Source: Natronorubrum halophilum
Lineage (GTDB): Archaea; Halobacteriota; Halobacteria; Halobacteriales; Natrialbaceae
DNA length: 64,000 nt
Assembly (NCBI RefSeq): GCF_003670115.1
Contig: NZ_QQTY01000001.1
Span: 620,001 to 684,000 of the forward strand
Direction of reading: 5' to 3'
A program made the position numbers and the translations under genes. Shown piece by piece: positions 1 to 64,000 of this stretch. The notes beneath the pieces are model-generated. The model was not told the origin of the DNA. It saw only the letters and a list, made by a program, of their open reading frames with translations, and did no database searches. The stretch's first letter is position 1. Each line of letters begins with the position of its first letter.

Positions 1-217
1 AGTCGACGACCTCGCGCACGGCTCTCGTCACCGCAGCAGGCGTCGGACAGCCGCCCGGGCTCACCGGCGTCACGGGGGCGAGGGTCGGCTCCCCGTACTC
101 GAGGATTTCGACGTCCGCAGAGGGCGTGTGTTCCATCAGCTCCGGCGCGGCCCCGGCAGCGCTGATGCCGTCGATCAGCGCCGTCTCGGTCGTCCCCGCG
201 GGAAGGACTACGCGCAT
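1..217 (-). CDS. cobT: CobT, nicotinate-nucleotide phosphoribosyltransferase (5'-partial piece; C-terminus outside window)
   Basis: Only the first 72 residues are inside the window; the gene runs off the left edge. The N-terminus ([20 protein letters not shown], then [13 protein letters not shown] and a [13 protein letters not shown] segment) resembles the archaeal CobT family, which makes the alpha-ribazole 5'-phosphate half of the cobalamin nucleotide loop from nicotinate mononucleotide and a base. The ATG lies 2 bases past the cobY stop on the same strand, so it is the fourth gene of a cbiB-cobS-cobY-cobT operon whose other members act in the same pathway. The family assignment rests on the short N-terminus plus context; the catalytic region cannot be seen. 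Confidence 0.75.
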
Positions 218-219
218 CG

Positions 220-807
220 TTAGTGACCCCCTCCGGAGAGCCAGTCGGCCGCGGTACGGGCGTCTTCGCGTCGGTTCACGTTGATCGCGAGTCGTGGATC
301 GTAGCTTTCGTGTATCATGGATTCTGCGGCTGCCGAATCGCCGACGACGTTGACCCCGGTCGGCGCGAGGTGGGCGTCCGGGTCGAGCGTCGCGTCGACG
401 CTCGCGCCGAGTCGGCGCTTGAGCGCGACCGGAACGCAGACGGTCCGCGAGGCGTCGCGCTCGCCGTGGACCGCGAGCACTCGATCGATCACCGGTCCCT
501 CGAGCAGCGGCACGTCGGCCGCGACGGTGAGAATCGGCGTCGCGATTCCGGGCCGCTCGAGGAGCGCCAGCAGATCGGTCACGTAGCCCTCGCCGGCCGT
601 TTCGATGGTAGTCACGCCGTCAGCGAGGTGGGTCCGGGTCTCCGGTGCGTTCGGCGAGACGGCGGCGTACGTCGTTTCGACGGCACTGGCCTCGAGCGCC
701 GCCAGAACGCGATCGACCATCGCCACGCCGGCGATCGGATGGAGCGGTTTTTCGTGGGGGCTCTCGAGGCGAGTCCCCTTCCCGCCGCACATCACAACAG
801 CGTCCAC
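220..807 (-). CDS. cobY: CobY, NTP:adenosylcobinamide-phosphate guanylyltransferase
   Basis: A 195-residue nucleotidyltransferase. The N-terminal signature GGKGTRL (about residues 8-14) followed by EKPLHPIAG is the nucleotide-binding loop of the MobA/GlmU-like fold, and AADVPLL near residue 95 is the usual metal-binding aspartate segment. In archaea CobY replaces bacterial CobU: it transfers GMP to adenosylcobinamide phosphate, giving AdoCbi-GDP, the substrate of CobS. It overlaps the 3' end of cobS by 16 bases and is followed after 2 bases by cobT, so translation is probably coupled. Length fits the archaeal family. A generic NTP transferase is the alternative, but the neighbours make CobY the clear choice. 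Confidence 0.92.
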
Positions 808-1550
808 GCGATCACCCCCGTGTGGACGCCGACGATGCGGCCGATTTCGTTGGCCGCGCCGAAGACGTCACCGTTGATGCCGCCGAGAGATCGGTTCGCC
901 CAGTACCAGGGAAGGGCGATCCCCCCGACGGCACCGAGGAGGGCGATCGCGGCGATCGGGGTGGGCCACGTAAGTGCGACTGCAGGGAGGGCGACGATGG
1001 CGGGTGCGACGAACGACGCGGGTGCGGACGCGCCGGTGAACTGTCGCCCCACCCCCTCGTGGCTCGCGCGACCGAAACAGGCCATCGCGGCCAGCCCGAG
1101 TTTCGTCCCGACTTCGGCGGCGACCGCGACCGCGACCGCCGCGAGCGCGGGCAGTCCGGCGAGTCCGAGACCGGCGAGGGCGAGCGAGACGACGGTGAGC
1201 GAGACCGCGAGCAGCGCTCCGACGCCGGTCGTCGTGTCTTTGAGAACCTCGCGTCGTCGCTCGAGGTCGCCGTGAACGACGAGCGCGTCGCCGAGATCCG
1301 CAACTCCGTCGAGGTGGTGGATCCCGACCACGGCGTAGACGGCGAGCACGTACCCCAGGGCGACGGTCGGTGTCGGGAGCGTCTCCGTCGCGAGCAGCGG
1401 CAGCGCCGCCAGCGCGCCTGCAACGTAGCCGACGATCGGGAACGCCGTCGGCCTCGAGCGAAGCGCCTCCCAGTCGCCGTCGCGGTAGCTGACGGGAATA
1501 CGCGTCAAGAACCCGATCGCACCGCGGACGGCGCCGACCCAGCCGGCCAT
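792..1550 (-). CDS. cobS: CobS, adenosylcobinamide-GDP ribazoletransferase
   Basis: A 252-residue polytopic membrane protein with about six hydrophobic helices, rich in Ala, Val and Leu. It starts FLTRIPV (about residues 14-20) and carries HHLDGVADLGDAL near residue 77, the conserved acidic Mg-binding segment of cobalamin synthases, then DTTTGVGA. It joins AdoCbi-GDP to alpha-ribazole (phosphate) in the membrane. The chosen ATG overlaps the cbiB stop by one base (TAATG), which supports this start over longer reading. Haloarchaea scavenge corrinoids and need this late branch of the pathway. Assignment is secure. Confidence 0.93.
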   Translation of the reverse strand: MAGWVGAVRGAIGFLTRIPVSYRDGDWEALRSRPTAFPIVGYVAGALAALPLLATETLPTPTVALGYVLAVYAVVGIHHLDGVADLGDALVVHGDLERRREVLKDTTTGVGALLAVSLTVVSLALAGLGLAGLPALAAVAVAVAAEVGTKLGLAAMACFGRASHEGVGRQFTGASAPASFVAPAIVALPAVALTWPTPIAAIALLGAVGGIALPWYWANRSLGGINGDVFGAANEIGRIVGVHTGVIAWTLL

Positions 1551-2620
1551 TACGAGGCCACCTCCGCCGGCCGCCACGCGACCCGCTCGAGGACGGGTTC
1601 CGCAAACGCACCGAACGCCGGGACGACGGCTTCCAGGAGCGCTGCGGTTCCCTCGAGCGCCCTCGCGATCGCCGTCGAACCGGTTGCGAGAACGACGGCG
1701 ACGATGACGGCGACGACCGCGGCCTGTCCGACGACGGTGACGGCTCGCTCGCCGTCCGCGACCGTCGGCAGTTCGGCGTCGACGTTCAGGTCGTAGACGC
1801 CCGGTTTCGTGAGCCGAACCGAGAGCACGCAGGCGAGCGTCGCCATGGGCCATCCGGAGTTGGGCGACGGCGGCTCGCGCGCCCAGGCGTTCGCCCGCTC
1901 GAGTGCGAACGGATCGACTCGGGCGACGGCGATCGCGACCGCCGTAATACGGGCCGGAAGCCACATCACGAGATCGTCGAGGCGCGCGCTCGCGGTCCCG
2001 TGCGGCTTCGACGGGTAACCGAGCATCGAATCGAGCGTGTTGACGCCCTTGACCCACGCCGCGACCGCGGCGGCGGCCGGCAGCGAGAGCGGCGCGAGCA
2101 GGGCAAACGGGAGCAACGTCGCGACCAGTCCATCCGCGAGGTTCTCGCTCGCGCTCTCGACCGCCGCGCTGCGGATCTCGGCCGGCGAAAGCGTCGACGT
2201 ATCACGACCGACGAGACCGCGAACCCGTTCGCGAGCCGTCTCGAGATCCCCCGATCGATCGACGCCGGATTCGTCTCCGCGCTCGGTCGCCGCCACGACC
2301 GTTTCGGTGAGATCGAGCAGCGAGCGCAGACTGGTCGTCACGAAGAGGACGACACCGGCGGCGACCGCAGCGGCGAGCGGGGAAACCTCGCTCAGGGCGA
2401 ACACGAGACCGCCGGCGATGGCCGCTGGAACCAGCGGTGCGAGGATGGCGATTCCGACGCCAGCCAGCCGCTGGCCCCGCTCACTGGTGCCCCACTCCCG
2501 ATCGAGTGTTCCGACGAGGCGGCCGAACCACGCCACCGGATGGAGGGCGTTCGGCGGTTCGCCGATCAGAAGGTCGAGGCTAAACGCCAACCCGAGCAGC
2601 GCGACCGTCGTCAGCACCAC
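1550..2620 (-). CDS. cbiB: CbiB, adenosylcobinamide-phosphate synthase
   Basis: A 356-residue membrane protein reading from a GTG start. It has the family opening LLIGEPPNALHPVAWFGRLVG (about residues 15-35), several transmembrane helices, and the segment AVESASENLADGLVATLL with GYPSKPHGTASARLDD, both typical of CbiB/CobD. The enzyme attaches an aminopropanol phosphate arm to adenosylcobyric acid. The reading frame stays open upstream into the HAD gene, but the residues there have no CbiB-like character; the GTG at 2618-2620 follows a G-rich stretch about 8 bases away that can act as a ribosome binding site. It is the first gene of the cobalamin operon. Confidence 0.9.
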   Translation of the reverse strand: MVLTTVALLGLAFSLDLLIGEPPNALHPVAWFGRLVGTLDREWGTSERGQRLAGVGIAILAPLVPAAIAGGLVFALSEVSPLAAAVAAGVVLFVTTSLRSLLDLTETVVAATERGDESGVDRSGDLETARERVRGLVGRDTSTLSPAEIRSAAVESASENLADGLVATLLPFALLAPLSLPAAAAVAAWVKGVNTLDSMLGYPSKPHGTASARLDDLVMWLPARITAVAIAVARVDPFALERANAWAREPPSPNSGWPMATLACVLSVRLTKPGVYDLNVDAELPTVADGERAVTVVGQAAVVAVIVAVVLATGSTAIARALEGTAALLEAVVPAFGAFAEPVLERVAWRPAEVAS

Positions 2621-2687
2621 GGCCGTCCCCCCAGTCGGCCGCCGTTGAATCGAAATCCGCTCACATTCTCGACAGCCGTCCGTGCGG

Positions 2688-3326
2688 TCATAGCCCCCGT
2701 GTCCTTTCGTACTCTGCCAGTCGGTCTGGAATCGTCTCGAGCGGGTGATCCTCGAGCAGTATGGCGGTCCCACCGACCCCGTCGACGCCGCCGTCGGCTC
2801 GCGGATCGTCGCCGACGTGGACGAGTTCGTCGGGCTCGACCCCGAGTTGGCTCGCGGTGAGTTCGAAGATTTCGGGGGCGGGTTTGCGCCAGCCACAGCC
2901 GACGCTGGTCACGATAGCGTCGAAGTCGTCGCGATCGAACGCGGACCGGACGAGCGTGCGGCCCACCAGTTCGGGCACGCTACAGTTCGAACAGATGGCG
3001 ACCGGCCCCAGGTCGCGAGCGGCGTCGACGGCCTCGACGGCCCCCGGTCTGGTCTCGACTTCCGGATCGAATGCGGCGACGACCGCCCGACGGGCCGCGT
3101 TTTCCTCGTTGCTGACGCCGCGACTCGCCAGCGCGCGCGAGACGTGGGCCGGCAGGGGAACTTCGGCCCCCGCGGGCGCGTCGACGTGCGTCTCGGTGTA
3201 CGCCGTCTCCCAGTCGTCGGGTACGTCGACGTCGCGCTTTGCGAGTTCGGCCGCGACGGCTGCGGCCGGATCAGTCGGTCTGTCGGCGGTCACGAGCGTC
3301 CCGAAGAGGTCGAACGATACTCCCAC
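2688..3326 (-). CDS. HAD-superfamily hydrolase
   Basis: A 212-residue haloacid-dehalogenase-like protein. Motif I is SFDLFGTL (residues 4-11), where the Asp forms the phospho-aspartate; motif II is ICSNCS near residue 120; motif III is the Lys in GWRKPAPEIF; motif IV is HVGDDPRADGGVDG. A helical cap lies between motifs I and II, as in phosphoglycolate-phosphatase-like members. The GTG at 3326 is chosen because the family normally starts just before motif I and a TATA-like GTTAAAG lies about 30 bases upstream, fitting leaderless initiation. It is upstream of cbiB on the same strand with a 67-base gap, so it may be read with the cobalamin genes. The substrate is unknown. Confidence 0.85.
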   Translation of the reverse strand: MGVSFDLFGTLVTADRPTDPAAAVAAELAKRDVDVPDDWETAYTETHVDAPAGAEVPLPAHVSRALASRGVSNEENAARRAVVAAFDPEVETRPGAVEAVDAARDLGPVAICSNCSVPELVGRTLVRSAFDRDDFDAIVTSVGCGWRKPAPEIFELTASQLGVEPDELVHVGDDPRADGGVDGVGGTAILLEDHPLETIPDRLAEYERTRGL

Positions 3327-3489
3327 GGGCGTGAGACTAGCGCAATTCGACTTTAACTTCGCGGTCCGTGTACGCGCGCCGAGATGCCGCCTCGGTAGAC
3401 GGATAACGGAGAGGCACAGACCCTCGAGATACCGAGTACCGGGCGGATGGAAACGGCAGAGAGAAGAGAACGCCCGTCGGGTCGCTCGC

Positions 3490-4101
3490 TCAGGCGAGTC
3501 GGGAGAACGCGAGGTTGCCGGAGATGTTCTTGATGTAGATTTCGACGACGTCGCCCTCTTCGGCACCAGGGACGAAGATCGTGTAGCTCCCCTTCTCGGC
3601 GACACCGTCGCCCTTGCGGCCGGTGCCGGTGATCTCGACGGTGTAGGTCTTACCCTCTTCGACGGCTTCGGTCTGCTGTTGTTGCTGGCTGCTCGTCGAG
3701 CGCTTCGTGACGGGACGGAAGGCACCACACGCGTCACAGCGCAGCATCGGCGTTCGGTCCTCGCGGACGAGGCGGGTGTCTGGCAGGCCACACTCCGAAC
3801 AGAGGACGTACTCGTCGACGTACGCCTCGACGGCGACGTTGAAGTCCCGTTCGGAGAAGGTACCGTTGTACCGGCCACGGCCGTCCTCGAATTTGCCGCT
3901 GGTACCCATCTCCCGCTGGATGAACCGGTGGAGGTGCTCGTCCTCGCGCGAGAGCACGTCGGCGATCTCTCCGAGGTTCGTAAACCGCGTAAACGCGCCG
4001 TCTTTCTGTATCTGGGCGTCGGGAATCTGCAGTCGTTGTTCGTCGCCTCCGATGTCCGGAACCTCCTCCATCGCTCGGTTGAGACTCGATTCGTAATCCA
4101 T
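3490..4101 (-). CDS. Translation initiation factor aIF2 subunit beta with C-terminal TRAM domain
   Basis: A 203-residue protein in three parts. Residues 1-95 form the eIF2-beta/eIF5 fold (FTRFTNLGEIADVL, then HLHRFIQREMGTSG). Residues about 95-135 are a C4 zinc ribbon (CSECG ... CDACG), which contacts aIF2-gamma/tRNA. After a short Ser/Gln linker, residues 145-203 form a TRAM RNA-binding domain (KTYTVEITGTGRKGDGVAEK). The TRAM extension is known in haloarchaeal aIF2-beta. The subunit is part of the heterotrimer that brings Met-tRNAi to the small ribosomal subunit. It appears monocistronic. Confidence 0.95.
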   Translation of the reverse strand: MDYESSLNRAMEEVPDIGGDEQRLQIPDAQIQKDGAFTRFTNLGEIADVLSREDEHLHRFIQREMGTSGKFEDGRGRYNGTFSERDFNVAVEAYVDEYVLCSECGLPDTRLVREDRTPMLRCDACGAFRPVTKRSTSSQQQQQTEAVEEGKTYTVEITGTGRKGDGVAEKGSYTIFVPGAEEGDVVEIYIKNISGNLAFSRLA

Positions 4102-4193
4102 ACCGGAGAGATGGTGACGGGGACGTAAATCCGTTCTGCTATCACGATCCGGGGACGGCGAACCGATCCGCTGACGCCGTACGGATCGCCAGC

Positions 4194-4580
4194 TCAGAGG
4201 GAGTCGCCGCCGCTCTCGCCGAGCGATCCCTGGTTCTCCTCGTCGAGAGCGTCGAGATCACGCTCGGCGTTCGCCTCGTTCGGATTGCCGGCCTCGCCGG
4301 TGATCTCACCGTAGACCGCCTCGCGAACCTCCTCGGGGCTATCGTACTCCTCGTTCGTCAGTCGGTCGAAGACGCTTCCCAGCGACTCCGTCTCGTTGGG
4401 CATGTCGATCGGCTCGCTCCCGTACTCCGAGGCGATCTCCTCGCTCGTAATCGGGTACTCGAGCTCCCCCAAGTGGCGCTCGACATCCTCGAGGATCGAT
4501 TCGGTCGTATCGGCCCGCTGGGATTTCCGTTGCTCGGCGCGATCCTGTGCGCGGTCGCGGCTTGGACCGTCGTCGCTCAT
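4194..4580 (-). CDS. Small acidic haloarchaeal protein (DUF5789-like)
   Basis: A 128-residue, highly acidic protein beginning MSDDGPSRDRAQDRAEQRK. It has no membrane segment or cysteine. The centre (ILEDVERHLGELEYPITSEEIASEYG, then PNETESLGSVFDRL) predicts short helices like a winged-helix or DUF2795/DUF5789-type fold, a family common in haloarchaea and of unknown function; this family call is from memory of its look and not verified. The ATG at 4580 is preferred to an earlier one because the upstream residues are hydrophobic and unlike the family. It lies 92 bases after the aIF2-beta start on the same strand. Confidence 0.72.
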   Translation of the reverse strand: MSDDGPSRDRAQDRAEQRKSQRADTTESILEDVERHLGELEYPITSEEIASEYGSEPIDMPNETESLGSVFDRLTNEEYDSPEEVREAVYGEITGEAGNPNEANAERDLDALDEENQGSLGESGGDSL

Positions 4581-4872
4581 GACCGATGCTATCGCAGGTC
4601 GAAAGAAAAGCGGCCGGCCGGCGATCGCCTGTGTTATCCGCATCGTCCGTCGCCGGCGCTATTCCGATCGCAACTCGAGTTCCGTCTTCGATCGAAAGCG
4701 ACCAGGACGAGGGCAGCGCCACGAAACGCGATCGCACAGCACGATCTGAAGACGGAGAACAGTGGGGCCGAGTGCTGTTCAGTGTTGTTACGATATTCCT
4801 CACAGTGGTGTTGTTACGGCTATCCTCAAAACGGATACTTGTAGACGGTCTTCCGAGAGACAGACGACGACT
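4581..4872. other. Divergent intergenic region
   Basis: About 290 bases between two divergently transcribed small genes. Open frames cross it on both strands but none has a credible start or protein-like composition. The part near 4780-4850 is less GC-rich than its surroundings and probably holds the promoter of the plus-strand 66-residue protein. I see no RNA gene here. Confidence 0.5.
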
Positions 4873-5073
4873 ATGGGCGATAGCGACAAGACGACCCGAA
4901 CAATTGCCGTCTGCGAGGATTGTGGCACACTCTACGCGGCACTCGAGATTTCAAACGAGGAGTTCCGACCGATCGGCCGCCGCGATGGCTGTGAGTGTGG
5001 AAGCACGGATTTCACGCCGGTCGACGATGACCTTTCCGAGCGCTCGCTCGAGGACGACACGGCCACCGACTGA
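4873..5073 (+). CDS. Small zinc-ribbon-like protein
   Basis: A 66-residue acidic protein starting MGDSDKTTRTIAVCEDCGTL. It has one CxxC (CEDC, residues 14-17) and a second Cys pair CECG (about residues 43-46), spaced as in a C4 zinc ribbon. Haloarchaea encode many such one-domain micro-zinc-finger proteins; some affect growth or stress tolerance, but no function can be assigned here. The composition (acidic tail, in-frame codon bias for C/G at third positions) supports coding. An upstream ATG at 4762 in the same frame gives a longer product, but its extra residues are not haloarchaeal in character. Confidence 0.7.
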   Translation: MGDSDKTTRTIAVCEDCGTLYAALEISNEEFRPIGRRDGCECGSTDFTPVDDDLSERSLEDDTATD

Positions 5074-5440
5074 CCCGGCGCAGTTTCGGTCGCTCGGCGA
5101 GTTTCGTATCCGGTGGGACTATCCTTCCGTCAGTTATCCGTTCTCGGCGTGATCGAACGACTACCACTGTCGCTCGAATCGAGCGTTTACGCGAGACACT
5201 CGACGTCGGTGAGTGACGTTCGACACCCAGGGGCGGGAGATTGAAGGCCGGAGTGGTCGAATCCGGAACTGGGCTGGAAAGAACCACCACCTACCGTTCC
5301 AGCCCCATCCGAAAATTGCTTGCAGCGGTATATAATGGTTCTGCCCGGCGCGGAGTTTCGATTCGGTTTCGATGGTCTCCTCGACGTCGGCCGTGATTGT
5401 CTGACGGGCAGCAGACGGGCGTCATTAGACGAACACCCGA
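5074..5440. other. Intergenic region with an orphan TATA-like motif
   Basis: About 370 bases without a convincing gene. It holds a strong TATA-like string at 5329-5338 (GGTATATAAT) with no matching coding start about 26 bases away on either strand, so it could drive a short untranslated RNA or be inactive. The downstream part leads into the promoter of the HalOD1 gene. Confidence 0.4.
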
Positions 5441-5450
5441 TTTTATATAA
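5441..5450 (+). promoter_or_regulatory. TATA box of the HalOD1 gene
   Basis: The AT-rich string TTTTATATAA sits with its centre about 26 bases before the ATG at 5472, the standard archaeal TATA-to-start-site distance. This predicts transcription starting at or next to the A of the ATG, so the mRNA would be leaderless. Confidence 0.6.
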
Positions 5451-5471
5451 CACAATCTGGCAGCGCTGGAT

Positions 5472-5768
5472 ATGGCTCAGGATCAGCCAATCACCCTCGA
5501 CGTTGCACAACGGATCGCCGAACTCGAAGGAGTCCCCCTGGAAGAACTTCAGCCGCCGCTCCACACCGCTATCGATACCGACGCGCTCAATTCGTTCTTC
5601 GAATCATCCGGTTCGGATCGGCTACAACCCGCAATCGAATTTACGCACAAGGGCTACACGATTCAAATCGACCCCAGCGGAGACGTCACGGTCACCGATA
5701 CCGACCCAGTTACCGCGTCCGGGAACTCGAGTTACGGAACGGAGCGCGCCCCGATCGCCAATCGGTAG
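5472..5768 (+). CDS. Stand-alone HalOD1 output-domain protein
   Basis: A 98-residue soluble protein. Residues 8-75 match the layout of haloarchaeal output domain 1: an N-terminal helix (VAQRIAELEGVPLEELQPPL), an acidic segment IDTDALNSFFES, then strands IEFTHKGYTIQIDPSGDVTV. HalOD1 is usually the C-terminal output module of haloarchaeal response regulators or occurs alone, and is thought to relay signals to unknown partners. No receiver domain or kinase gene is next to it. The ATG fits the upstream TATA box, so it is probably leaderless. Confidence 0.8.
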   Translation: MAQDQPITLDVAQRIAELEGVPLEELQPPLHTAIDTDALNSFFESSGSDRLQPAIEFTHKGYTIQIDPSGDVTVTDTDPVTASGNSSYGTERAPIANR

Positions 5769-6356
5769 TCGCGACGGCCACGACGCCGGCCTCGACCGCC
5801 ACCGCTCGCGTCGCCACCGTTGCAGCCTGCTCTCGGCACTGCTCGAGACGGTACTCTCTCGAGGCCGAGCACACCACCGTCCCCGCCGACGCGCAACGAG
5901 ACACTCGATACGCGGTGAGGACAGCAAGTAACTGATCGTCGACGCACCGGAACCCCATCTCACGATCGGCGATGGGCCCGCAGTGTCGGCACGTCGACCG
6001 ATGGCCGACAGCTACGAACGGCTGTCATACAGACCGTCCCACGCGTCGACACCGATCCTCGCGAGCAGGCGGCCGGTTGCAGCCAGAACCGGTTTCACAC
6101 CCGAATCAAGGGTCCAGAACCCGAATCTGAAAAGGGATGTCCGATGGAAACGTAAACATCGCTATTCGCCGTGATCGTTCGGGATTGCCTTTCCGGCGTA
6201 CGACGGATTCTCTCCGCCCGTATGTAGTCCCCGAAGTTCGTTTTCTCCGATTCGAACGCATGAGAGACCCCTCGATCGTTCCGCTCGAGAGTCATGACGT
6301 TCGTGTTCAAATTGAGTCAGATGAATCCCCACTACTCACGTTGTTCGCAGGAGAAG
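5769..6356. other. Long intergenic region before tRNA-Tyr
   Basis: Nearly 590 bases with no gene I can support. Two minus-strand frames (5710-5958 and 6095-6310) have starts and tolerable composition but no recognisable fold, and the first overlaps the HalOD1 gene on the other strand. The last 200 bases are clearly lower in GC. No RNA other than the adjoining tRNA is evident. Confidence 0.45.
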
Positions 6357-6430
6357 TCCGCCCTCCCCGATTTGAACGGGGGGCAAGTCGATCTACAGTC
6401 GACTGCTCTACCAGTCTGAGCTAAGGGCGG
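6357..6430 (-). tRNA. tRNA-Tyr (GTA)
   Basis: A full cloverleaf on the minus strand. The acceptor stem CCGCCCT pairs with AGGGCGG and has the archaeal tRNA-Tyr C1-G72 pair and discriminator A. The D arm is GCTCAGACTGGTAGAGC. The anticodon stem GTCGA/TCGAC encloses CTGTAGA, giving anticodon GTA. The T arm is CCCCG-TTCAAAT-CGGGG. CCA is not encoded and no intron is seen. Confidence 0.96.
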
Positions 6431-6558
6431 TCGCACCTGAACGTAGCCGCTCTGGATAACATAAGGGTTGTTATTCTCGACGAGGAGAGCCGCCTGTCAT
6501 ACACAAAACGGAGAATGATTGATATAGCTGGGATTTGAATAGGAGTAGTAACTCGACC

Positions 6559-7209
6559 ATGAGCAAGATCACGTTCCGCGCCGACGATGATCTCGTCGAG
6601 CAACTCGAGTTGCTCGACATTTCGAAAAGCGAAGCGATGCGGGACGCGCTTCGCTCGTATCTCGCAGCCGATGGCCCTGCTCGAGGAACGCAGGGGGCGG
6701 AACGTGAAGGGACGACGGCAGAGCCGTCGGGAGCGATCGACGAACTGGTTCGCGACCGCGTCGACGAACTGCTCGCGGCTCGACTCGACGAACTCGGTCT
6801 CGAGTCAGGTTCGCGCACACGCGGACGGAGTCGCGGTCGTAGCACTGAAGAGGTGACCGTTACCATCGCACTCGAGGACGACCGTCGGACGGGAGACCGG
6901 TCGGCACGACGTGACGCCGAAAACCGGCGGGATGAGACTCATACGCGCGTGACCGAGGATGGTGAGAAGACACCAGAACCGAGCCGGGCCGACGACCGTG
7001 AATCAGGAGCTGACGAAGCGAGCACGGAGTGCGACCAGTGTGGTGAACACGTCGACGACGAGCACGTGTACTGCCCCAACTGTGGTGAGAAGGCTTCGAG
7101 ACGGCTGTTCTGTGAGTGTGGCGACGAAATTCGATCGGACTGGGCGTTCTGTCCCGGCTGTGGTCGCCGAACACCGGCCGCGGATGTGCTCGGTCAGAAC
7201 AGTCCCTGA
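6559..7209 (+). CDS. cdrL: CdrL-like ribbon-helix-helix and double zinc-ribbon protein
   Basis: A 216-residue protein. Residues 1-40 are a ribbon-helix-helix DNA-binding domain (MSKITFRADDDLVEQLELLD, then SKSEAMRDALRSYL). The middle (about 45-155) is charged and probably disordered. Residues about 160-210 are a double zinc ribbon with CDQCG, CPNCG, CECG and CPGCG pairs. This architecture and the position directly upstream of cdrS and ftsZ2 match CdrL (cell division regulator, long) described in Halobacterium and Haloferax. The ATG at 6559 is chosen over one 24 bases upstream because the domain starts there. A gap of about 200 bases separates it from cdrS, so it probably has its own promoter. 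Confidence 0.85.
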   Translation: MSKITFRADDDLVEQLELLDISKSEAMRDALRSYLAADGPARGTQGAEREGTTAEPSGAIDELVRDRVDELLAARLDELGLESGSRTRGRSRGRSTEEVTVTIALEDDRRTGDRSARRDAENRRDETHTRVTEDGEKTPEPSRADDRESGADEASTECDQCGEHVDDEHVYCPNCGEKASRRLFCECGDEIRSDWAFCPGCGRRTPAADVLGQNSP

Positions 7210-7220
7210 TAAGGACTTGT

Positions 7221-7392
7221 GTAAGACGCAGAGAGTCGTGTCCGACGAAAGGTTTATTGTCTATGCCAGTATTTCACTTAGTCGCGTAAGACGGTCGTCT
7301 TACAACGGTCGGCGAAAGCCGAAAATCGCCCGATGTCGGGCGAATCCGGTGTAAGACACGCCGCGTCTGACAGGGGCGCGCCACCGTCTTAC
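7221..7392 (+). promoter_or_regulatory. Array of GTAAGAC heptamers upstream of cdrS (putative operator)
   Basis: The heptamer GTAAGAC occurs at 7221-7227, 7286-7292 and 7351-7357, and its complement GTCTTAC at 7297-7303 and 7386-7392. The pair at 7286-7303 is a perfect inverted repeat with a 4-base spacer; the three direct copies are each 65 bases apart. A TATA-like TTTATTG lies at about 7252-7258. RHH proteins bind short inverted repeats as dimers, so this is a plausible binding array for CdrS or CdrL. That binding is inferred. Confidence 0.6.
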
Positions 7393-7410
7393 CCTCAAGG
7401 GAATACAACC

Positions 7411-7590
7411 ATGGAGCGTGTGACACTGCGAATTCCGAAACAGCAAATCGATGAGGTAGAGCAGCTGGTCGACTCGGGCGAGTTCCCGAACCGAAGCGAA
7501 GCGATTCGGTCGGCTGTCCGAGAAATGATCAACGAGCAACACGACGGACCAAGCGAACAGTCCGGCAAACGAAACTGGGCCAAGGTATAA
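7411..7590 (+). CDS. cdrS: CdrS, short ribbon-helix-helix cell-division regulator
   Basis: A 59-residue protein that is almost wholly one ribbon-helix-helix domain: strand [10 protein letters not shown] (residues 2-11), helix [14 protein letters not shown], then the [16 protein letters not shown] helix. CdrS is known in Halobacterium salinarum and Haloferax volcanii as a global regulator that controls ftsZ2 and cell division. The stop is 2 bases before the ftsZ2 ATG, so the two are co-transcribed as in other haloarchaea. The ATG at 7411 is chosen because it begins the domain; the frame is open upstream through the operator-like heptamers, which argues against the longer version. Confidence 0.92.
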
Positions 7591-7592
7591 CG

Positions 7593-8780
7593 ATGCAGGA
7601 TATCGTACAAGACGCACTCGAGAACGCAGAACAGGAGGCCCGAGAGATGGATGCCGACATGGACGACGACGAGTTCGGCGATCCACGAATCGTCATCGTC
7701 GGCTGTGGCGGTGCGGGTAACAATACGATCAACCGGCTGTATAACATCGGCGTCGACGGTGCCGATACCGTGGCGATCAACACGGACAAACAGCACCTCA
7801 AAATGATCGAGGCCGACACGAAGATCCTCGTCGGCAAGTCGCTCACGAACGGTCTCGGCGCTGGCGGTGACCCCTCGATGGGCGAACGCGCCACCGAGAT
7901 GGCACAAGGGACGATCAAGGAGGTTCTCGGAGACGCCGACCTCGTATTCGTGACCGCGGGCATGGGTGGCGGAACCGGTACCGGTGCCGCCCCCGTCGTC
8001 TCCGAAATCGCCAAAGAGCAAGGAGCGATCGTCGTCGGCATGGTCTCGACGCCGTTCAACGTCGAGCGTGCCCGGACGGTGAAAGCCGAGGAAGGTCTCG
8101 AGAAACTGCGCGAGCAGGCCGACTCGATCATCGTGCTCGACAACAACCGGCTGCTCGATTACGTCCCGAACCTCCCGATCGGCAAGGCGTTCTCGGTGAT
8201 GGACCAGATCATCGCCGAGACCGTCAAGGGAATCTCGGAGACCATTACCCAACCCTCGCTGATCAACCTGGACTACGCGGACATGTCCACCATCATGAAC
8301 CAGGGTGGCGTCGCCGTCATGCTGGTCGGTGAGACCCAGGACAAGAACAAGAGCGACGAGGTCGTCAAGGACGCGATGAACCACCCGCTGCTCGACGTCG
8401 ACTATCGTGGTGCCTCGGGCGGACTCGTCCACATCACCGGCGGCCCGGACCTCACGCTCAAAGAGGCAGAGGGAATCGCAGACAACATCACCGAGCGCCT
8501 CGAGGCCTCGGCGAACGTCATCTGGGGCGCTCGGATCCAGGAGAACTACAAGGGCAAAGTCCGCGTCATGGCGATCATGACCGGCGTACAAAGCGCCCAG
8601 GTTCTCGGTCCGACGACGCAGAAACAAGCCGACAAATCGCGCCAGAGCATCGAAGGCGTGAAAAGCGCCGACTTCGACGCGAGCAACAACGTCAAAGAGA
8701 CCGGCACCGGATACGGAGCCCACAGCGACGGTGGCCGCGACGAAGTCGAGAAACAAAACGGCGTCGACGTAATCCGATAA
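7593..8780 (+). CDS. ftsZ2: FtsZ2 cell-division tubulin homologue
   Basis: A 395-residue FtsZ. After an acidic N-terminus, residues about 31-45 contain the nucleotide-binding segment [14 protein letters not shown], and the tubulin signature [10 protein letters not shown] lies near residue 130. The T7 loop region is seen around NLDYADM. The C-terminal domain ends with an acidic tail. Haloarchaea have two FtsZ proteins; linkage to cdrS upstream and ncsA downstream identifies this one as FtsZ2, which constricts the division ring together with FtsZ1. Expression is expected to be tuned by CdrS. The start 2 bases after the cdrS stop suggests translational coupling. Confidence 0.96.
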
Positions 8781-8800
8781 TCGGCAGAGACACAGCGTAC

Positions 8801-8947
8801 GGACACGACACACCACCCGCTGTACACGACACACCACCCGCTGTACACGACACACCACCCGCTGTACACGACACACCACCCGCTGTACACGACACACCAC
8901 CCGCTGTACACGACACACCACCCGCTGTACACGACACACCACCTGCC
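8801..8947. repeat. Seven-copy 21-bp tandem repeat downstream of ftsZ2
   Basis: The 21-base unit GTACACGACACACCACCCGC+T is repeated head to tail. Copies begin at 8801, 8822, 8843, 8864, 8885, 8906 and 8927. Copies 2-6 are identical; the first has one changed base (GG for GT at its start) and the last ends in a diverged CTGCC. The array starts 21 bases after the ftsZ2 stop. The unit is a multiple of 3, so reading frames stay open through it on both strands, but no credible gene covers it. It has no inverted symmetry. Confidence 0.95.
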
Positions 8948-9138
8948 GATTGGCGGTTCGTTTTGCCGTTCCGTATTTTGAATCCGCTCCGCTCGAGAGT
9001 CGCAACACTCGTATCGGTATCGCAGTTATCGCGGACCGGGGCTACTAACGTTCGCACCCGTCTTTGCTGCTGATCGAAGAGTTCGTTTACAGTCGTATAC
9101 GGACGAGATACCGAAAGTTGACCGGCCGCGTTCGCGGC

Positions 9139-10098
9139 TCAAGCCAGCGACTCGAGCAACGAACACTTCCGACAGATCTCTCGGGTCGTCGTCGAGCCAC
9201 ACTCGACGCACGCTTGCAGGTCGGCACCGTCGCCGCCGCTGAACTCGTCGGAGAGAATGCTGGCGAGTTCCTCGTAGCCCGAGAGGATGGAGTGACGAGT
9301 TCCCGGATGGTTCTCCTCCAGACCGTAGAGCAGTCGCTGGATCTCGCCGCGGTAGGCCTCGCTCGAGTGGGGACATTCCGTGATGTGGGCCGGAAGATCG
9401 TTGAGGTGGGCGTAGAGGGCGATTTCCTTCTCCGGGACGTCCCGAAGGGGTTTCGCGCGCGGGACGAACTCGTCTTGCTCGTCGCGTTCGGATAGCGGTC
9501 CCAGACTGGCCTCGAAGTGCTTCGCGATCTGTTCGACGTCACCCTCGAGGAAGTTCATCAGGGCCGACTGGGCCTCGTCGTCCAGGTTGTGCCCCGTGAG
9601 CAGGATGTCCGCCTCGAGTTCGTCGGCGTATTTCGACAGCAGATCCCGCCGGAAGACGCCGCAGTAGGCACAGGCCGCCATGTTCTCGGGGTCGTCCTCG
9701 ACGACGTCGTCCATCTGAACCCCGAACTCCTCCTCGTAGCTGACGACCTCGTGGTCGATCTCGAGGTCGTCGGTGAGTTCGATGCAGGCCTCGAGGCTCT
9801 TGTCCCGGTAGCCCTCGATGCCCTCGTGGATCGTGAGCCCCACGAGTTCGATACGGGGATCCTTCGCGAAGGTGTCGTGAAGGATCCGCGTGAGGACGAC
9901 GCTGTCCTTGCCGCCGGAGAGGCCGATTACCCACGTCTGGGGGTTGTCGGGCGTCGCGTCGTGTGGGACGAGATCGTCCCGCCGCACCCGTCGGCGCACC
10001 CGCTTCTCGACCGACTCCCGAAAGTGATCCGCACAGAGGTGCGCCCCCGAGTAGGCAGCGTGCATGACCGCCTCCTCGTCACACCGGTTACAGTCCAT
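9139..10098 (-). CDS. ncsA: NcsA-like tRNA thiolation enzyme (PP-loop ATPase)
   Basis: A 319-residue member of the TtcA/Ncs6/CTU1 family. It has an N-terminal zinc-binding CNRC pair (residues 3-6) with later His/Cys, the PP-loop IGLSGGKDSVVL near residue 57 that activates the target base with ATP, a central CAYCG motif, LLTGHNLDDEAQ, and a C-terminal zinc ribbon (CVECG ... CRKC). In Haloferax NcsA works with SAMP2 ubiquitin-like protein to make 2-thiouridine in tRNA-Lys. It converges on ftsZ2, an arrangement known in other haloarchaea. Length is normal. Confidence 0.93.
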   Translation of the reverse strand: MDCNRCDEEAVMHAAYSGAHLCADHFRESVEKRVRRRVRRDDLVPHDATPDNPQTWVIGLSGGKDSVVLTRILHDTFAKDPRIELVGLTIHEGIEGYRDKSLEACIELTDDLEIDHEVVSYEEEFGVQMDDVVEDDPENMAACAYCGVFRRDLLSKYADELEADILLTGHNLDDEAQSALMNFLEGDVEQIAKHFEASLGPLSERDEQDEFVPRAKPLRDVPEKEIALYAHLNDLPAHITECPHSSEAYRGEIQRLLYGLEENHPGTRHSILSGYEELASILSDEFSGGDGADLQACVECGSTTTREICRKCSLLESLA

Positions 10099-10306
10099 TA
10101 ACGGTCCGTTGTCGTCCCCAGTCCATCACGGTTTCGCTGCGAGAACGCGAACGACTGCGTCGCAGGGTGAACGGGCGTTCGTGAAGAGTGTTGCACTGAT
10201 TCCGTAAACGACCGGTTGTCCGCTTCAGGCGGTGTTATCGTGACCGTTTCAACTACCACAACTGTCAATGGAACTGTCTTTTTGACACCCTCGAGACCGC
10301 GAGAGT

Positions 10307-11011
10307 ATGACGATGTACGACAGGTCGCCGTCGACCGACTATCGTCCGATCAACGAGTTCGACAGCGGTTTCGGCTGGCTCGCACATCCGCAAGAGATCG
10401 GAATGCGGGCGAGTCACGCGCTCGTCGGTGAGCGAGACCGGGTCTGGCTGTTCGACCCGCTCGAGGCATTCGGAATCGAGGACGAACTCGAAACGTTCGG
10501 CGAGGTCGCAGGCGTCGTCGTCTGCTCGGACTATCACGCCCGCGACGCGGGGACATTTGCACGCCGATACGACGTTCCCGTATTCGTCCCGCCGTGGAGC
10601 GACCGGGTTCCCAGCCAGTTGGAAGACGTCTCACTCGAGATCGTTGACGGCGAGATCGGGACGTCGGGGTTCTCGATCCGCGAGGCGAGTCCGTTCCCGG
10701 GGTGGAGCGAGGCGGTAGCCTACCGGCGGTCGGATGCGACGCTCTACGTTCCGGACCTGCTCGGGACGGCACCCCTCTATCTCGCGGGCGACGAACGCCT
10801 CGCCCTCTACCTTTTATGCCGCCTCACACCGCCAACGGCTGCGTTTGCAGGGATCGCCCTGGAGCGAATCCTCGTGGGTCACGGGACCGGCGTATTCGAT
10901 GACGCGACGGGTGCGCTCGCGACCGCGTTCGAGAGTTCGCGCCGCGGGTTCCCCCGCACCCTGCTGACAAATGGCGGTCCGCAACTGCGGGCGCTCGCGG
11001 ATGCGCTCTGA
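10307..11011 (+). CDS. Haloarchaeal protein resembling a degenerate metallo-beta-lactamase fold
   Basis: A 234-residue soluble protein. Segments such as ALVGERDRVWLFDPL, VVVCSDYHARDAGTFARRY and RILVGHGTGVFDD are arranged like an MBL-fold hydrolase, where HxHxDH and a later GH are normally found. Here the first motif is reduced to DYHARD, so metal binding and catalysis are doubtful. No function is assigned. The start could be either of two close ATGs (10307 or 10313). It is preceded by a 200-base gap after ncsA on the opposite strand, which would carry both promoters. Confidence 0.75.
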   Translation: MTMYDRSPSTDYRPINEFDSGFGWLAHPQEIGMRASHALVGERDRVWLFDPLEAFGIEDELETFGEVAGVVVCSDYHARDAGTFARRYDVPVFVPPWSDRVPSQLEDVSLEIVDGEIGTSGFSIREASPFPGWSEAVAYRRSDATLYVPDLLGTAPLYLAGDERLALYLLCRLTPPTAAFAGIALERILVGHGTGVFDDATGALATAFESSRRGFPRTLLTNGGPQLRALADAL

Positions 11012-11091
11012 AACCGGAGCTACCGCCAGCGACCGCGCGCCACCGTGCCCTGCGAATCGACGACCGAGATCCCCTCTCGCTTCCCGATCCG

Positions 11092-11835
11092 TTAGGCCGG
11101 AACTGGTTCTTCCTCGTCCCCATCGACATCTTCGTTCTCCTCGACGGCTTCGGCACCGTCCTCGAGGGCGGTGAGGAGCGTGTCGATATGGCGGTCCCGA
11201 CTCGCTGAGGAGAATAGTTCGTGGCCGCCGTCGTAGAGGACGACGTGTTCGGCGGGAACCCGCTCGCCGATCGGACGCAAACTGACGACGGGGTCGCGAA
11301 GCGAACAGAAGACGACCGCGTCGTGGTCGATCGTCAGCAACTCTTCTTGCCCGCGACGGGTTTCCCGGACGAACGCTGGCGACACCCACCGCGGCGTCGT
11401 CGCGATCTGGTGGTCGGTCGCCCGCTCGCCGAGAGTCTCTCGGTCCATTTCGCCGACCGGCACGCAGGGGAGCGTCGTCGGCAGTTTCGACACCGCATCC
11501 ACCAGCAGCGCCGGATAGGCCTCGCTGTACCCCCACCACGGGCTCAGGTAGACGTGGTTTTCCGCGCCGTCGAGCGCCTGGGCGATCAGCGCGCCCGCGC
11601 TGTGGCCGAGGAGCTGGTACCCATCGAGATCGACGACGTACTCGGCGATCGGCTCGAGCCAGTCAGCTTTGAAGTCGTCGATGTTCGTGGGGAGTTCGAA
11701 CGCGTGAACGCGGTAGCCCGCATCCGTGAGCTTTCCGATGAGCCAGCTTACGTTCTCGTGGGTCCAGCGGTTTCCCCAGCCCATAACGAAGACGAGTTCG
11801 TTCTCGTCGTCCTCGTTGAAGATTCGGTGTCTCAT
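11092..11835 (-). CDS. Alpha/beta-hydrolase fold protein
   Basis: A 247-residue single-domain alpha/beta hydrolase. The nucleophile elbow is LLGHSAGALIAQ near residue 75, with Ser as nucleophile; CSLRDPVVS near residue 178 can supply the acid, and YDGGHELF near residue 205 the histidine. An acidic tail (about 25 residues) follows. The ATG at 11835 is preferred to a TTG 24 bases upstream, because an AT-rich TTTTTTATTG box lies about 30-35 bases before it, fitting a near-leaderless mRNA. Substrate unknown; no operon partner. Confidence 0.83.
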   Translation of the reverse strand: MRHRIFNEDDENELVFVMGWGNRWTHENVSWLIGKLTDAGYRVHAFELPTNIDDFKADWLEPIAEYVVDLDGYQLLGHSAGALIAQALDGAENHVYLSPWWGYSEAYPALLVDAVSKLPTTLPCVPVGEMDRETLGERATDHQIATTPRWVSPAFVRETRRGQEELLTIDHDAVVFCSLRDPVVSLRPIGERVPAEHVVLYDGGHELFSSASRDRHIDTLLTALEDGAEAVEENEDVDGDEEEPVPA

Positions 11836-11993
11836 AGGGGTTCGTTCGCCGGGAATCAATAAAAAAGTCCTCTCTTGACACGTGGGTGAGTGCCACGGAC
11901 GAGCGCGGACGACGGCCTTCCGCGAGCGACAACGGCCAGCGAGAGCGAAACCGTTTACGAACAGCTTTCGGGAGGGTATCCCACGTTACGTAC

Positions 11994-12467
11994 ATGTTCG
12001 CGTCTCTGCGCTCCCGCCTCTATCGGCTCGGCTTCAACTGCGTTCCGGCCTACCGCGGAACCGGCGGCCGGGTGACGTACGTCGCCCCCGACTGGCAGGA
12101 GATCCGCGTAAAACTCCCGCTTTCCTGGCGGACGCGCAACTACGTCGGAACGATCTTCGGCGGCAGCATCTACGCCGCTGTCGATCCGTTCTACATGATG
12201 ATGTTGCTGAAAACGCTCGGCGACGTCTACGTCGTCTGGGACAAGGAGGCCGATATCCGCTTCAAAAAGCCCGGACAGGAGACCCTGTACGCGAGGTTTC
12301 GGCTTAGCGACGAGGAACTCGAGGCGATCCGGGCCGAACTCGCAGTCGAGGGAACGGAGTCGATCGACCGCCATTACACCGTTGATCTCGTCGACGCGAA
12401 CGGGACCGTCCACGCGACCGTTCGGAAGACGATCTACATCTCGACCGACGAGACGAAGAAGGTTTGA
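11994..12467 (+). CDS. Hotdog-fold (DUF4442-like) thioesterase-related protein
   Basis: A 157-residue protein. The segment RNYVGTIFGGSIYAAVDPFYMMML (about residues 46-69) is the central helix of the hotdog fold as in DUF4442 proteins, which resemble acyl-CoA thioesterases such as PaaI. A basic N-terminus may contact membrane or cofactor. The ATG at 11994 starts the domain; the frame is open further upstream but that part is arginine-rich and unlikely to be translated. A TTTACG box lies about 38 bases before the ATG. The acyl substrate is unknown. Confidence 0.8.
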   Translation: MFASLRSRLYRLGFNCVPAYRGTGGRVTYVAPDWQEIRVKLPLSWRTRNYVGTIFGGSIYAAVDPFYMMMLLKTLGDVYVVWDKEADIRFKKPGQETLYARFRLSDEELEAIRAELAVEGTESIDRHYTVDLVDANGTVHATVRKTIYISTDETKKV

Positions 12468-12548
12468 GGAACGCGGGCCGGGTCGGCGAGTGCGAGCGAG
12501 TTAGGGATGAGGAAACCGTTTTGCGACTCGAGCACCCACATCCGTCTC

Positions 12549-13226
12549 ATGAGTGGTTTCGAGCGCCGTGACGCGGTCGATCGTCTCGAGGAACTCGTCG
12601 ACACCGTCGAGGAGGAGCGAATGCCCGTCCCGGTCCGGGAGGTGTGGGCCTTCGGCGACGTCGCGCTCGGACTCGATCCCGTCGATCGCCTCGATATCTA
12701 CCTGACGAAGGACATCCTGATGCGAGACGACAGCGATTCGGACACGGCGACGACTGACGGCGGAATGGGCGACGAGTACGACATCGAGGGCGTCGGCAAG
12801 TCCGTTCGGGCCGATTGGGCCGCCGAGTACCCGGAATACCTCCGGGCGAACGCGAACGGCCACGCCGCCCCCGAACGGTGTCTCGCCGCGCACCTGCTCG
12901 GCGAGGTCGACGACGACGATCCGATCCACTTCGAGGTCTGTAACGCGCCCTTCGAGGACAACGTCACCCAACGGTTGCGGGGCGCGAAACTGCGCGAGGA
13001 CTACACCCAGTTGCTCGATCCACGCGGCGTCTGCCTCTGGGCCGAGGGAACCCGAAGCGAGGAGGCCATGCGAAAACTCCGCGAGGGAGAACTGGCGCTG
13101 CCGACGCTCTCGAGCGCGCTGGAGATGCTCGGGTTGGACGGCGAGGAGGCCGAGACGGCAGCGCGTGACCTCCACGCCTGGCGCGAACAGCAGGACGGCG
13201 TAACCGTCCGCGGCGACGTCATCTGA
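12549..13226 (+). CDS. Conserved haloarchaeal protein of unknown function
   Basis: A 225-residue acidic cytoplasmic protein beginning MSGFERRDAVDRLEELVDTV. Recognisable points are PVREVWAFGDVALGLDPVDRLDIYLTKD (residues about 24-51), a GHAAPERCLAAHLLGE segment, and a C-terminal LPTLSSALEMLGLD with a helical end. The early part resembles a nucleotidyltransferase-like strand-helix, but no GS...D...D catalytic triad is visible. It looks like a haloarchaea-specific family (possibly DUF7095; from memory, unverified). Lying on the same strand 81 bases after the hotdog protein, it may share its transcript. Confidence 0.78.
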   Translation: MSGFERRDAVDRLEELVDTVEEERMPVPVREVWAFGDVALGLDPVDRLDIYLTKDILMRDDSDSDTATTDGGMGDEYDIEGVGKSVRADWAAEYPEYLRANANGHAAPERCLAAHLLGEVDDDDPIHFEVCNAPFEDNVTQRLRGAKLREDYTQLLDPRGVCLWAEGTRSEEAMRKLREGELALPTLSSALEMLGLDGEEAETAARDLHAWREQQDGVTVRGDVI

Positions 13227-13329
13227 ACCGGACGGGAGCGCGATCGAATCACGAACGCGATACGGTCGGATCGCGAATCGCCGTCGTCCGCACCGCGACG
13301 GTCGCGAACGCGCGGTTCGGCTCAGTCGA

Positions 13330-14124
13330 TTAATCGATATCGGTTCGCGAGAACCACAGCTGTGCGACGACGAGGAGACCGACCGTTACCGCGACGAGAA
13401 CGCCCGCCCCGACGAGATCGTACGTTCCGTCGAGCAGTATTTCGTTCGGGTCGAAGTATCGCATCGGCGCGATCGCCCCGATCGCTTCGTACTCCGTCCC
13501 CGAGAGCAGCGACTCGAGCATGAACAGGCCGAACGTGATCCCGAGTGCGATGCGCTGGGCGATGCTCGTGCGATCGACGACGACGGAGGCGACCAGCCCG
13601 ATTCCGGCGCAGGCGAAGAGATAGGGGATCGAGAGGAGGTGTACGGCCGCCAGATCCGCAGCCGAGATCGGTTCGTCGATCAGCGCCGCCGCCGCGTAGA
13701 TGACGAGCGGCGTGATGACGTTGACGACGACGATCGGTACGGCCAGCGAGGCGAACTTCTCGGCGACCATCCGAGCCCGCGAGATCGGCATCGACAGCAA
13801 GATATCCATCCGGCCGCGCTCGACGTCGCTGGCGACCGTCCCGGCCGCGAGGTAAGCGAGGTAGAGCCCGAGCAGGATCGTCCAGCCGAAGATGTAGAGT
13901 TCGAAGGCGAGAAAGCCCTCGAGGGACGCCATCGTCCGGATGTCGAACAGCTGAATAACTCCCTCGGGGTAGGCCTGTAGAAACTCCTCGTCCACGTCCT
14001 CGAAGGACCCGCTGAACGAGGGATAGATCCAGATGACGACGACCGCCAGCAGCGACATCGCGATCGAGAGGTAGACGCTGCCCGTGAGACGGTGACGACC
14101 GTCGTAACGGGAGAGTTCAAGCAT
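13330..14124 (-). CDS. ABC-2 type transporter permease
   Basis: A 264-residue protein with six predicted membrane helices (about residues 15-37, 75-98, 120-145, 155-180, 190-212 and 235-255). The loop AAGTVASDVERGRMDILLSMPISRARMVAEKF is the usual ABC-2 permease coupling segment between helices 2 and 3. It overlaps the ATPase gene by 8 bases, so they are translated together and form one exporter, which should assemble as two permeases plus two ATPases. Haloarchaeal pairs of this kind are often annotated as multidrug, copper or bacitracin exporters; nothing here decides the substrate. Confidence 0.9.
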   Translation of the reverse strand: MLELSRYDGRHRLTGSVYLSIAMSLLAVVVIWIYPSFSGSFEDVDEEFLQAYPEGVIQLFDIRTMASLEGFLAFELYIFGWTILLGLYLAYLAAGTVASDVERGRMDILLSMPISRARMVAEKFASLAVPIVVVNVITPLVIYAAAALIDEPISAADLAAVHLLSIPYLFACAGIGLVASVVVDRTSIAQRIALGITFGLFMLESLLSGTEYEAIGAIAPMRYFDPNEILLDGTYDLVGAGVLVAVTVGLLVVAQLWFSRTDID

Positions 14125-15103
14125 CGTCGGTCACCCCCGTCGGACTCGGCTGCTGTTCGGGCTCATCCCCTGCACCTTCGCCGCCGTAAAAGCGCATGAA
14201 GACGTCCTCGAGGGGAGCCTCCTCGAGCGACAGATCGAGCAAACGGTACTCCCGCAGGCGCTCGAGCAGGACGTTGACGTCACCGGTGAACGTGAACGTA
14301 CACTCGGTAAACGTCGCCGGCGACGGCGGTGAGGCGGGTTCTTCGTTCCCGCTCGGTTCCAGACTCGTCTCGAGATCGTGGACGCCGTCGATCTCGAGCG
14401 TCTCGACCGGGATCGGATCGGGTGCGCGCAGGCGGACGACCTTCCCGCTGCGGTCGAGTAACGATTCGACGGGTTCGACCGCGACGAGCCGTCCGTTCCG
14501 GATGATTCCGACGCGATCACAGAGCCGTCGCACCTCGCCCAAAATGTGCGACGAGAAAAAGACCGTCAGGCCTCGCTCTCGTTCGCGACGGAGGAACTCG
14601 GCGAAGCGCTGTTGCATCAGGGGGTCGAGTCCACCCGTCGGCTCGTCGAGTATCACCAGGTCCGGATCGTGCATGAACGTCGTTACGAGGCCGAGTTTCC
14701 GGACGTTACCATGGGAGTAGTCCCGAACCTGCCGGTCGAGCGGCGGATCGAACAGTTCAAGCAACTCGTCGCTGCGTTCGTCGCCCTTGATCGAGGCGTG
14801 TAACTCGAGGATCTCCCGGCCCGTCGCGGTCTCGTCGAACGCCGGGCTGTCGGGGAGGTATCCGAGTCGGCGTTTGGCCTCGATGAGTTCGTCTTCGTCG
14901 GTGATGTCGTGTCCGAGCAGTCGGCCCGAACCCGCCGTCGGCGAGAGAAAACCGAGCAGCGTCCGGATCGTCGTCGTCTTGCCGGCACCGTTCGGTCCGA
15001 GGTAGCCGAAAATCTCGCCGCGTTCGACGGCGAACGTCACGCCGTCGTTGGCCAGCACCTCCCCGTAGTCCTTCGTCAGCCCCTCGAGTTCGATCGCAGC
15101 CAT
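14117..15103 (-). CDS. ABC transporter ATP-binding protein
   Basis: A 328-residue ATPase. Walker A is GPNGAGKTTT (about residues 38-47), Walker B is DLVILDEPTGGLDP, and the switch His is in FFSSHILGEV. The signature loop reads YSHGNVRKLGL, departing from the usual LSGGQ but seen in some ABC-2 drug-exporter ATPases. A C-terminal extension of about 100 residues is typical of CcmA-like exporters. The ATG at 15103 (MAAIELEGLTKDYG) is the normal family start; 14 extra upstream residues are unlike the family. It is the first gene of the pair with the permease. Confidence 0.93.
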   Translation of the reverse strand: MAAIELEGLTKDYGEVLANDGVTFAVERGEIFGYLGPNGAGKTTTIRTLLGFLSPTAGSGRLLGHDITDEDELIEAKRRLGYLPDSPAFDETATGREILELHASIKGDERSDELLELFDPPLDRQVRDYSHGNVRKLGLVTTFMHDPDLVILDEPTGGLDPLMQQRFAEFLRRERERGLTVFFSSHILGEVRRLCDRVGIIRNGRLVAVEPVESLLDRSGKVVRLRAPDPIPVETLEIDGVHDLETSLEPSGNEEPASPPSPATFTECTFTFTGDVNVLLERLREYRLLDLSLEEAPLEDVFMRFYGGEGAGDEPEQQPSPTGVTDDA

Positions 15104-15318
15104 GGGAGATCGTTCGACGGCAACCCGTATGTAACCTCTAGACAATCGTGACCGGAACGGAGGTCTCGAGCACCGCGCGGAACTGCTCCCCGCTCCGGGT
15201 CAGACGAATCAGCAACGGAATCTTCCACCGTGCCCGGCTCGTCGCCGCCGCTCAGAGGTTCAGTGACCGCGAGCCAGCTCCCGTAGCGGGGCGAAAGCGC
15301 CGAAAGAAGCGACCCGAA

Positions 15319-16128
15319 CTACGAAATCCGCCCGACGGTGACGAAGAAGGGGACGGACTCCTCGCGGCGGTACGCTCGAGTCCCCATCTGGTCGATCACG
15401 TCGCGGCCCATCTCCCGCCAGGTACTCCGAAGGTCGTCGTACTCGGCTTCGGTCATCGCTCCCGAGAGCATCGTCTCGCGGTCGTCGGCCAGCCCCGCCC
15501 CGGTCGCTTTCCGGCGCGCGGCGGCCAGCGCCCCCTCGCTGTACGGTGGTTCGGTCGTCCGAACGTGATCGTACCGTCTGGTCTCGAACACCTCGAGCCC
15601 CGCATCTTCGAACGCCGCTCGAGCGTCGGCACCGAGCGCGACGTCCGTGGGGACGCCGTCGAGGTAGGCCGTTCTCGCCCGGCGCTCGAGACGGTTTTCG
15701 GCGTCGACGCTCGAGTCTATCTCGACGGCGGCGTTGTCGGGTTCGACCGCTGCGACGAGGTCGGTCGAGACGCGAGCGAACTCCTCGAGCGCGGCCGCGG
15801 GGTCGGGGAGGTTGATCAACAACGCCTGACAGACTACGAGGTCGAAAGTATCGTCGGGAAACGGGAGTCGAAGGGCGTCGCCCGCGACGACTGGGATGGA
15901 CTCGTCGTAGCCGGTAGCTATCTCGAGCAGTTCGCTATCGGCGTCGCAGCCGATCACCGTGGCACCGTCTGACTCCTCGCGGAGGACGCGGCTCAACTCG
16001 CCGGTCCCGCAGCCGACGTCGAGGATTCGGTCGTGGGCTTCGAGAGCCAGCGGCTCGAGGGCGGTTCGGGAGTCGTCCCACATCCCCTCGCGGGTCCGGC
16101 GCAGGTAGTCCTCGGAGAACTCGCGCAC
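15319..16128 (-). CDS. SAM-dependent methyltransferase
   Basis: A 269-residue class I methyltransferase. Motif I ILDVGCGTGELS (about residues 34-45) binds S-adenosylmethionine, followed by VIGCDADSELLE, then VVAGDALRLPFPDDTFDLVVCQ, the usual motif II/III area of Methyltransf_11 proteins. The frame stays open for another 83 codons upstream, but those codons run through several hairpins and read as arginine-rich junk; a GTG at 16128 with a TTTTTAC box about 30 bases upstream gives a sensible leaderless start (VREFSEDYLRR). The acceptor molecule is unknown. Confidence 0.83.
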   Translation of the reverse strand: MREFSEDYLRRTREGMWDDSRTALEPLALEAHDRILDVGCGTGELSRVLREESDGATVIGCDADSELLEIATGYDESIPVVAGDALRLPFPDDTFDLVVCQALLINLPDPAAALEEFARVSTDLVAAVEPDNAAVEIDSSVDAENRLERRARTAYLDGVPTDVALGADARAAFEDAGLEVFETRRYDHVRTTEPPYSEGALAAARRKATGAGLADDRETMLSGAMTEAEYDDLRSTWREMGRDVIDQMGTRAYRREESVPFFVTVGRIS

Positions 16129-16187
16129 GGGTCGTCGTAGAAGCGTCTCGAGTAAAAACGGGTCGATTTTCGGTTCGAATCCGGTCC

Positions 16188-16358
16188 GTCGCTTGCTCGA
16201 GCCCAGCAAGCGACCTCCCACTTCGGGCCGACTGGACGGCGGGCGGTGGCGCGTGCTGGGTCGCGATTCACGCAGCGCTGCGTGAATCGCGGCACGAACA
16301 CGTGCGAGGTTGTCGCGAACGAAGTTAGTGACAGCGTGGAAGACGCTCCGCGTCTTCC
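16188..16358. repeat. Cluster of three perfect hairpins
   Basis: Three inverted repeats in 170 bases: 16188-16214 (10-base arms, 7-base loop), 16262-16291 (a loopless 30-base perfect palindrome, arms CGCGATTCACGCAGC), and 16338-16358 (9-base arms, 3-base loop). They sit upstream of the methyltransferase, before the dispersed palindromic element. Their function is unknown; together they form a structured non-coding tract. Confidence 0.8.
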
Positions 16359-16410
16359 TGTGGATGAGCGAGTGCAACGAGTGAATCGGCTGAGCAGGGT
16401 GTGGCTATCC

Positions 16411-16495
16411 CTATAGTAGCCACTGAAAGTCAATGCACACCTGATCGCACAGCTGTCGTGCGATCAGGTGTGAATCGTTTCAGGTGTTACGATAG
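16411..16495. repeat. Dispersed palindromic element, copy A
   Basis: An element of about 85 bases whose two 40-base halves are imperfect inverted repeats. The core is perfect: 15-base arms at 16436-16450 (CACACCTGATCGCAC) and 16458-16472, with a 7-base loop. The outer parts contain CACTGAAA on one side and TTTCAG on the other. A second, diverged copy with the same order of parts lies at 54961-55041, so this is a repeat family. Confidence 0.85.
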
Positions 16496-16813
16496 CCGCC
16501 ACGATACGCAGAACACTCCGTGCCCCGTTGGCACGTGTCCCGTCTGCGCCGAAACGACTTCTGTTCAGTTCGCGGTCACACAGAACACTTTTCGTCGAAT
16601 CGAGTCGCTCGAGCAAATCCAAACGTGCTCTTCGATCGGTTCGAAAGGGCTGGATCGTAACGCTTCCCGGTGCATCGAGTGTGGCGCTCATACTGGCAAC
16701 GGGAATAACCACGGCCTCGACAACACAGTCGCCAACGTCACGACGCGAGCGACCGATTTCGAAGGGGATTCGAAAAGAAACTGCTAGTGGTTGCGCTCGA
16801 GGGCAGACGACTC
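16496..16813. other. Intergenic region after endonuclease IV
   Basis: About 320 bases of lower GC than the flanks. Frames cross it on both strands but with no family resemblance or promoter-start pairing. I see no RNA gene or further repeat. Confidence 0.45.
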
Positions 16814-17683
16814 TTACTCGTCTCGCAGTTCCTTGACCTTCTCGATGTTCCACGCGAACCCTTTCCCGTCCTCCGTCGGCGTCTCGAGCGCGAAGGGCAG
16901 GTCCCGCAGGTCAGGGTGGTTCACGATCGCTCGCATCCCGTCTTCGCCGATGTAGCCCTCGCCGATGAGGGCGTGTTCGTCCTTGTGGGTCCCCACGTCG
17001 TGTTTCGAGTCGTTGAGATGGATGTACTCGAGGTACTCGAGGCCGACTTCGTCGTCGAACCGGCCGACGGTCTCGTCGACTGCCTCGGGCGTGGTCAGAT
17101 CGTTCCCCGCGACGAGCGTGTGGGCGGTGTCGATGCAGATGCCAATATCCGTCTCGGTGCGGTCGATGATGCCCGCGAGGTGGGAGAACTCGCCGCCGAG
17201 TTTCGTCCCGCTGCCCGCGTCGGACTCGATGAGGATCCGGACGCCTTCAGGGACATCGAGTTCGTCGATGAGGCTCGCGGCGTTGTCGAGACCGCCCTCG
17301 ACACCCGCGCCGGTGTGGGCTCCGAGGTGGACGTTTACGTACGGAATGCCGAGTCGCTCGGCGGCGTCGAGTTCCGCCTGCATGCTCTCTTTGGATTTCC
17401 GACGGAGGTCGTCTTTGGGCGTACAGAGGTTGACTAGGTAGGCCGAGTGGATCACCCACGGTCCCTCGAGGTTCTCCTCGGTCTCGCTCCGAAATCCCTC
17501 CGCGGCCTCGTCGGTGAGTTCGGGTTGGGCCCAGACCTGCGGGGAGGTCGTAAAGACCTGTCCGCAGTTGCCGCCGAATGCGAGTTGCCGGTGTACCGCG
17601 TTTCGCATGTCGTCGTACGGCGGTGTTTCGTCGTCGGACGAGACGCGCGATCCGGAGATTGAAACGTGTGCGCCGACCTTCAT
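16814..17683 (-). CDS. nfo: Endonuclease IV (AP endonuclease)
   Basis: A 289-residue TIM-barrel nuclease. It begins [12 protein letters not shown], and the three-zinc site residues are visible in order: [63 protein letters not shown] and ALETPTED. The enzyme cuts DNA 5' of abasic sites in base-excision repair. Full length and all metal ligands present suggest activity. It is monocistronic; the region downstream of it carries the palindromic element. Confidence 0.95.
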
Positions 17684-17843
17684 GGATTCCCGTCAGTACC
17701 GATTCGTGATAGGGGTACTGGTTCTGGAAAGCCCGCGAAGAGAGGAGTTCGATGGGGTGATCCGTTGGCACTCGAGCGCGAAGAGACGACGGACCGGTGA
17801 TCGTCGCGGTCCGACGCGGAGCGGTCGAGGAGTAGAGCGTCGT

Positions 17844-18338
17844 TCAATCGAGTATCTCGTCGATCATCCCGCCGGACGTGTTGTCGAGGAGTCGGTCCCC
17901 GGTTTGTAGCTCCTGGATGACGAACTGCGAAGACGTCTCGTTGACGCCGTCGATCTCGACGATATCGTCGATGAGCGCGTGCATCTGATCGTGATTTTGA
18001 ACGCGGGAGATGACGATAAAGTCGACGTCGCCCATCATGTAGTACACCTGATTGACGCCGTCGATAGCGGTGAGCGAGTCGCCGATCTCCTCGGCGTACC
18101 CGCTCTCGTGGGAGACCGACACCTCGGTGACGATGAGCATGTCCAGTCCGAGCGTGTGCGGATCGATGTTCGCAGAGATCTCCGTGATCACGTCGTTTTC
18201 TTTCAGGTTGTTCACCCGGTAGTGGACCGCAGACTTCGAGAGACCGAGTTCGTTCGACAGTTCCTCCAGATTTTTGTCGTTCGTCTCCTCGAGCCGTCTG
18301 AGGATTTCGATGTCGGTTTCGTCGAGATCAGGACCCAT
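17844..18338 (-). CDS. Lrp/AsnC family transcriptional regulator
   Basis: A 164-residue regulator. Residues 1-60 are a winged helix (DETDIEILRRLEE ... LSKSAVHYRVNNLKEN), and residues 70-145 the RAM/ACT-like effector domain (GLDMLIVTEVSVSHE, QVYYMMGDVDFIVISRV). Such proteins assemble as octamers that sense amino acids. It lies downstream of and on the same strand as the class III aminotransferase (98-base gap), so it is a good candidate regulator of the catabolic genes 18.4-27 kb. A GTTTAAC box about 35 bases before the ATG supports its own promoter and a short leader. Confidence 0.93.
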   Translation of the reverse strand: MGPDLDETDIEILRRLEETNDKNLEELSNELGLSKSAVHYRVNNLKENDVITEISANIDPHTLGLDMLIVTEVSVSHESGYAEEIGDSLTAIDGVNQVYYMMGDVDFIVISRVQNHDQMHALIDDIVEIDGVNETSSQFVIQELQTGDRLLDNTSGGMIDEILD

Positions 18339-18436
18339 ATTAGTATTCCGTTTCGCGGGTGCGGAGTTAAACGTCCCTACTCCGTCCGAAAGAGCGCACA
18401 CGAAGGCGGCGCAGCCGGTATCGGTCGCGGCGACGG

Positions 18437-19777
18437 TTACCGATCCATCGCCGCGTCCGAGACCTCGAGCGCGTCGTTGAGGACCGCGACGGCCTCGTCG
18501 ATGTCCGACTCCGTGATCGTCAGCGGCGGGGCGATGATCAGGGTGTTGATCATGTTCGCCACGTAGACCCCGCCGTCGGCCGCCGCGGCCGAAACCTCGT
18601 CGACGACCGTCGTCCCCTTCGAAATCTTGTCCTCGCGGGAGCCGAAGGGGACGCGCTCGTCGGGGTCTCTCGTAAGTTCGATGCCGCGGAAGAGCCCGAT
18701 GCCGCGGGTGTCCCCGACGCTCGGGTGCTCCTCGGCGAGTTCCTCGAGACGATCGCCCAGGTAGTTGCCGACCTCCTTTGCGTGCTCGATGATGCCCTCC
18801 TCCTGGTAGGTCTCGATGGCGGCGAGGCCGGCGGCGCAGGCGACGGGATGGCCGGCGTAGGTGTGGCCGTGACAGAACATCTCGTCCTCGAAGTAATCGG
18901 CAATTTCGGGCGTGACGATCGTCGCGCCGAGCGGCGCATAGGCACCCGAAAGTCCCTTCGCCATCGTCATGATGTCCGGGGTCACGTCGAAGACGTCGGA
19001 GCCGAACCACTCGCCGGTCCGACCGAATCCGCTCATCACTTCGTCGCAGATCAAGAGCGCGTCGTGGTCATGGGCGATCTCCTTGAGCCGCGGGAGGTAC
19101 TCATCGGGCGGGACGAGGATGCCGTTCGAGCCGACGATCGGTTCGACGAGCACCGCCGCGACGGTATCGCCCTCGAGCATCAGCATCTCGTCGATGTACT
19201 CGAGGCTCTCCATCGGATCCATGGTCGAGCCGTACGCGTAGGGATCGGGCGCTTTGATCGTCCCGGGAATTCCCGGCTCGGCTTTCAATCGTCGCGGGTC
19301 GCCGGTGACGCTGATCGAGCCGTAGGTCGCGCCGTGGTAGGAGCGGTATCGAGAGACGATCTTTTGCTTGCCCGTGTACATCCGCGCGATCTTGATCGCC
19401 GCCTCGACGGCTTCCGTCCCGCTCGTCGAGAAGAACGTCTTGGAGAGGTCCCCGGGCGTCACTTCTGCGAGTTTCTCGCCGAGTTTCGCGCGGGCTTCCG
19501 TCGCGAAGCCCGGCGCGTAGTAGGCTCCCTCTCGGGCCTGCTCGGCCATCGCGTCGGCGACGGTGTCAGCCGAGTGTCCGAGGTTCGAACACATGAGCTG
19601 ACCCGAAAAGTCGATCCACTCGTTGCCGTGGGCGTCGCGGAACCGGACGCCCTCGGCCCCCACGATTTCGGTCGGGTCGACCTCGCTCTGGTAGGACCAG
19701 GTCCCGAACACGTACTCTTTGTCGAGGCGCTCGACCGGCGTCCGCTCCACATCCATCGATGACGTTTCGTCTGACAT
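18437..19777 (-). CDS. Class III (omega-type) aminotransferase
   Basis: A 446-residue PLP enzyme of the taurine/beta-alanine/GABA transaminase group. FFSTSGTEAVEAAIKIAR (near residue 115) binds the PLP phosphate, YHGATYGS stacks on the ring, ICDEVMSGFGRTG holds the pyridine-nitrogen Asp, and TMAKGLSGAYAPLG carries the Schiff-base lysine. It transfers an amino group from an omega-amino acid, amine or diamino acid to a keto acid, giving a semialdehyde. The aldehyde dehydrogenase at 22.4 kb could oxidise the product. The specific donor cannot be told from the sequence. An unusually AT-rich promoter zone lies upstream. Confidence 0.92.
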   Translation of the reverse strand: MSDETSSMDVERTPVERLDKEYVFGTWSYQSEVDPTEIVGAEGVRFRDAHGNEWIDFSGQLMCSNLGHSADTVADAMAEQAREGAYYAPGFATEARAKLGEKLAEVTPGDLSKTFFSTSGTEAVEAAIKIARMYTGKQKIVSRYRSYHGATYGSISVTGDPRRLKAEPGIPGTIKAPDPYAYGSTMDPMESLEYIDEMLMLEGDTVAAVLVEPIVGSNGILVPPDEYLPRLKEIAHDHDALLICDEVMSGFGRTGEWFGSDVFDVTPDIMTMAKGLSGAYAPLGATIVTPEIADYFEDEMFCHGHTYAGHPVACAAGLAAIETYQEEGIIEHAKEVGNYLGDRLEELAEEHPSVGDTRGIGLFRGIELTRDPDERVPFGSREDKISKGTTVVDEVSAAAADGGVYVANMINTLIIAPPLTITESDIDEAVAVLNDALEVSDAAMDR

Positions 19778-19797
19778 CCTTTCGTCGGGGTTCGAGG

Positions 19798-19952
19798 TCC
19801 ACAGTCATTAACCTTTCCAGAGAGAATATAATCCGCGTATAGAATCCTGATTAAAACTCCAAAGATAGAATGAAGTCCAATATATAATTCTAAATATCGC
19901 ATATTATTCGTTTCCGTCGGTGCATTTATTTTTGACCTTGTGGTATGCTCTC
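19798..19952 (-). promoter_or_regulatory. AT-rich promoter zone of the aminotransferase
   Basis: About 150 bases with several TATA-like strings (for example around 19829-19835, 19882-19890 and 19903-19909), in strong contrast to the GC-rich genes on both sides. The nearest downstream gene is the aminotransferase on the minus strand. Several overlapping boxes suggest strong or multiply regulated transcription, or foreign DNA. No clear operator symmetry is seen. Confidence 0.5.
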
Positions 19953-20193
19953 AATGGCCGAACGAGAGTCGCGTGAACGAGTCGGTACGGTTCGCAACTA
20001 CGTCGGTGGGGGACTGGGTACTCCTCGAGAGCAGCGATGAACTGACGCCGAGAAAACCGCCTCGTCCGCGTGCGCCTGCGCTGGCGAGCGATGTCTCGCG
20101 AACGACGTCGTGCTGGTCGAGAAATTAGTCTCCGAGGAGTTCGGCGATCTACATCGAACGCTGGCCCGACGCCTGAGCGTCGACGACTGATCG
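19953..20193 (+). pseudogene. Decayed gene remnant, possibly an aldehyde dehydrogenase N-terminus
   Basis: From the ATG at 19953 one frame reads MAERESRERVGTVRNYVGGG, then soon stops; one frame over, the reading continues GDWVLLESSDELTPR. Joined at YVGG they look like the opening of a CoA-acylating or methylmalonate-semialdehyde-type aldehyde dehydrogenase (the usual pattern is NYV-x-GEW). A third frame further on gives a protein-like tail ending HRTLARRLSVDD and a stop at 20191-20193. This suggests a frameshifted, mostly deleted gene divergent from the aminotransferase. The case rests on about 30 residues and is tentative. Confidence 0.3.
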
Positions 20194-20274
20194 TACCGAG
20201 CTCCGACGGGCGTCCCTCGGACGGCTTCGATCCGTTGCCGACTCGGTCACGAACCCCTTCTCTCCCCGAACGAA

Positions 20275-21534
20275 TCACGTCGCTCCGGCGTCGCCGAGGA
20301 GATCCATCGCCGTCGCGGCCATCACCTTCGCCGCCGTGATGACTTCGTCGACGGGAACGTATTCGTCTTCGACGTGGGCCTGCTCGAGGAGGCCGGGGCC
20401 GTAGACGACGCAGTTCTCGATGCCGGCGTCGTTGACGACGAATCGCTGGTCGTCGGAGCCGGGTGAGACGACGAACTCGACGTCGCCGTGACGGCGTTCG
20501 ACGTGCCGCGCGACGGTTCGACTGACGGTACAGTCGCGGGGAACCTCGGCGGGCGCTGCGAACATGATTTCGTCGTACTCGAACGTCGCCCCGGTCGCAT
20601 CTTGCGCGGTCGCCATGAGGGACTCGATCTCCGACCGCGCGTCCGCGACCGATTCGCCGGGGACCAGAACCCGGTAGAACGTCGCCGAACAGCGGTCCGG
20701 GATGACGTTCTCGGAGTAGCCGGCGTCGACCATCGTGGCCGAGATATCCGCTCGACGGGATTCGGGCGGCGTGACCGGGAGGTCGGTCGTCCGCGCGTGG
20801 AGCGTCTCGCGGTACTCGTCGATCCGCGAGAGGAACTCGGTCATCGACGCGATCGCGTTCTCGCCGTCGTGTGCCATACAGCCGTGGGCTTTCTCCCCTT
20901 TCGACGTCACCGTGAACTTCAACACGCCGCGGTGGCCGAGGCAGACCCGCGAGGAGTCGAAACACTCCGTATAGATGCAGTAGTCGGTGTCCGCGAAGTA
21001 GCCCTCGTCGACGAGGTAGCCGAGGCCGGTGAAGCCGCCGGTCTCCTCGTCGACGGTCATGCTCTGGGTGATCGTTCCCGAGAGGTCCGCGTCGATGGCC
21101 TCGAGCGCGTCGACCGCGAGCAGGCTCGCGGCGATGCCCGACTTCATGTCGCTCGTACCGCGTCCGTAGAGGTTCCCGTCCTCGAGGACTGGATCGTACG
21201 GATCGCGGGTCCAGTCGGCACCGGCCGGGACGACGTCGAAGTGGCCGGTGAAGTGCAGCGTCGGCCCGTCGCCGTAGCGTCGGTGTCCGAGAACGTTCGT
21301 GCGGGGGTGGTCCGCCCGGTCCGGATAGTGACGTTCGACGACATCGCGCGGGACGGACACGTCCTCGATGTCGTAGCCGTGGTCGTTCAGTTCGCGCTGG
21401 AGGAATTCCGACCCGTCGCGATACGCGCGGCCGGGCGGGTTTTCCGTGGGAATCGAAACGAATTCGGAGAGGAACTCGACGATCTCGTCCCGTCGGGCGT
21501 CGACCGCATCGGACGCGTCCCGATAGGTCGCCAT
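20275..21534 (-). CDS. M20-family metallopeptidase/amidohydrolase (ArgE/DapE-like)
   Basis: A 419-residue zinc hydrolase. Metal-site segments are HFTGHFDVVPAG (His, then Asp), the bridging Asp in YGRGTSDMKSG, the catalytic and binding Glu pair in TVDEETGG, and a C-terminal LLEQAHVEDEYV that carries the last His. The dimerisation domain lies between (about residues 190-310). The family removes acyl groups from N-acyl amino acids or opens peptides. It overlaps the SDR stop by one base (TGATG), so both are one operon. A second M20 enzyme with different detail is encoded at 24.0 kb. Substrate unknown. Confidence 0.92.
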   Translation of the reverse strand: MATYRDASDAVDARRDEIVEFLSEFVSIPTENPPGRAYRDGSEFLQRELNDHGYDIEDVSVPRDVVERHYPDRADHPRTNVLGHRRYGDGPTLHFTGHFDVVPAGADWTRDPYDPVLEDGNLYGRGTSDMKSGIAASLLAVDALEAIDADLSGTITQSMTVDEETGGFTGLGYLVDEGYFADTDYCIYTECFDSSRVCLGHRGVLKFTVTSKGEKAHGCMAHDGENAIASMTEFLSRIDEYRETLHARTTDLPVTPPESRRADISATMVDAGYSENVIPDRCSATFYRVLVPGESVADARSEIESLMATAQDATGATFEYDEIMFAAPAEVPRDCTVSRTVARHVERRHGDVEFVVSPGSDDQRFVVNDAGIENCVVYGPGLLEQAHVEDEYVPVDEVITAAKVMAATAMDLLGDAGAT

Positions 21535-22277
21535 CAGATATCCCGACCTCCGTCGACCTCGAGGGCGGTCCCGGTGATCATCGCCGCGTCGTCGCTGGCG
21601 AGGAAGACGGCTGCGCCGGCGACGTCCCGTGGCGTCGCCAGCCGCTCCATCGGGATGGTCGACGCCATCCCGTCGACGCTCAGTTCGTCTCCCGCGAACG
21701 ACTCGAGCATTGGCGTGTCGGTCGCGACGGGACAGATCGCGTTGACCCGGATCTCCGGCGCGAGTTCGTGCGCCAGTTGCTTCGTGAGCGAGACCATGCC
21801 GCCTTTCGAGGCGACGTACGCGGAGAGCCCCGTTCGCGGCCGGATCGCGGCCGTCGACGCGGTGTTGAGGATGACGCCGCCGCGCTCTTGGAGATGGGGA
21901 ACGGCGTATTTCGTCCCGAGAAACGCGCTCTTGAGGTTGACGTCGAGTATCCGGTCCCACGTCTCTTCCGCGACGTCTTCGACCGGCGTGTCCCGCTGTG
22001 GGATCCCCGCGTTGTTGTGGAGCACGTCGAGTTGCCCGAACGCGTCGACGGTGCGGTCGATCATCGATTCGACGTCGGACGCGTCCGAAACGTCCGCTTC
22101 GATAGCGATCGCGTCGCCGTCCTCGTCCCGGATCTCCCGGGCGGTCTCCGTCGCACTATCGCGCTCGAGATCGACGCACGCGACCGCGGCACCGCTCGTT
22201 CCAAACCGTCGGGCGACCGCCCGCCCCATCCCGGAACCGGCCCCGGTGACGACGACGACGTTCTCCGCGTGATTCAT
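21534..22277 (-). CDS. Short-chain dehydrogenase/reductase (SDR)
   Basis: A 247-residue classical SDR. The NAD(P) motif is TGAGSGMG (residues 10-17); an acidic residue after the second strand (CVDLERD) favours NAD. NNAG is near residue 86, and the catalytic Ser and Tyr-x3-Lys are in TASTAAIRP and YVASKGG. The C-terminus GTALEVDGGRDI is standard. The ATG at 22277 begins the fold. It precedes and overlaps the M20 gene, and is divergent from the aldehyde dehydrogenase, sharing a 160-base promoter region. It probably oxidises or reduces a hydroxyl/keto group of the same pathway. Confidence 0.92.
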   Translation of the reverse strand: MNHAENVVVVTGAGSGMGRAVARRFGTSGAAVACVDLERDSATETAREIRDEDGDAIAIEADVSDASDVESMIDRTVDAFGQLDVLHNNAGIPQRDTPVEDVAEETWDRILDVNLKSAFLGTKYAVPHLQERGGVILNTASTAAIRPRTGLSAYVASKGGMVSLTKQLAHELAPEIRVNAICPVATDTPMLESFAGDELSVDGMASTIPMERLATPRDVAGAAVFLASDDAAMITGTALEVDGGRDI

Positions 22278-22439
22278 GAGTTCGGATACCGTTCCCGTTA
22301 CAATGAATCTTCGGACAAATGAGAGAATGTTCGTCCAGTGTCTCTCGAAGAGCACTCACAGTAAAACGTAGTTCTAATATCGGAGAGATATATTGAACTC
22401 GACCACTATTATTTCGTGTATTCGGTTCGTTGGAAGCGT
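22278..22439. promoter_or_regulatory. Divergent promoter region between SDR and aldehyde dehydrogenase
   Basis: A 162-base, AT-enriched divergent region. An ATTATTTCG string about 30 bases before the ATG at 22440 fits a promoter for the plus-strand dehydrogenase with little or no leader. Boxes such as TCTAATATC and ATATATTG in the middle could serve either direction. A shared regulator, for instance the Lrp protein at 17.8 kb, could act here, but no clear palindrome is visible. Confidence 0.5.
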
Positions 22440-23915
22440 ATGGATCAGCCAGGTGTTTCCTTCGAAGACGAGTACGGCCTTCACATCGATGGACGTTTTA
22501 CACCGCCGTCCGACGGCGAGTATCAGCCGACTCGCGATCCGGCAACCGGGGAGCCGATCGCGTCGGTGGCAGTAGGGACTGTCGAAGACGTCGACCGCGC
22601 AGTGTCCGTCGCGCGCGAAGCCGCTGCCGAGTGGCGAGACGTTCCGCCGGACGAACGCGGACGGCTCGTCCACCGCGTCGGCGAACTCGTCGACGACAAC
22701 GCCGAGGAGCTCGCCGCGATCGAGAGCGCAGATCAGGGGAAGCCGCTTTCGCAGGCGCGAAGCGACGTCGCGGGCGCGCGGCGGTATTTCGAGTACTACG
22801 CGGGAGCCGCCGACAAACTCGAGGGCCGGAGCGTTCCCGTCGGCCCGGATCAGGTCGATTTCACGGTCCGCGAGCCCTACGGCGTGAGCGCGCAGGTGAC
22901 GCCGTGGAACTTCCCGGGGAACCTCTTCGCGCGCGGCGTCGCCCCGGCGCTGGTCGCCGGCAACGCCGTCGTCGTCAAACCCGCGCCACAGACGGCGCTC
23001 TCGACGTTGCGCCTCGCGGCGCTGTGTGCCGAGGCGGGCCTCCCCGACGGCGTCGTCAACGTCGTGACCGGCTTCGGCGATCCGACCGGCGAAGCGCTCG
23101 TTTCACACGAGAACGTGGACACGATCACGTTTACCGGAAGCGTCGAGACGGGCCAACACATCATGAAACGAGCGGCGGAGACGATTACGCCGGTGACGCT
23201 CGAGTTGGGCGGAAAGAATCCCGCGATCGTCTTCCCGGACGCCGATCTCGACGCGGTCGCAGATCACATCACGACCGGGATCTTTACGAACGCCGGACAG
23301 GTGTGTTCCGCGGTCGACCGCCTCCTCGTGCACGAGTCGATCCACGACGAACTGCTCGATCGCATCGTTCGCATCGCCGAGGGGTATGAAATCGGTCCCG
23401 GCTGGAACGACCCCGATCTCGGCCCGCTGGTTTCCGAAGAGCACCTCGAGCGGGTCCACGAATACATCGACGTCGGACGAGAAGCGGGCGCGACGCTCGT
23501 CACCGGTGGAGCGTCGCTCGATCGACCGGGATACTTCATCGAGCCGACCGTGTTTACCGACGTGACGCCGGAGATGCGGATCGCCCGCGAGGAGATCTTC
23601 GGACCGGTTCTCAGCGTGTTTCGCTTCACCGACGAACGAGAGGCGATCGCGCTCGCTAACGGTGTCGAGTACGGTCTCGCGGCGGGCGTGTTCACGAGCG
23701 AGATCACGCGGGCGCACCGGATGAGCCGCGACCTCGAGGCCGGAACCGTCTACGTGAACGCGTGGTTCGGAGAGACGAACCAGACGCCGTTCGGCGGATA
23801 CAAACGGAGCGGGATCGGCCGCGAGAAGGGGCTCGAAGCGCTCGATTCGTATCTCCAGACGAAAAACATCGCGATCGGACTCGAGGACGAGGCAGATAGT
23901 CTTCCGGGAGCGTAA
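22440..23915 (+). CDS. NAD(P)-dependent aldehyde dehydrogenase
   Basis: A 491-residue ALDH, close in layout to succinate- or glutarate-semialdehyde dehydrogenases. TPWNFPGN (near residue 157) carries the catalytic Asn, ITFTGSVETG the cofactor loop, VTLELGGKNPAIV the general-base Glu, and TNAGQVCSAVDRL the nucleophilic Cys. NQTPFGGYKRSGIGREKG is the normal C-terminal region. It would oxidise the semialdehyde released by the aminotransferase at 18.4 kb. It starts a plus-strand run with the second M20 enzyme and the symporter. The ATG at 22440 is preferred to one 24 bases upstream because of promoter spacing. Confidence 0.93.
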   Translation: MDQPGVSFEDEYGLHIDGRFTPPSDGEYQPTRDPATGEPIASVAVGTVEDVDRAVSVAREAAAEWRDVPPDERGRLVHRVGELVDDNAEELAAIESADQGKPLSQARSDVAGARRYFEYYAGAADKLEGRSVPVGPDQVDFTVREPYGVSAQVTPWNFPGNLFARGVAPALVAGNAVVVKPAPQTALSTLRLAALCAEAGLPDGVVNVVTGFGDPTGEALVSHENVDTITFTGSVETGQHIMKRAAETITPVTLELGGKNPAIVFPDADLDAVADHITTGIFTNAGQVCSAVDRLLVHESIHDELLDRIVRIAEGYEIGPGWNDPDLGPLVSEEHLERVHEYIDVGREAGATLVTGGASLDRPGYFIEPTVFTDVTPEMRIAREEIFGPVLSVFRFTDEREAIALANGVEYGLAAGVFTSEITRAHRMSRDLEAGTVYVNAWFGETNQTPFGGYKRSGIGREKGLEALDSYLQTKNIAIGLEDEADSLPGA

Positions 23916-24042
23916 CCGAGTCGTGGGACGACATCCAGATTCAGTAGCTATCTGCGGATACCGTTCGGAATATCGAATATAAGTGTGGAAGACATTGGTC
24001 CTCGGCGGAACAGTTTTGATCGGCGATACTGTACGCGAGTGT

Positions 24043-25212
24043 ATGCCTAGCGCAGTACGCGACGAACTGGAGGCGCTCATCGCGGCGTTGGTCGAGATCG
24101 AGACGGAGAATCCGCCGGGCAACGAGGCCGCGTGTGCGGAGTACATCCGGGAGTGGTTCGCCGACCGCGGCATCGACGCCGAACTGGTCACCGAACCCTA
24201 TCCCGACCGTCCCCAGGTCGGGGTGCGAGTGGGTGACGGCGATCCGGCGCTCGTGCTCAACGGTCACATCGACGTCGTCCCCGCCGGGGACCGCGAGCAG
24301 TGGGAGTACGACCCGTACGGCGCGGTGATCGAAGACGGGTCGTTGTACGGACGAGGCAGCGTCGACATGAAGACGGGCGTCGCGATCGGGATGCTCGCCA
24401 CCGCGCAGTTCGCCGACGATATCGAGTCGGGCGAACTGCCGGGTTCGATCGTCTTCCAGGCGGCGATCGGCGAAGAAACCGCCGAACCGGGGACGAAGAC
24501 GTTGTTAGAGTCGGGTTACGACGGCGATTACGGCGTCGTACTCGAGCCCACCGATCTTCGGACCGGGACGAGCGAGAAGGGCCTCGCCTGGTACGACGTT
24601 CACGTCACCGGCGAGCCGTCGCACGCGAGTCGACCGGATCAAGGTGCGAACGCGATCGTCCGCGCACAACCGGTTCTCGACGCGCTCGCGGAGTACGATG
24701 AGACCGTCCGAGATCGGACTGACGAACTCGTGGGTCGAGCGTATGCGACGGTGACGATGCTCAAGGCCGGCACCAAAGAGAACGTCGTGCCGGAGCGAGC
24801 GACGATTACCATCGACCGGCGCTTCCTGCCGGCGGAAACCATCGAAGACATCGACGCGGAGATCGACGCCATCCTGGCCGAGGTCGAATCGGCGCACGAC
24901 GTGGAGACGTCGTGGGAGCGCACTCGAACGTACGAATCGGCGGCGATCGATCCGAACAGTCCACTGGCGGCCGTCTTCCGACGGCGATCCGCAACGGTCG
25001 CGGACGTGCCGACTGAACCGTGGGGTATCAACGCCTCCACCGATGTCCGTAACTTCATCAACGACGCCGGAATGGACGCCATCACGTGGGGTCCCGGCGA
25101 CATCTCGCAGGCTCACACGTACGACGAGCACGTCGACCTCGAAGCCGCAGCAACCGGCCTCGAAATCCTGCTCGAGGCCGGTCGAGAGATGCTGCGAGGC
25201 GAGCTCGAATAG
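24043..25212 (+). CDS. M20-family metallopeptidase/deacylase (ArgE/DapE-like)
   Basis: A 389-residue zinc hydrolase. Metal ligands appear in NGHIDVVPAGD, YGRGSVDMKTG, IGEETAEPGT and at the C-terminus in ISQAHTYDEHV. EPSHASRPDQGANAI marks the start of the dimerisation domain. It is less than half identical by eye to the M20 enzyme at 20.3 kb, so the two likely act on different compounds. It follows the aldehyde dehydrogenase after 127 bases and precedes the symporter genes, suggesting a role in hydrolysing an imported N-acyl or N-carbamoyl compound. Start at 24043 begins the fold; an earlier in-frame ATG would add 20 unsupported residues. Confidence 0.91.
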   Translation: MPSAVRDELEALIAALVEIETENPPGNEAACAEYIREWFADRGIDAELVTEPYPDRPQVGVRVGDGDPALVLNGHIDVVPAGDREQWEYDPYGAVIEDGSLYGRGSVDMKTGVAIGMLATAQFADDIESGELPGSIVFQAAIGEETAEPGTKTLLESGYDGDYGVVLEPTDLRTGTSEKGLAWYDVHVTGEPSHASRPDQGANAIVRAQPVLDALAEYDETVRDRTDELVGRAYATVTMLKAGTKENVVPERATITIDRRFLPAETIEDIDAEIDAILAEVESAHDVETSWERTRTYESAAIDPNSPLAAVFRRRSATVADVPTEPWGINASTDVRNFINDAGMDAITWGPGDISQAHTYDEHVDLEAAATGLEILLEAGREMLRGELE

Positions 25213-25401
25213 CCGCCTCGTTCGCGATCGGCGTCCGGTTTCGAACGGCGGCGTTCGGAACCCGTTGTGTGCGGCGCTGGTGCGCTCGAGTAGACGTTTG
25301 TTATGGAATATGTCCTAATTTCTCGAAAGTGAGCCGGACAGCATTCTCCAGTCACCGATAATTTTACAAAGCAGTGGACAGTCCGAAACGGTAGATACAC
25401 C

Positions 25402-25599
25402 ATGACTATCCTTGGCATGCCCGAAGCGATGTTCGCCGTATTCGTTGCGACGATACTCGCTGGCAGTTTAGGGGCGTTTCACTACGTCATCGTTCACGTA
25501 CTACTCGGGAAACCGTTCCGCGACGAAGCCGAAACGGCGGTAACCAGCGGCGACGGACCGGAAGCGATAGCCGAGCGAGGCGGTGAGGTCGATGATTGA
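25402..25599 (+). CDS. Small membrane protein, putative partner of the symporter
   Basis: A 65-residue protein with one long hydrophobic helix (about residues 8-36: MFAVFVATILAGSLGAFHYVIVHVLLG) and a short acidic cytoplasmic tail. Its stop overlaps the start of the following symporter gene by 8 bases, so production is coupled. Small single-helix proteins are encoded next to some sodium:solute symporters (for example the short subunits of pantothenate- or acetate-type systems in bacteria), but this one has no recognised family. An AT-rich ATAATTTTACAAAG stretch about 35 bases upstream is a likely promoter for the pair. Confidence 0.75.
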   Translation: MTILGMPEAMFAVFVATILAGSLGAFHYVIVHVLLGKPFRDEAETAVTSGDGPEAIAERGGEVDD

Positions 25600-27049
25600 T
25601 CAGATCCCGGGGGATGCGAACCCGTACTACCTTGCGGCGTTCGTCCTGTACCTGTTGCTCGTCCTCGGCATCGGCCTCTGGGGGTACACGAAGACGGACG
25701 ACGTGATGGATTTCTGGGTGTTCGGACAGGAGATGGGGCCGACGCTGGCGACGTGGTCGCTCGTCGCGAACTTCGTCAGTTCGGTCAGCGTGATCGGGTT
25801 CATCGGTGCCGTGTACGTCGAGGGGTACTCGTTTATGACCCACACGATTTTCGGCCTGATGTTGGGCGTCAGCGGGTTGTACTTCGTCGTCGGACGGGTG
25901 CGCGAGCTCAACGTTCTGACGCTCCCGGACATGATCGCAAAAACCACTGGCTACGAGATCGCACGGCCGATCTCGGGGTCCGTGTTGCTCGCTAACGGAT
26001 GGCTCTATCTGATCATGCAACTGGTCGGTGCGAGCCTCCTCGTGACGACGATCACCGGCGTCCCCTACGAGTACATGGTGTGGGTCATCGGCGTCGTGTT
26101 CATCATCTACACGGTTCTCGGAGGGCTCGTGAGCGTCGCTTGGACGGACCTCCTACAGGCCGTGGTGATGGTCTGTGCCGTGGTGATCGCGCTCGTCTAC
26201 ATGATATCCGATATGGGAAGTCTCACCGCGATCAATACGGAGTTCGCCGCGCTCGATTCCGCGATGGTTCATCCCACCCACGAGGGGACGTACACCGCGT
26301 TGATGATCGCGGCGACGATCGTCGCCTTCTTCGGAACGATCTTCACCGAACAGAACATGCTCGTGCGAATCGCCGCGACCAAGGACGTTCGAACGGCGAA
26401 GATTCATCTCGCCGGGGCCGGCGTTATCCTGTCCGTATTCTACTCGGTTCTGATTCTCCTCGGCGGGGCGACGACCGTCGCCTTGCTCGACAGCGGACTC
26501 GGCGTCGACGACCCCGACGCGGCGTTCCCGGTACTCATCACGGACTACGTCTCGACGGGAATCGGCGTCGTCATCATCCTCGCGGTGATGAGTGCCATTC
26601 TGTCGACGACCGATACCCGCTTGCACTCGACCGGAATTACGACGGCGCGAGACATCTACAGCTACTTCAAACCCGACGCCTCCGAGAGACGACTGATGCG
26701 GGTCTCGCGAGTCGCGACCGTCTTCTTCGGCGTTACGGCGACCGCTGCGGCGGTCAATCCGCCGGGAACGATCATCGAACTGTACCAACTTCGAGCCGTG
26801 TTGCTCACCAGCGCGTTCCTCCTGCCGGTCTACGTCGCGATCTACTGGACGGACCTCGACGGTCGAGCGGTCGTCACAGCGATAATCGGCGGCGCGGTGC
26901 TCGGGCTGGGAACGGACCTGGCGGGCGGCGGAATCGGCGCTATTCCGTCGACGTTCGTCGGCGTCGGTGTCGCGATCCTCATCCTCCTCGCCGGTCACTA
27001 CCTCCTCTCGTCGTCCGACAAGGGGGGCGGGGTGGTCACGAACAACTGA
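25592..27049 (+). CDS. Sodium:solute symporter (SSS family)
   Basis: A 485-residue protein with about 13 membrane helices in the LeuT-like SSS arrangement. Early landmarks are FWVFGQEMGP (after helix 1) and LATWSLVANFVSSVSVIGFIG (helix 2, the sodium/substrate region), and later VMSAILSTTDTRLHSTG, the conserved Ser/Thr segment of sodium site 2. It imports a small organic solute with Na+, a natural choice in a halophile. Coupled to the small membrane protein upstream and placed after two hydrolases and a dehydrogenase, it is probably the uptake system of this catabolic set. The substrate is not predictable. The ATG at 25592 is chosen; a GTG at 25583 is possible. Confidence 0.92.
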   Translation: MIDQIPGDANPYYLAAFVLYLLLVLGIGLWGYTKTDDVMDFWVFGQEMGPTLATWSLVANFVSSVSVIGFIGAVYVEGYSFMTHTIFGLMLGVSGLYFVVGRVRELNVLTLPDMIAKTTGYEIARPISGSVLLANGWLYLIMQLVGASLLVTTITGVPYEYMVWVIGVVFIIYTVLGGLVSVAWTDLLQAVVMVCAVVIALVYMISDMGSLTAINTEFAALDSAMVHPTHEGTYTALMIAATIVAFFGTIFTEQNMLVRIAATKDVRTAKIHLAGAGVILSVFYSVLILLGGATTVALLDSGLGVDDPDAAFPVLITDYVSTGIGVVIILAVMSAILSTTDTRLHSTGITTARDIYSYFKPDASERRLMRVSRVATVFFGVTATAAAVNPPGTIIELYQLRAVLLTSAFLLPVYVAIYWTDLDGRAVVTAIIGGAVLGLGTDLAGGGIGAIPSTFVGVGVAILILLAGHYLLSSSDKGGGVVTNN

Positions 27050-27168
27050 GACGGCGTCGCGACTCGGCGGGAGGACGAGCGCGACGCAGTCGGCCGTGAC
27101 AGGCTTTCTCATGTCACTAGGGGATCGGAACAAAACCCGTTTAGCCGGGCCGCCCCCAGAACCGGGTA

Positions 27169-28368
27169 ATGAGTACGAGTTACCGGATCGGACTGGTCGG
27201 CAAACCCTCCGTCGGCAAGTCCTCCTTTTTCAACGCAGCTACGATGAACGACGTTCCCGAAGGGGCGTACCCGTTCACGACGATCGATCCCAGCGTGGGC
27301 GAGGCCTACGTCCGCGTCGACTGTGCGGCCCCGGAGTTCGACGAAGAGTGTACCCCCAGCGTCGGCTACTGCGACCACGGCACCCGCTTCGTGCCGACGA
27401 AACTTGTCGACGTCGCCGGACTGATCCCCGGCGCACACGAGGGCAACGGGTTGGGAAACCAGTTCCTCTCCGACCTGAACGAAACCGACGTCCTCGTCCA
27501 CGTCGTCGACTTCTCCGGCGAGACGGACCTAGAGGGGGAACCGACCGAGGGCCACGACCCACGCGACGATATCGCCTTCTTAGAGGAGGAACTCGACCAG
27601 TGGTATCTCGGCGTCCTCGAGAAGGGGATCAACCGCTACGAGTCGGGCTACACGACCGAAGAGGACGCCATCGAAGAAGAACTCGCCGAACAGATGAGCG
27701 CGTTCAAGACAAACGAGGACGAGATCAAGCGCCTCGTCCGACGCGTCGACGTCGGCTTCGAGCCCGAAGAGTGGGATGCGGACGACAGACTCGAACTCGC
27801 CCGCGAGATCCGCAAGGAGACCAAGCCGATGGTCATCGCGGCGAACAAGATGGACACGCCCGAAGCGCAGGCGAACTACGAGGAGATCACGAGCGACCCG
27901 GAGTACGAGGACCTGACGGTCGTCCCCTGCAGCGCCCACGCGGAAAAGGCCCTCAAGTCGGCCGATCAGGCCGGCGTCGTCGACTACCGACCCGGCGACG
28001 ACGACTTCGAGATGCTGGGCGACGTCTCGAGCGAACAGGAGGGCGGACTCGAGCAGATTCGGGACTTCCTCGACGAGTACGGCGCAACGGGCGTACAGGC
28101 CGCCCTCGAGACCGCCCTCTTCGACGTGCTGGGTGTGACACCCGTTTTCCCCGGCGGCGCGAACGGGCTCGGAAACGAACGCGGCGAGGTGCTCCCCGAC
28201 TGTTATCTGATCCCTCCCAACTCTACGGCGGAGGACTTCGCCTACAGCCTTCACTCCGACATCGGCGACGGGTTCCTCCACGGGATCGACTGCCGGACGA
28301 ATCGCCAACTCGGCAAGAGCTACGAGGTCGAGCCCCGCGACGTGATCGAAGTGATCACGACGAACTGA
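27169..28368 (+). CDS. ychF: YchF/OLA1-type P-loop NTPase
   Basis: A 399-residue protein of the archaeal YchF group. G1 is GKPSVGKS (residues 11-18), G3 DVAGLIPGAHEGNGLG, and G4 NKMD near residue 223; a helical insert lies between G3 and G4, and a C-terminal TGS domain (about residues 310-395) is marked by LPDCYLIPPNSTAEDFAYSLH. Unlike most Obg-family members, YchF prefers ATP to GTP; it binds ribosomes and is tied to stress responses. It is full length and monocistronic with a short gap from the symporter. Confidence 0.93.
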   Translation: MSTSYRIGLVGKPSVGKSSFFNAATMNDVPEGAYPFTTIDPSVGEAYVRVDCAAPEFDEECTPSVGYCDHGTRFVPTKLVDVAGLIPGAHEGNGLGNQFLSDLNETDVLVHVVDFSGETDLEGEPTEGHDPRDDIAFLEEELDQWYLGVLEKGINRYESGYTTEEDAIEEELAEQMSAFKTNEDEIKRLVRRVDVGFEPEEWDADDRLELAREIRKETKPMVIAANKMDTPEAQANYEEITSDPEYEDLTVVPCSAHAEKALKSADQAGVVDYRPGDDDFEMLGDVSSEQEGGLEQIRDFLDEYGATGVQAALETALFDVLGVTPVFPGGANGLGNERGEVLPDCYLIPPNSTAEDFAYSLHSDIGDGFLHGIDCRTNRQLGKSYEVEPRDVIEVITTN

Positions 28369-29097
28369 CGGGCGAGTATCGCGACTCGCACCTCGAGACG
28401 GGTGCGCTACCGGGACCAACTGGCGGTGTGCGACCAATAGTACGACGAGACGGATCTGTATCAACGGCACGACGAGCGTCCCGCAGCGGGAGGGATTCGA
28501 CGCTCCGTCGAATCACCGCGGGACCGGTCGATCACGACCGTCCGAGCGCACCGATACGGCGGCGGTCGTGCGGGCCGATCCGTCGGATTCGTCGGCCGCG
28601 TCGACGAGTCGAACGAAACCCGCATCGAGGTCGTCGACCGAGAAATTATCAGAAGAAGAGATATTATGATATTCGAGTGTTTCTGCGGTCGAACTGCCGA
28701 TGAAGACACCACCTCCCGCCGTCGATTGACTCGAGCGAAACAGTTTCCAACCGCGGATCTCCCGAGGTGCAGTCGGATCGTTACGACGACCGGAACGGAA
28801 ACTCGAACGACCGACCACCGACCGACCGTTCTATTTTCGCAACGGAGCTGCCGGCTCGAGACGCTGTTGAGGAGCCTCGTTCAACGCCAGCCTGATAGTC
28901 CGAAAGATGACGGGTGAAGGGGCGCCGCCTTCTCACTGGCCGGCATCCCGTCCAGAGCGATGTCGTTCCTCCAGCTCCACCCACCGAAAACGTTTCGCGT
29001 CGTTCGTTGTGTCTCGGCGGAATATTTGTACGATTTCTGTCCATATCCCATACATAAAAGTTTACGTGGGCTTGAGTTCCCCATCTGGTTGCGTAGT
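28369..29097. other. Long intergenic region
   Basis: About 730 bases with no supported gene. A few frames of 80-150 codons cross it on both strands, but they are rich in Arg/Ser/Thr, as out-of-frame reading of GC-rich DNA is. The stretch 28645-28680 is AT-rich with no start at the right distance. The last 60 bases hold the TATA box (near 29051-29064) of the next gene. Confidence 0.45.
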
Positions 29098-29715
29098 ATG
29101 GTTCCCACAAACCTCTCCACCCATACCTCGTCTGTCCCCTCCAGTGCGACACCAGCCGAGGCATCATCGACGCTCTCCTCCGACGACGTGTTCCACCTCC
29201 TCCAGACCTTCCGACGACGGGAAACAATTCGTTACCTGCTGTGTAAAGACGGACCCGTCAGGATGGGTGACGTCGCTGAACACGTTGCGGCGCAAGAACA
29301 CGATACGACCGTCGCCGACCTGACCTCGGCGCAACGCCAGCGCGTCTACATTCCGCTCTACCAGTCTCACCTCCCGAAACTCGATAAAGCGGGCATTATC
29401 GACTACGATAAACCCCGCGGAATCGTGCGACCCACCGACGATCTCCAGTTGTTCCGCCCGTATCTCGAGGCGGCGACGAAACACTCCCCGGAGACGGACG
29501 TCGATCACTTCGGCACCGAGACCCGGAACGCCCAGCGGTATTACGTCACGGCTCTCGCCGCGAGTCTCGGCTTCCTGGTCGCATCCGCGCTGGGAGCGCT
29601 CGAATTACCCGGCTTGACGCTCGGTGCAATCATCACGAGCCTGTTCGTCCTCGCGACGGTGCTGGACCGAGCGGTGGCCGTTCGGGACGTCGCGAGTCGC
29701 CTTCATCGACGATAA
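29098..29715 (+). CDS. DUF7344-like winged-helix membrane protein
   Basis: A 205-residue protein. After a Ser/Thr/Ala-rich N-terminus (1-28), residues 29-115 form a winged-helix domain of the haloarchaeal DUF7344 type: DDVFHLLQTFRRRETIRYLL, then a GPVRMGDVAEHVA recognition part, and YQSHLPKLDKAGIIDYD. Two C-terminal hydrophobic helices (about 150-170 and 175-193) would anchor it in the membrane. Such proteins are thought to be regulators; no target is known. A TACATAAAAG box lies about 40 bases upstream of the ATG at 29098, which is chosen over an upstream start lying before this promoter. Confidence 0.82.
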   Translation: MVPTNLSTHTSSVPSSATPAEASSTLSSDDVFHLLQTFRRRETIRYLLCKDGPVRMGDVAEHVAAQEHDTTVADLTSAQRQRVYIPLYQSHLPKLDKAGIIDYDKPRGIVRPTDDLQLFRPYLEAATKHSPETDVDHFGTETRNAQRYYVTALAASLGFLVASALGALELPGLTLGAIITSLFVLATVLDRAVAVRDVASRLHRR

Positions 29716-29779
29716 CGACGGCGACGAACGGAACGCTCGTCGCGCCGTGTCCGATCGGTCGATATCGTCGGCACGCGCG

Positions 29780-30004
29780 TTACCGCCGCCAGATGACGCG
29801 CTGGGCGACGTCGTCGAGGCGACTCGAGAGGCTCGCAATCCAGCCACCGGGAGACAGGGTTCGCAGCTGATTCTCGTCGACCTCGATCCGCTCCTCGCCG
29901 TAGGGATCGCAGGTAGCCCGCTCGTCGGCGTCCCGGTCGCCGTTGGCGGCGTCGACTGCGATCGTCATCGAACAGCGGCCACACGCCTCGCGGTCTTTGG
30001 CCAT
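29780..30004 (-). CDS. Small cysteine-containing haloarchaeal protein
   Basis: A 74-residue protein starting MAKDREACGRCSMTIAVDAA. The CGRC pair (residues 8-11) and a later Cys (in ATCDPYGEERIEVD) could bind a metal, but only three cysteines are present. The C-terminal part is a predicted helix. It is not recognised. The frame is open upstream for another 150 codons only because of the overlap with the antisense of the next gene. It converges on the DUF7344 gene. Confidence 0.6.
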   Translation of the reverse strand: MAKDREACGRCSMTIAVDAANGDRDADERATCDPYGEERIEVDENQLRTLSPGGWIASLSSRLDDVAQRVIWRR

Positions 30005-30187
30005 TGCTACTCTATCGTGGGCGCTTTCGGTCCTTAAGTGTTGTCGCGGGACGCACACGCGGCTTCCGCGGTCGGTGCCGACGGACTTTTGGTCGCGTCG
30101 TGACATCAGCCCACATGGACGAGTCCATCGCCGAGATCCCGACGGTCGGCCGGCGCGCTTCGAGCGGCGGACGAGTCGGTGAGCGTC

Positions 30188-30856
30188 ATGAGTGACCGAT
30201 CGAACGCTGCCAACGGCGGAGATTCGGCCGGCGAGTCGTCCGAGCCGACAGCCGATGGCGAGACGGCGGACGCGGCTTCGGCGGGCTCCCTCGAGCGCGT
30301 CCCGGACTGGGATGACGAGTACGTCGACCGCGTGAGCGACCGGCTCATGCACAACTACGACCTCGAGAAGGACTACGCGCTCGAAGGGGAGCGGTTCACG
30401 CTGTACGGACGGATGGCGCTCTCGAGCAAGAAGCACTTCCTCCATCCCGCGCTCTCGCTGGCCGAACACGAATCAACCGAACACCTGTTCGTTCGGCGGG
30501 TCGACGCGGTCGACGACCGGACGCTCGACCGATTCGTCGAACTCGGTGAGCGACTGGCCGACGAGTGGATCGATCCCGACGAGGAACACTTCTCGACGGA
30601 CTTTACGTTCGTCGCGATCGCGCCCACGATTCCCGAGGAGATCCGAGAACGCGTCTCGGGGTTCGACGGACGAACGCTGTTGAAGTACGGCTATCACGGC
30701 CACTACGAGATCAACCTGGCTGTCGTCTCTCCCGACGGTGAGGAACTGGTGGCGAGCGAGAACGCCGACATCGCGGCCGCGTTTCAGCTCTGGGAGCCGA
30801 TCGAGAAGAACGAGCCGGGACTGCTCGGATTGCTCTCGCGCCGATTACAGCTGTAG
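30188..30856 (+). CDS. Conserved haloarchaeal protein of unknown function
   Basis: A 222-residue protein with a low-complexity, Ser/Ala/Glu-rich N-terminal 40 residues, followed by a structured domain: VDRVSDRLMHNYDLEKDY, RFTLYGRMALSSKKHFLHPALSLAEHES and FSTDFTFVAIAPTIPEEIRERV, ending LLGLLSRRLQL. No cysteines or membrane segment. I do not recognise the fold; the pattern of conserved-looking aromatic and charged residues suggests a real haloarchaeal family. The ATG at 30188 is used; a GTG three codons earlier is equally possible. Confidence 0.75.
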   Translation: MSDRSNAANGGDSAGESSEPTADGETADAASAGSLERVPDWDDEYVDRVSDRLMHNYDLEKDYALEGERFTLYGRMALSSKKHFLHPALSLAEHESTEHLFVRRVDAVDDRTLDRFVELGERLADEWIDPDEEHFSTDFTFVAIAPTIPEEIRERVSGFDGRTLLKYGYHGHYEINLAVVSPDGEELVASENADIAAAFQLWEPIEKNEPGLLGLLSRRLQL

Positions 30857-30977
30857 TCGACGCTGGCGACACGGATTCATCTCGACCTCCTCGTCACGCA
30901 CTCGAGGTCGACGGAGACGGCAGTCGCTCGGACTCGAGTCGAAGAAAACGGTCGGAAATCGCGACTCGAAGCCGCGA

Positions 30978-32846
30978 TCAGTCGTCGTCGGAGCTGACGG
31001 CCGCGACGCCGTCGCCCGTTCTGCGGGCCGACTGTATGTTGTCGTAACCGATTTTGAACAGCGATAGCGCCAACCAGATGAGGACGGCGATGATGACGAG
31101 CTGGACGACGGCCGACAGCTGCGGGATCAGCTCCGTTTCGGCCTCAGCGGTCATACCGAGCAGCCGACCAGCGAGGATCTGATAGAGTCCGACCCAGCTG
31201 AGCCCGACGAGCGTGATGAATCCCATCAGCGCCATCGGTACGCCGGTGGAGACCAGCTGCTTGGACTTGCTCCAGTTCGCCAACCAGACGGTGCCGGCCA
31301 GCAGCGCGAGCGACGCGAGCAGCTGGTTCGCTCCGCCGAACAGCGTCCAGAGGTCCTCCCATCGACCGCTACCGAGCAGGAAGAACGCCACGACGGCGAT
31401 GATCGAGGTGTTGACGTAGCGGTTCGCCGCGTACCCCTCGACCGGCGTTTCCGGCGTGCCGACGATCTCCTCTAACATGTATCGGCCCAGACGGACCGCC
31501 GTGTCCATGCTCGTCAGCAGGAAGCTCGCGAGCACGAGCGCCATGAACGGTGCGGCGTACTCCATCGGAATACCGAGACTGGTGAGGATCGCACCGCCCC
31601 CGGTCGCGAAGTTAGGCAACGCGAGTCCGATTCCACCGGCGGTTTCCGCCGGCGTAATCGCGACCACCGTCACCGCACAGAGCGCGACCGCTGCCAGCAG
31701 TCCCTCGGCAAGCATGCCACCGTAACCGATCAGTTTGGCGTCAGTTTCCTTGTTCAGCTGCTTGGACGTCGTCCCCGAGGATACGAGCGAGTGGAAGCCG
31801 CTGATGGTCCCGCACGCGATGGTGAGGAACAACAGCGGGAACAACGGCATGAGCGGAATGAGTTCCGCGAGCGGACCGCCCTGCCCGAGGAACCCGTACC
31901 AGGCACCGGTCGAGATGTCGAGGCTCAGTTGCGAACCGGTATCGGGGTGGACCGCATCGCTTCCCATTCCGGTGACGAAGGTGCCGACGATGACCGCCAG
32001 CAGGCTCCCACCGACCCCCGTGTACAGGAGGAACGACGAGAGGTAATCGCGCGGCTGCAACAGCATCCACACCGGCAGGATGCTGGCCGCTGCGCCGTAG
32101 AGGAGCATTGCCAGCACCCACGCGCCGATGTTGGCGCTCCCGAGCAGTTCCGGGAAGAACAGTGCCGAATCGAACAGGACGATCGTTCCGTCGGGGTAGT
32201 CGCCGGGAACGATCGCGAGCGGGTACTGGATGCCGACCCAGACCGACACGAAGACGCCAGTGACGAAGACGACCGTCCCCATCGAGAACGGAAGCCCCAG
32301 CTGGTACAGCCAGATCCCGAAGATGACTGCGAGCGTCACGTACAGGAGACTCGCGGTCGCCGCCGACGGGAACGCGTTCAGTACGACCCCGATGACGAGC
32401 GCGAATACCGCCACGACGAGGATCGTCAACAGGAACGCGAACCACAACAACATGTCCTTGCCGCGCTCGCCCACGTACTCGCCGATGATGTAGCCGATCG
32501 ACTTCCCCTCGTGTCGAAGGCTGCTCGACAGCGAAACGAAGTCGTGAACCGCACCCATCAGCGGGTTCCCGATCGCGACCCACAACACGGCCGGAACCCA
32601 ACCCCAGACCAGCGCGGCCGTAATCGGGCCGACGACGGGTGCGCCGCCCGCGATACTCGAATAGTGATGCCCCAGTAGTACCGGCTTTTTCGCCGGAACG
32701 TACTCCTGACCGTCTTGGTACTTGTGTGCTGGTGTCTCCCGACTGTCGTCGAGCCCCACGAACTGCGACAGATACCGTCCGTACCCGATGTACGCGACGG
32801 TAAACGTCGTCAGCACCAGTGCCACGATCCAAATCACTCCTGCCAT
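30978..32846 (-). CDS. cstA: CstA-family carbon-starvation transporter
   Basis: A 622-residue protein with about 16 membrane helices. It has the CstA hallmarks RYLSQFVGLDD with PAHKYQDGQEYVPAKK near residue 45, GHHYSSIAGGAPVVGP (residues about 59-74), GNPLMGAVHDFVSLSSSLRH, and later SGFHSLVSSGTTSKQLNKE. Family members import pyruvate or peptides; E. coli BtsT and CstA are both pyruvate importers. Pyruvate is a common haloarchaeal carbon source. An AT-rich box (TTATATTTATAATG on the minus strand, near 32880-32895) lies about 40 bases before the ATG and would give a short leader. Confidence 0.94.
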   Translation of the reverse strand: MAGVIWIVALVLTTFTVAYIGYGRYLSQFVGLDDSRETPAHKYQDGQEYVPAKKPVLLGHHYSSIAGGAPVVGPITAALVWGWVPAVLWVAIGNPLMGAVHDFVSLSSSLRHEGKSIGYIIGEYVGERGKDMLLWFAFLLTILVVAVFALVIGVVLNAFPSAATASLLYVTLAVIFGIWLYQLGLPFSMGTVVFVTGVFVSVWVGIQYPLAIVPGDYPDGTIVLFDSALFFPELLGSANIGAWVLAMLLYGAAASILPVWMLLQPRDYLSSFLLYTGVGGSLLAVIVGTFVTGMGSDAVHPDTGSQLSLDISTGAWYGFLGQGGPLAELIPLMPLFPLLFLTIACGTISGFHSLVSSGTTSKQLNKETDAKLIGYGGMLAEGLLAAVALCAVTVVAITPAETAGGIGLALPNFATGGGAILTSLGIPMEYAAPFMALVLASFLLTSMDTAVRLGRYMLEEIVGTPETPVEGYAANRYVNTSIIAVVAFFLLGSGRWEDLWTLFGGANQLLASLALLAGTVWLANWSKSKQLVSTGVPMALMGFITLVGLSWVGLYQILAGRLLGMTAEAETELIPQLSAVVQLVIIAVLIWLALSLFKIGYDNIQSARRTGDGVAAVSSDDD

Positions 32847-33027
32847 GGTAGTAGCTCTCTAGGCAACGCTCGAACGGGAACATTATAAATATAATTTATT
32901 GTGGTTCGTTCCCGGCCTGATCATACGGGTACGTACTCACGGGCTGAAACGTTTTCACCCTCTCGTACCTATTTCGCATCCGAACTGGTCGAAAAAGAGG
33001 GTGCAGTCAGTGCGAAAAAACTTCCAG

Positions 33028-34005
33028 TTAGCTCGTGCGCGCTGGGCCGCCGTCCGTCACCGCGATCTCGAGGTCGCCCGCGACGTCCTCGAGAATGTGC
33101 CCCCGAACCTCCTCAACGCGCGTCTCGATCGTCGCCACGACCGGAACGTCGAACTCGCCTTGGATGTGCTCGAGCCGATCCCGCTCGGTCTCGACCCGCT
33201 GGCGGAGGTAGGTCGCACCGCGACCCTCCTCGCGGGGTTCCGGCTCGGGGGTCAGGCGATTGACGACGAGCCCGCGAACGGGCAAGTTCGCCTCGGCGAG
33301 CGTCTCGAGGGAGCGACTCGTCTCCCGGATCGAGAGCTCGTCGGGGTTCAACACGAGATAGAAAGCGGCGTCCTCGCGGAGCACCTCGCCGGCGAACTCG
33401 AAGCGCTCCTTGCGTTCTTGCAGGCGGGCGAGAATCGGATCGCCGTCCATCACCCGCCGGGGCTCCTTGTTGCCGATCGCGGCCTTCTCGAAGAGATCGA
33501 TGCTGCGCTCGCGTTTGTCCATCAGCCGATCGATCCAGCGCTCGAGCAGGTCCGGGAGGGCGAGCAGTCGAAGCGTCGAACCGGTCGGCGAGGTGTCGAA
33601 GACCACTCGATCGTAGGCGTCGGCGTTTCGCATCACCTCGACGAACCGGTCGAACAGGGCGGCCTCGTAGGCCCCCGGCGTCTGGTGGGCCATCTCGAGT
33701 TGGATATCGACCTCGTTGACCATCGCCGCGCTGAGTTGGGCGTTGAGCTGTCGTCGAAGCTCCGTCAGGTGGTCTCGAACCTCCTGCTCCGGGTCGATCT
33801 CCACGGCCGAGAGCCCGTCGTACCCCTCGACGGGACGAGGGTCGTCGCCGAATTCCTGATCGAAGACATCGGCGGTGCTGTGGGCCGGATCGGTCGAAAC
33901 CACGAGCGTCTCGAGCCCCGCGTCGGCGCACTCGAGCGCGTAGGCGCTGGAGACGGTGGTCTTCCCGACCCCGCCCTTCCCGCCGAAGAACGTAAACTGT
34001 GTCAT
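33028..34005 (-). CDS. ArsA/Get3-family ATPase
   Basis: A 325-residue deviant-Walker ATPase. GGKGGVGKTT (residues 8-17) is the P-loop with the signature lysine, STDPAHSTADVF is switch I, and FDTSPTGSTLRLL is switch II. The zinc CxxC of eukaryotic Get3 and the cysteines of arsenite-pump ArsA are absent, so neither arsenite transport nor classical dimer-bridging zinc is expected. Archaeal relatives are thought to handle tail-anchored or other client proteins. The gene begins immediately after the stop of a small upstream gene (no gap), which suggests a two-gene unit. Confidence 0.88.
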   Translation of the reverse strand: MTQFTFFGGKGGVGKTTVSSAYALECADAGLETLVVSTDPAHSTADVFDQEFGDDPRPVEGYDGLSAVEIDPEQEVRDHLTELRRQLNAQLSAAMVNEVDIQLEMAHQTPGAYEAALFDRFVEVMRNADAYDRVVFDTSPTGSTLRLLALPDLLERWIDRLMDKRERSIDLFEKAAIGNKEPRRVMDGDPILARLQERKERFEFAGEVLREDAAFYLVLNPDELSIRETSRSLETLAEANLPVRGLVVNRLTPEPEPREEGRGATYLRQRVETERDRLEHIQGEFDVPVVATIETRVEEVRGHILEDVAGDLEIAVTDGGPARTS

Positions 34006-34305
34006 TTAGAAGTGATACTGGTGGCCCTTGCGCTCGATCACGGATTGGCGGTCCCACATCCGACGCTCCCAGGACTGGTACTCGTCCTCGAGATACGGCA
34101 GTAGTTCCGCCGTGTAGTAGGAGACGGGGCTCGGAATGCCGAAGGCGTCGGGGAAGCACGCGAGCATGAACGCGTCCTCCGTGTCTTCGGCCTCGGCTTC
34201 GACCTTCTCGTAGGCCGGATGGGTAAACATCCCGTGATAGAGCCCGCGAAGCCACTCCTCAAGCGTGGCTCGAAACGCAGCGATCCGGTCGGCGAGTGTC
34301 ATCAT
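34006..34305 (-). CDS. Small protein co-transcribed with the ArsA-type ATPase
   Basis: A 99-residue helical protein (MMTLADRIAAFRATLEEWLR). It contains YHGMFTHPAYEKVEAEAED and ACFPDAFGIPSPVSYYTAELLPYL, with an aromatic C-terminus ending HQYHF. No known domain is evident. Its stop is directly followed by the ArsA ATG, so the two are translated together and may interact. A second ATG one codon later is an equal choice of start. A function as an adaptor or client of the ATPase is a guess from position only. Confidence 0.78.
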   Translation of the reverse strand: MMTLADRIAAFRATLEEWLRGLYHGMFTHPAYEKVEAEAEDTEDAFMLACFPDAFGIPSPVSYYTAELLPYLEDEYQSWERRMWDRQSVIERKGHQYHF

Positions 34306-34399
34306 GGATCGTGCTCGGTGCCGGAGACTAAAATGTATCGTCCCGGCGTCCACGCGCGATCACCTGCCAAAACGAAGTCACGGGCGATTCGACCGTCGA

Positions 34400-36436
34400 C
34401 TACTGTTCCGAATGCGCGAAGCCGACGTGGTACTGGTCGTCGTACCGGAGTTGGACGTACCTGACCTCGCCGCCGTCGTCCTCGTCGTCGGTGCCGGCAT
34501 CGATCGCGAACGAGTCTCCGCGCTCGAAGTCGCCGTCGATCTCGTCGTCGAGGTCGAGTTCGATGCGACCCCCGTTCGTCCAGACTTCGGCTTCGAGATC
34601 GGCCGCCGGCAGGGCGTCGCCGCCCACGTGCTCGACCGTGCCGTCGTCGTACTCGAGTTCGACGGACGGCCGCGTCTGCGTCCAGCCGATACGGGTTTCG
34701 GTAGCCGCCCAGACGACCTCGACCTCCGAGCCGGCCGAGACGCCGTCGATCTCGATCGTCGCACCCGAGGAGACGGTGTCGAACGCGTCGGCCCACTGCG
34801 TGTCGGTCGGTTCGCCGTCGATCAGCAGTTCGTACGCCGTCGCCGGTCGTTCGGCTTCGCCTCGCTCCGTCTCCGCCGCCGCGTCGCCGCGTCGCGAGCC
34901 ACCGAACTCGAGCGTCGCCTCGAGCGTCCGGCTGCCGTAGTCGTACTCGAAGCGGGCGGTCCCCGGCGGCTGAGCCTGCGCGTGTCCGATGCTGTCATCG
35001 TACTCCGTGCCGTCCCATCCGACGAGGATCTCGTCGCCGGGGTCGACGTCCTCGAGCGTCACCGCGTCGCCTTCGGAGAGCGCCTCGCCGGTCCACGGCT
35101 GGGCGGTCGTTTGCGGTTCGGGTGCGTCTTCGCTGGGTCGGTAATACGGACGCTCGTCGTAGACTGCGAGGTGGACCCGATCGCCGTCGAGCGGGAAGTC
35201 GTCCGCGTAGGTGAGCGCGAGTTCGCCGGTGTCGACGTCGTACGCGGAGTCGAATCGGAAGTGAGAGAGGATCGCCGTGCCGGAGGTACTGCTTCCGAGT
35301 TCGTGATCGTGACGAAGTCGGACCGACAGATTCGGTTCGACGTCGTCCATGTCGATCACGATCGTATCGCCTTCCTCGAGCGTTCCGTGGCCCTCGGCCC
35401 AGATATCGCGGTCGTACGCCTCCTCGTTGATCTCGAGCGTGAGATCCTCGATCGGCGTCGGATCACCGCGACCGATCTCGAGTTCGAGGACGTCGTCGTC
35501 GAGGTCGATATCGCGGTCGGGACGAAGCGATCCGGGACTGTCGTGCTCGTGGATCTTTCGTTCGGCGGCGAGGTCGCGTTCGATCGTGGCGCTGACGAAC
35601 GACCCGGCGACGTCGACCGTCGGTTCCGCCGTCGTCGTCGCGTACGCGAACTCCGCGTCGATCGTCTCGATCAGTTCGTCGGTGACGTCCGATTCGTCTT
35701 CGAACTGGATTCCCAGCGACATCTCGATCGTGTCCGGCCCGAGAACGGTCTGTGCGTGGACGAAGTACCGCGCGTCTGCGTCCTCGATGGGACTCTGAGC
35801 GAACAGATCGTCGCCGAACCGAACGGTACGTGCGTCGCCTCCCTCGAAGACCGTCAGCGCCTCTTCGACCGTTTCCTCCGAGTCGAGGAGTCGATCCGCG
35901 TCGCCCGCGTTCGCATCGAACGCGGATTCGATCGTCTCGAGATCCGTCGCGACGATGACGACGTCGCCGTCGGTTCCGACCGCGGTCCCCTCTCGGTCGT
36001 CGGTCTCGTAGTAGTCGTACTCGACGCCGGCGTCGGTTTCACCGGACTCGGTGCGGTCCTCGAGATCGATGTCGCCCGTGAAGAGCTGCATCGGCCGTGA
36101 GAACGATTCGCCGTAGGAGGCGACGAGGACGCTCTTCGAGACCGCGTCGGGGTCGATCTCGAGCGCTCCGACGGACGGGCGTGGCTCGTAGGGCTGATCG
36201 GCTTCGAGCAGCCGCTCGTAATTCCTCGCCGTCACGGCCATCTGGTCCTCCGCGACCGACGCCGGGAGGTACGCGAACGCGTCGTCAAACGTCGGCCCGG
36301 TTCTCGCAGACTGGGTCGTCGCTGACTCGGTCGCTACGTTCTCGTCGTCCGACGTAGCGACGGTCGTACCGACGAGGCCGGCGATCGTCGTCGCACCGAT
36401 ACCTCCGAGGACTGCACGGCGGGGACACTGTTTCAT
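34400..36436 (-). CDS. Large secreted protein with a Tat-type signal
   Basis: A 678-residue, very acidic protein. The N-terminus (PRRAVLGGIGATTIAGLVGT, residues 5-24) has the twin arginine and hydrophobic core of a haloarchaeal Tat signal. Residues about 45-240 form a globular region beginning FDDAFAYLPASVAEDQMAV; the rest consists of beta-rich segments, including two similar stretches near 475-520 and 580-620 (GDEILVGWDGTEY and GSEVEVVWAATET). No C-terminal anchor is seen. It is not recognised; it is likely an extracellular or cell-surface protein. It lies divergent from the CobW-family gene. Confidence 0.8.
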   Translation of the reverse strand: MKQCPRRAVLGGIGATTIAGLVGTTVATSDDENVATESATTQSARTGPTFDDAFAYLPASVAEDQMAVTARNYERLLEADQPYEPRPSVGALEIDPDAVSKSVLVASYGESFSRPMQLFTGDIDLEDRTESGETDAGVEYDYYETDDREGTAVGTDGDVVIVATDLETIESAFDANAGDADRLLDSEETVEEALTVFEGGDARTVRFGDDLFAQSPIEDADARYFVHAQTVLGPDTIEMSLGIQFEDESDVTDELIETIDAEFAYATTTAEPTVDVAGSFVSATIERDLAAERKIHEHDSPGSLRPDRDIDLDDDVLELEIGRGDPTPIEDLTLEINEEAYDRDIWAEGHGTLEEGDTIVIDMDDVEPNLSVRLRHDHELGSSTSGTAILSHFRFDSAYDVDTGELALTYADDFPLDGDRVHLAVYDERPYYRPSEDAPEPQTTAQPWTGEALSEGDAVTLEDVDPGDEILVGWDGTEYDDSIGHAQAQPPGTARFEYDYGSRTLEATLEFGGSRRGDAAAETERGEAERPATAYELLIDGEPTDTQWADAFDTVSSGATIEIDGVSAGSEVEVVWAATETRIGWTQTRPSVELEYDDGTVEHVGGDALPAADLEAEVWTNGGRIELDLDDEIDGDFERGDSFAIDAGTDDEDDGGEVRYVQLRYDDQYHVGFAHSEQ

Positions 36437-36565
36437 ACGCTTCGGTTTTGATTCCCACCGTACAAGTAGATTATCATTACAGTCTTCTTCGGTAACATGT
36501 GTGCCAGACGCGACGCGGTGCGCCGAAGCGACGGTTCATAACCCTGCGATACGATCGGTTCCGGT

Positions 36566-37852
36566 ATGACCTCGACTTCGACGATCCCCGTCACCGTGCT
36601 TTCGGGCAACCTCGGGGCGGGAAAGACGACGCTTCTCAATCACCTGCTGAGCAACGCGGGCGAGCGCGATCTCGCCGTGCTGGTAAACGACATGGGCGCG
36701 GTCAACGTCGACGCCGAACTCGTCGCCGAGGGCTCCGACCTCGACGCCGGCGGCGTCGCCGAACTGTCGAACGGCTGTATCTGCTGTGAGCTCCAAGACG
36801 ACCTCGAGGCCGCGGTCGTCCGCCTGGCCCGCGAACGGAACTTCGACCACCTGCTCGTCGAATCCTCGGGCATCTCCGAGCCCGAACCGGTCGCGCGGCT
36901 GTTTACGACCTCCTCGAGGGTCGCGGCCAGCTACGAGATCGACGCGCTCGTGACCGTCCTCGACACGCGGCTGTTTCTCGACACCTTCGCCGGAGAGGGG
37001 GTTCCCGAGCGACGGGGCGTGCGAGCGGCCGATGGCGAAGACGACGACGGGACGCGCCCCCTCGCCGACCTGTTGATCGAGCAACTCGAAGTGGCGAACC
37101 TCGTCCTGTGCAATAAGAGCGACCTCTGTACGGCCGCCGAACTCGACGAAGCGGAAGCCCTCGTCCGCGGGCTGCAACCCGACGCCGAGACGATCCGGAC
37201 GACGTTCAGCGCGGTCGATCCCGACCGTCTCCTCGGCGTCGATCTGTTCGATCCGGGTCGAATGGGCGAGGCGGCCGGCTGGCAGCGCGCGCTGGCAGGC
37301 GAAAGCGGGGACGATGACGGCAGTACTCACGATTACACGGCCGATGACCGCGAGCACGGCGACGACGGCCACGGGCACGCAGCCGACGGTCACGAACACC
37401 GCCATCCCGACGAGGTCTACGGCGTCGATTCCGTCGTCTTCCGCGAGCGCCGCCCGTTCCACCCCGAGCGATTCGCCGCGTTTCTCCGGGACCTTCCCGA
37501 CGGAATCGTTCGCTCGAAGGGCGTCGCGTGGGTCGCCGGCCGGGACGTCAAAGTCGATATCTCCCAGGCCGGCCCGTCCGTTCGGGCGAGCGTCAGGGGA
37601 CCGTGGGTCGCCGCGCTCCCCGAAATCAAGCGGGATCTCTACCGGTCCAATCGCCCAGACCTCGAGTGGCACGCAGAACACGGCGATCGACGGACGGCGC
37701 TGGTCTTCATCGGCACCGAGACCGACGAACAGCGCCTGAACGCGATCCTCGAGGACTGCCTCGTCACGGACGACGAATGGGAGCGGGCGACCGCCCTCGA
37801 GAATCCGTTTCCGAGCGACGACAGCGAGGACGTGGTGCTCCGCGAGCCCTGA
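36566..37852 (+). CDS. CobW/ZNG1-family GTP-dependent metallochaperone
   Basis: A 428-residue COG0523 protein. GNLGAGKTTLLNH (from residue 14) is the P-loop, NDMG and ESSGISEP are switch segments, and CICC (residues 71-74) is the metal-binding CxCC. NKSD near residue 185 is the G4 motif. A His/Asp-rich stretch (about residues 250-275, with HGH and HEHRH) precedes the CobW C-terminal domain, which ends about residue 420. The family delivers zinc, cobalt or nickel to target enzymes using GTP. The histidine linker favours zinc or nickel. It is monocistronic and converges with no gap on an SRPBCC gene. Confidence 0.92.
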   Translation: MTSTSTIPVTVLSGNLGAGKTTLLNHLLSNAGERDLAVLVNDMGAVNVDAELVAEGSDLDAGGVAELSNGCICCELQDDLEAAVVRLARERNFDHLLVESSGISEPEPVARLFTTSSRVAASYEIDALVTVLDTRLFLDTFAGEGVPERRGVRAADGEDDDGTRPLADLLIEQLEVANLVLCNKSDLCTAAELDEAEALVRGLQPDAETIRTTFSAVDPDRLLGVDLFDPGRMGEAAGWQRALAGESGDDDGSTHDYTADDREHGDDGHGHAADGHEHRHPDEVYGVDSVVFRERRPFHPERFAAFLRDLPDGIVRSKGVAWVAGRDVKVDISQAGPSVRASVRGPWVAALPEIKRDLYRSNRPDLEWHAEHGDRRTALVFIGTETDEQRLNAILEDCLVTDDEWERATALENPFPSDDSEDVVLREP

Positions 37853-38266
37853 CTATCCGAACTCGTCTTCGAGCGCCTCGAGCACTCGCTTCAGTTCGCC
37901 CGTTCGTTTCCACGCGGCGATCCGGTCGCCGAACGGGAGTGGAGCGGCAAGCGAGATCGACGAGCGGATCGTCACCCGCGTTCCGTTTCCGCCGTCCGCG
38001 TCGTCGACCTCGAGCCACGTCTCCATGTGCGAGAACGGCCCCTGCTCGCCCTCCTGCGTGTAATACATCGCCTCGTCGCGATCCTCGAATCGCAACGGCA
38101 GTTGCATCCCGGGACCGCTGACGACGACGATCGTCGCGTCGGCTCGCTCGTCGATCGTCTCGACGGTAAAGCTTCCCTCCGCTTCGACGATCGTCGGCGG
38201 ATCGAGCCAGCGCGAAACCACGACGGGCGACGCATCGACGACTCGAGACACCGTTACCTCCCGCAT
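37853..38266 (-). CDS. SRPBCC (START-like) family protein
   Basis: A 137-residue protein with the polyketide-cyclase/START pattern: first strand MREVTVSRVVDASPVVVSRWLD, a middle part of alternating strands (SFTVETIDERADATIVVVSG), and a long C-terminal helix (AWKRTGELKRVLEALEDEF). Such proteins hold a hydrophobic ligand in a cavity. The stop codon abuts the CobW-family stop on the opposite strand, so the two genes converge without a gap. Ligand unknown. The ATG at 38266 begins the first strand. Confidence 0.83.
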   Translation of the reverse strand: MREVTVSRVVDASPVVVSRWLDPPTIVEAEGSFTVETIDERADATIVVVSGPGMQLPLRFEDRDEAMYYTQEGEQGPFSHMETWLEVDDADGGNGTRVTIRSSISLAAPLPFGDRIAAWKRTGELKRVLEALEDEFG

Positions 38267-38380
38267 ACCGACCACCTTCGGGGCAGGTGGCATAAATTCC
38301 GGTGTCGTCGGCCGTCTCAGCGCGGCCCGGAACGGCTCCGACAGGGAAACGGCTAAGTGAGCCACGTCCCCGTATTCGGT

Positions 38381-38599
38381 ATGGCTGGCCCCGACAGCGA
38401 GCGAGATGGCATTCGGGAAGGACTCGAGTCCTCGCGGGGCGATCCGCGCGTTCTGGTCGCGTTGAACGTCGTGCTTTCGACGATGTTCGCCGTCATGCTC
38501 GTCTGGGGTCTGTTTCTCGTCGGCGCCCTCGAGTTCAGCGTCGTAACAGTCGCGGTCGTCGCGGTCGTCCTGTTCGTGCTCACGTACGTACTGACGTGA
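38381..38599 (+). CDS. Small membrane protein
   Basis: A 72-residue protein: a charged N-terminus (MAGPDSERDGIREGLESSRG) followed by two hydrophobic helices (about residues 25-48 and 52-71). Haloarchaea encode many of these with unknown role. It is divergent from the SRPBCC gene, and the 114-base gap includes its promoter. An upstream ATG 24 bases earlier is possible. Confidence 0.72.
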   Translation: MAGPDSERDGIREGLESSRGDPRVLVALNVVLSTMFAVMLVWGLFLVGALEFSVVTVAVVAVVLFVLTYVLT

Positions 38600-38776
38600 C
38601 CGCGACAGGGCAGATCCCAATCGTGACAGGGAAGGTCCCAATCGCGACGGTGCCGATACCGACGTGACCGTGACGCTAACCGCGATCACACCGATGATTT
38701 TCGGCGGTCGCGATCGGCGTCGAACGGCTGAAATAAAACAACAAGTACTCACCGACGGATCTGTTTCCCTCTGCTA

Positions 38777-40420
38777 ATGAACGTGCGGACGGCCGGCTCC
38801 TATCGGCCCACGAAATCCGAACTCGCGGTCTTCGTTTCAGGGGTTACCAGCATGGGCCTCGAGATCCTCGCGGTGCGGATTATCGCCCCGCAGTTCGGAA
38901 GCCACATCTACACCGTCGGCGGGATCATGACGGTTATTCTCGCCGCGTTGAGTTTCGGCTACTGGCAGGGTGGCAAGCGAGCGAGCAGCGCGACGAACCG
39001 GGAGATGTCGTGGCTGTTGCTCGCGACGGCAGTGTACGTCGCAGTCGTGGTCTACGCGAGCGATCTGCTGCTGCTACAGACGTCGACACTCGCGTTGCCG
39101 CCGCGGTACGCCGCCCTCCCGGCCGCGATCATCCTGTTCGGGCCGCCGACGTACCTGCTCGGCTTTATCAGCCCCTACGCGGCCGAGCTCTCACAGAAGG
39201 AGGGGACCGGCGAAGCGTCAGGGCACGTCTACGCCCTCGGGACGATCGGCAGCATCCTCGGCTCGGGTGCGACGACGTTCGTCTTCATCCCCGCGATGGA
39301 TATCGACAGCATCGGCGTCCTCTTCGGACTGATGCTCGTCGGAACGGCGTTCGCGCTCACGTTGCCCTCGATCTCGCGCAAACCGGTCCTCGCGAGCGTC
39401 GCCGTCGTGATACTGCTCGTCGTTGCGACCGGTGCCGGTCCGCTCGCGTACGACCACCGCGGCGACGTCGTCTACCAGACCCAGACCGCCCACCAGGAAC
39501 TCGAGGTCATCGACAACGACGATATCCGAACGATGTATCTGGACGGTGCCCGCCACAGCGCGATCGACCTCGAGGATCCCGATCGGCACGTCTTCGAGTA
39601 CATGAAGTACTTCCACCTGCCGATGCTCATGACCGACGACACCGACGATGTCGATAACGTGTTGTTCATCGGCGGTGGTGGCTACATCGGCCCACAGGAC
39701 TTCGAGGAACAGTACAACGCCGACGTCGACGTCGTCGAAATCGATCCCGACGTCACCGCCGCCGCCGAGGACTACTTCGGCCTCGAGGAGAGCGAGGATC
39801 TGAACACCTACTCGCAAGACGGCCGGCAGTTCCTCCAGGGAACTGACGAGACGTACGATCTGATCGTCCTCGACGCCTACAAGCAGGATCAGGTTCCGTT
39901 CCACCTGACGACCGTGGAGTTCATGGACCTCGTCTCCGAGCGGTTAGCCGACGACGGCATCCTCCACGCCAACGTCATCTCCGCGCCGAGCGGTCCCGCC
40001 TCCGAGTTCTACCACGCCCAGGAGCGGACGATGGACGAAGCGTTCGGCGACACGTACAGCTTCCGCACCTCGAACTCGAGTTCGATCCAGAACATTCAGA
40101 TCGTCGCGACGAACGACGAGACCGACTTCACCGAGGCCGACCTCGCCGAGCGAAACGCCGAACGAAACCTGAGCGTCGATCTCTCGGGAGCGATCGACAA
40201 CTACATGGCCGGTTCCAGCAGCGACGACGCCCCCGTACTTCGGGACGACCGCGGCGAGGTCGACAGTCTGCTCGATCCGATGCTCGGTCAACGGTACGTC
40301 ATCGAGGAGACGGGCGAATCCGGCTCGAGTGCCGGCGCTGGCGATGACCTCGCCGGAACGCCGTCGGTGATCGCACCTGACGGCAAAGCGCTGGCCGCGC
40401 CGGTAGCGAAGGTTTCGTAA
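38777..40420 (+). CDS. Membrane-anchored spermidine-synthase-like protein
   Basis: A 547-residue fusion. Residues 1-225 hold about seven membrane helices (opening ELAVFVSGVTSMGLEILAVR, with HIYTVGGIMTVILAALSFGYW). Residues about 235-450 are a spermidine-synthase-type methyltransferase fold: FIGGGGYIGPQDF (SAM-type loop), VDVVEIDPDVTAAAEDYF, and the DGRQFL ... DLIVLDAYKQDQVPFHL segment. Family members of this kind are widespread but their substrate is rarely known; true polyamine synthesis is not assured. A low-complexity C-terminal tail follows. No speD-like gene is nearby. Confidence 0.87.
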   Translation: MNVRTAGSYRPTKSELAVFVSGVTSMGLEILAVRIIAPQFGSHIYTVGGIMTVILAALSFGYWQGGKRASSATNREMSWLLLATAVYVAVVVYASDLLLLQTSTLALPPRYAALPAAIILFGPPTYLLGFISPYAAELSQKEGTGEASGHVYALGTIGSILGSGATTFVFIPAMDIDSIGVLFGLMLVGTAFALTLPSISRKPVLASVAVVILLVVATGAGPLAYDHRGDVVYQTQTAHQELEVIDNDDIRTMYLDGARHSAIDLEDPDRHVFEYMKYFHLPMLMTDDTDDVDNVLFIGGGGYIGPQDFEEQYNADVDVVEIDPDVTAAAEDYFGLEESEDLNTYSQDGRQFLQGTDETYDLIVLDAYKQDQVPFHLTTVEFMDLVSERLADDGILHANVISAPSGPASEFYHAQERTMDEAFGDTYSFRTSNSSSIQNIQIVATNDETDFTEADLAERNAERNLSVDLSGAIDNYMAGSSSDDAPVLRDDRGEVDSLLDPMLGQRYVIEETGESGSSAGAGDDLAGTPSVIAPDGKALAAPVAKVS

Positions 40421-40432
40421 CGGGCTGATCGA

Positions 40433-41296
40433 TCACTCCGGCCGGGAGTAGTCGGGATCGAACAGTTGCGCCGATCCGGGCGCTGGATCACCCTCCGTCA
40501 GGTTGTACTGCGAAAAGTCCTCGACGCCCGCCGCTCGCAACAGTTCCTCGTCGTAGACGGCGTTCCCGGTGAACTCAGCGGGATCACGGCCGAGGATCTC
40601 GAGGACCGTGTCGCTGACGATTTCGGGCGTTCGCCAGTCGTCTTCGGTCCCCATGCCGAAGTATCGGGTCGCCCGCGTATCGATCGCCGTCACGGGCCAG
40701 AAGGCGTTACAGCCGACGTCGTCGTCGCCGAGCTCGCTCGCCAGCGTGAGGGTGATGAAGGTCATGCCGAGTTTCGACCACGCGTACGGACCCGATCCGG
40801 GGGCGCGGTCGATCCCCACCGGCGGCGCGTTCGTGAGCAGCCACGCGTTCTCGACGTCCCGCAGGTGATCGGCGAACGCCCTCGAGGTGAGGTACGTCCC
40901 GCGGACGTTTACGTCGGTCAGGAGATCGAACCGTTTCGGCGGGAGGGTCTCGACGGTCGCCAACTGGATCGCACTCGCGTTGTTGATGACGATGTTGACG
41001 GTCCCGAACTCATCGATCGCGCGTTCGGCTGCCGCCTCGACCGCCGCCTCGTCGCGAACGTCCAGTTTGATCGGGAGCGCGTCGACTCCACGCTCGCGGG
41101 CCTCGCGGGCCGTCCGCTCGATCGATCCCTCGAGGTCGCGGTCCTCGTAATCGGCGTCTTCCTCGCTGGTCTTCCCGGTCGAAACGACGTTACAGCCCCG
41201 TTCGGCCAGCGCGAGCGCGATCGATCTGCCGATGCCGCGCGTCGTCCCGGTGATGAACGCCGCCTGTCCGGAGAGATCCGGTTGCTCGAGTGCCAT
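40433..41296 (-). CDS. Short-chain dehydrogenase/reductase (SDR)
   Basis: A 287-residue SDR. The cofactor loop is TGTTRGIGRS (residues about 15-24); NNASA replaces the common NNAG; the catalytic Tyr-x3-Lys is in GPYAWSKLGM. An insert after the second strand (EEDADYEDRDLEGSIERTA) is typical of the HSDL2/peroxisomal-type branch, which often works on lipids or isoprenoids. It runs toward and ends 12 bases from the spermidine-synthase-like gene on the other strand. Substrate unknown. ATG at 41296 gives the normal family start. Confidence 0.88.
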   Translation of the reverse strand: MALEQPDLSGQAAFITGTTRGIGRSIALALAERGCNVVSTGKTSEEDADYEDRDLEGSIERTAREARERGVDALPIKLDVRDEAAVEAAAERAIDEFGTVNIVINNASAIQLATVETLPPKRFDLLTDVNVRGTYLTSRAFADHLRDVENAWLLTNAPPVGIDRAPGSGPYAWSKLGMTFITLTLASELGDDDVGCNAFWPVTAIDTRATRYFGMGTEDDWRTPEIVSDTVLEILGRDPAEFTGNAVYDEELLRAAGVEDFSQYNLTEGDPAPGSAQLFDPDYSRPE

Positions 41297-41663
41297 GCGT
41301 TTGCATTCGACGGGAAGTGCAAAAGAGTCGGTGAAAGGGAAGTCGCTCCGATTCCCGTGCTGGTTGTTCACGGGCCTCGGGTTTGTAGCGGACAGCGATC
41401 CTCCGACAGCCGCTCAGGCGGGTGTGCGGTGACGCTCGACGGCGACGGTGGCACCGACACGAGTCTCGAAACGTGATCCGCCGTACGACGACGTGCGCCG
41501 TGGTAAACCACCAGGCGCGATAGCAAATCGACGATGGGCGCGGTGAGAGGACCACTTACTGAGACGAGGGACAGCGATCGGTGGATTCCCGCGTCTGCTA
41601 TAAGAGAACATTCAACATGGCCCGGTCCCGAAGCGGTGGAGACCCGGCATTCACGCAGGAGAG
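41297..41663. other. Intergenic region between SDR and ProRS-like gene
   Basis: About 370 bases between two minus-strand genes. I found no supported reading frame and no RNA gene. The section near 41595-41620 (GCTATAAGAGAACATTCAAC) has a TATA-like string that would point to the plus strand, but no gene follows in that direction. Confidence 0.4.
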
Positions 41664-42917
41664 TCAGCCGACGATACTGGCGACCGCTTCGACGCTCGCG
41701 TACCGAGTCGTCCCGTCGCGCGACTCGAGTTCGACCTCCCCGTTCTCCCGGTAGTGATTCCCGAGGATCACCTTCCAGGGGACGCCGAGCAGGTCGCTTT
41801 CGGCGAACCGCTCGCCGGTAGTTTGGTCAGCGTCGTCGAAGAGGAGCGTGTCGTCCCGGCCGCAGGCCTCGTGCAGGCGGTCGGCGACGTCCCGGAACTC
41901 CCCGTCGTACTCGAGGGGGACGATGGAGACGCTGAAGGGGGCCACCTCTCCGAGACCCGCTCCGGGCCAGCGACAGCCGTCTTCGTCGCCGTGCTGTTCG
42001 ACGAGCGCGTGCAGGAGTCGCTCGATTCCGATGCCGTAACTCCCCATCACCACTTCGCGTTCGGACCCGTCGGGAACGTCGACGGTCATCCCTCGAGGGG
42101 CGGTATACCGAGTCCCGAGTTTGAACACGTGGCCGATTTCGATCCCCTCGCCGGCCCTGAGACGACCGCCACACTCGGGGCAGGTGTCACCGGCCGACAG
42201 CCCGAAGCGAGGAGACTCGTCGGTCGCGCCGAACCGGCAGTCCGTGCCGCCACACCAGCGGAGGGTGAGCGATCCGGTATCGGCGAGTGCGACGAACTCT
42301 TCGGACGCGGAGCCACCCATGACGCTGTTCTCGGCCGCCGTGACGGCGAACTCGAGACCGAGGCGCTCACAGATGCGCGCGTAGGCCCCACGAACCCGGT
42401 CGTAGTACTCGTCGAGCGAGTCTCGAGTGGCGTGCAGGCTGTAGGCGTCTTTCATCGTGAACTCCTTCGTCCGGACGAGGCCGTTTCGCGCGTGGTCGTC
42501 GCGGTACTTCGACTCGACCTGATACAGCAGGACGGGCAGATCGGTGGCGGAGCGAACGACGCCGTCAAGGAGGTGTGTCACGCCCTCCTCGTGCGAGGGA
42601 GCCAGGCACAGCCGTTTGCCATCGCGGTTTTCGAACGTGAACATCTCGTCCGCGAAGCGCTCCCAGCGGCCGCTCCGTTTCCAGATGCCCGCGTCGTTCA
42701 GCGAGGGGAGGCCGATTCGGTGACCGCCGATGGCGTCCATCTCGTGCCTGATGAGTCGGATGAGGTTCTCTCGAACCCGCTGACCGGTTGGCGTGAAGCC
42801 GTACAGTCCGCTCCCGAACTGCCGGACGAGGCCCGCCCGCACCGTGAGCGCGACGGTCTCGTTCTCGTGACCGTTCGCCTCGCGGCTCGTAAACAGCAGC
42901 GTCTCACTCCGTCGCAT
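41664..42917 (-). CDS. Bacterial-type prolyl-tRNA synthetase homologue lacking the INS domain
   Basis: A 417-residue class II synthetase-like protein. Its N-terminus (MRRSETLL, RAGLVRQFGSGLYGFTPTG) and motif regions (RSGRWERF, APSHEEGVTHLL, RTKEFTMKDAYSLH, and motif 3 GSYGIGIERLLHAL near residue 295) follow bacterial ProRS, not the archaeal/eukaryal form that haloarchaea use for housekeeping. The roughly 180-residue INS editing domain expected between motifs 2 and 3 is missing; in its place is a segment with CGGTDC and CPEC (residues 222-249), perhaps a zinc knuckle. An anticodon-binding domain remains (about 325-417). Whether it charges tRNA-Pro or acts on something else is unknown. It is probably acquired by transfer. 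Confidence 0.88.
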   Translation of the reverse strand: MRRSETLLFTSREANGHENETVALTVRAGLVRQFGSGLYGFTPTGQRVRENLIRLIRHEMDAIGGHRIGLPSLNDAGIWKRSGRWERFADEMFTFENRDGKRLCLAPSHEEGVTHLLDGVVRSATDLPVLLYQVESKYRDDHARNGLVRTKEFTMKDAYSLHATRDSLDEYYDRVRGAYARICERLGLEFAVTAAENSVMGGSASEEFVALADTGSLTLRWCGGTDCRFGATDESPRFGLSAGDTCPECGGRLRAGEGIEIGHVFKLGTRYTAPRGMTVDVPDGSEREVVMGSYGIGIERLLHALVEQHGDEDGCRWPGAGLGEVAPFSVSIVPLEYDGEFRDVADRLHEACGRDDTLLFDDADQTTGERFAESDLLGVPWKVILGNHYRENGEVELESRDGTTRYASVEAVASIVG

Positions 42918-43187
42918 TACGAGCCACCACCACTGTCGTGGCTGTCGCTGTGAAGTGTGACGTTCAGCCTATCGACTACTCGATCAGAAACGGTACGACT
43001 GTCATCGCGGAACCCAGCCGCGAGCCACGCTGGACTCACGGTTGCTGGAACGTGCGTTTTGGCGCATGCAGCTGACACATCGGGTTGGACGACTAAATAG
43101 TTACGGCAACTGTTCAGAGCGGGCAGTTGGGAAACGCCGTCGAAGAAATCGAGACGACCGTGATCGGTTCGGTCCGATACCCCTGCG

Positions 43188-43613
43188 CTACGCTTGAGCG
43201 CTTCCCGTGACGACGACGGGTCGATCGGCGTTGAGAATCACCGACTGCGTAACGCTGCCGAAGACCGCTTTCCCGACCGGTGATCGACTTCGTCCGCCGA
43301 GCACGATCGAATCGACGTCGTACTCCTCGGCCGTCGCCAGAATGTCGCCCTCCTCGACGTCCCCGCTTTTATCCAGGACGGTGACGTCGACATCGTTGTC
43401 TTCCAACTGCTCTTTCGCTCGCCGAACGGAGCCGATACGTGAGGCCGACTTGAACTGCTCGAACTCCTTCGGGAGGTCCTTGCCCTCCTCGGTGAAGATG
43501 AACAGCAGGTACGCTTCGACGGATTCGACCGCGTCCGGGAGCGACGCGACGTATTTCGCCTGCTGGACCGATCGCTCTTCGCTGGTATCGACGGGGATCA
43601 GAACGCGATACAT
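43188..43613 (-). CDS. UspA-like universal stress protein
   Basis: A 141-residue single Usp domain. It begins MYRVLIPVDTSEERS and ends with the ATP-binding-type pattern VLGGRSRSPVGKAVFGSVTQSVILNADRPVVV (G-2x-G-9x-G(S/T) motif). Haloarchaeal genomes carry many such paralogues, used in stress or metabolic adaptation. It is divergent from the E1-alpha gene with 126 bases between. Confidence 0.92.
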   Translation of the reverse strand: MYRVLIPVDTSEERSVQQAKYVASLPDAVESVEAYLLFIFTEEGKDLPKEFEQFKSASRIGSVRRAKEQLEDNDVDVTVLDKSGDVEEGDILATAEEYDVDSIVLGGRSRSPVGKAVFGSVTQSVILNADRPVVVTGSAQA

Positions 43614-43739
43614 AGTAGGGATTTCACACAGCTAACTAATAAAACCGGCTCTCGTGTCGTTCGAAAGAACTGATTCGCGCCGTCGAACGAGCCTCCAGCG
43701 ATACTCACCGTTTTGTACTCCGGGTTCCAGGGTAGAGCC

Positions 43740-44873
43740 ATGACAAGTGACGCCCTCGAGCATCGTCTCCTCGAGCGAGCGCCGGACGACCGGATCCGGA
43801 TCCTCGACGCCGACGGGAGCGTCGTCGCGCCCGCTCTCGAACCGGATCTCGAGGACGAAACGCTGCTCGGGATGTACCGCGATATGCGCTTTGCCCGACG
43901 GTTCGACGAGCGGATGATCAGCCTCCAGCGACAGGGACGGCTGGGAACGTACGCCTCGCTGGCGGGACAGGAGGGGTCTCAGATCGGCTCGACGTACGCA
44001 CTGGCGGACGAGGACATGCTCTCCTTCCAGTACCGGGAACACGGCGCGCTCGTCTCGCGGGAGCTACCCTGGGAGTACCTGCTGTACTGGATGGGCCACG
44101 AGGACGGAAACGCCGCGCTGACCGATATCAACGTCTTCCCGCTGAACATCTCGATCGGCGGCCACCTCCCCCACGCGGTCGGCTGGTCGTGGGCCGCGAA
44201 GTTGAACGACGACGACCGCGTCAGCGTCGTCCACTTCGGCGACGGCTCCACGTCGGAAGGCGACTTCCACGAGGCGATGAACTTCGCCGGCGTGTTCGAT
44301 ACGCCGACCGTCTTCTTCTGTAACAACAACCAGTGGGCCATCTCGATTCCCCGGGAGAATCAGACGGCGAGTGCGACCATCGCACAGAAAGCTCAGGCCT
44401 ACGGCTTCGAGGGCGTGCAGGTCGACGGCATGGACCCACTCGCGAGCTACGTCGTCACGAAGGCCGCACGGGAGGCGGCTCTCGAGTCCGACGGCGACCG
44501 GTCGCGTCCGACCCTGATAGAGGCGGTACAGTACCGCTACGGCGCGCACACGACGGCCGACGATCCGTCGGTCTACCGGGACGACGAGGAGGTCGAGCGC
44601 TGGCGCGAGCGGGACCCCATCGACCGGTTCGAAACGTACCTGCGAAACCGAGCCGTTCTCGACGACGACCGAATCGAGTCGCTCGAGACCGAAATCGAGG
44701 CGACCCTCGCGGACCTGATCGACCGCGCCGAAGACGCCGACGAAACCGTCGATCCGCGGGAGATGTTCGAGTACACGTACGCGGAGCCGACGCCGCGGCT
44801 CGCGGAGCAACGCGACGCACTCGAAGAACTCCGAGAAACGCACGGCGACGACGAATTACTCGAGTACGAGTAA
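43740..44873 (+). CDS. 2-oxoacid dehydrogenase E1 component, alpha subunit (orphan)
   Basis: A 377-residue thiamine-diphosphate enzyme subunit. The ThDP motif is GDGSTSEGDFHEAMNFAGVF (about residues 164-183), closing with FFCNNNQWAIS, and VQYRYGAHTTADDPSVYR is the usual phosphorylation-loop region. It is similar to PdhA and branched-chain 2-oxoacid dehydrogenase E1-alpha. No E1-beta, E2 or E3 gene follows, which is needed for activity, so a partner must be encoded elsewhere. The ATG at 43740 begins a normal family N-terminus. The reaction on pyruvate versus branched-chain ketoacids cannot be decided. Confidence 0.9.
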   Translation: MTSDALEHRLLERAPDDRIRILDADGSVVAPALEPDLEDETLLGMYRDMRFARRFDERMISLQRQGRLGTYASLAGQEGSQIGSTYALADEDMLSFQYREHGALVSRELPWEYLLYWMGHEDGNAALTDINVFPLNISIGGHLPHAVGWSWAAKLNDDDRVSVVHFGDGSTSEGDFHEAMNFAGVFDTPTVFFCNNNQWAISIPRENQTASATIAQKAQAYGFEGVQVDGMDPLASYVVTKAAREAALESDGDRSRPTLIEAVQYRYGAHTTADDPSVYRDDEEVERWRERDPIDRFETYLRNRAVLDDDRIESLETEIEATLADLIDRAEDADETVDPREMFEYTYAEPTPRLAEQRDALEELRETHGDDELLEYE

Positions 44874-44950
44874 CGTCGGGCGATCGGCTATAAAGACGGC
44901 ACTGAGACAGGGGAACGGCTACCCGTGGATCGGCCACACTCTCGAGTACA

Positions 44951-45448
44951 ATGCAACTCGAGCAGCCGACTCAGGAACCCGCCTGGAGCGGGACGATACC
45001 CAGCGCCATCGACGCGCGAGTACTCGGCCTCGTCGTCGTGACGGCGGGGTTGGCGGCGTCGATAAACGTCCCCTACGGCGGCCTGCCGGTGGCGATCGTT
45101 GCATTCGCTCTTCTCGGCAGTGGTGGCACCATCGTCCATCTGCTTGGCGAACGGAAACTCCGCCGGATCACCGACGGGCTCGTCGAGCGGTGGGTCGCGG
45201 CCGGCGGGCAGGTCGAAACCGTCACCCGGTCGTCCGGCGGGATGCGAACGGAATGGACGGTTCACACGCCCGACGGCGAGATCACCGTCGGCGGCATCGC
45301 ACTGGTCCCGATCGCCAAGCTGGCGGTCGAATGGCAGGGCGTCGGCGACACGATGGCCGCCAGCGAGGCCGAGGCGAATATCGACGAACTCGCGGACAGC
45401 CTCTACGAGGAGTTCTTCGAGATCGGCTCGACACTGCAACGAACGTAG
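44951..45448 (+). CDS. Haloarchaeal membrane protein of unknown function
   Basis: A 165-residue protein with two hydrophobic helices (about 25-42 and 45-65) and a C-terminal soluble part with three short beta strands (TRSSGGMRTEWTVHTPDGEITVGGIAL). Not recognised. It follows the E1-alpha gene by 77 bases on the same strand and could be read with it. The ATG at 44951 is preceded by a modest gap; composition is typical of the genome. Confidence 0.7.
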   Translation: MQLEQPTQEPAWSGTIPSAIDARVLGLVVVTAGLAASINVPYGGLPVAIVAFALLGSGGTIVHLLGERKLRRITDGLVERWVAAGGQVETVTRSSGGMRTEWTVHTPDGEITVGGIALVPIAKLAVEWQGVGDTMAASEAEANIDELADSLYEEFFEIGSTLQRT

Positions 45449-45583
45449 CACCGACCCCGACGAAACCGTTCGGGAGGGATCGTTCCCCTCGATCCACGGC
45501 CAGAGCGGCCGTGCAAGGGGCGGACGTGTCCGTCAGCGGTGTCTGGAGACCAGTTTTAATACTCGCGGCGAGTGGTTTGGCGT

Positions 45584-46516
45584 ATGTCAACAGACTACGT
45601 CCCGTCCGAGATGATGGACCGCGATTCCCGGTCGAATCGGTACTACAGGAACGCGGTTGAGCGCCACTGGAATCCCGCCGAGATCGCTCTCGAGGCGGAC
45701 GTGGCGAACCTCCTCGAGTACATCGAGGGAGCCGAAGACTACGACGCGCGGGCGTGGGATCGAACGCTGAACGGCATCGCGAAGTTCGGCGCGGGCGAGG
45801 ATGCCGTCACCGAGGATCTCTCGCCGCTGGCGACGGTGCTCGAGGGCATCGACGACCAGTTGTTCCTGACGACGCAGCTGTACGAGGAGGCCAAACACGC
45901 CGACTTCTTCGATCGGTACTGGCGCGAGGTCGTCTGGTCGGTCGAAGACGAACTCGGCTGGGATCGCTCGAACCCCCGCGCCGACAAGTGGTTCAACGAT
46001 CCCTACGTCGAACTGTTCGATCGAAACAAGAAGGCCCAGTATCGGCTGCTCGAGGAGGACACTCCCGAAAATCGTGCGAAAGCGTACTGTCACTACCACC
46101 TCACCGTCGAGGGTATCCTCGCCCAGACGGGGTACTACGGGATGCAGACCTCCTACGGCGGCGAGTTCGAGGAGCTCCCCTACCTGCCGGGACTCGTCGA
46201 GGGGTTCACGAAAATCCGTAGCGACGAGGGCCGACACGTCGGGTTCGGGATGAACCAGCTCAAGAAACTCATTCGGGAGGGCGTCGACCCGAAACTCATC
46301 GAGAACACGGTCAACGAACTCCTCCCGCTCGTCCAGGGAATCACCGAGGACGAACGGTTCGAGCCCGACGACGAGGACGAGCGCGTCGGGCTCGAGGACG
46401 GGCAGTTAGCCGCCTACGCGGTCGAAAAACACACCGATCGTATGCGACAGATCACGGACGCCGCCGCCGATATTCCCGACGTCGACGAACTGGTGCAACT
46501 GGAAGGCGACGACTGA
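45584..46516 (+). CDS. R2-like ligand-binding oxidase (R2lox)
   Basis: A 310-residue four-helix ferritin-like protein. Metal ligands are in order: Glu72 (GEDAVT), Glu102 and His105 (EEAKH), Glu176 (TVEGILA), Glu215 and His218 (DEGRH). Val75 lies three residues after Glu72 and Tyr171 five before Glu176, the positions of the Val-Tyr ether crosslink in R2lox, and these identify it over ordinary ribonucleotide reductase R2. R2lox proteins bind an Mn/Fe cofactor and a long-chain fatty acid; their physiological substrate is unknown. It precedes the AMACR-like gene by 72 bases on the same strand, so lipid oxidation is a possible theme. Confidence 0.9.
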   Translation: MSTDYVPSEMMDRDSRSNRYYRNAVERHWNPAEIALEADVANLLEYIEGAEDYDARAWDRTLNGIAKFGAGEDAVTEDLSPLATVLEGIDDQLFLTTQLYEEAKHADFFDRYWREVVWSVEDELGWDRSNPRADKWFNDPYVELFDRNKKAQYRLLEEDTPENRAKAYCHYHLTVEGILAQTGYYGMQTSYGGEFEELPYLPGLVEGFTKIRSDEGRHVGFGMNQLKKLIREGVDPKLIENTVNELLPLVQGITEDERFEPDDEDERVGLEDGQLAAYAVEKHTDRMRQITDAAADIPDVDELVQLEGDD

Positions 46517-46588
46517 CTCGAGTCGGATCGGGTGCGGGATCGATGGTCAGCCCATACGGTAAAGTACCGGTGTGCGGATGCGTTCCGT

Positions 46589-47764
46589 ATGCGACTCGAT
46601 GGCGTTCGTGTGCTCGATCTCTCCCGACTGCTGCCCGGTCCCTACGCGACGCAGCTGCTGGCCGACTCGGGGGCCGAGGTGGTGAAAGTGGAGGACACTG
46701 GCGCGGGCGATTACGCGCGGACGATGGCCCCCGAATCGTCCCGCGGTTTCGGTGCGATCTTCGAGATGGTAAACCGAGGGAAGCGAAGCGTCGCGATAGA
46801 TCTGAAAACCGAGACCGGACGGGCCGTTTTCTATCGACTCGTCGAGGACGCCGACGTCGTCCTCGAGGGGTTCCGCCCGAGCGTCGTGGACCGGCTCGGA
46901 ATCGACTACGAGACGCTCACGGCGCACAACGACGAACTGGTCTACTGTTCGCTCACCGGCTACGGACAGGACGGCCCCTGGGCCGATCGCGCCGGGCACG
47001 ACCTCAACTACGTCGCCCTGGCCGGACTGCTCGATATGACTCGAGAATCGCCGGACGGGAAGCCACGGCTGACCGGCTACCCCATCGGAGATATGGCCGG
47101 GGGCCTGTTCGCCGCGTTCGCCATCGTCGAAGCCCTGCTTTCGCGCGAACTCGGCAACACCGGCGGCGAGTATATCGACGTGGCGATGGCCGACGTCGTC
47201 GCCTCGTTCTCCCAGTCGATCGCCTATCAGTCGCTGACCGGCGATCCAGCCGAACCGCGGCCAGGGGAAACGGAACTGACCGGCGGCGTCCCGTGGTACG
47301 ACAGCTACGAAACCGCGGACGGGAACTGGGTGACGCTCGCCGCCCTCGAGCCGAAGTTCTGGCGAGCGTTCTGCGAGGCCGTCGGCCGAACCGACCTCGT
47401 CGACGCGCACGGATCGTCGGATCCGGACGTACTCGCCGCCCTCGAGCACGAACTCTGCGACCTCTTCCGCGAGCGAGCGCGAGACGAGTGGGAGGCTGCT
47501 CTCGAGAACGTCGACGCCGCGTTCGCCGGCGTCTACGCGCCGACCGAAATGGTCGACCACCCGCAGTTTCGGGCGCGGGGCCTCGTCGAGCGTCCCGCCG
47601 ACGCGCCACCGCGAATCGGGTTTCCGGCCCGGAGCACCACCGACCCAGAAGCGACCGATGAGATGGTCCCGAATCAGGGTGAACACACTCGACAGTATCT
47701 CGCCGACTCGGGGTACGGTGACGCGGAAATCGAGTCGCTCCTCGAGTCCGGCGTCGTCCAGTGA
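46589..47764 (+). CDS. CaiB/BaiF family enzyme, AMACR-like
   Basis: A 391-residue CoA-transferase/racemase-family protein. MRLDGVRVLDLSRLLPGPYATQLLADSGAEVVKVE is the standard opening. The segment GYGQDGPWADRAGHDLNYVALAG with His137, and IGDMAGG with Asp168, match the His/Asp pair of alpha-methylacyl-CoA racemase more than the Asp-only formyl-CoA transferases. It would epimerise a 2-methyl-branched acyl-CoA, for example from branched or isoprenoid lipid breakdown. It follows R2lox. The ATG at 46589 begins the family opening; an upstream start adds unsupported residues. Confidence 0.88.
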   Translation: MRLDGVRVLDLSRLLPGPYATQLLADSGAEVVKVEDTGAGDYARTMAPESSRGFGAIFEMVNRGKRSVAIDLKTETGRAVFYRLVEDADVVLEGFRPSVVDRLGIDYETLTAHNDELVYCSLTGYGQDGPWADRAGHDLNYVALAGLLDMTRESPDGKPRLTGYPIGDMAGGLFAAFAIVEALLSRELGNTGGEYIDVAMADVVASFSQSIAYQSLTGDPAEPRPGETELTGGVPWYDSYETADGNWVTLAALEPKFWRAFCEAVGRTDLVDAHGSSDPDVLAALEHELCDLFRERARDEWEAALENVDAAFAGVYAPTEMVDHPQFRARGLVERPADAPPRIGFPARSTTDPEATDEMVPNQGEHTRQYLADSGYGDAEIESLLESGVVQ

Positions 47765-47978
47765 TGGGACCGCACGCTCGGTCGCATCCCCCCGAGGATG
47801 TGCGGTATCCACGGCGACGGGCTCCGTGTTTCGAGATTGTCGAATTGTACAATGACCGAGTTGAGTAGCGAATGCTGAACAGAACGAGTGGAGAGGGTCG
47901 TTTTTGTAGCCACGAAAAAAGGATACTAGGGCATATGGTGTGTATTCACACAGCAGTTATGTGGTGGGTAGTGATACC

Positions 47979-48440
47979 ATGGTACAACCGATGATAGAGA
48001 CACCGATCGAATACGTGGTAACGCAAACCGCTCGAACGCTCGAGCCGGAAACGCCCGTGAGCGAGGCTGCAAGCCGTCTCCGCGATCCGGATGTGTCGGC
48101 GCTAGTCGTCCTCGAGGACGAGACCGTGGTCGGCATCGTCACCGAGTCGGAGATCGTCGCGTTCGTGGCCGAAACGCTCGAGCCCCATCCGGTCGAGGCG
48201 GTCATGTCGTCGCCCGTGACAACGGTCTCGCCGAGCGAATCGATTACCGACGCCGCCGCGGCGATGCGAACGAACGGCGTCAAACAGCTCCCGGTCGTCG
48301 AGGGCGACACCTACCGCGGGCTCGTTTCCGCAACTGCGCTCGCGCCTTACCTCTCGCGACACCGGCTCGAGATCGACTGGCGGGACGACCCGATCCGGAT
48401 CGGCGTCGACGACAGTCCCGGAATCCCGGTCAGCGAATAG
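47979..48440 (+). CDS. CBS-domain pair protein
   Basis: A 153-residue protein built of two CBS domains (about residues 10-62 and 70-120): ETPVSEAASRLRDPDVSALVVLED and the SPSESITDAAAAMRTNGVKQLPVVEG repeat, with a C-terminal extension of about 30 residues. CBS pairs bind adenosyl ligands and act as sensors. No partner domain is fused. An AT-rich zone (about 47915-47945) with several TATA-like strings precedes it, and the ATG at 47979 is preferred to one 39 bases upstream. Confidence 0.86.
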   Translation: MVQPMIETPIEYVVTQTARTLEPETPVSEAASRLRDPDVSALVVLEDETVVGIVTESEIVAFVAETLEPHPVEAVMSSPVTTVSPSESITDAAAAMRTNGVKQLPVVEGDTYRGLVSATALAPYLSRHRLEIDWRDDPIRIGVDDSPGIPVSE

Positions 48441-48504
48441 CGAGATCGTCGTCCCGTTCGGAGGTCAGCGCACCCCGGTCGCTCCCTTCTGAAGTCTCGA
48501 GCGC

Positions 48505-49023
48505 TCACTCGAACAGTTCCTCGTGTCGGCCGGCGAGGTTCGTGTACTCGCCGGACGAAAAATCCTCGAAGATCGCTTCCCCGTCGATTCCCGTCTCCTC
48601 GAGCGGCGTGATCTCGGCGGGCACGCCGCGGGCGAACGACTCCGGCGGGATGTCGTACTCGTCGGGAACGACCGTGCCAGCGGCGACGACGCTGCCCGCT
48701 CCGATCGTCGCCCCGGTGTTGATCGTCGCGTTGAACCCGACCAGCGCGCGCGCTTCGACGCTCGCCTCGTTGAGGACGGCACCGTGCCCGACCATGACCC
48801 GCGCCTCGAGTTCGGACGCGTGAATCGTGGCGTTGTCGCCGACGTGTGCTTGCCGACCGACGCGAACGGGGCCGATGTCGCCGCGGAGGACGACACCCGG
48901 CCAGACGCTCGCCTCGCTCTCGATCCGGACGTCGCCGACCAGCGTCGCCTCTCGGCTCACCGACGCCCCGTCATCGATCGTCGGTCGTTCGCCTTCGAAT
49001 TCGTAGGTCCGGCTATCAACCAT
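48505..49023 (-). CDS. Gamma-carbonic-anhydrase-like left-handed beta-helix protein
   Basis: A 172-residue hexapeptide-repeat protein. It has VSREATLVGDVRIESEASVWPGVVLRGDIGPVRVG and the metal-site pattern HVGDNATIHASE ... VMVGHGAVLN (His residues as in gamma carbonic anhydrase and YrdA), followed by repeated turns (GATIGAGSVVAAGTVVP). A C-terminal helix closes the fold. Whether it hydrates CO2 is unknown; many YrdA-like proteins show no activity. The ATG at 49023 begins the fold. Confidence 0.9.
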   Translation of the reverse strand: MVDSRTYEFEGERPTIDDGASVSREATLVGDVRIESEASVWPGVVLRGDIGPVRVGRQAHVGDNATIHASELEARVMVGHGAVLNEASVEARALVGFNATINTGATIGAGSVVAAGTVVPDEYDIPPESFARGVPAEITPLEETGIDGEAIFEDFSSGEYTNLAGRHEELFE

Positions 49024-49219
49024 GGATAACCAGATCACGATTCCGCCTATAATACTGAATCAAGGCCATCGTGACAGTCAGTATCGTACGGAAATCGATG
49101 GGACGGAACGCGGGACCAGCGACAGAGCGGCTCGTTACCATTGTATGGTGGTGAGATACATCTGAGGGTGTGCAAGCCCGCCCCTTATGCACAGTCGGAA
49201 CCGACTACCACTCGAAATC

Positions 49220-50062
49220 ATGAGTCAGTCAGAATCCCCACTTCGAGCGATGTTCGACGTCCAGCGAACGGCACTGAAGCAAAGCCAGCAGCTGTTCAAG
49301 CAGGGCCTGGCCACCCAGCGTACCGTGGACACGATGGCGCTTACCGGGCTGAAAGGCCAGGAGTCTCTCCAGCGCCAGCAACTCGAGGTCGCCCAGGCGG
49401 CGACCCGCGGCTACGTCAGTGCGACGACTGCACTGCTGCCCGGCGACGAGCCGTCGGACGCGTATCGAACCATCGACGAGACGTTTGGTCGGCTGAAAAC
49501 GACCCACGCCGAGTTCTACGACGCCCTCGAGCAGGAGCTCGAGCGAGACGTCGATTCCGCCACCGAACTCTCCAGCGAGTTCGTAGATGCTCTCGACGAA
49601 CAGACCGACCAGCTGCTCGAGATGTCCCACACGGTCGAAGACCGGACGGTCCAGAACGTCGACGAACTCTCGGGACAGCTCCGCGAGCAACTCGAGCGGA
49701 CCCAGGAGCTACAGGACGAACTCGAAGCGCAACTCGAGACCCAGACCGGCGACGTCGCGGACCTGCTCGAACGGCAGTCCGAACAGGTCGACCAGTTCCA
49801 GCAGCAACTCGAAGCGCAAGCCGAAGACGTCACCCAGCAGCTTCAGAACCAGCAGATCGAGGCGCAGACGACGATCGCGACCGATCCGGAGCACACGCTC
49901 GAGTCCATCGAGGGTATCGACGACGACGTCCGCGAGCAGCTCTCGGACGCCGGTATCGCGACGATCGACGATCTCGTTCGCGCCGACGCAGAGACCGTCT
50001 CCGAAGCCGCCGAGGTCTCGACGAGCGACGCCGAGGAGTGGATCGAACAGGCCGAAGCGTAA
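49220..50062 (+). CDS. Coiled-coil protein with C-terminal helix-hairpin-helix
   Basis: A 280-residue protein that is almost all helical. Residues 5-75 form an amphipathic helix with many Gln, similar in look to phasins. Residues about 95-215 are long heptad coiled coil rich in Gln/Glu (LREQLERTQELQDELEAQLE). Residues 225-280 are a helix-hairpin-helix of the kind in ribosomal or DNA-binding proteins (SIEGIDDDVREQLSDAGIATIDDLV). No membrane segment. The function is not known; DNA- or granule-associated scaffold roles are both possible. The upstream region 49140-49219 contains its likely promoter. Confidence 0.78.
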   Translation: MSQSESPLRAMFDVQRTALKQSQQLFKQGLATQRTVDTMALTGLKGQESLQRQQLEVAQAATRGYVSATTALLPGDEPSDAYRTIDETFGRLKTTHAEFYDALEQELERDVDSATELSSEFVDALDEQTDQLLEMSHTVEDRTVQNVDELSGQLREQLERTQELQDELEAQLETQTGDVADLLERQSEQVDQFQQQLEAQAEDVTQQLQNQQIEAQTTIATDPEHTLESIEGIDDDVREQLSDAGIATIDDLVRADAETVSEAAEVSTSDAEEWIEQAEA

Positions 50063-50149
50063 GTCGACAAGGCGAAGCCTGATCGCGTCCGTCCCGAAGC
50101 CGAATCCGACAACAACGACGGTTTCCCTCTTGGGACCGTTCTTCCTCGT

Positions 50150-50806
50150 ATGCTCGTCCTCGGTGATGCTCACGCGACGGAGCCGGACCGTCGGGAGATC
50201 CTCCTCGAACTGTATCGATCTCTCGAGCCCGCCCGTGTGATACAACTCGGGGACCTCGAGTACTACGACCTCCCGGCACCGACGTGGTTCGTCGCCGGGA
50301 ACAACGAGGACTTCGACGTCATCGAAGCGTTACGCGCAGGTGATCGCCCACCGGAGACGGACAACGTCCACCTGCTCGCGAGCACCGTCGCGACCGTCGG
50401 CGGGCGTCGCGTAGCCGGTCTCTCGGGGAACTACGCGCCGACGAAGTACGACCTCCCGCGAGCGGAACTCGAGGGAGAGCGGCGTCGCCACTTCACGCAC
50501 GAAGACATCGAACGGGCGGCCGAGCTATCCGACGTGGACGTTCTGCTCACCCACGAGGCACCGACCGGGTTGCTGTCGTACGGCTACGATCCCGGCTGCG
50601 AGCACATCGACGAGCTACTCGAGGCGCTCTCGCCCTCGCTGTGTCTGGTCGGCCACCACCACCGTCACCGCGAGACCGAGATCGGCGAGACCAGCGTCGT
50701 GAGCCTCGCACCCGCGTGGGAGCGATACTACACACTGGATCCCGAGACGCTGGCCCTCGAGGCGCACGATCACGACCGAGGGCCCGACAGCGTATCCGAT
50801 CGATGA
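50150..50806 (+). CDS. Metallophosphoesterase (YfcE-type calcineurin-like)
   Basis: A 218-residue phosphoesterase. Metal-site segments are LVLGDAHA (residues 2-9), IQLGDLEYYD, VAGNNED, LLTHEAPTG and LVGHHHRH. This is the MJ0936/YfcE subset, which cleaves phosphodiesters of unknown physiological type. Length is near the family norm. It is 87 bases after the coiled-coil gene; co-transcription is possible. The ATG begins the first motif. Confidence 0.87.
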   Translation: MLVLGDAHATEPDRREILLELYRSLEPARVIQLGDLEYYDLPAPTWFVAGNNEDFDVIEALRAGDRPPETDNVHLLASTVATVGGRRVAGLSGNYAPTKYDLPRAELEGERRRHFTHEDIERAAELSDVDVLLTHEAPTGLLSYGYDPGCEHIDELLEALSPSLCLVGHHHRHRETEIGETSVVSLAPAWERYYTLDPETLALEAHDHDRGPDSVSDR

Positions 50807-50938
50807 CTCGACAGCGGTTTCTACGCGCTATTCCGTGGATGTAACGTCCCAGATGCCGTCGATACTCCGCCGGACGAGACGGCGCGAGCTACCTGAAAAA
50901 GCGAAAGAGAAACAGCGAGCGAACCGACGGCTGTCGCG

Positions 50939-52291
50939 TTAGAACGTCTCGAGGTAGCGGTCGAGTTCCCAGTCGGAAACGTCGATGAGGTACTCCTCGA
51001 ACTCCTGGCGCTTGGCCTCGACGAACTTCGACGCGATGTGTTCGCCGAGGGCGTTGTAAATCGCCTCGTCTTCCTCGAGGGCGTCGACGGCGGCGCCGAG
51101 GTTGGACGGCAGGGTCTCGATGCCGTACTCCTCGCGCTTGGCCTCGTCGAACTCGTAGATGTTATCCCGAACCGGATCGGGTGCCTCGAGATTCTGCTCG
51201 ATGCCGTCGAGACCGGCGTGGATCATCACGGCGATGGCGAGGTAGGGGTTACAGGACGGATCGGGCGAGCGCAGTTCGACGCGCGAAGCCGCCGGGACCC
51301 GGGCGGCCGGTTTTCGGATCAGCGCCGAGCGGTTGCGGTCGGACCAGGCGATGTAGACGGGTGCCTCGTAGCCGGGGACGAGACGCTTGTAGCTGTTAAC
51401 GGTGGGGTTCGCGATGGCCGTGATTGCGGGCGCGTGCTCTAAGATGCCGGCGAGGAACGAGTGTGCCGTCTCGCTCAGGTTGAACTCGTCGTCCTCGTCG
51501 TGGAAGGCGTTCTCGCCGTCTTTGAACAGCGACAGGTGCGTGTGCATCCCCGAGCCGTTGATCTTCGGGATCGGTTTCGGCATGAACGTCGCGTGCTGAT
51601 CGTGTTGGGCGGCGATCGCACGGACGACGGTACGGAACGTCCCGACGTTGTCCGCCGTCGTCAGGGCGTCGTCGTACTCGAAGTTGATCTCGTGTTGGCC
51701 CTTGGCGACCTCGTGGTGACTGGCTTCGATCTCGAAGTCCATGCTCTCGAGGCCGTAAATGATGTCACGGCGAACGTCGGAAGCGAGATCTTTCGGTGCG
51801 AGGTCGAAGTAGCCGCCCTGATCACCCGTTTCGGTCGTCGCACGCCCCTCTTCGTCCTCTTCGAAGAGGAAGAACTCCGGTTCGGGTGCGGCGTTGACCT
51901 CGTAGCCCATTTCGTCGGCGCGGTCGAGCGCGTTCTTGAGGACACGGCGCGGATCGCCCTCGAACGGTTCGCCCGTAGTGGTGTTGTAGACGTCACAGAT
52001 CATCCGGCCCGCGGCGCTCTCTTCCTTCTGGCGCCATGGCAGGATTGCGAACGTCTCCGGATCGGGAACGAGACGCATATCCGATTCCTGAATGCGCACG
52101 AAGCCTTCGATCGAAGAGCCGTCGAAATAGATCCCGTCGGTAAATGCCTTCTCGGCCTGTCGAGCCGGAACAGAAACGTTCTTTACAGTCCCTAGAATGT
52201 CGGTAAATTGGAGTCGAAGGAAGTCGACGTCTTTCTCCTCGATTTCGTCAAGTACGGCCTGCTCGGTCTCAGTGATGTTTCCGCTTGTCAT
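50939..52291 (-). CDS. glnA: Glutamine synthetase, type I
   Basis: A 450-residue GSI. Conserved parts are the beta-grasp start ([21 protein letters not shown]), [17 protein letters not shown], the ATP region of [45 protein letters not shown], and the latch [34 protein letters not shown]. The position of the adenylylatable Tyr of enteric GS is [14 protein letters not shown], lacking NLYDLP, so covalent control is not expected. It assimilates ammonia with glutamate and ATP. It is divergent from an Lrp regulator, which likely controls it. The ATG at 52291 is about 10 bases after the predicted start site. Confidence 0.96.
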
Positions 52292-52408
52292 CTTTCTGGT
52301 CGTGCTATCCAAGTAACTCCGCTACTAAAACCCTACTGCTCCAAGCAAATCTTCTATCCGCCAGCTGAAACTGCATATTCGTAAAGTTCTAAAGGCCACA
52401 GTGAGAGT
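52292..52408. promoter_or_regulatory. Divergent promoter region of glnA and its Lrp neighbour
   Basis: A 117-base region lower in GC. On the minus strand a GGTTTTAGTAGC string (52321-52332) is about 26 bases before a start site near 52301, giving glnA a short leader. On the plus strand CGTAAAG (52380-52386) lies about 26 bases before the Lrp ATG at 52409, so that gene is probably leaderless. The closeness suggests shared control by the Lrp protein. Confidence 0.55.
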
Positions 52409-52879
52409 ATGGATGTGATGACGTACGAAAATCTCGATGCAAAACTAGTGAATTCACTTCTGGGCGACGGGCGAGCGAGTCTCCGCAGTCTCGCCGAGGA
52501 ACTCGACGTCTCCGTAACGACCGTTTCGAATCACCTCTCTGACCTCGAGGAGCAAGGAGTTATCGAGGGCTACACACCGCGCGTCGATTACGACGCGGTC
52601 GGCTACGACGTGACGGCCGTGATACAACTCCAGGTCGAAGGGAACGCACTCCCCGACATCACGGAGACGCTACGCGACCACCGTCAGATGATCAGCGTCT
52701 ACGAGGTCACCGGCGACTACGACGTGATCGCCATCGGGAAGTTCAAAGACACCGACGGGATGAACGACCAGATCAAGCAACTCCTGACGGACCCCGATAT
52801 CAAGGCGTCGAACACCAGCGTCGTCCTCAATTCGGTCAGCGAGAACGAACAGTTCGAACTCGAAGTCAAAGAGAACTGA
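52409..52879 (+). CDS. Lrp/AsnC family transcriptional regulator beside glnA
   Basis: A 156-residue regulator. Residues 1-65 are a winged helix ([42 protein letters not shown]), and the rest is the RAM effector domain ([37 protein letters not shown]). Haloarchaea keep such a gene next to glnA, and there its product is thought to respond to glutamine or nitrogen state. It differs from the Lrp protein at 17.8 kb in sequence. The start may be 52409 or the ATG at 52418; the promoter spacing prefers the first. Confidence 0.92.
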
Positions 52880-52913
52880 TCCGATCGGCGAACGGACCGT
52901 TATTCGATCTGTA

Positions 52914-54857
52914 TTACTGCGAGTCTTCCCGATCGACAAGCGTCTCAACGGCCGTTTCTCGGTCACCGGCCTGAGCGGCCCACAGCGTCGCGTACCGTCC
53001 ATCGGCGGCCAACAACTCCTCGTGTGTCCCCCGTTCGACGATTTCGCCGGCTTCGAGGACGAGAATGGTATCCGCGTCCTTGACCGTCGAGAGCCGGTGT
53101 GCGATCGCCAGCGTGGTCCGGTCCTCGGTGAGCCGATCGATCGAATGTTGAATCTGCAGTTCCGTCTTCGTGTCGACGGCGCTTGTCGCCTCGTCCAAGA
53201 TGAGTATCTCGGGGTCCGCGAGCACCGCTCGAGCGAGCGCGATCCGCTGACGCTGGCCGCCCGAGAGTTTGACGCCGCGTTCGCCGACGCGGGTGTCGTA
53301 CCCGTCCGAAAGCTCACCGATGAACTCGTGGGCCTGGGCGGCCTCGGCGGCGTCGCGAACGGCCGCGTCGTCGGCATCGAAGTGACCGTAGCGGATGTTG
53401 TCGGCGATCGTCCCGTCGAAGATGAACGTGTCCTGGCTGACGTAGCCCATCGCCGAGCGCAGATCCGCGAGCGAAACGTCTCGCACATCGTGCCCGTCGA
53501 TCCGCACCGTCCCCTCCTACGTGTCGTACAGTCGGAGCAGTAATTTGAGTATCGTGGATTTTCCGGCCCCGGTCGGACCGACGAACGCGACCGTCTCACC
53601 CGGGTTCGCTTCGAAGGAGACGGCTTCGATAACGGTCTCTTCGAACGCCGTCTCGTCGCCCTCCACGGCTCGACGGCCCGCGGTATCAGCGTAGCTAAAG
53701 GAGACGTTCTCGTAGGTGACGCGACCCTCGACGGGCCCGAGGTCGGCGGGATCGGCGGGATCGGCGGGATCGTCGACGTGGACGAGGATATTCATTAGCC
53801 CGAAGACGCGCTCGCTCGAGGCCTTGGCGTTTTCGTACTGGTCGACGATGTTCGAGACCTCGGCGAGCGGGTCGACGATCCGCTGGGTCAAGAAGAGAAA
53901 AACGACGAAGTCGCCGACGGAGAGGCTTCCGGTGAGCGGACCCGGCGCGGTGTCCGTCGCGAGCCAGAGCCCGCCGACGAGGAAGGTCGTGGCGAAGGCC
54001 AGTCCGGCGAGCAGTTCCATTCCGGGACGGTAGAGGTAGCTCAGTTTGAGCACGTCCATCGTCCGGTCGAAGAGGTTTCGCGAGGGGTCTCGGACGCGCT
54101 CGGTTTCGTGGCCCTCGCTCGAGGTCGCCTTGGTCAGGCCGACGCCCGAAATCGCGTTCTCGAGGCGAGTGTTCAGCCGTCCCACCGCGGAGCGCTGGCG
54201 GACGTACCGGGGTTCGACGACGCGCATGAACCAGATCGTAAAGAGCACCATCGCCGGCACCGCAAACAGCGTCACGACGGCGAGTTGCCAGTTGAGATAG
54301 AAGAGCACGGCCGCGATACCGCCGACCATCACGAGCAGGCGCGCGGAGTTCATCACGGCGTTATCGAGGAACATCTCGAGGTTCTGCGTGTCGTTGTTGA
54401 GAACGGCCATGACCTCGCCGGTCTGTTTCTCGTCGAAAAAGGCCATATCCAGGCGCTGCATCTTCTCGAAACAATCGACGCGCACCGCGTGCATCACGCC
54501 GTGGGCGAACAGGTTGGCGGTGACGCCGTAGATCCACGTGAAGAGAGCGACGACGAGAAACGAGCCCGCGATGACGCCCACCGTGAACCGAAACTGCGCC
54601 ATCTCGCCCGTCGGGAGCCACGCGTCGGGCACGAGCGGCAGTTCGAACGCCCCGTCACCGACGAAGACCGCGTCGATGGCGACACCCAGTAACAACGGCG
54701 GAATGAGGCTCGCCATTCGGGCCAGGAAGTTCGCGACCATGCCGGCCGAAAACCAGCCCAGGCGGCCGGGTGCGTACTCGCGAAAGAGCCTCGAGAGCGG
54801 TCGTTCGACGTCTTCTCGGTAGGCATCGAACGGGGTCTCGTCGTCTCGAGCACTCAC
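52914..54857 (-). pseudogene. ABC exporter (permease-ATPase fusion) interrupted by one in-frame amber codon
   Basis: A full-length half-transporter of 647 codons apart from a TAG at 53517-53519. Before it, residues 1-446 include the six-helix ABC membrane domain and Walker A GPTGAGKST. After it, in the same frame, come the Q-loop (MGYVSQDTFIFDG), signature LSGGQRQRIALAR, Walker B ILILDEATSAVD and switch IAHRLST. The stop falls in the conserved stretch LYD-T-(stop)-EGTVRIDG, where most relatives have an ordinary residue. A GTG at 53505-53507 could start a separate C-terminal piece, but that would lack Walker A. Reading could be restored by one base change or by amber suppression. Function cannot be assumed. 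Confidence 0.9.
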
Positions 54858-54902
54858 TGGCGGTCCGATTTACTTTCGAAACGTAAACCGACCAGGGTTT
54901 GG

Positions 54903-54937
54903 CTCGCAAGCGACGGCGATTCGCCGTCGCTTGCGAG
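54903..54937. repeat. Perfect 17-base hairpin
   Basis: A perfect inverted repeat with 17-base arms (CTCGCAAGCGACGGCGA) and a single-base loop, 45 bases upstream of the start of the interrupted ABC exporter. It lies between that gene and the small membrane protein on the same strand, so it could end transcription of the latter or be an insertion scar. It is not followed by a T-run. Confidence 0.8.
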
Positions 54938-54960
54938 ACAGTCACGACGTCGTTACCGAG

Positions 54961-55041
54961 ATACTGGCCACTGAAAATCGATGCATACCCGATCGCACGG
55001 TCGTCGTGCGACCGGTGTAACTAGTTTCAGCTGCTACGGTA
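54961..55041. repeat. Dispersed palindromic element, copy B
   Basis: A diverged copy of the element at 16411-16495, with the same succession CACTGAAA, a central CGATCGCACG/CGTGCGACCG hairpin, and TTTCAGCTGCTACGGTAG at the other end. Its right part supplies the last codons and the stop of the adjoining 48-residue membrane protein. Confidence 0.75.
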
Positions 55042-55173
55042 GTACAGCAACAGCAAGCCGAGGGCGAGGAGCACGAGACCCCACCAGAGCGAATCGCCGG
55101 GGAGCGCTTTCAGAACGAGCGTGACGATTCCCGAAGTGAACAGCGACCAGCCGATAGTCGTTTGAGATGACAT
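55027..55173 (-). CDS. Very small membrane protein
   Basis: A 48-residue protein, MSSQTTIGWSLFTSGIVTLV..., with two hydrophobic helices (about residues 7-22 and 27-44) separated by GDSLWWG. The last residues YYRSS and the stop are encoded inside the dispersed palindromic element. Start at 55173 begins the first helix; the frame is open upstream but unsupported. Not recognised; real coding is likely from its clear two-helix pattern. Confidence 0.65.
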   Translation of the reverse strand: MSSQTTIGWSLFTSGIVTLVLKALPGDSLWWGLVLLALGLLLLYYRSS

Positions 55174-55409
55174 ACGCCGCGTACCAGCCTCAGGGCAAAA
55201 GAGCACCGGCCTGCCACGAAAGGTCGAAAACCGGACGACGAAAGCGCTGTTGATACTCGAGCGCACTACCACACCGCGAGCGGCCGCTGGCAGACGCGCT
55301 GCCGGCGCTCGCTGCTGGACACCGACGAGAACAACGCTGAATGAAAAAACGATCGTCGAATCGGCGATACTGCGAGTCTCTCGAGGGGCGAGTTCGGTCG
55401 GGGCCGAGC

Positions 55410-57077
55410 TTACATCATGCCGCCCATACCGCCGCCCATGCCGCCCATGCCGCCAGCGCCGCCGGGTGCGCCTTCCTCGTCGCCGCCCTTGTCGGTCGAC
55501 AGGTCACCGGCGGAGATGATGTCGTCGATTTTGAGCACGAGATTCGCGGCCTCGGAAGCCGAGGTGATCGCCTGCTCTTTGGCGTGGGCCGGTTCGACGA
55601 CGCCGGCTTCGAAGGTGTCCTCGACGCCGTTCGAGAAGACGTTCAGACCGGCGTGGACGTCACCGTCGTCGTGGGCCGCGCGCAGGTCGACGAGGGTGTC
55701 GATCGAATCGAGACCGGCGTTCTCGGCGAGCACGCGCGGGACGAGCTCGAGCGAGTCGGCGAAGGCCTCGACGGCGAGCTGTTCGCGGCCGGAGACGCTG
55801 TCGGCGTAGTCGCGCAGACGCGACGCGATTTCGACCTCGGTCGCGCCGCCGCCGGCGAGCACGCGACCGTCGGAGACGGTCTGTGCGACGACGTCGAGCG
55901 CGTCGTTGACGCCGCGCTCGAGTTCGTCGACGACGTGGTCGGTCGAGCCGCGAAGGAGCAGGGTGACGCCGTGGGCGTTGTCGCCCTCGACGTAGAACAG
56001 TTCGCCCTCCTCGTCGCGGGTGACGTCGCCGAAGCCGAGGTCGGCCTCGGTCGCGTTCTTCAGATCGGAGACGATCGACGCACCGACGACCTCCGAGAGG
56101 AACTCGAGGTCGCTCTTCTTGGCGCGGCGGATGGCGAGGACGCCCTCCTTGGCGAGGTAGTGCTGGGCGAGGTCGTCGATACCCTTCTGACAGAAGACGA
56201 CGTCCGCGCCGAGGTCGACGATACGATCGACCTTCTCGCGGACCTGTTTCTCCTCGCGGTCGAGGAACTTCTGGAGCTGGTTTGGATCGGTGACGGAGAC
56301 TTCGGTGTCGACGTCGGTCTCTTCGACCTCGATCGGTGCGTTGAGCAGCAGAATATCGGCGTCGGTCGCCTCGGTCGGCATGTTGTCGTGGACGGGGTCC
56401 TTGTCGATGATGCCGCCCTCGAGGAGTTCGGATTCGCCGACGGCACGGCCGGTCTGGGTCTCGATGTTCAGGAACTCGAGGTCGACGACGTTGTTGCCCG
56501 CGTCGTCCTCGACGGTGACCTGACGGATCGCCTCGACGATGAGCTGGGCGAGGTGCTCCTTGTTGACCTCGGTCCCTTTGCCGGTCATCGAGGTCTCGGC
56601 GGTCTTTCGGATGAGTTCTTCGTCCGTCGTATCGATATCGGTCGCGATATCGTCGATCTCTTCGCGAGCCTGCTCTGCGGCCATGTGGAAGCCCTTGATG
56701 ATCGCCGTCGGGTGAATGTCCTGCTCGAGGAGGTCCTCGGCGTTCTTGAGGAGTTCGCCGGCGATCGCGACGGCCGTCGTGGTACCGTCACCAGCTTCGT
56801 CCTCCTGGGTTTCCGCGACCTCGATGATCATCTCGGCCGTCGGGTTGTCGATGTCCATCTCCTGGAGGATGGTGACGCCGTCGTTGGTGATCGTTACCGA
56901 TCCCATCGAGTCGACGAGCATCTTGTCCATCCCTTTCGGACCGAGTGTCGACCGAACGGCCTCGGCGACTGCACGGGCCGCACTGATGTTGTAATCCTGC
57001 GCGTCCTTGTCCTTGACGCGCTGGGAATCCTCGCTCATCACGATCATCGGCTGTCCCTGCTGCATTCGCTGGCTCAT
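55410..57077 (-). CDS. Thermosome subunit (group II chaperonin)
   Basis: A 555-residue CCT/thermosome subunit. It opens [14 protein letters not shown], has [30 protein letters not shown], the nucleotide motif GDGTTTAV, an apical domain in the middle, and the closing [17 protein letters not shown]. The C-terminus is the GGM-rich tail ([14 protein letters not shown]) typical of haloarchaeal thermosomes. The 8- or 9-fold ring folds proteins using ATP. The ATG at 57077 is chosen because the TATA box lies about 30 bases before it; another ATG at 57092 is upstream of the predicted start site. Haloarchaea have two or three such genes; which one this is cannot be told. Confidence 0.95.
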
Positions 57078-57104
57078 AGTCAGCTGATTCATTGTTTGTC
57101 CTTC

Positions 57105-57112
57105 TATATAAA
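57105..57112 (-). promoter_or_regulatory. TATA box of the thermosome gene
   Basis: TTTATATA on the minus strand, with its centre about 26 bases before position 57082. This puts transcription start a few bases before the ATG at 57077, giving a very short leader and settling the start choice. Confidence 0.65.
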
Positions 57113-57302
57113 TGCTCCGTTATTCAGCGTTCGTGAGGGTCGGCGAGAATCGAACTCAGGTCGTCAAAACCACCGTAGTGCAGTATGGTGTACGCTCAGC
57201 AGTGGCGTGTGCTACCATCCATCTTAGTCGGCCGCAGGACTGGGGTATACGACATACTTAAGTTCCGGTAGAATTGCGATCACGGGTCGGGCAGTTGACC
57301 CG

Positions 57303-58046
57303 TTACGACTCGAGCGGTTCGACCAGCGACGGTTCGTCGACCGACGGATCGTTGACGGCCCGCGACACCGGATACGCGCGCATCTCGTCGGCGGGATACG
57401 GCTCGAGGAGGGACCGCGGGTCGTCGGCCGTGAGCCACTGCGTTTCACTATCGGGCTCGAGGATGACGGCCATTCGATCGTGGAGATCCGACACGAGGTC
57501 GTTCGGTTCGGTCGTGACGACCGTGAAGGTCTCGAGGGGTCCGTCGGTGCCGTCGTCCGCTTCCGTGCGGCCGCCGCCAAAGGCGTCGAGTCCGGCCTGA
57601 GTCGTCTCGCTGTCGGACTCCCAGCGCTCCCACAGTCCCGCCATCGCGAACGGTCGGTCGTCTTCGAAGGCGACCCTGTAGGGCTGTTTCCCGTCGGGAG
57701 TTTCGGTCCACTCGTAGAAGCCGTCCGCAAAGACGAGGCACCTGCGCCGCTCGTAGGCCGCCCGAAAGCTCGGCTTCTCGTGGAGCGTCTCCGCACGCGC
57801 ATTGATTATCCCGCCCGTCTCGTCGTCCGCCCACGACGGGACCAGTCCCCACTCGAGGCGTCGAATCGTCTCGGGTTCGTCGTTCGTGATCACCGGAAGC
57901 TGCTGACCCGGTGCCATGTTGTACCGCGGGGTGAATCCGCCGGTTTCAGATCCCGTCCCCGGTTCGTCCCTCGAATCGACGAATTTGGCGTCGAAGCGCT
58001 CCTCGAGCGCCGCCCGCTCGATCAGCAGCGTGTAGCGGCCACACAT
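57303..58046 (-). CDS. SRAP-domain protein (YedK/HMCES-like)
   Basis: A 247-residue SOS-response-associated peptidase-family protein. MCGRY places the catalytic Cys at residue 2 after removal of Met; further family residues are in FTPRYNMAPGQ, NARAETLHEKPSFR, RCLVFADGFYEW and LHDRMAVIL. The protein crosslinks to abasic sites in single-stranded DNA and protects them. It is full length, monocistronic and convergent on nothing obvious. An intact N-terminal Cys supports activity. Confidence 0.93.
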   Translation of the reverse strand: MCGRYTLLIERAALEERFDAKFVDSRDEPGTGSETGGFTPRYNMAPGQQLPVITNDEPETIRRLEWGLVPSWADDETGGIINARAETLHEKPSFRAAYERRRCLVFADGFYEWTETPDGKQPYRVAFEDDRPFAMAGLWERWESDSETTQAGLDAFGGGRTEADDGTDGPLETFTVVTTEPNDLVSDLHDRMAVILEPDSETQWLTADDPRSLLEPYPADEMRAYPVSRAVNDPSVDEPSLVEPLES

Positions 58047-58214
58047 AGCTAGATGATCGGGTCCAGCGGATAAATCGTTATCCGCTCACCGCGCTCTCGT
58101 TCGAACTCGATTCGGGCTCGAACGGAACAGTAGGCGGTCCGTACCCGCGTCACTCCGGGCGGTAGGTCGCCCGTTACGATATCCGATCCCGTCGGAGTGA
58201 TCGACGGGGTCACG

Positions 58215-58328
58215 ATGACGGATCGATACGAAATGGTGGTGTGTCAAACCGGCGCTCTCGAGCTTCGAGATCCGGACGACCCCGACTGCTGGATCGAGAC
58301 CGACTCGCCGGCCGAGATCAGGCGATAA
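58215..58328 (+). CDS. Micro-protein with a DxDxPDxWIxSD-type motif
   Basis: A 37-residue reading frame: MTDRYEMVVCQTGALELRDP followed by DDPDCWIETDSPAEI and two arginines. The DPDDPDCWIETD part resembles a motif of short haloarchaeal proteins of unknown function (possibly DUF7331-type, from memory). Acidic composition and the good start support it, but such a short frame could be chance. It lies alone between the SRAP gene and tRNA-Ser. Confidence 0.45.
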   Translation: MTDRYEMVVCQTGALELRDPDDPDCWIETDSPAEIRR

Positions 58329-58547
58329 CCGCTTCTCCTCCGCGGTATCGCTTGTTCGCGTTGTCGTCCAGCGGTCGTCGTTCAGACCGGACAGCCCTCG
58401 CTCGATCGAACGTACTTCTCACTCACTCTCGAGGCGGGAGCACGCCCATCGCACAGAACACGGCGAAAGCGCCAGAATAGAAGGGTGAACGCGGTCGGAC
58501 GCGCTCGGTTCGCTACGCGCCGCTCGCAGAATTTGGAGACACGAAAA

Positions 58548-58628
58548 CGCCAGGACAGGGATTTGAACCCTGAATCCCAAAGGGAACACGCTTTCCAGGC
58601 GTGCGCCTTACCGTTCGGCCATCCTGGC
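58548..58628 (-). tRNA. tRNA-Ser (GGA)
   Basis: Cloverleaf on the minus strand with a long variable arm as in class II tRNAs. The acceptor stem GCCAGGA pairs with TCCTGGC and has discriminator G, the anticodon stem CACGC/GCGTG encloses CTGGAAA (anticodon GGA), the variable arm forms CCC-TTT-GGG, and the T arm is CAGGG-TTCAAAT-CCCTG. No intron, CCA not encoded. Confidence 0.95.
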
Positions 58629-58655
58629 TCACCTCACCCTAACCACGTCCGTCGT

Positions 58656-58931
58656 TTAACTCTTACTTTTACCGTCGCCGCCGTGTGACTCGGTTTCATC
58701 CTTCGCTCGGCGGGCCGACCACTCGGCGATTCGGTGCTCGATGGCGTACGCGCTGACCGTCGCGGCGCCCCCGACGACCACCGACAGGAGCATCGCCCGG
58801 CCGATCGAGACGAGCGGCTCGGCAACCAGCGCGTAGCCCTGAACGAGCGCGAGGAAGGCCATGAGGCCGACAGCGCCCCACAACAGGGCAGAGGCGAGGC
58901 GCGGATCGAACCCGGCGAGGCGTCCGCGCAT
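58656..58931 (-). CDS. Small haloarchaeal membrane protein
   Basis: A 91-residue protein with two hydrophobic helices (about residues 12-35 and 43-63) and a charged C-terminal tail (EWSARRAKDETESHGGDG). Its start is 3 bases after the RidA stop, so the two form one transcript. Function unknown; the pairing with RidA appears in the sequence but its meaning is unclear. Confidence 0.8.
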   Translation of the reverse strand: MRGRLAGFDPRLASALLWGAVGLMAFLALVQGYALVAEPLVSIGRAMLLSVVVGGAATVSAYAIEHRIAEWSARRAKDETESHGGDGKSKS

Positions 58932-58934
58932 GCC

Positions 58935-59315
58935 CTACTCGAGCGTCGCGACGGCTTCGATCTCGACGCCGACGCCCTTCGGGAGGGCGGCGACTTCGAC
59001 GGCGCTCCGGGCGGGTGGCTCGTCGTCGAAGTAGTTGGCGTAGGTCTCGTTCATCGCCTCGAAATCGTCGATGTCGTCGAGGAAGACGGTCACCTTCAGT
59101 ACGTCCTCCGACCCCGCGCCCGCTTCGTCGAGGACGGCGTCGAGGTTGTAGAGGGCTTGCTCGGTCTGGATCTCGATGGACTCGTCGTCGAGCAGTTCGC
59201 CGTCGGCCGTCAGGGGGATCTGACCGGCGGTGAACAACAGCGAACCGTTACTGGTCGCCTGGCTGTACGCTCCGACCGCGGCGGGCGCGTCGTCGGTCTC
59301 GATGATGCGCTTCAT
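58935..59315 (-). CDS. ridA: RidA/YjgF family enamine/imine deaminase
   Basis: A 126-residue protein of the Rid family. It includes VGAYSQATSNGSLLFTAGQIPL near residues 13-34, LKVTVFLDDIDDFEAMNETYANYF, and the substrate-binding Arg in PPARSAVEVAALPKGVGVEIEAVA. RidA hydrolyses reactive 2-aminoacrylate or related imines formed by PLP enzymes such as the threonine/serine dehydratase encoded 3 kb away. ATG at 59315 is the normal start. It is first in a pair with a small membrane gene. Confidence 0.95.
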   Translation of the reverse strand: MKRIIETDDAPAAVGAYSQATSNGSLLFTAGQIPLTADGELLDDESIEIQTEQALYNLDAVLDEAGAGSEDVLKVTVFLDDIDDFEAMNETYANYFDDEPPARSAVEVAALPKGVGVEIEAVATLE

Positions 59316-59390
59316 ATCCAACGCGTAGACCTCACTGCGCTTAAAGCATTGAGATCCTCGACGAGGTGGACCGGCGAAACCGAGCGAGGA

Positions 59391-60389
59391 TCAGTACCCC
59401 TCGGCCTCGACCGATCCCGAGAACGTCGAGTAGAGGACCGCGAAGTAGGTCAGAACGAGCGGCATGAGGAGCGCCGCGGACAGCGTCAGTAGTTGCAGTG
59501 CGAGCGGAGATATCGCGGCGTCGGCGGCGGTCAGTCCGGTCGCAGGGTCGAGCGTCGGATACAGGAGCGCCCCAACGAGTGCGACCAGTGCGTAGGTCAG
59601 TCCGCCGGCCGCGAGAAACGCGAGGAGATCGCGTTCGCGCCGGAGAGCGAGGGCACAACCGCCGCCTGCTGCGATCGAGACGGCGACGAGCGCGAGCGGG
59701 AGCGCCTCGATCAAGGCGTCTCGAACGTGCGTGCGAACGAATAGCACGAACAGAACCGCGACGATCAGCAGAAGGTAGGCGACGAGAGCGCGCAGCGCCC
59801 ACGTTCGGGCATCGGCCGCGAGCGGACCGTCGGTTTTCAGCGCGACGAAGGCACCGCCGGTGACGACGGTCAGCGCGACGACGGCGAGACCGACGAGCAC
59901 GGTCACAGGGGTTTCGGTGACCGTCGTCCCGAGTACCCAGTTTCCGACGAAAACGCCGAGCAACAGCGGAGTCGCGATGCTACCGACGACGAACGAACGG
60001 CCCCACCAGCGCTTCCACGTCTCGTCGTCGCGTTGCTCGTAAAATTCGGGTGCGAGACCGCGACAGATGAGCGCCCCGAGGACGCCAAAGAGCAGCAGGT
60101 AGTGGCGGCTAAAGAGGGTCGCATACAGCGGCGGAAAGGCGGCGAACAGGCTACCGCCGAAGACGACCAGCCAGACCTCGTTTCCGTCCCAGAAGGGGCC
60201 GATCGCCGCGAGGATACGCTCGCGCTCGGCCTCGTCGGTTCGCGTCGCGAACAGCGCCCCCGCCCCGAAATCGAACCCGTCGAGGTAGAGGAACGTGCCG
60301 AGGAAGGCGAAGACGATGACGACCCACAGCGTCGTCAGGTCGATCGGCGACGAAAGCGCAACCGTCGCGGTCTCGGCCGGCTCAGTCAT
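59391..60389 (-). CDS. cydB: Cytochrome bd-type quinol oxidase subunit II
   Basis: A 332-residue membrane protein with eight or nine helices. The family signature is FLYLDGFDFGAGALFA (about residues 33-48) and IGPFWDGNEVWLVVFGGSLFAAFP (about 63-86), then FSRHYLLL and LICRGLAPEF. CydB stabilises the haem-bearing CydA. The start overlaps the cydA stop by 8 bases, so the subunits are made together. The complex reduces oxygen with quinol under low oxygen, without pumping protons. Confidence 0.95.
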   Translation of the reverse strand: MTEPAETATVALSSPIDLTTLWVVIVFAFLGTFLYLDGFDFGAGALFATRTDEAERERILAAIGPFWDGNEVWLVVFGGSLFAAFPPLYATLFSRHYLLLFGVLGALICRGLAPEFYEQRDDETWKRWWGRSFVVGSIATPLLLGVFVGNWVLGTTVTETPVTVLVGLAVVALTVVTGGAFVALKTDGPLAADARTWALRALVAYLLLIVAVLFVLFVRTHVRDALIEALPLALVAVSIAAGGGCALALRRERDLLAFLAAGGLTYALVALVGALLYPTLDPATGLTAADAAISPLALQLLTLSAALLMPLVLTYFAVLYSTFSGSVEAEGY

Positions 60390-61878
60390 CGCGAATCGCC
60401 TCCGCGGTTGTCGTCGAATCCGTTTGGCTCGGGTTCTGGCCGGACCCCGACGAGTCTGCGGTCGATTCGATCTCGGGCGGTCCGGCCAGAACGAGCCGCC
60501 GAACCACGTATCCGTAGCCGACGAGCAAACCGGTGTAGACGAGTGCGAACCCGACCAGCGTCAGCGTCGCCTCGGTACCGGTGAGACCGGGCGAGACGCC
60601 CTCCTCCGTCTTGAGAAGTCCCTGGACGACCCACGGCTGGCGGCCGACCTCGGTGACGATCCAGCCGGTCTCGACGGCGACGAAGCCGAGCGGCGCGGAG
60701 CCCATCAGAGCGAGGTGGAGCCGCCGATCCGCGAACAGATCGCCGCGCCACCAGCGGTACGCGGCCCACGCCGCCAGCCCGATGAACCAGAACCCGAGCA
60801 GGACCATCGCGCGGAACGACCAGAAGACGATCGCGACCGGCGGCGACTCCCCGAATTCGTCGAGTCCGGTCACCTCGTAGGTCGGATCACCACCGCTGGC
60901 TAACACCGACGCCATCGCCGGAATATCGACCGTCCAGAGGTTCTCCGCCCGAGGATCGGTGAACGCGCTCGGATCTGTCGGAATCGCGATCAGGTGGAGC
61001 GCGGCCGGCGCTTCGGTCTCGTACTGGGCCTCCATGGCGGCGAACTTCTGGGGCTGCGTCTCGGCGACGTGGCGCGCGTACGAGTCGCCGTGGACGACCT
61101 GGAAGGGCGCGGTCAGGAGGAGGACGACCAGCGCGATCTTCAGCGTCGTCCGCCAGAAACGAACGTCGTCGGTGCCGGCGGCTCCTTCGCTCGCACCGTC
61201 ATCGCCGCTCGAGTCAGGTTCGTCGCCATCTCGGGACCGATCCGAGCGATAGACGAAGTACGCTGCCACGCCGGCCATGAACAGCGCGACCGAGAGGACG
61301 GCTGCGGACTGCATGTGGACGAACATCCAGGGGAATCGCGGATTGAAGTAGGCGGCGACGGGATCGACGAGCGTGACGACCGGCTGGCCGTTTTGCCGAG
61401 CGAGTTCGTACCCTCGCGGGGTCTGCATCCACGAGTTAGCGATGAGGATCCAGACCGCCGAGAGCCACGTACCCAGACCGACGGCGACCGCCGACACCAT
61501 GTAGAGCGCATCGCCGACCTTCTCGCGGCCGAAAACGAAGACGCCGAGGAACGTGGCCTCGAGGAAGAAGGCCATCATCCCCTCGGCGGCCAGCGGACCG
61601 CCGAACAGTTCGCCGGCGAACGTCGAGAACGCGGCGAAGTTCGTCCCGAACTCGAACTCGAGGACGAGCCCCGTCACGGTGCCGACGACGAAACTGATCG
61701 CGAATATTCGGGTCCAAAAGCGGCGCTGACGCTCCCAGAGCGGATCCAACGACCGGATCGATTTCCACGTGAAGTAGACGAGGAACGGTGCGAGGCCCAT
61801 GCTCATCACGGGGAAGATGATATGGACGATCGTCGTAAGCGCGAACTGGAGTCGACTGGCGAGGGCTGGATCGACCAT
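60382..61878 (-). CDS. cydA: Cytochrome bd-type quinol oxidase subunit I
   Basis: A 498-residue membrane protein with about nine helices. His19 (ALTTIVH) is the haem ligand, as in E. coli; EFGTNF and EGMMAFFLEATFLG provide acidic proton-path residues; GWIVTEVGRQPWVVQG is the GRQPW core. The quinol loop is short, placing it with the cyanide-insensitive (CIO) branch known in haloarchaea. A charged insert (SDRSRDGDEPDSSGD) lies in one loop. The ATG at 61878 (MVDPALASRLQF) is the normal start; 13 upstream residues are not family-like. With cydB it forms the oxidase. Confidence 0.95.
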   Translation of the reverse strand: MVDPALASRLQFALTTIVHIIFPVMSMGLAPFLVYFTWKSIRSLDPLWERQRRFWTRIFAISFVVGTVTGLVLEFEFGTNFAAFSTFAGELFGGPLAAEGMMAFFLEATFLGVFVFGREKVGDALYMVSAVAVGLGTWLSAVWILIANSWMQTPRGYELARQNGQPVVTLVDPVAAYFNPRFPWMFVHMQSAAVLSVALFMAGVAAYFVYRSDRSRDGDEPDSSGDDGASEGAAGTDDVRFWRTTLKIALVVLLLTAPFQVVHGDSYARHVAETQPQKFAAMEAQYETEAPAALHLIAIPTDPSAFTDPRAENLWTVDIPAMASVLASGGDPTYEVTGLDEFGESPPVAIVFWSFRAMVLLGFWFIGLAAWAAYRWWRGDLFADRRLHLALMGSAPLGFVAVETGWIVTEVGRQPWVVQGLLKTEEGVSPGLTGTEATLTLVGFALVYTGLLVGYGYVVRRLVLAGPPEIESTADSSGSGQNPSQTDSTTTAEAIRDD

Positions 61879-62043
61879 TGAGATGTCCAGGCGGCGTGCC
61901 TGGTCGGAGCTAGTCACTCGGCGGGTGATTGGCCTTCGTCGATTCTCGAGCGCTGGGAACCGATCAAAGCCGTCGTTACGTCATATCCGAACACGAACGC
62001 TCGATCCGGTGGTCGACGAACGGCGGTACCGTAATCGCGGCGC

Positions 62044-63255
62044 TCAGGCGAGCACGTCGACTTCGTACCCCGAATCCCGGAGATCCGAGAGGAAGGCATC
62101 GACGTGATCGGGACCGCGCATCTCGAGTTCGATTTCGACTTCCGTATCGCTCATCTCGACGTCGCGGGAGGTCCGATCGTGGTGGATCGCGTAGATGTTC
62201 GCCTGATGGACGGTAAAGATATCCAGCAGGTCCTCGAGCGCGCCCGGGCGATCCTTCAACACCGTCCTGATCTTCAGATAGCGACCGGTCTCGACGAGTC
62301 CGCGGACGATGATGTTGGTCAGCGTGTTGAGATCGATGTTACCGCCACAGAGTGCGGGGACGATGACCTCGTCGTCGTCGTACTCGAACGCCTCGAAGAG
62401 CACCGCGGCGAGCGGTACCGCACCCGCACCTTCGACGAGGGTCTTCGAGCGCTCGAGGAGGTAGACCAGTGCGACCGCGATCTCCGGATCGGAGACGGTG
62501 ACGACCTCGTCGACGTACTTTTGAATGTAGGGGAACGTTCGCTCGCCGACGCTCCGGGTCGCGATCCCATCGGCGATGGTGTCGACGCCGTCGAGCGAGA
62601 TTCGCTCGCCTTTCTCGAGCGACCGTGCCGCGCTCGAGGCTCCGTCTGCCTGGACGCCGATAACGCGCGTCTCGGGTTTTTGCTCCTTGATCGCGGTCGC
62701 GATACCGCTGATGAGGCCGCCGCCGCCGATCGGGACGACGACGGTCTCGACGTCGGGACAGTCCTCGAGAATCTCGAGGCCGATCGTCCCCTGGCCGGCC
62801 ATGATGTCCTCGTCGTCGAAGGCGTGGACGTACGTCCGGCCCTCCTCGCGTTCGATTTCGTGCGCCCGTTCGGCGGCTTCGTTGTAGTCTCGACCCGAGA
62901 GGACGACCTCGGCACCGTAGTTTCTCGTCGCCTTGACCTTCGAGATCGGCGCGTGTTTTGGCATAACGATCTTCGAATCGACGCCCGAGCGAGTCGCCGC
63001 GAGCGCGACGCCCTGGGCGTGATTGCCGGCGCTCGCGGTGACGACACCGACGTCTTTCTGCGATTCGGAGAGCGTCGCGATACGGTTCGTCGCTCCGCGA
63101 ATCTTGAACGCACCCGTCCGCTGGAAGTTCTCCAGTTTCAGGCGCACGTCGGCCCCGGTCATCGACGAGTAGGTGTGCGAGCGTTCGAGCGGCGTATGCC
63201 TGGACGTTTCTCGCACCCGCTCGCGCGCCTCGAGAATATCGGAAAGTTCGAGCAT
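62044..63255 (-). CDS. ilvA: Threonine ammonia-lyase (threonine dehydratase)
   Basis: A 403-residue fold-type II PLP enzyme. The Schiff-base lysine is Lys51 in RTGAFKIRGA, SAGNHAQGVA binds PLP substrate phosphate region, and VVPIGGGGLISG is the Gly-rich phosphate loop. Residues about 325-403 form one ACT-like regulatory domain (YLKIRTVLKDRPGALEDLLD). It deaminates threonine to 2-oxobutyrate, the first step to isoleucine, or serves catabolism; with one ACT domain it is shorter than bacterial biosynthetic IlvA. RidA lies nearby to clear its reactive intermediate. The start at 63255 begins MLELSDILEARERV; the upstream leader is structured. Confidence 0.94.
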   Translation of the reverse strand: MLELSDILEARERVRETSRHTPLERSHTYSSMTGADVRLKLENFQRTGAFKIRGATNRIATLSESQKDVGVVTASAGNHAQGVALAATRSGVDSKIVMPKHAPISKVKATRNYGAEVVLSGRDYNEAAERAHEIEREEGRTYVHAFDDEDIMAGQGTIGLEILEDCPDVETVVVPIGGGGLISGIATAIKEQKPETRVIGVQADGASSAARSLEKGERISLDGVDTIADGIATRSVGERTFPYIQKYVDEVVTVSDPEIAVALVYLLERSKTLVEGAGAVPLAAVLFEAFEYDDDEVIVPALCGGNIDLNTLTNIIVRGLVETGRYLKIRTVLKDRPGALEDLLDIFTVHQANIYAIHHDRTSRDVEMSDTEVEIELEMRGPDHVDAFLSDLRDSGYEVDVLA

Positions 63256-63430
63256 ACGCTCGACTACTCGGCAGGTATTGTAAGACTGTCGGGGACCCGT
63301 GGGCGCGTCGTTCCGGCCCTCAACTGGTCCCCGACAAGAATGTGCTGCCACGGTGGCAACACGACAGGGAATACAGGGAATGCACGGCGTGTGACGTGCG
63401 AGTGTAGAACAGCACGCAGGGCATATAAAT
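63256..63430 (-). promoter_or_regulatory. Structured leader and promoter of ilvA
   Basis: A TTTATA box (63424-63429, minus strand) predicts transcription start near 63400, which leaves about 145 bases of leader before the ilvA ATG. The leader holds an 11-base perfect inverted repeat, TGTCGGGGACC at 63287-63297 with its complement at 63326-63336 (28-base loop), and a short palindrome TGCCACGGTGGCA at 63346-63358. Most genes here have leaders under 20 bases, so this could be regulatory. Confidence 0.45.
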
Positions 63431-63508
63431 CTCATGCCCCCGCAGTGAAAGTGAAATCGCAGTACGGGAGCCGGATGACGGTGCTGTCTGACGGTCGTCT
63501 GCCGACCG

Positions 63509-63916
63509 TCATTCGTGAGGTAGTACCACGGTCTCAGCTCGCAGAAGATAGGTCTGGAGCGAGTCGCGAAACGACCGTCCCGCCGGCCACGGTGCGTCGG
63601 TATCGACACCGAGTCGCTCCGGGTCACCGACGTAGATCCAGACCGACCGCCCGTCGGCCCGAGGTACCGAAACTCGAGCGTACAACCCGCGGTCGACGCC
63701 CTCGTACCGATCGAGGCGCTCGAGTGCCGGTTCATCGACCGCGAGCAGCCGTCCCTCGACACTCCCACCCGGCACGAGCGTCGGATACCGGCCGTCGACG
63801 CGGTGAAGCCCCTCGAGGGTGGCTCGGCCGACGAACTCGTACTCGCCGGAGCACTCCTCGAGGAGCGCGGCGGCCTGCTTCGGGTCGGTCAACGTCCCGT
63901 AGACGAAGACGAGCAT
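63509..63916 (-). CDS. Gamma-glutamylcyclotransferase-like (AIG2/GGCT) protein
   Basis: A 135-residue protein of the AIG2/GGCT fold. MLVFVYGTLTDPKQAAALLEE is the family opening with the substrate-binding YGTL; VEGRLLAVDEPALERLDRYEGVDRGLY supplies the catalytic Glu region and the DRYEG motif. Members act on gamma-glutamyl compounds or amine-linked products. Haloarchaea make gamma-glutamylcysteine as their main thiol, so a role in its turnover is conceivable but unproven. The ATG at 63916 fits the family start. The last 84 bases of the window after it hold nothing recognised. Confidence 0.85.
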   Translation of the reverse strand: MLVFVYGTLTDPKQAAALLEECSGEYEFVGRATLEGLHRVDGRYPTLVPGGSVEGRLLAVDEPALERLDRYEGVDRGLYARVSVPRADGRSVWIYVGDPERLGVDTDAPWPAGRSFRDSLQTYLLRAETVVLPHE

Positions 63917-64000
63917 ACGCGCCGTTCGGACGCCAGGGACTTCCTCGTACTGCTTCGAGTCATCTCGCGACAAATCGACACGACGGGGATGTTCGAGTGA

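Follow-up and report, generated by a model that had tools for sequence, protein, structure and literature searches.

The window, a 64,000-nucleotide stretch of contig NZ_QQTY01000001.1 of the haloarchaeon Natronorubrum halophilum, carries a gene for a second prolyl-tRNA synthetase (ProRS) of the bacterial (P) type that lacks the INS editing domain (Table 1). The open reading frame starts with ATG and encodes a protein of 417 aa. It lies between the genes of a short-chain dehydrogenase and a universal stress protein; in congeners with an empty site these two genes are adjacent, with no ProRS gene between them, and in two congeners the ProRS gene is found at other sites. The neighbouring genes are conserved only among close species, within genera but not between them, and neither a transposase nor a tRNA gene adjoins the ProRS gene in the window; linkage to a mobile element was rejected on these grounds. 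Carriage on plasmids was also discarded, since the matches listed from a plasmid collection were all less than 60% identical and none of them was haloarchaeal. A 547 aa ORF near the ProRS gene (window positions 38777–40420) resembles, by eye, a membrane-anchored spermidine synthase-like protein.

Table 1. Features of the ProRS locus (window positions)
Feature	Position	Strand	Basis
Left neighbour, short-chain dehydrogenase	40433..41371	-	Adjoins UspA in congeners without the insert
P-type INS-less second prolyl-tRNA synthetase gene	41664..42917	-	ORF, family scores, fold match
Anticodon-binding domain (PF03129)	41703..41930	-	Pfam
Motif 3, MGSYGIGIER with invariant R300 (E. coli R450)	42018..42047	-	Alignment
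Second Cys pair, C246-x2-C249	42171..42182	-	Alignment
Short linker at the INS site of most bacterial ProRSs	42183..42215	-	Alignment
First Cys pair, C222-x4-C227, probable zinc knuckle, ancestral	42237..42254	-	Alignment
Motif 2 loop, RDD-HARNGLVR; V143 deleted, R144 to His; codons 142–144 at 42486–42494	42471..42503	-	Alignment
Proline-site TXE loop, S108-H109-E110 (E. coli T109-H110-E111)	42588..42596	-	Alignment
Right neighbour, universal stress protein (UspA)	43188..43613	-	Adjoins short-chain dehydrogenase in congeners without the insert

The protein contains two Pfam families, the class II core (PF00587) and the anticodon-binding domain, and no other. It matches the NCBIfam P-type ProRS family NF006625 with an E-value of 1.1e-117, passes the cut-off of the P-type family TIGR00409 (358.7 bits versus 306.7) and fails that of the E-type family TIGR00408 (94.9 bits versus 437). 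The C-terminal zinc extension of E-type enzymes, ending in tyrosine, is missing; the chain stops after the anticodon domain. The top PDB sequence matches are bacterial ProRSs. The AlphaFold model, with a mean pLDDT of 83.6 and a poorly defined motif-2 loop and N-terminus, has the INS-less ProRS of Rhodopseudomonas palustris (2i4n, TM 0.81/0.77) as its best structural match by length; the values for E. faecalis ProRS are 0.80/0.60, and E-type enzymes fit the model less well than these two. Family scores and fold therefore uphold the bacterial type proposed in a first-pass annotation made from the sequence. Haloarchaeal genes of this kind are probably annotated simply as proline–tRNA ligase.

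The INS domain, of about 180 residues, is typical of P-type ProRS but not universal, and INS-less members are known. Its absence, also noticed at first pass, extends to all 44 distinct haloarchaeal homologues aligned. Two Cys pairs lie at the gap, as had been reported; the CxxC pair was described correctly, whereas the other is C-x4-C (222, 227) and not CxxxxxC. The four cysteines are present in 43–44 of the 44 haloarchaeal sequences, and cysteines occupy the same columns, bordering INS, in 35 of 46 INS-containing bacterial ProRSs. A novel zinc insert is thus ruled out: what remains after the loss of INS is an old knuckle. At near-invariant bacterial columns, the majority haloarchaeal residue is the same in 91 of 138 cases, the lost columns including the entire INS with Lys279; the window enzyme is probably devoid of self-editing. 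A free-standing INS-like protein (PF04073) is encoded in 10 of the 12 carriers and 54 of the 113 non-carriers in the family of the host (Fisher p 0.03, uncorrected for kinship), a weak hint of editing in trans. Such a protein is encoded at G000:C2:943516–943878.

Class II motifs 2 and 3 are present in the window ProRS, and residues E111, R140, R146, R151 and R450 (E. coli numbering, as for the residues below) are conserved in 44/44 haloarchaeal homologues. A loss of pocket residues, considered at first pass as a sign of an inactive enzyme, is not observed; the ATP pocket is intact, and the proline pocket differs by a conservative change, Thr109 to Ser. Serine occupies this position in all 40 accessory haloarchaeal copies (41 of the 44 aligned homologues), and threonine in all 58 bacterial sequences and the three of a basal haloarchaeal group. 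The position of Lys519 is taken by arginine in the 40 haloarchaeal sequences outside that group. With the clade rooted at its midpoint, the two differences may represent specialisation as a second enzyme. Arg512 of the anticodon domain, conserved elsewhere, is lost here and also in the sole alphaproteobacterial ProRS compared. The haloarchaeal P-type ProRS is under purifying selection; in a synonymous-rate test, dN/dS was 0.02–0.28 in 10 of 11 pairs, while the remaining pair, a very close one, stood at 0.77.

Six class IIa core matches were found in the 4.67 Mb host genome, one of them an archaeal E-type proS at C1:808393–809832, so the window gene is a second ProRS, as had been suggested, and not the only proS of its host. 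The E-type enzyme is expected to carry out the same reaction on the same tRNAs; the window ProRS is without its zinc extension. E-type proS occurs in 124 of 125 genomes of the family, the lone exception being a 67% complete genome. INS-less P-type homologues were found in 12 of these 125 genomes and in 36 of 391 genomes sampled from the class; among 295 genomes sampled across the phylum there were nine matches, all in the same order. The E-type gene is also present in 36 of the 38 carriers checked and absent from two (G125 and G129). In a quick tree that took in one alphaproteobacterial sequence, the haloarchaeal sequences form one clade (SH-aLRT 100) on a long stem apart from all bacterial ones; the INS-less bacterial sequences do not come together as a single group (four changes). 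Among the twelve carriers in the family, the E-type enzyme has changed more slowly than the second ProRS: the window copy is 77% identical to that of a congener (G109), versus 94% for the E-type enzymes of the same pair. In the tree of these carriers, the window copy stands apart from those of its congeners, with weak support. Its faster evolution could reflect a relaxed duty.

The motif-2 loop is altered in every haloarchaeal copy, which backs the altered tRNA properties raised as a possibility at first pass. V143 is deleted and Glu142 replaced by Asp in 44/44 sequences; R144 is replaced by His in 41 and retained in three. The RPR loop with R144, through which P-type ProRS reads the G72/A73 end of the tRNA, is not retained in the window enzyme. 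R144, the first Arg of this loop, is required for the charging of bacterial tRNA-Pro (G72/A73), which falls more than 1000-fold on its loss, but is dispensable for activation, and P- and E-type ProRSs are described as unable to charge each other's tRNAs (PMC12152171). The three host tRNA-Pro species (TGG, GGG and CGG) all have G1-C72-A73. The host tRNA scan was non-exhaustive, missing tRNA-Pro(CGG), which was recovered by a pattern search; the tRNAs detected carry ordinary anticodons. A scan of the window and of 22 further haloarchaeal loci gave no adjacent tRNA-Pro with a non-Pro anticodon, and a dedicated partner tRNA was dropped as a candidate, with no tRNA gene near the ProRS gene in the window or, within 6 kb, in most carriers.

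Halodesulfurarchaeum formicicum HSR6 (G129) has a closed chromosome of 2,085,946 bp (PMC5437934). Read whole, it encodes an INS-less P-type enzyme as its sole ProRS (1290598–1291779, minus strand; TIGR00409, 405.9 bits). E-type proS was not found on the whole chromosome by tblastn, phmmer or the E-type profile, the latter giving 59 bits to the P-type ProRS gene and 42 to a ThrRS-like ORF, with 1076 bits for a true E-type enzyme as the positive control. All three tRNA-Pro species of HSR6 have G1-C72-A73. Since a cell must charge tRNA-Pro and HSR6 has no other ProRS, its P-type enzyme very probably charges archaeal C72 tRNA-Pro. The premise that haloarchaea use an archaeal ProRS thus has at least one exception, HSR6. 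The HSR6 enzyme is about 50% identical to the window ProRS and retains Thr109, so that functional inference from it to the window copy spans a long branch. Thr109 is kept throughout the basal group, consisting of HSR6, G125 and one metagenome-assembled genome, QS_1_68_20 (L037:6001–7215). By eye, transposon-associated TnpB-type-like ORFs adjoin the sole ProRS gene of two Halodesulfurarchaeum-like genomes (L353:6445–7791 and 8859–10259; L354:4237–5496).

We consider it likely that the window gene encodes a competent, horizontally acquired P-type ProRS. The enzyme would be of the bacterial type, catalytically competent and stripped of the INS editing domain; it would have entered haloarchaea by horizontal transfer, and its motif-2 loop would have been rebuilt for charging archaeal tRNA-Pro (C72) and not bacterial tRNA-Pro (G72). 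In Halodesulfurarchaeum it would have replaced the native E-type enzyme, and in the window host and most carriers it would be a dispensable addition to that enzyme, serving as a spare or an alternative isoform. The retention of R144 in three of the 44 sequences, the loss of Arg512, the long branch to the HSR6 enzyme and the faster evolution of the window copy count against this reading. The rebuilt loop and the sole-ProRS state of HSR6 with its C72 tRNA-Pro make it very probable that the family can charge archaeal tRNA-Pro. For the window enzyme, we infer from sequence comparison both charging of C72 tRNA and a backup role; it probably functions as a reserve or alternative enzyme, and its physiological role may lie in inhibitor tolerance, stress or an altered substrate range. 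The chances are about even for the whole course of events in which the P/E barrier was crossed, with editing lost, the loop rebuilt, the native enzyme displaced in Halodesulfurarchaeum and a Thr109Ser-specialised second ProRS established elsewhere.

Compatible with this reading, and a tentative suggestion, is an isoform tolerating natural E-type ProRS inhibitors (halofuginone-like, proline mimics) under intermittent selection. The patchy distribution of the gene, its differing or empty sites among congeners and the presence of the E-type gene in nearly all carriers fit such a resistance role, as do the known parallels of IleRS2 and SerRS2 (PMC9437257). The role is plausible because P-type enzymes show a roughly 100-fold lower sensitivity to halofuginone (PMC12152171). 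However, no biosynthetic or resistance genes linked to the ProRS gene are seen, and as the sole enzyme in HSR6 the P-type ProRS is not merely a resistance gene. We also know of no E-type ProRS inhibitor in haloarchaeal habitats. It is improbable that the enzyme binds tRNA-Pro, charges it inefficiently and has a regulatory or other function: all catalytic motif residues are retained under strong purifying selection, although haloarchaeal LeuRS2, with drastically reduced charging and retained tRNA affinity, provides a precedent (PMC9437257), and evolution faster than that of the E-type enzyme and Thr109Ser in every accessory copy are in keeping with degeneration.

That the enzyme makes adenylates of proline or another amino acid for an acceptor other than tRNA, as envisaged at first pass, is very unlikely. 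A second copy in the genome and the substitution in the amino acid site would suit such an enzyme, but the anticodon-binding domain is complete (PF03129), unlike in an amino acid:carrier protein ligase-type paralogue, the class II motifs are kept and the same enzyme type is the sole ProRS in HSR6; the neighbours, being unconserved between genera, suggest no partner pathway. Hardly any weight is given to programmed mistranslation with a special tRNA. Streptomyces ProRSx (PMC10365949, PMC11415595) is likewise an additional P-type ProRS whose tRNA-reading parts have changed; nevertheless, no tRNA gene lies within 6 kb in most carriers or near the gene in the window, and the host tRNAs found in the non-exhaustive scan have ordinary anticodons.

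Bacterial LeuRS in haloarchaea (PMC3436685) and ProRSx as a second P-type ProRS are already known; what is new is the haloarchaeal P-type ProRS clade, the loop change that it shares and the replacement in HSR6. The part of the literature searched contained no paper on a haloarchaeal P-type ProRS. The HSR6 case, a replacement in a closed archaeal genome whose tRNAs keep C72, makes the P/E non-crossing rule directly testable when taken with the shared loop change, and the same holds for what the motif-2 loop does. The gene family also offers a P-type ProRS that would be free of editing and suited to archaea.

Like the P-type ProRS, LeuRS-B/LeuRS2 is a bacterial aminoacyl-tRNA synthetase scattered in haloarchaea and sometimes replacing the archaeal form (PMC3436685); it belongs to a different synthetase class, and LeuRS-B is found in most haloarchaea, whereas P-type ProRS is found in about 9%. 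ProRSx shares with the window ProRS its status as an additional P-type enzyme with altered tRNA-reading parts, but it arose by duplication of a bacterial ProRS and adjoins tRNA-ProX, while a horizontal origin is proposed for the window enzyme and no partner tRNA was found for it. The INS-less ProRS of R. palustris (PDB 2i4l/2i4n) has the same P-type core and anticodon domain without a full INS, with 31% identity to the window ProRS in the structural alignment; the alphaproteobacterial sequence compared (Sinorhizobium, L217), unlike the window ProRS, retains the RPR motif-2 loop and is missing the region of the second Cys pair. The INS-less ProRSs of Omnitrophota, 32–37% identical to the window ProRS, have kept the four cysteines in most cases. 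They differ from it in keeping T109 and the bacterial loop with R144 and Glu142, and in the position of their gene in an rseP-ispG-proS-rimP-nusA-infB housekeeping cluster. In several Omnitrophota (L041–L048, L050), the INS-less P-type ProRS is apparently the housekeeping enzyme. In Paenibacillus puerhi (genome G657), no INS-containing ProRS was seen, and a 490 aa frame elsewhere gives an E-type-like match; its INS-less P-type ProRS (L049:6001–7272) groups with Paenibacillaceae and represents an independent INS loss.
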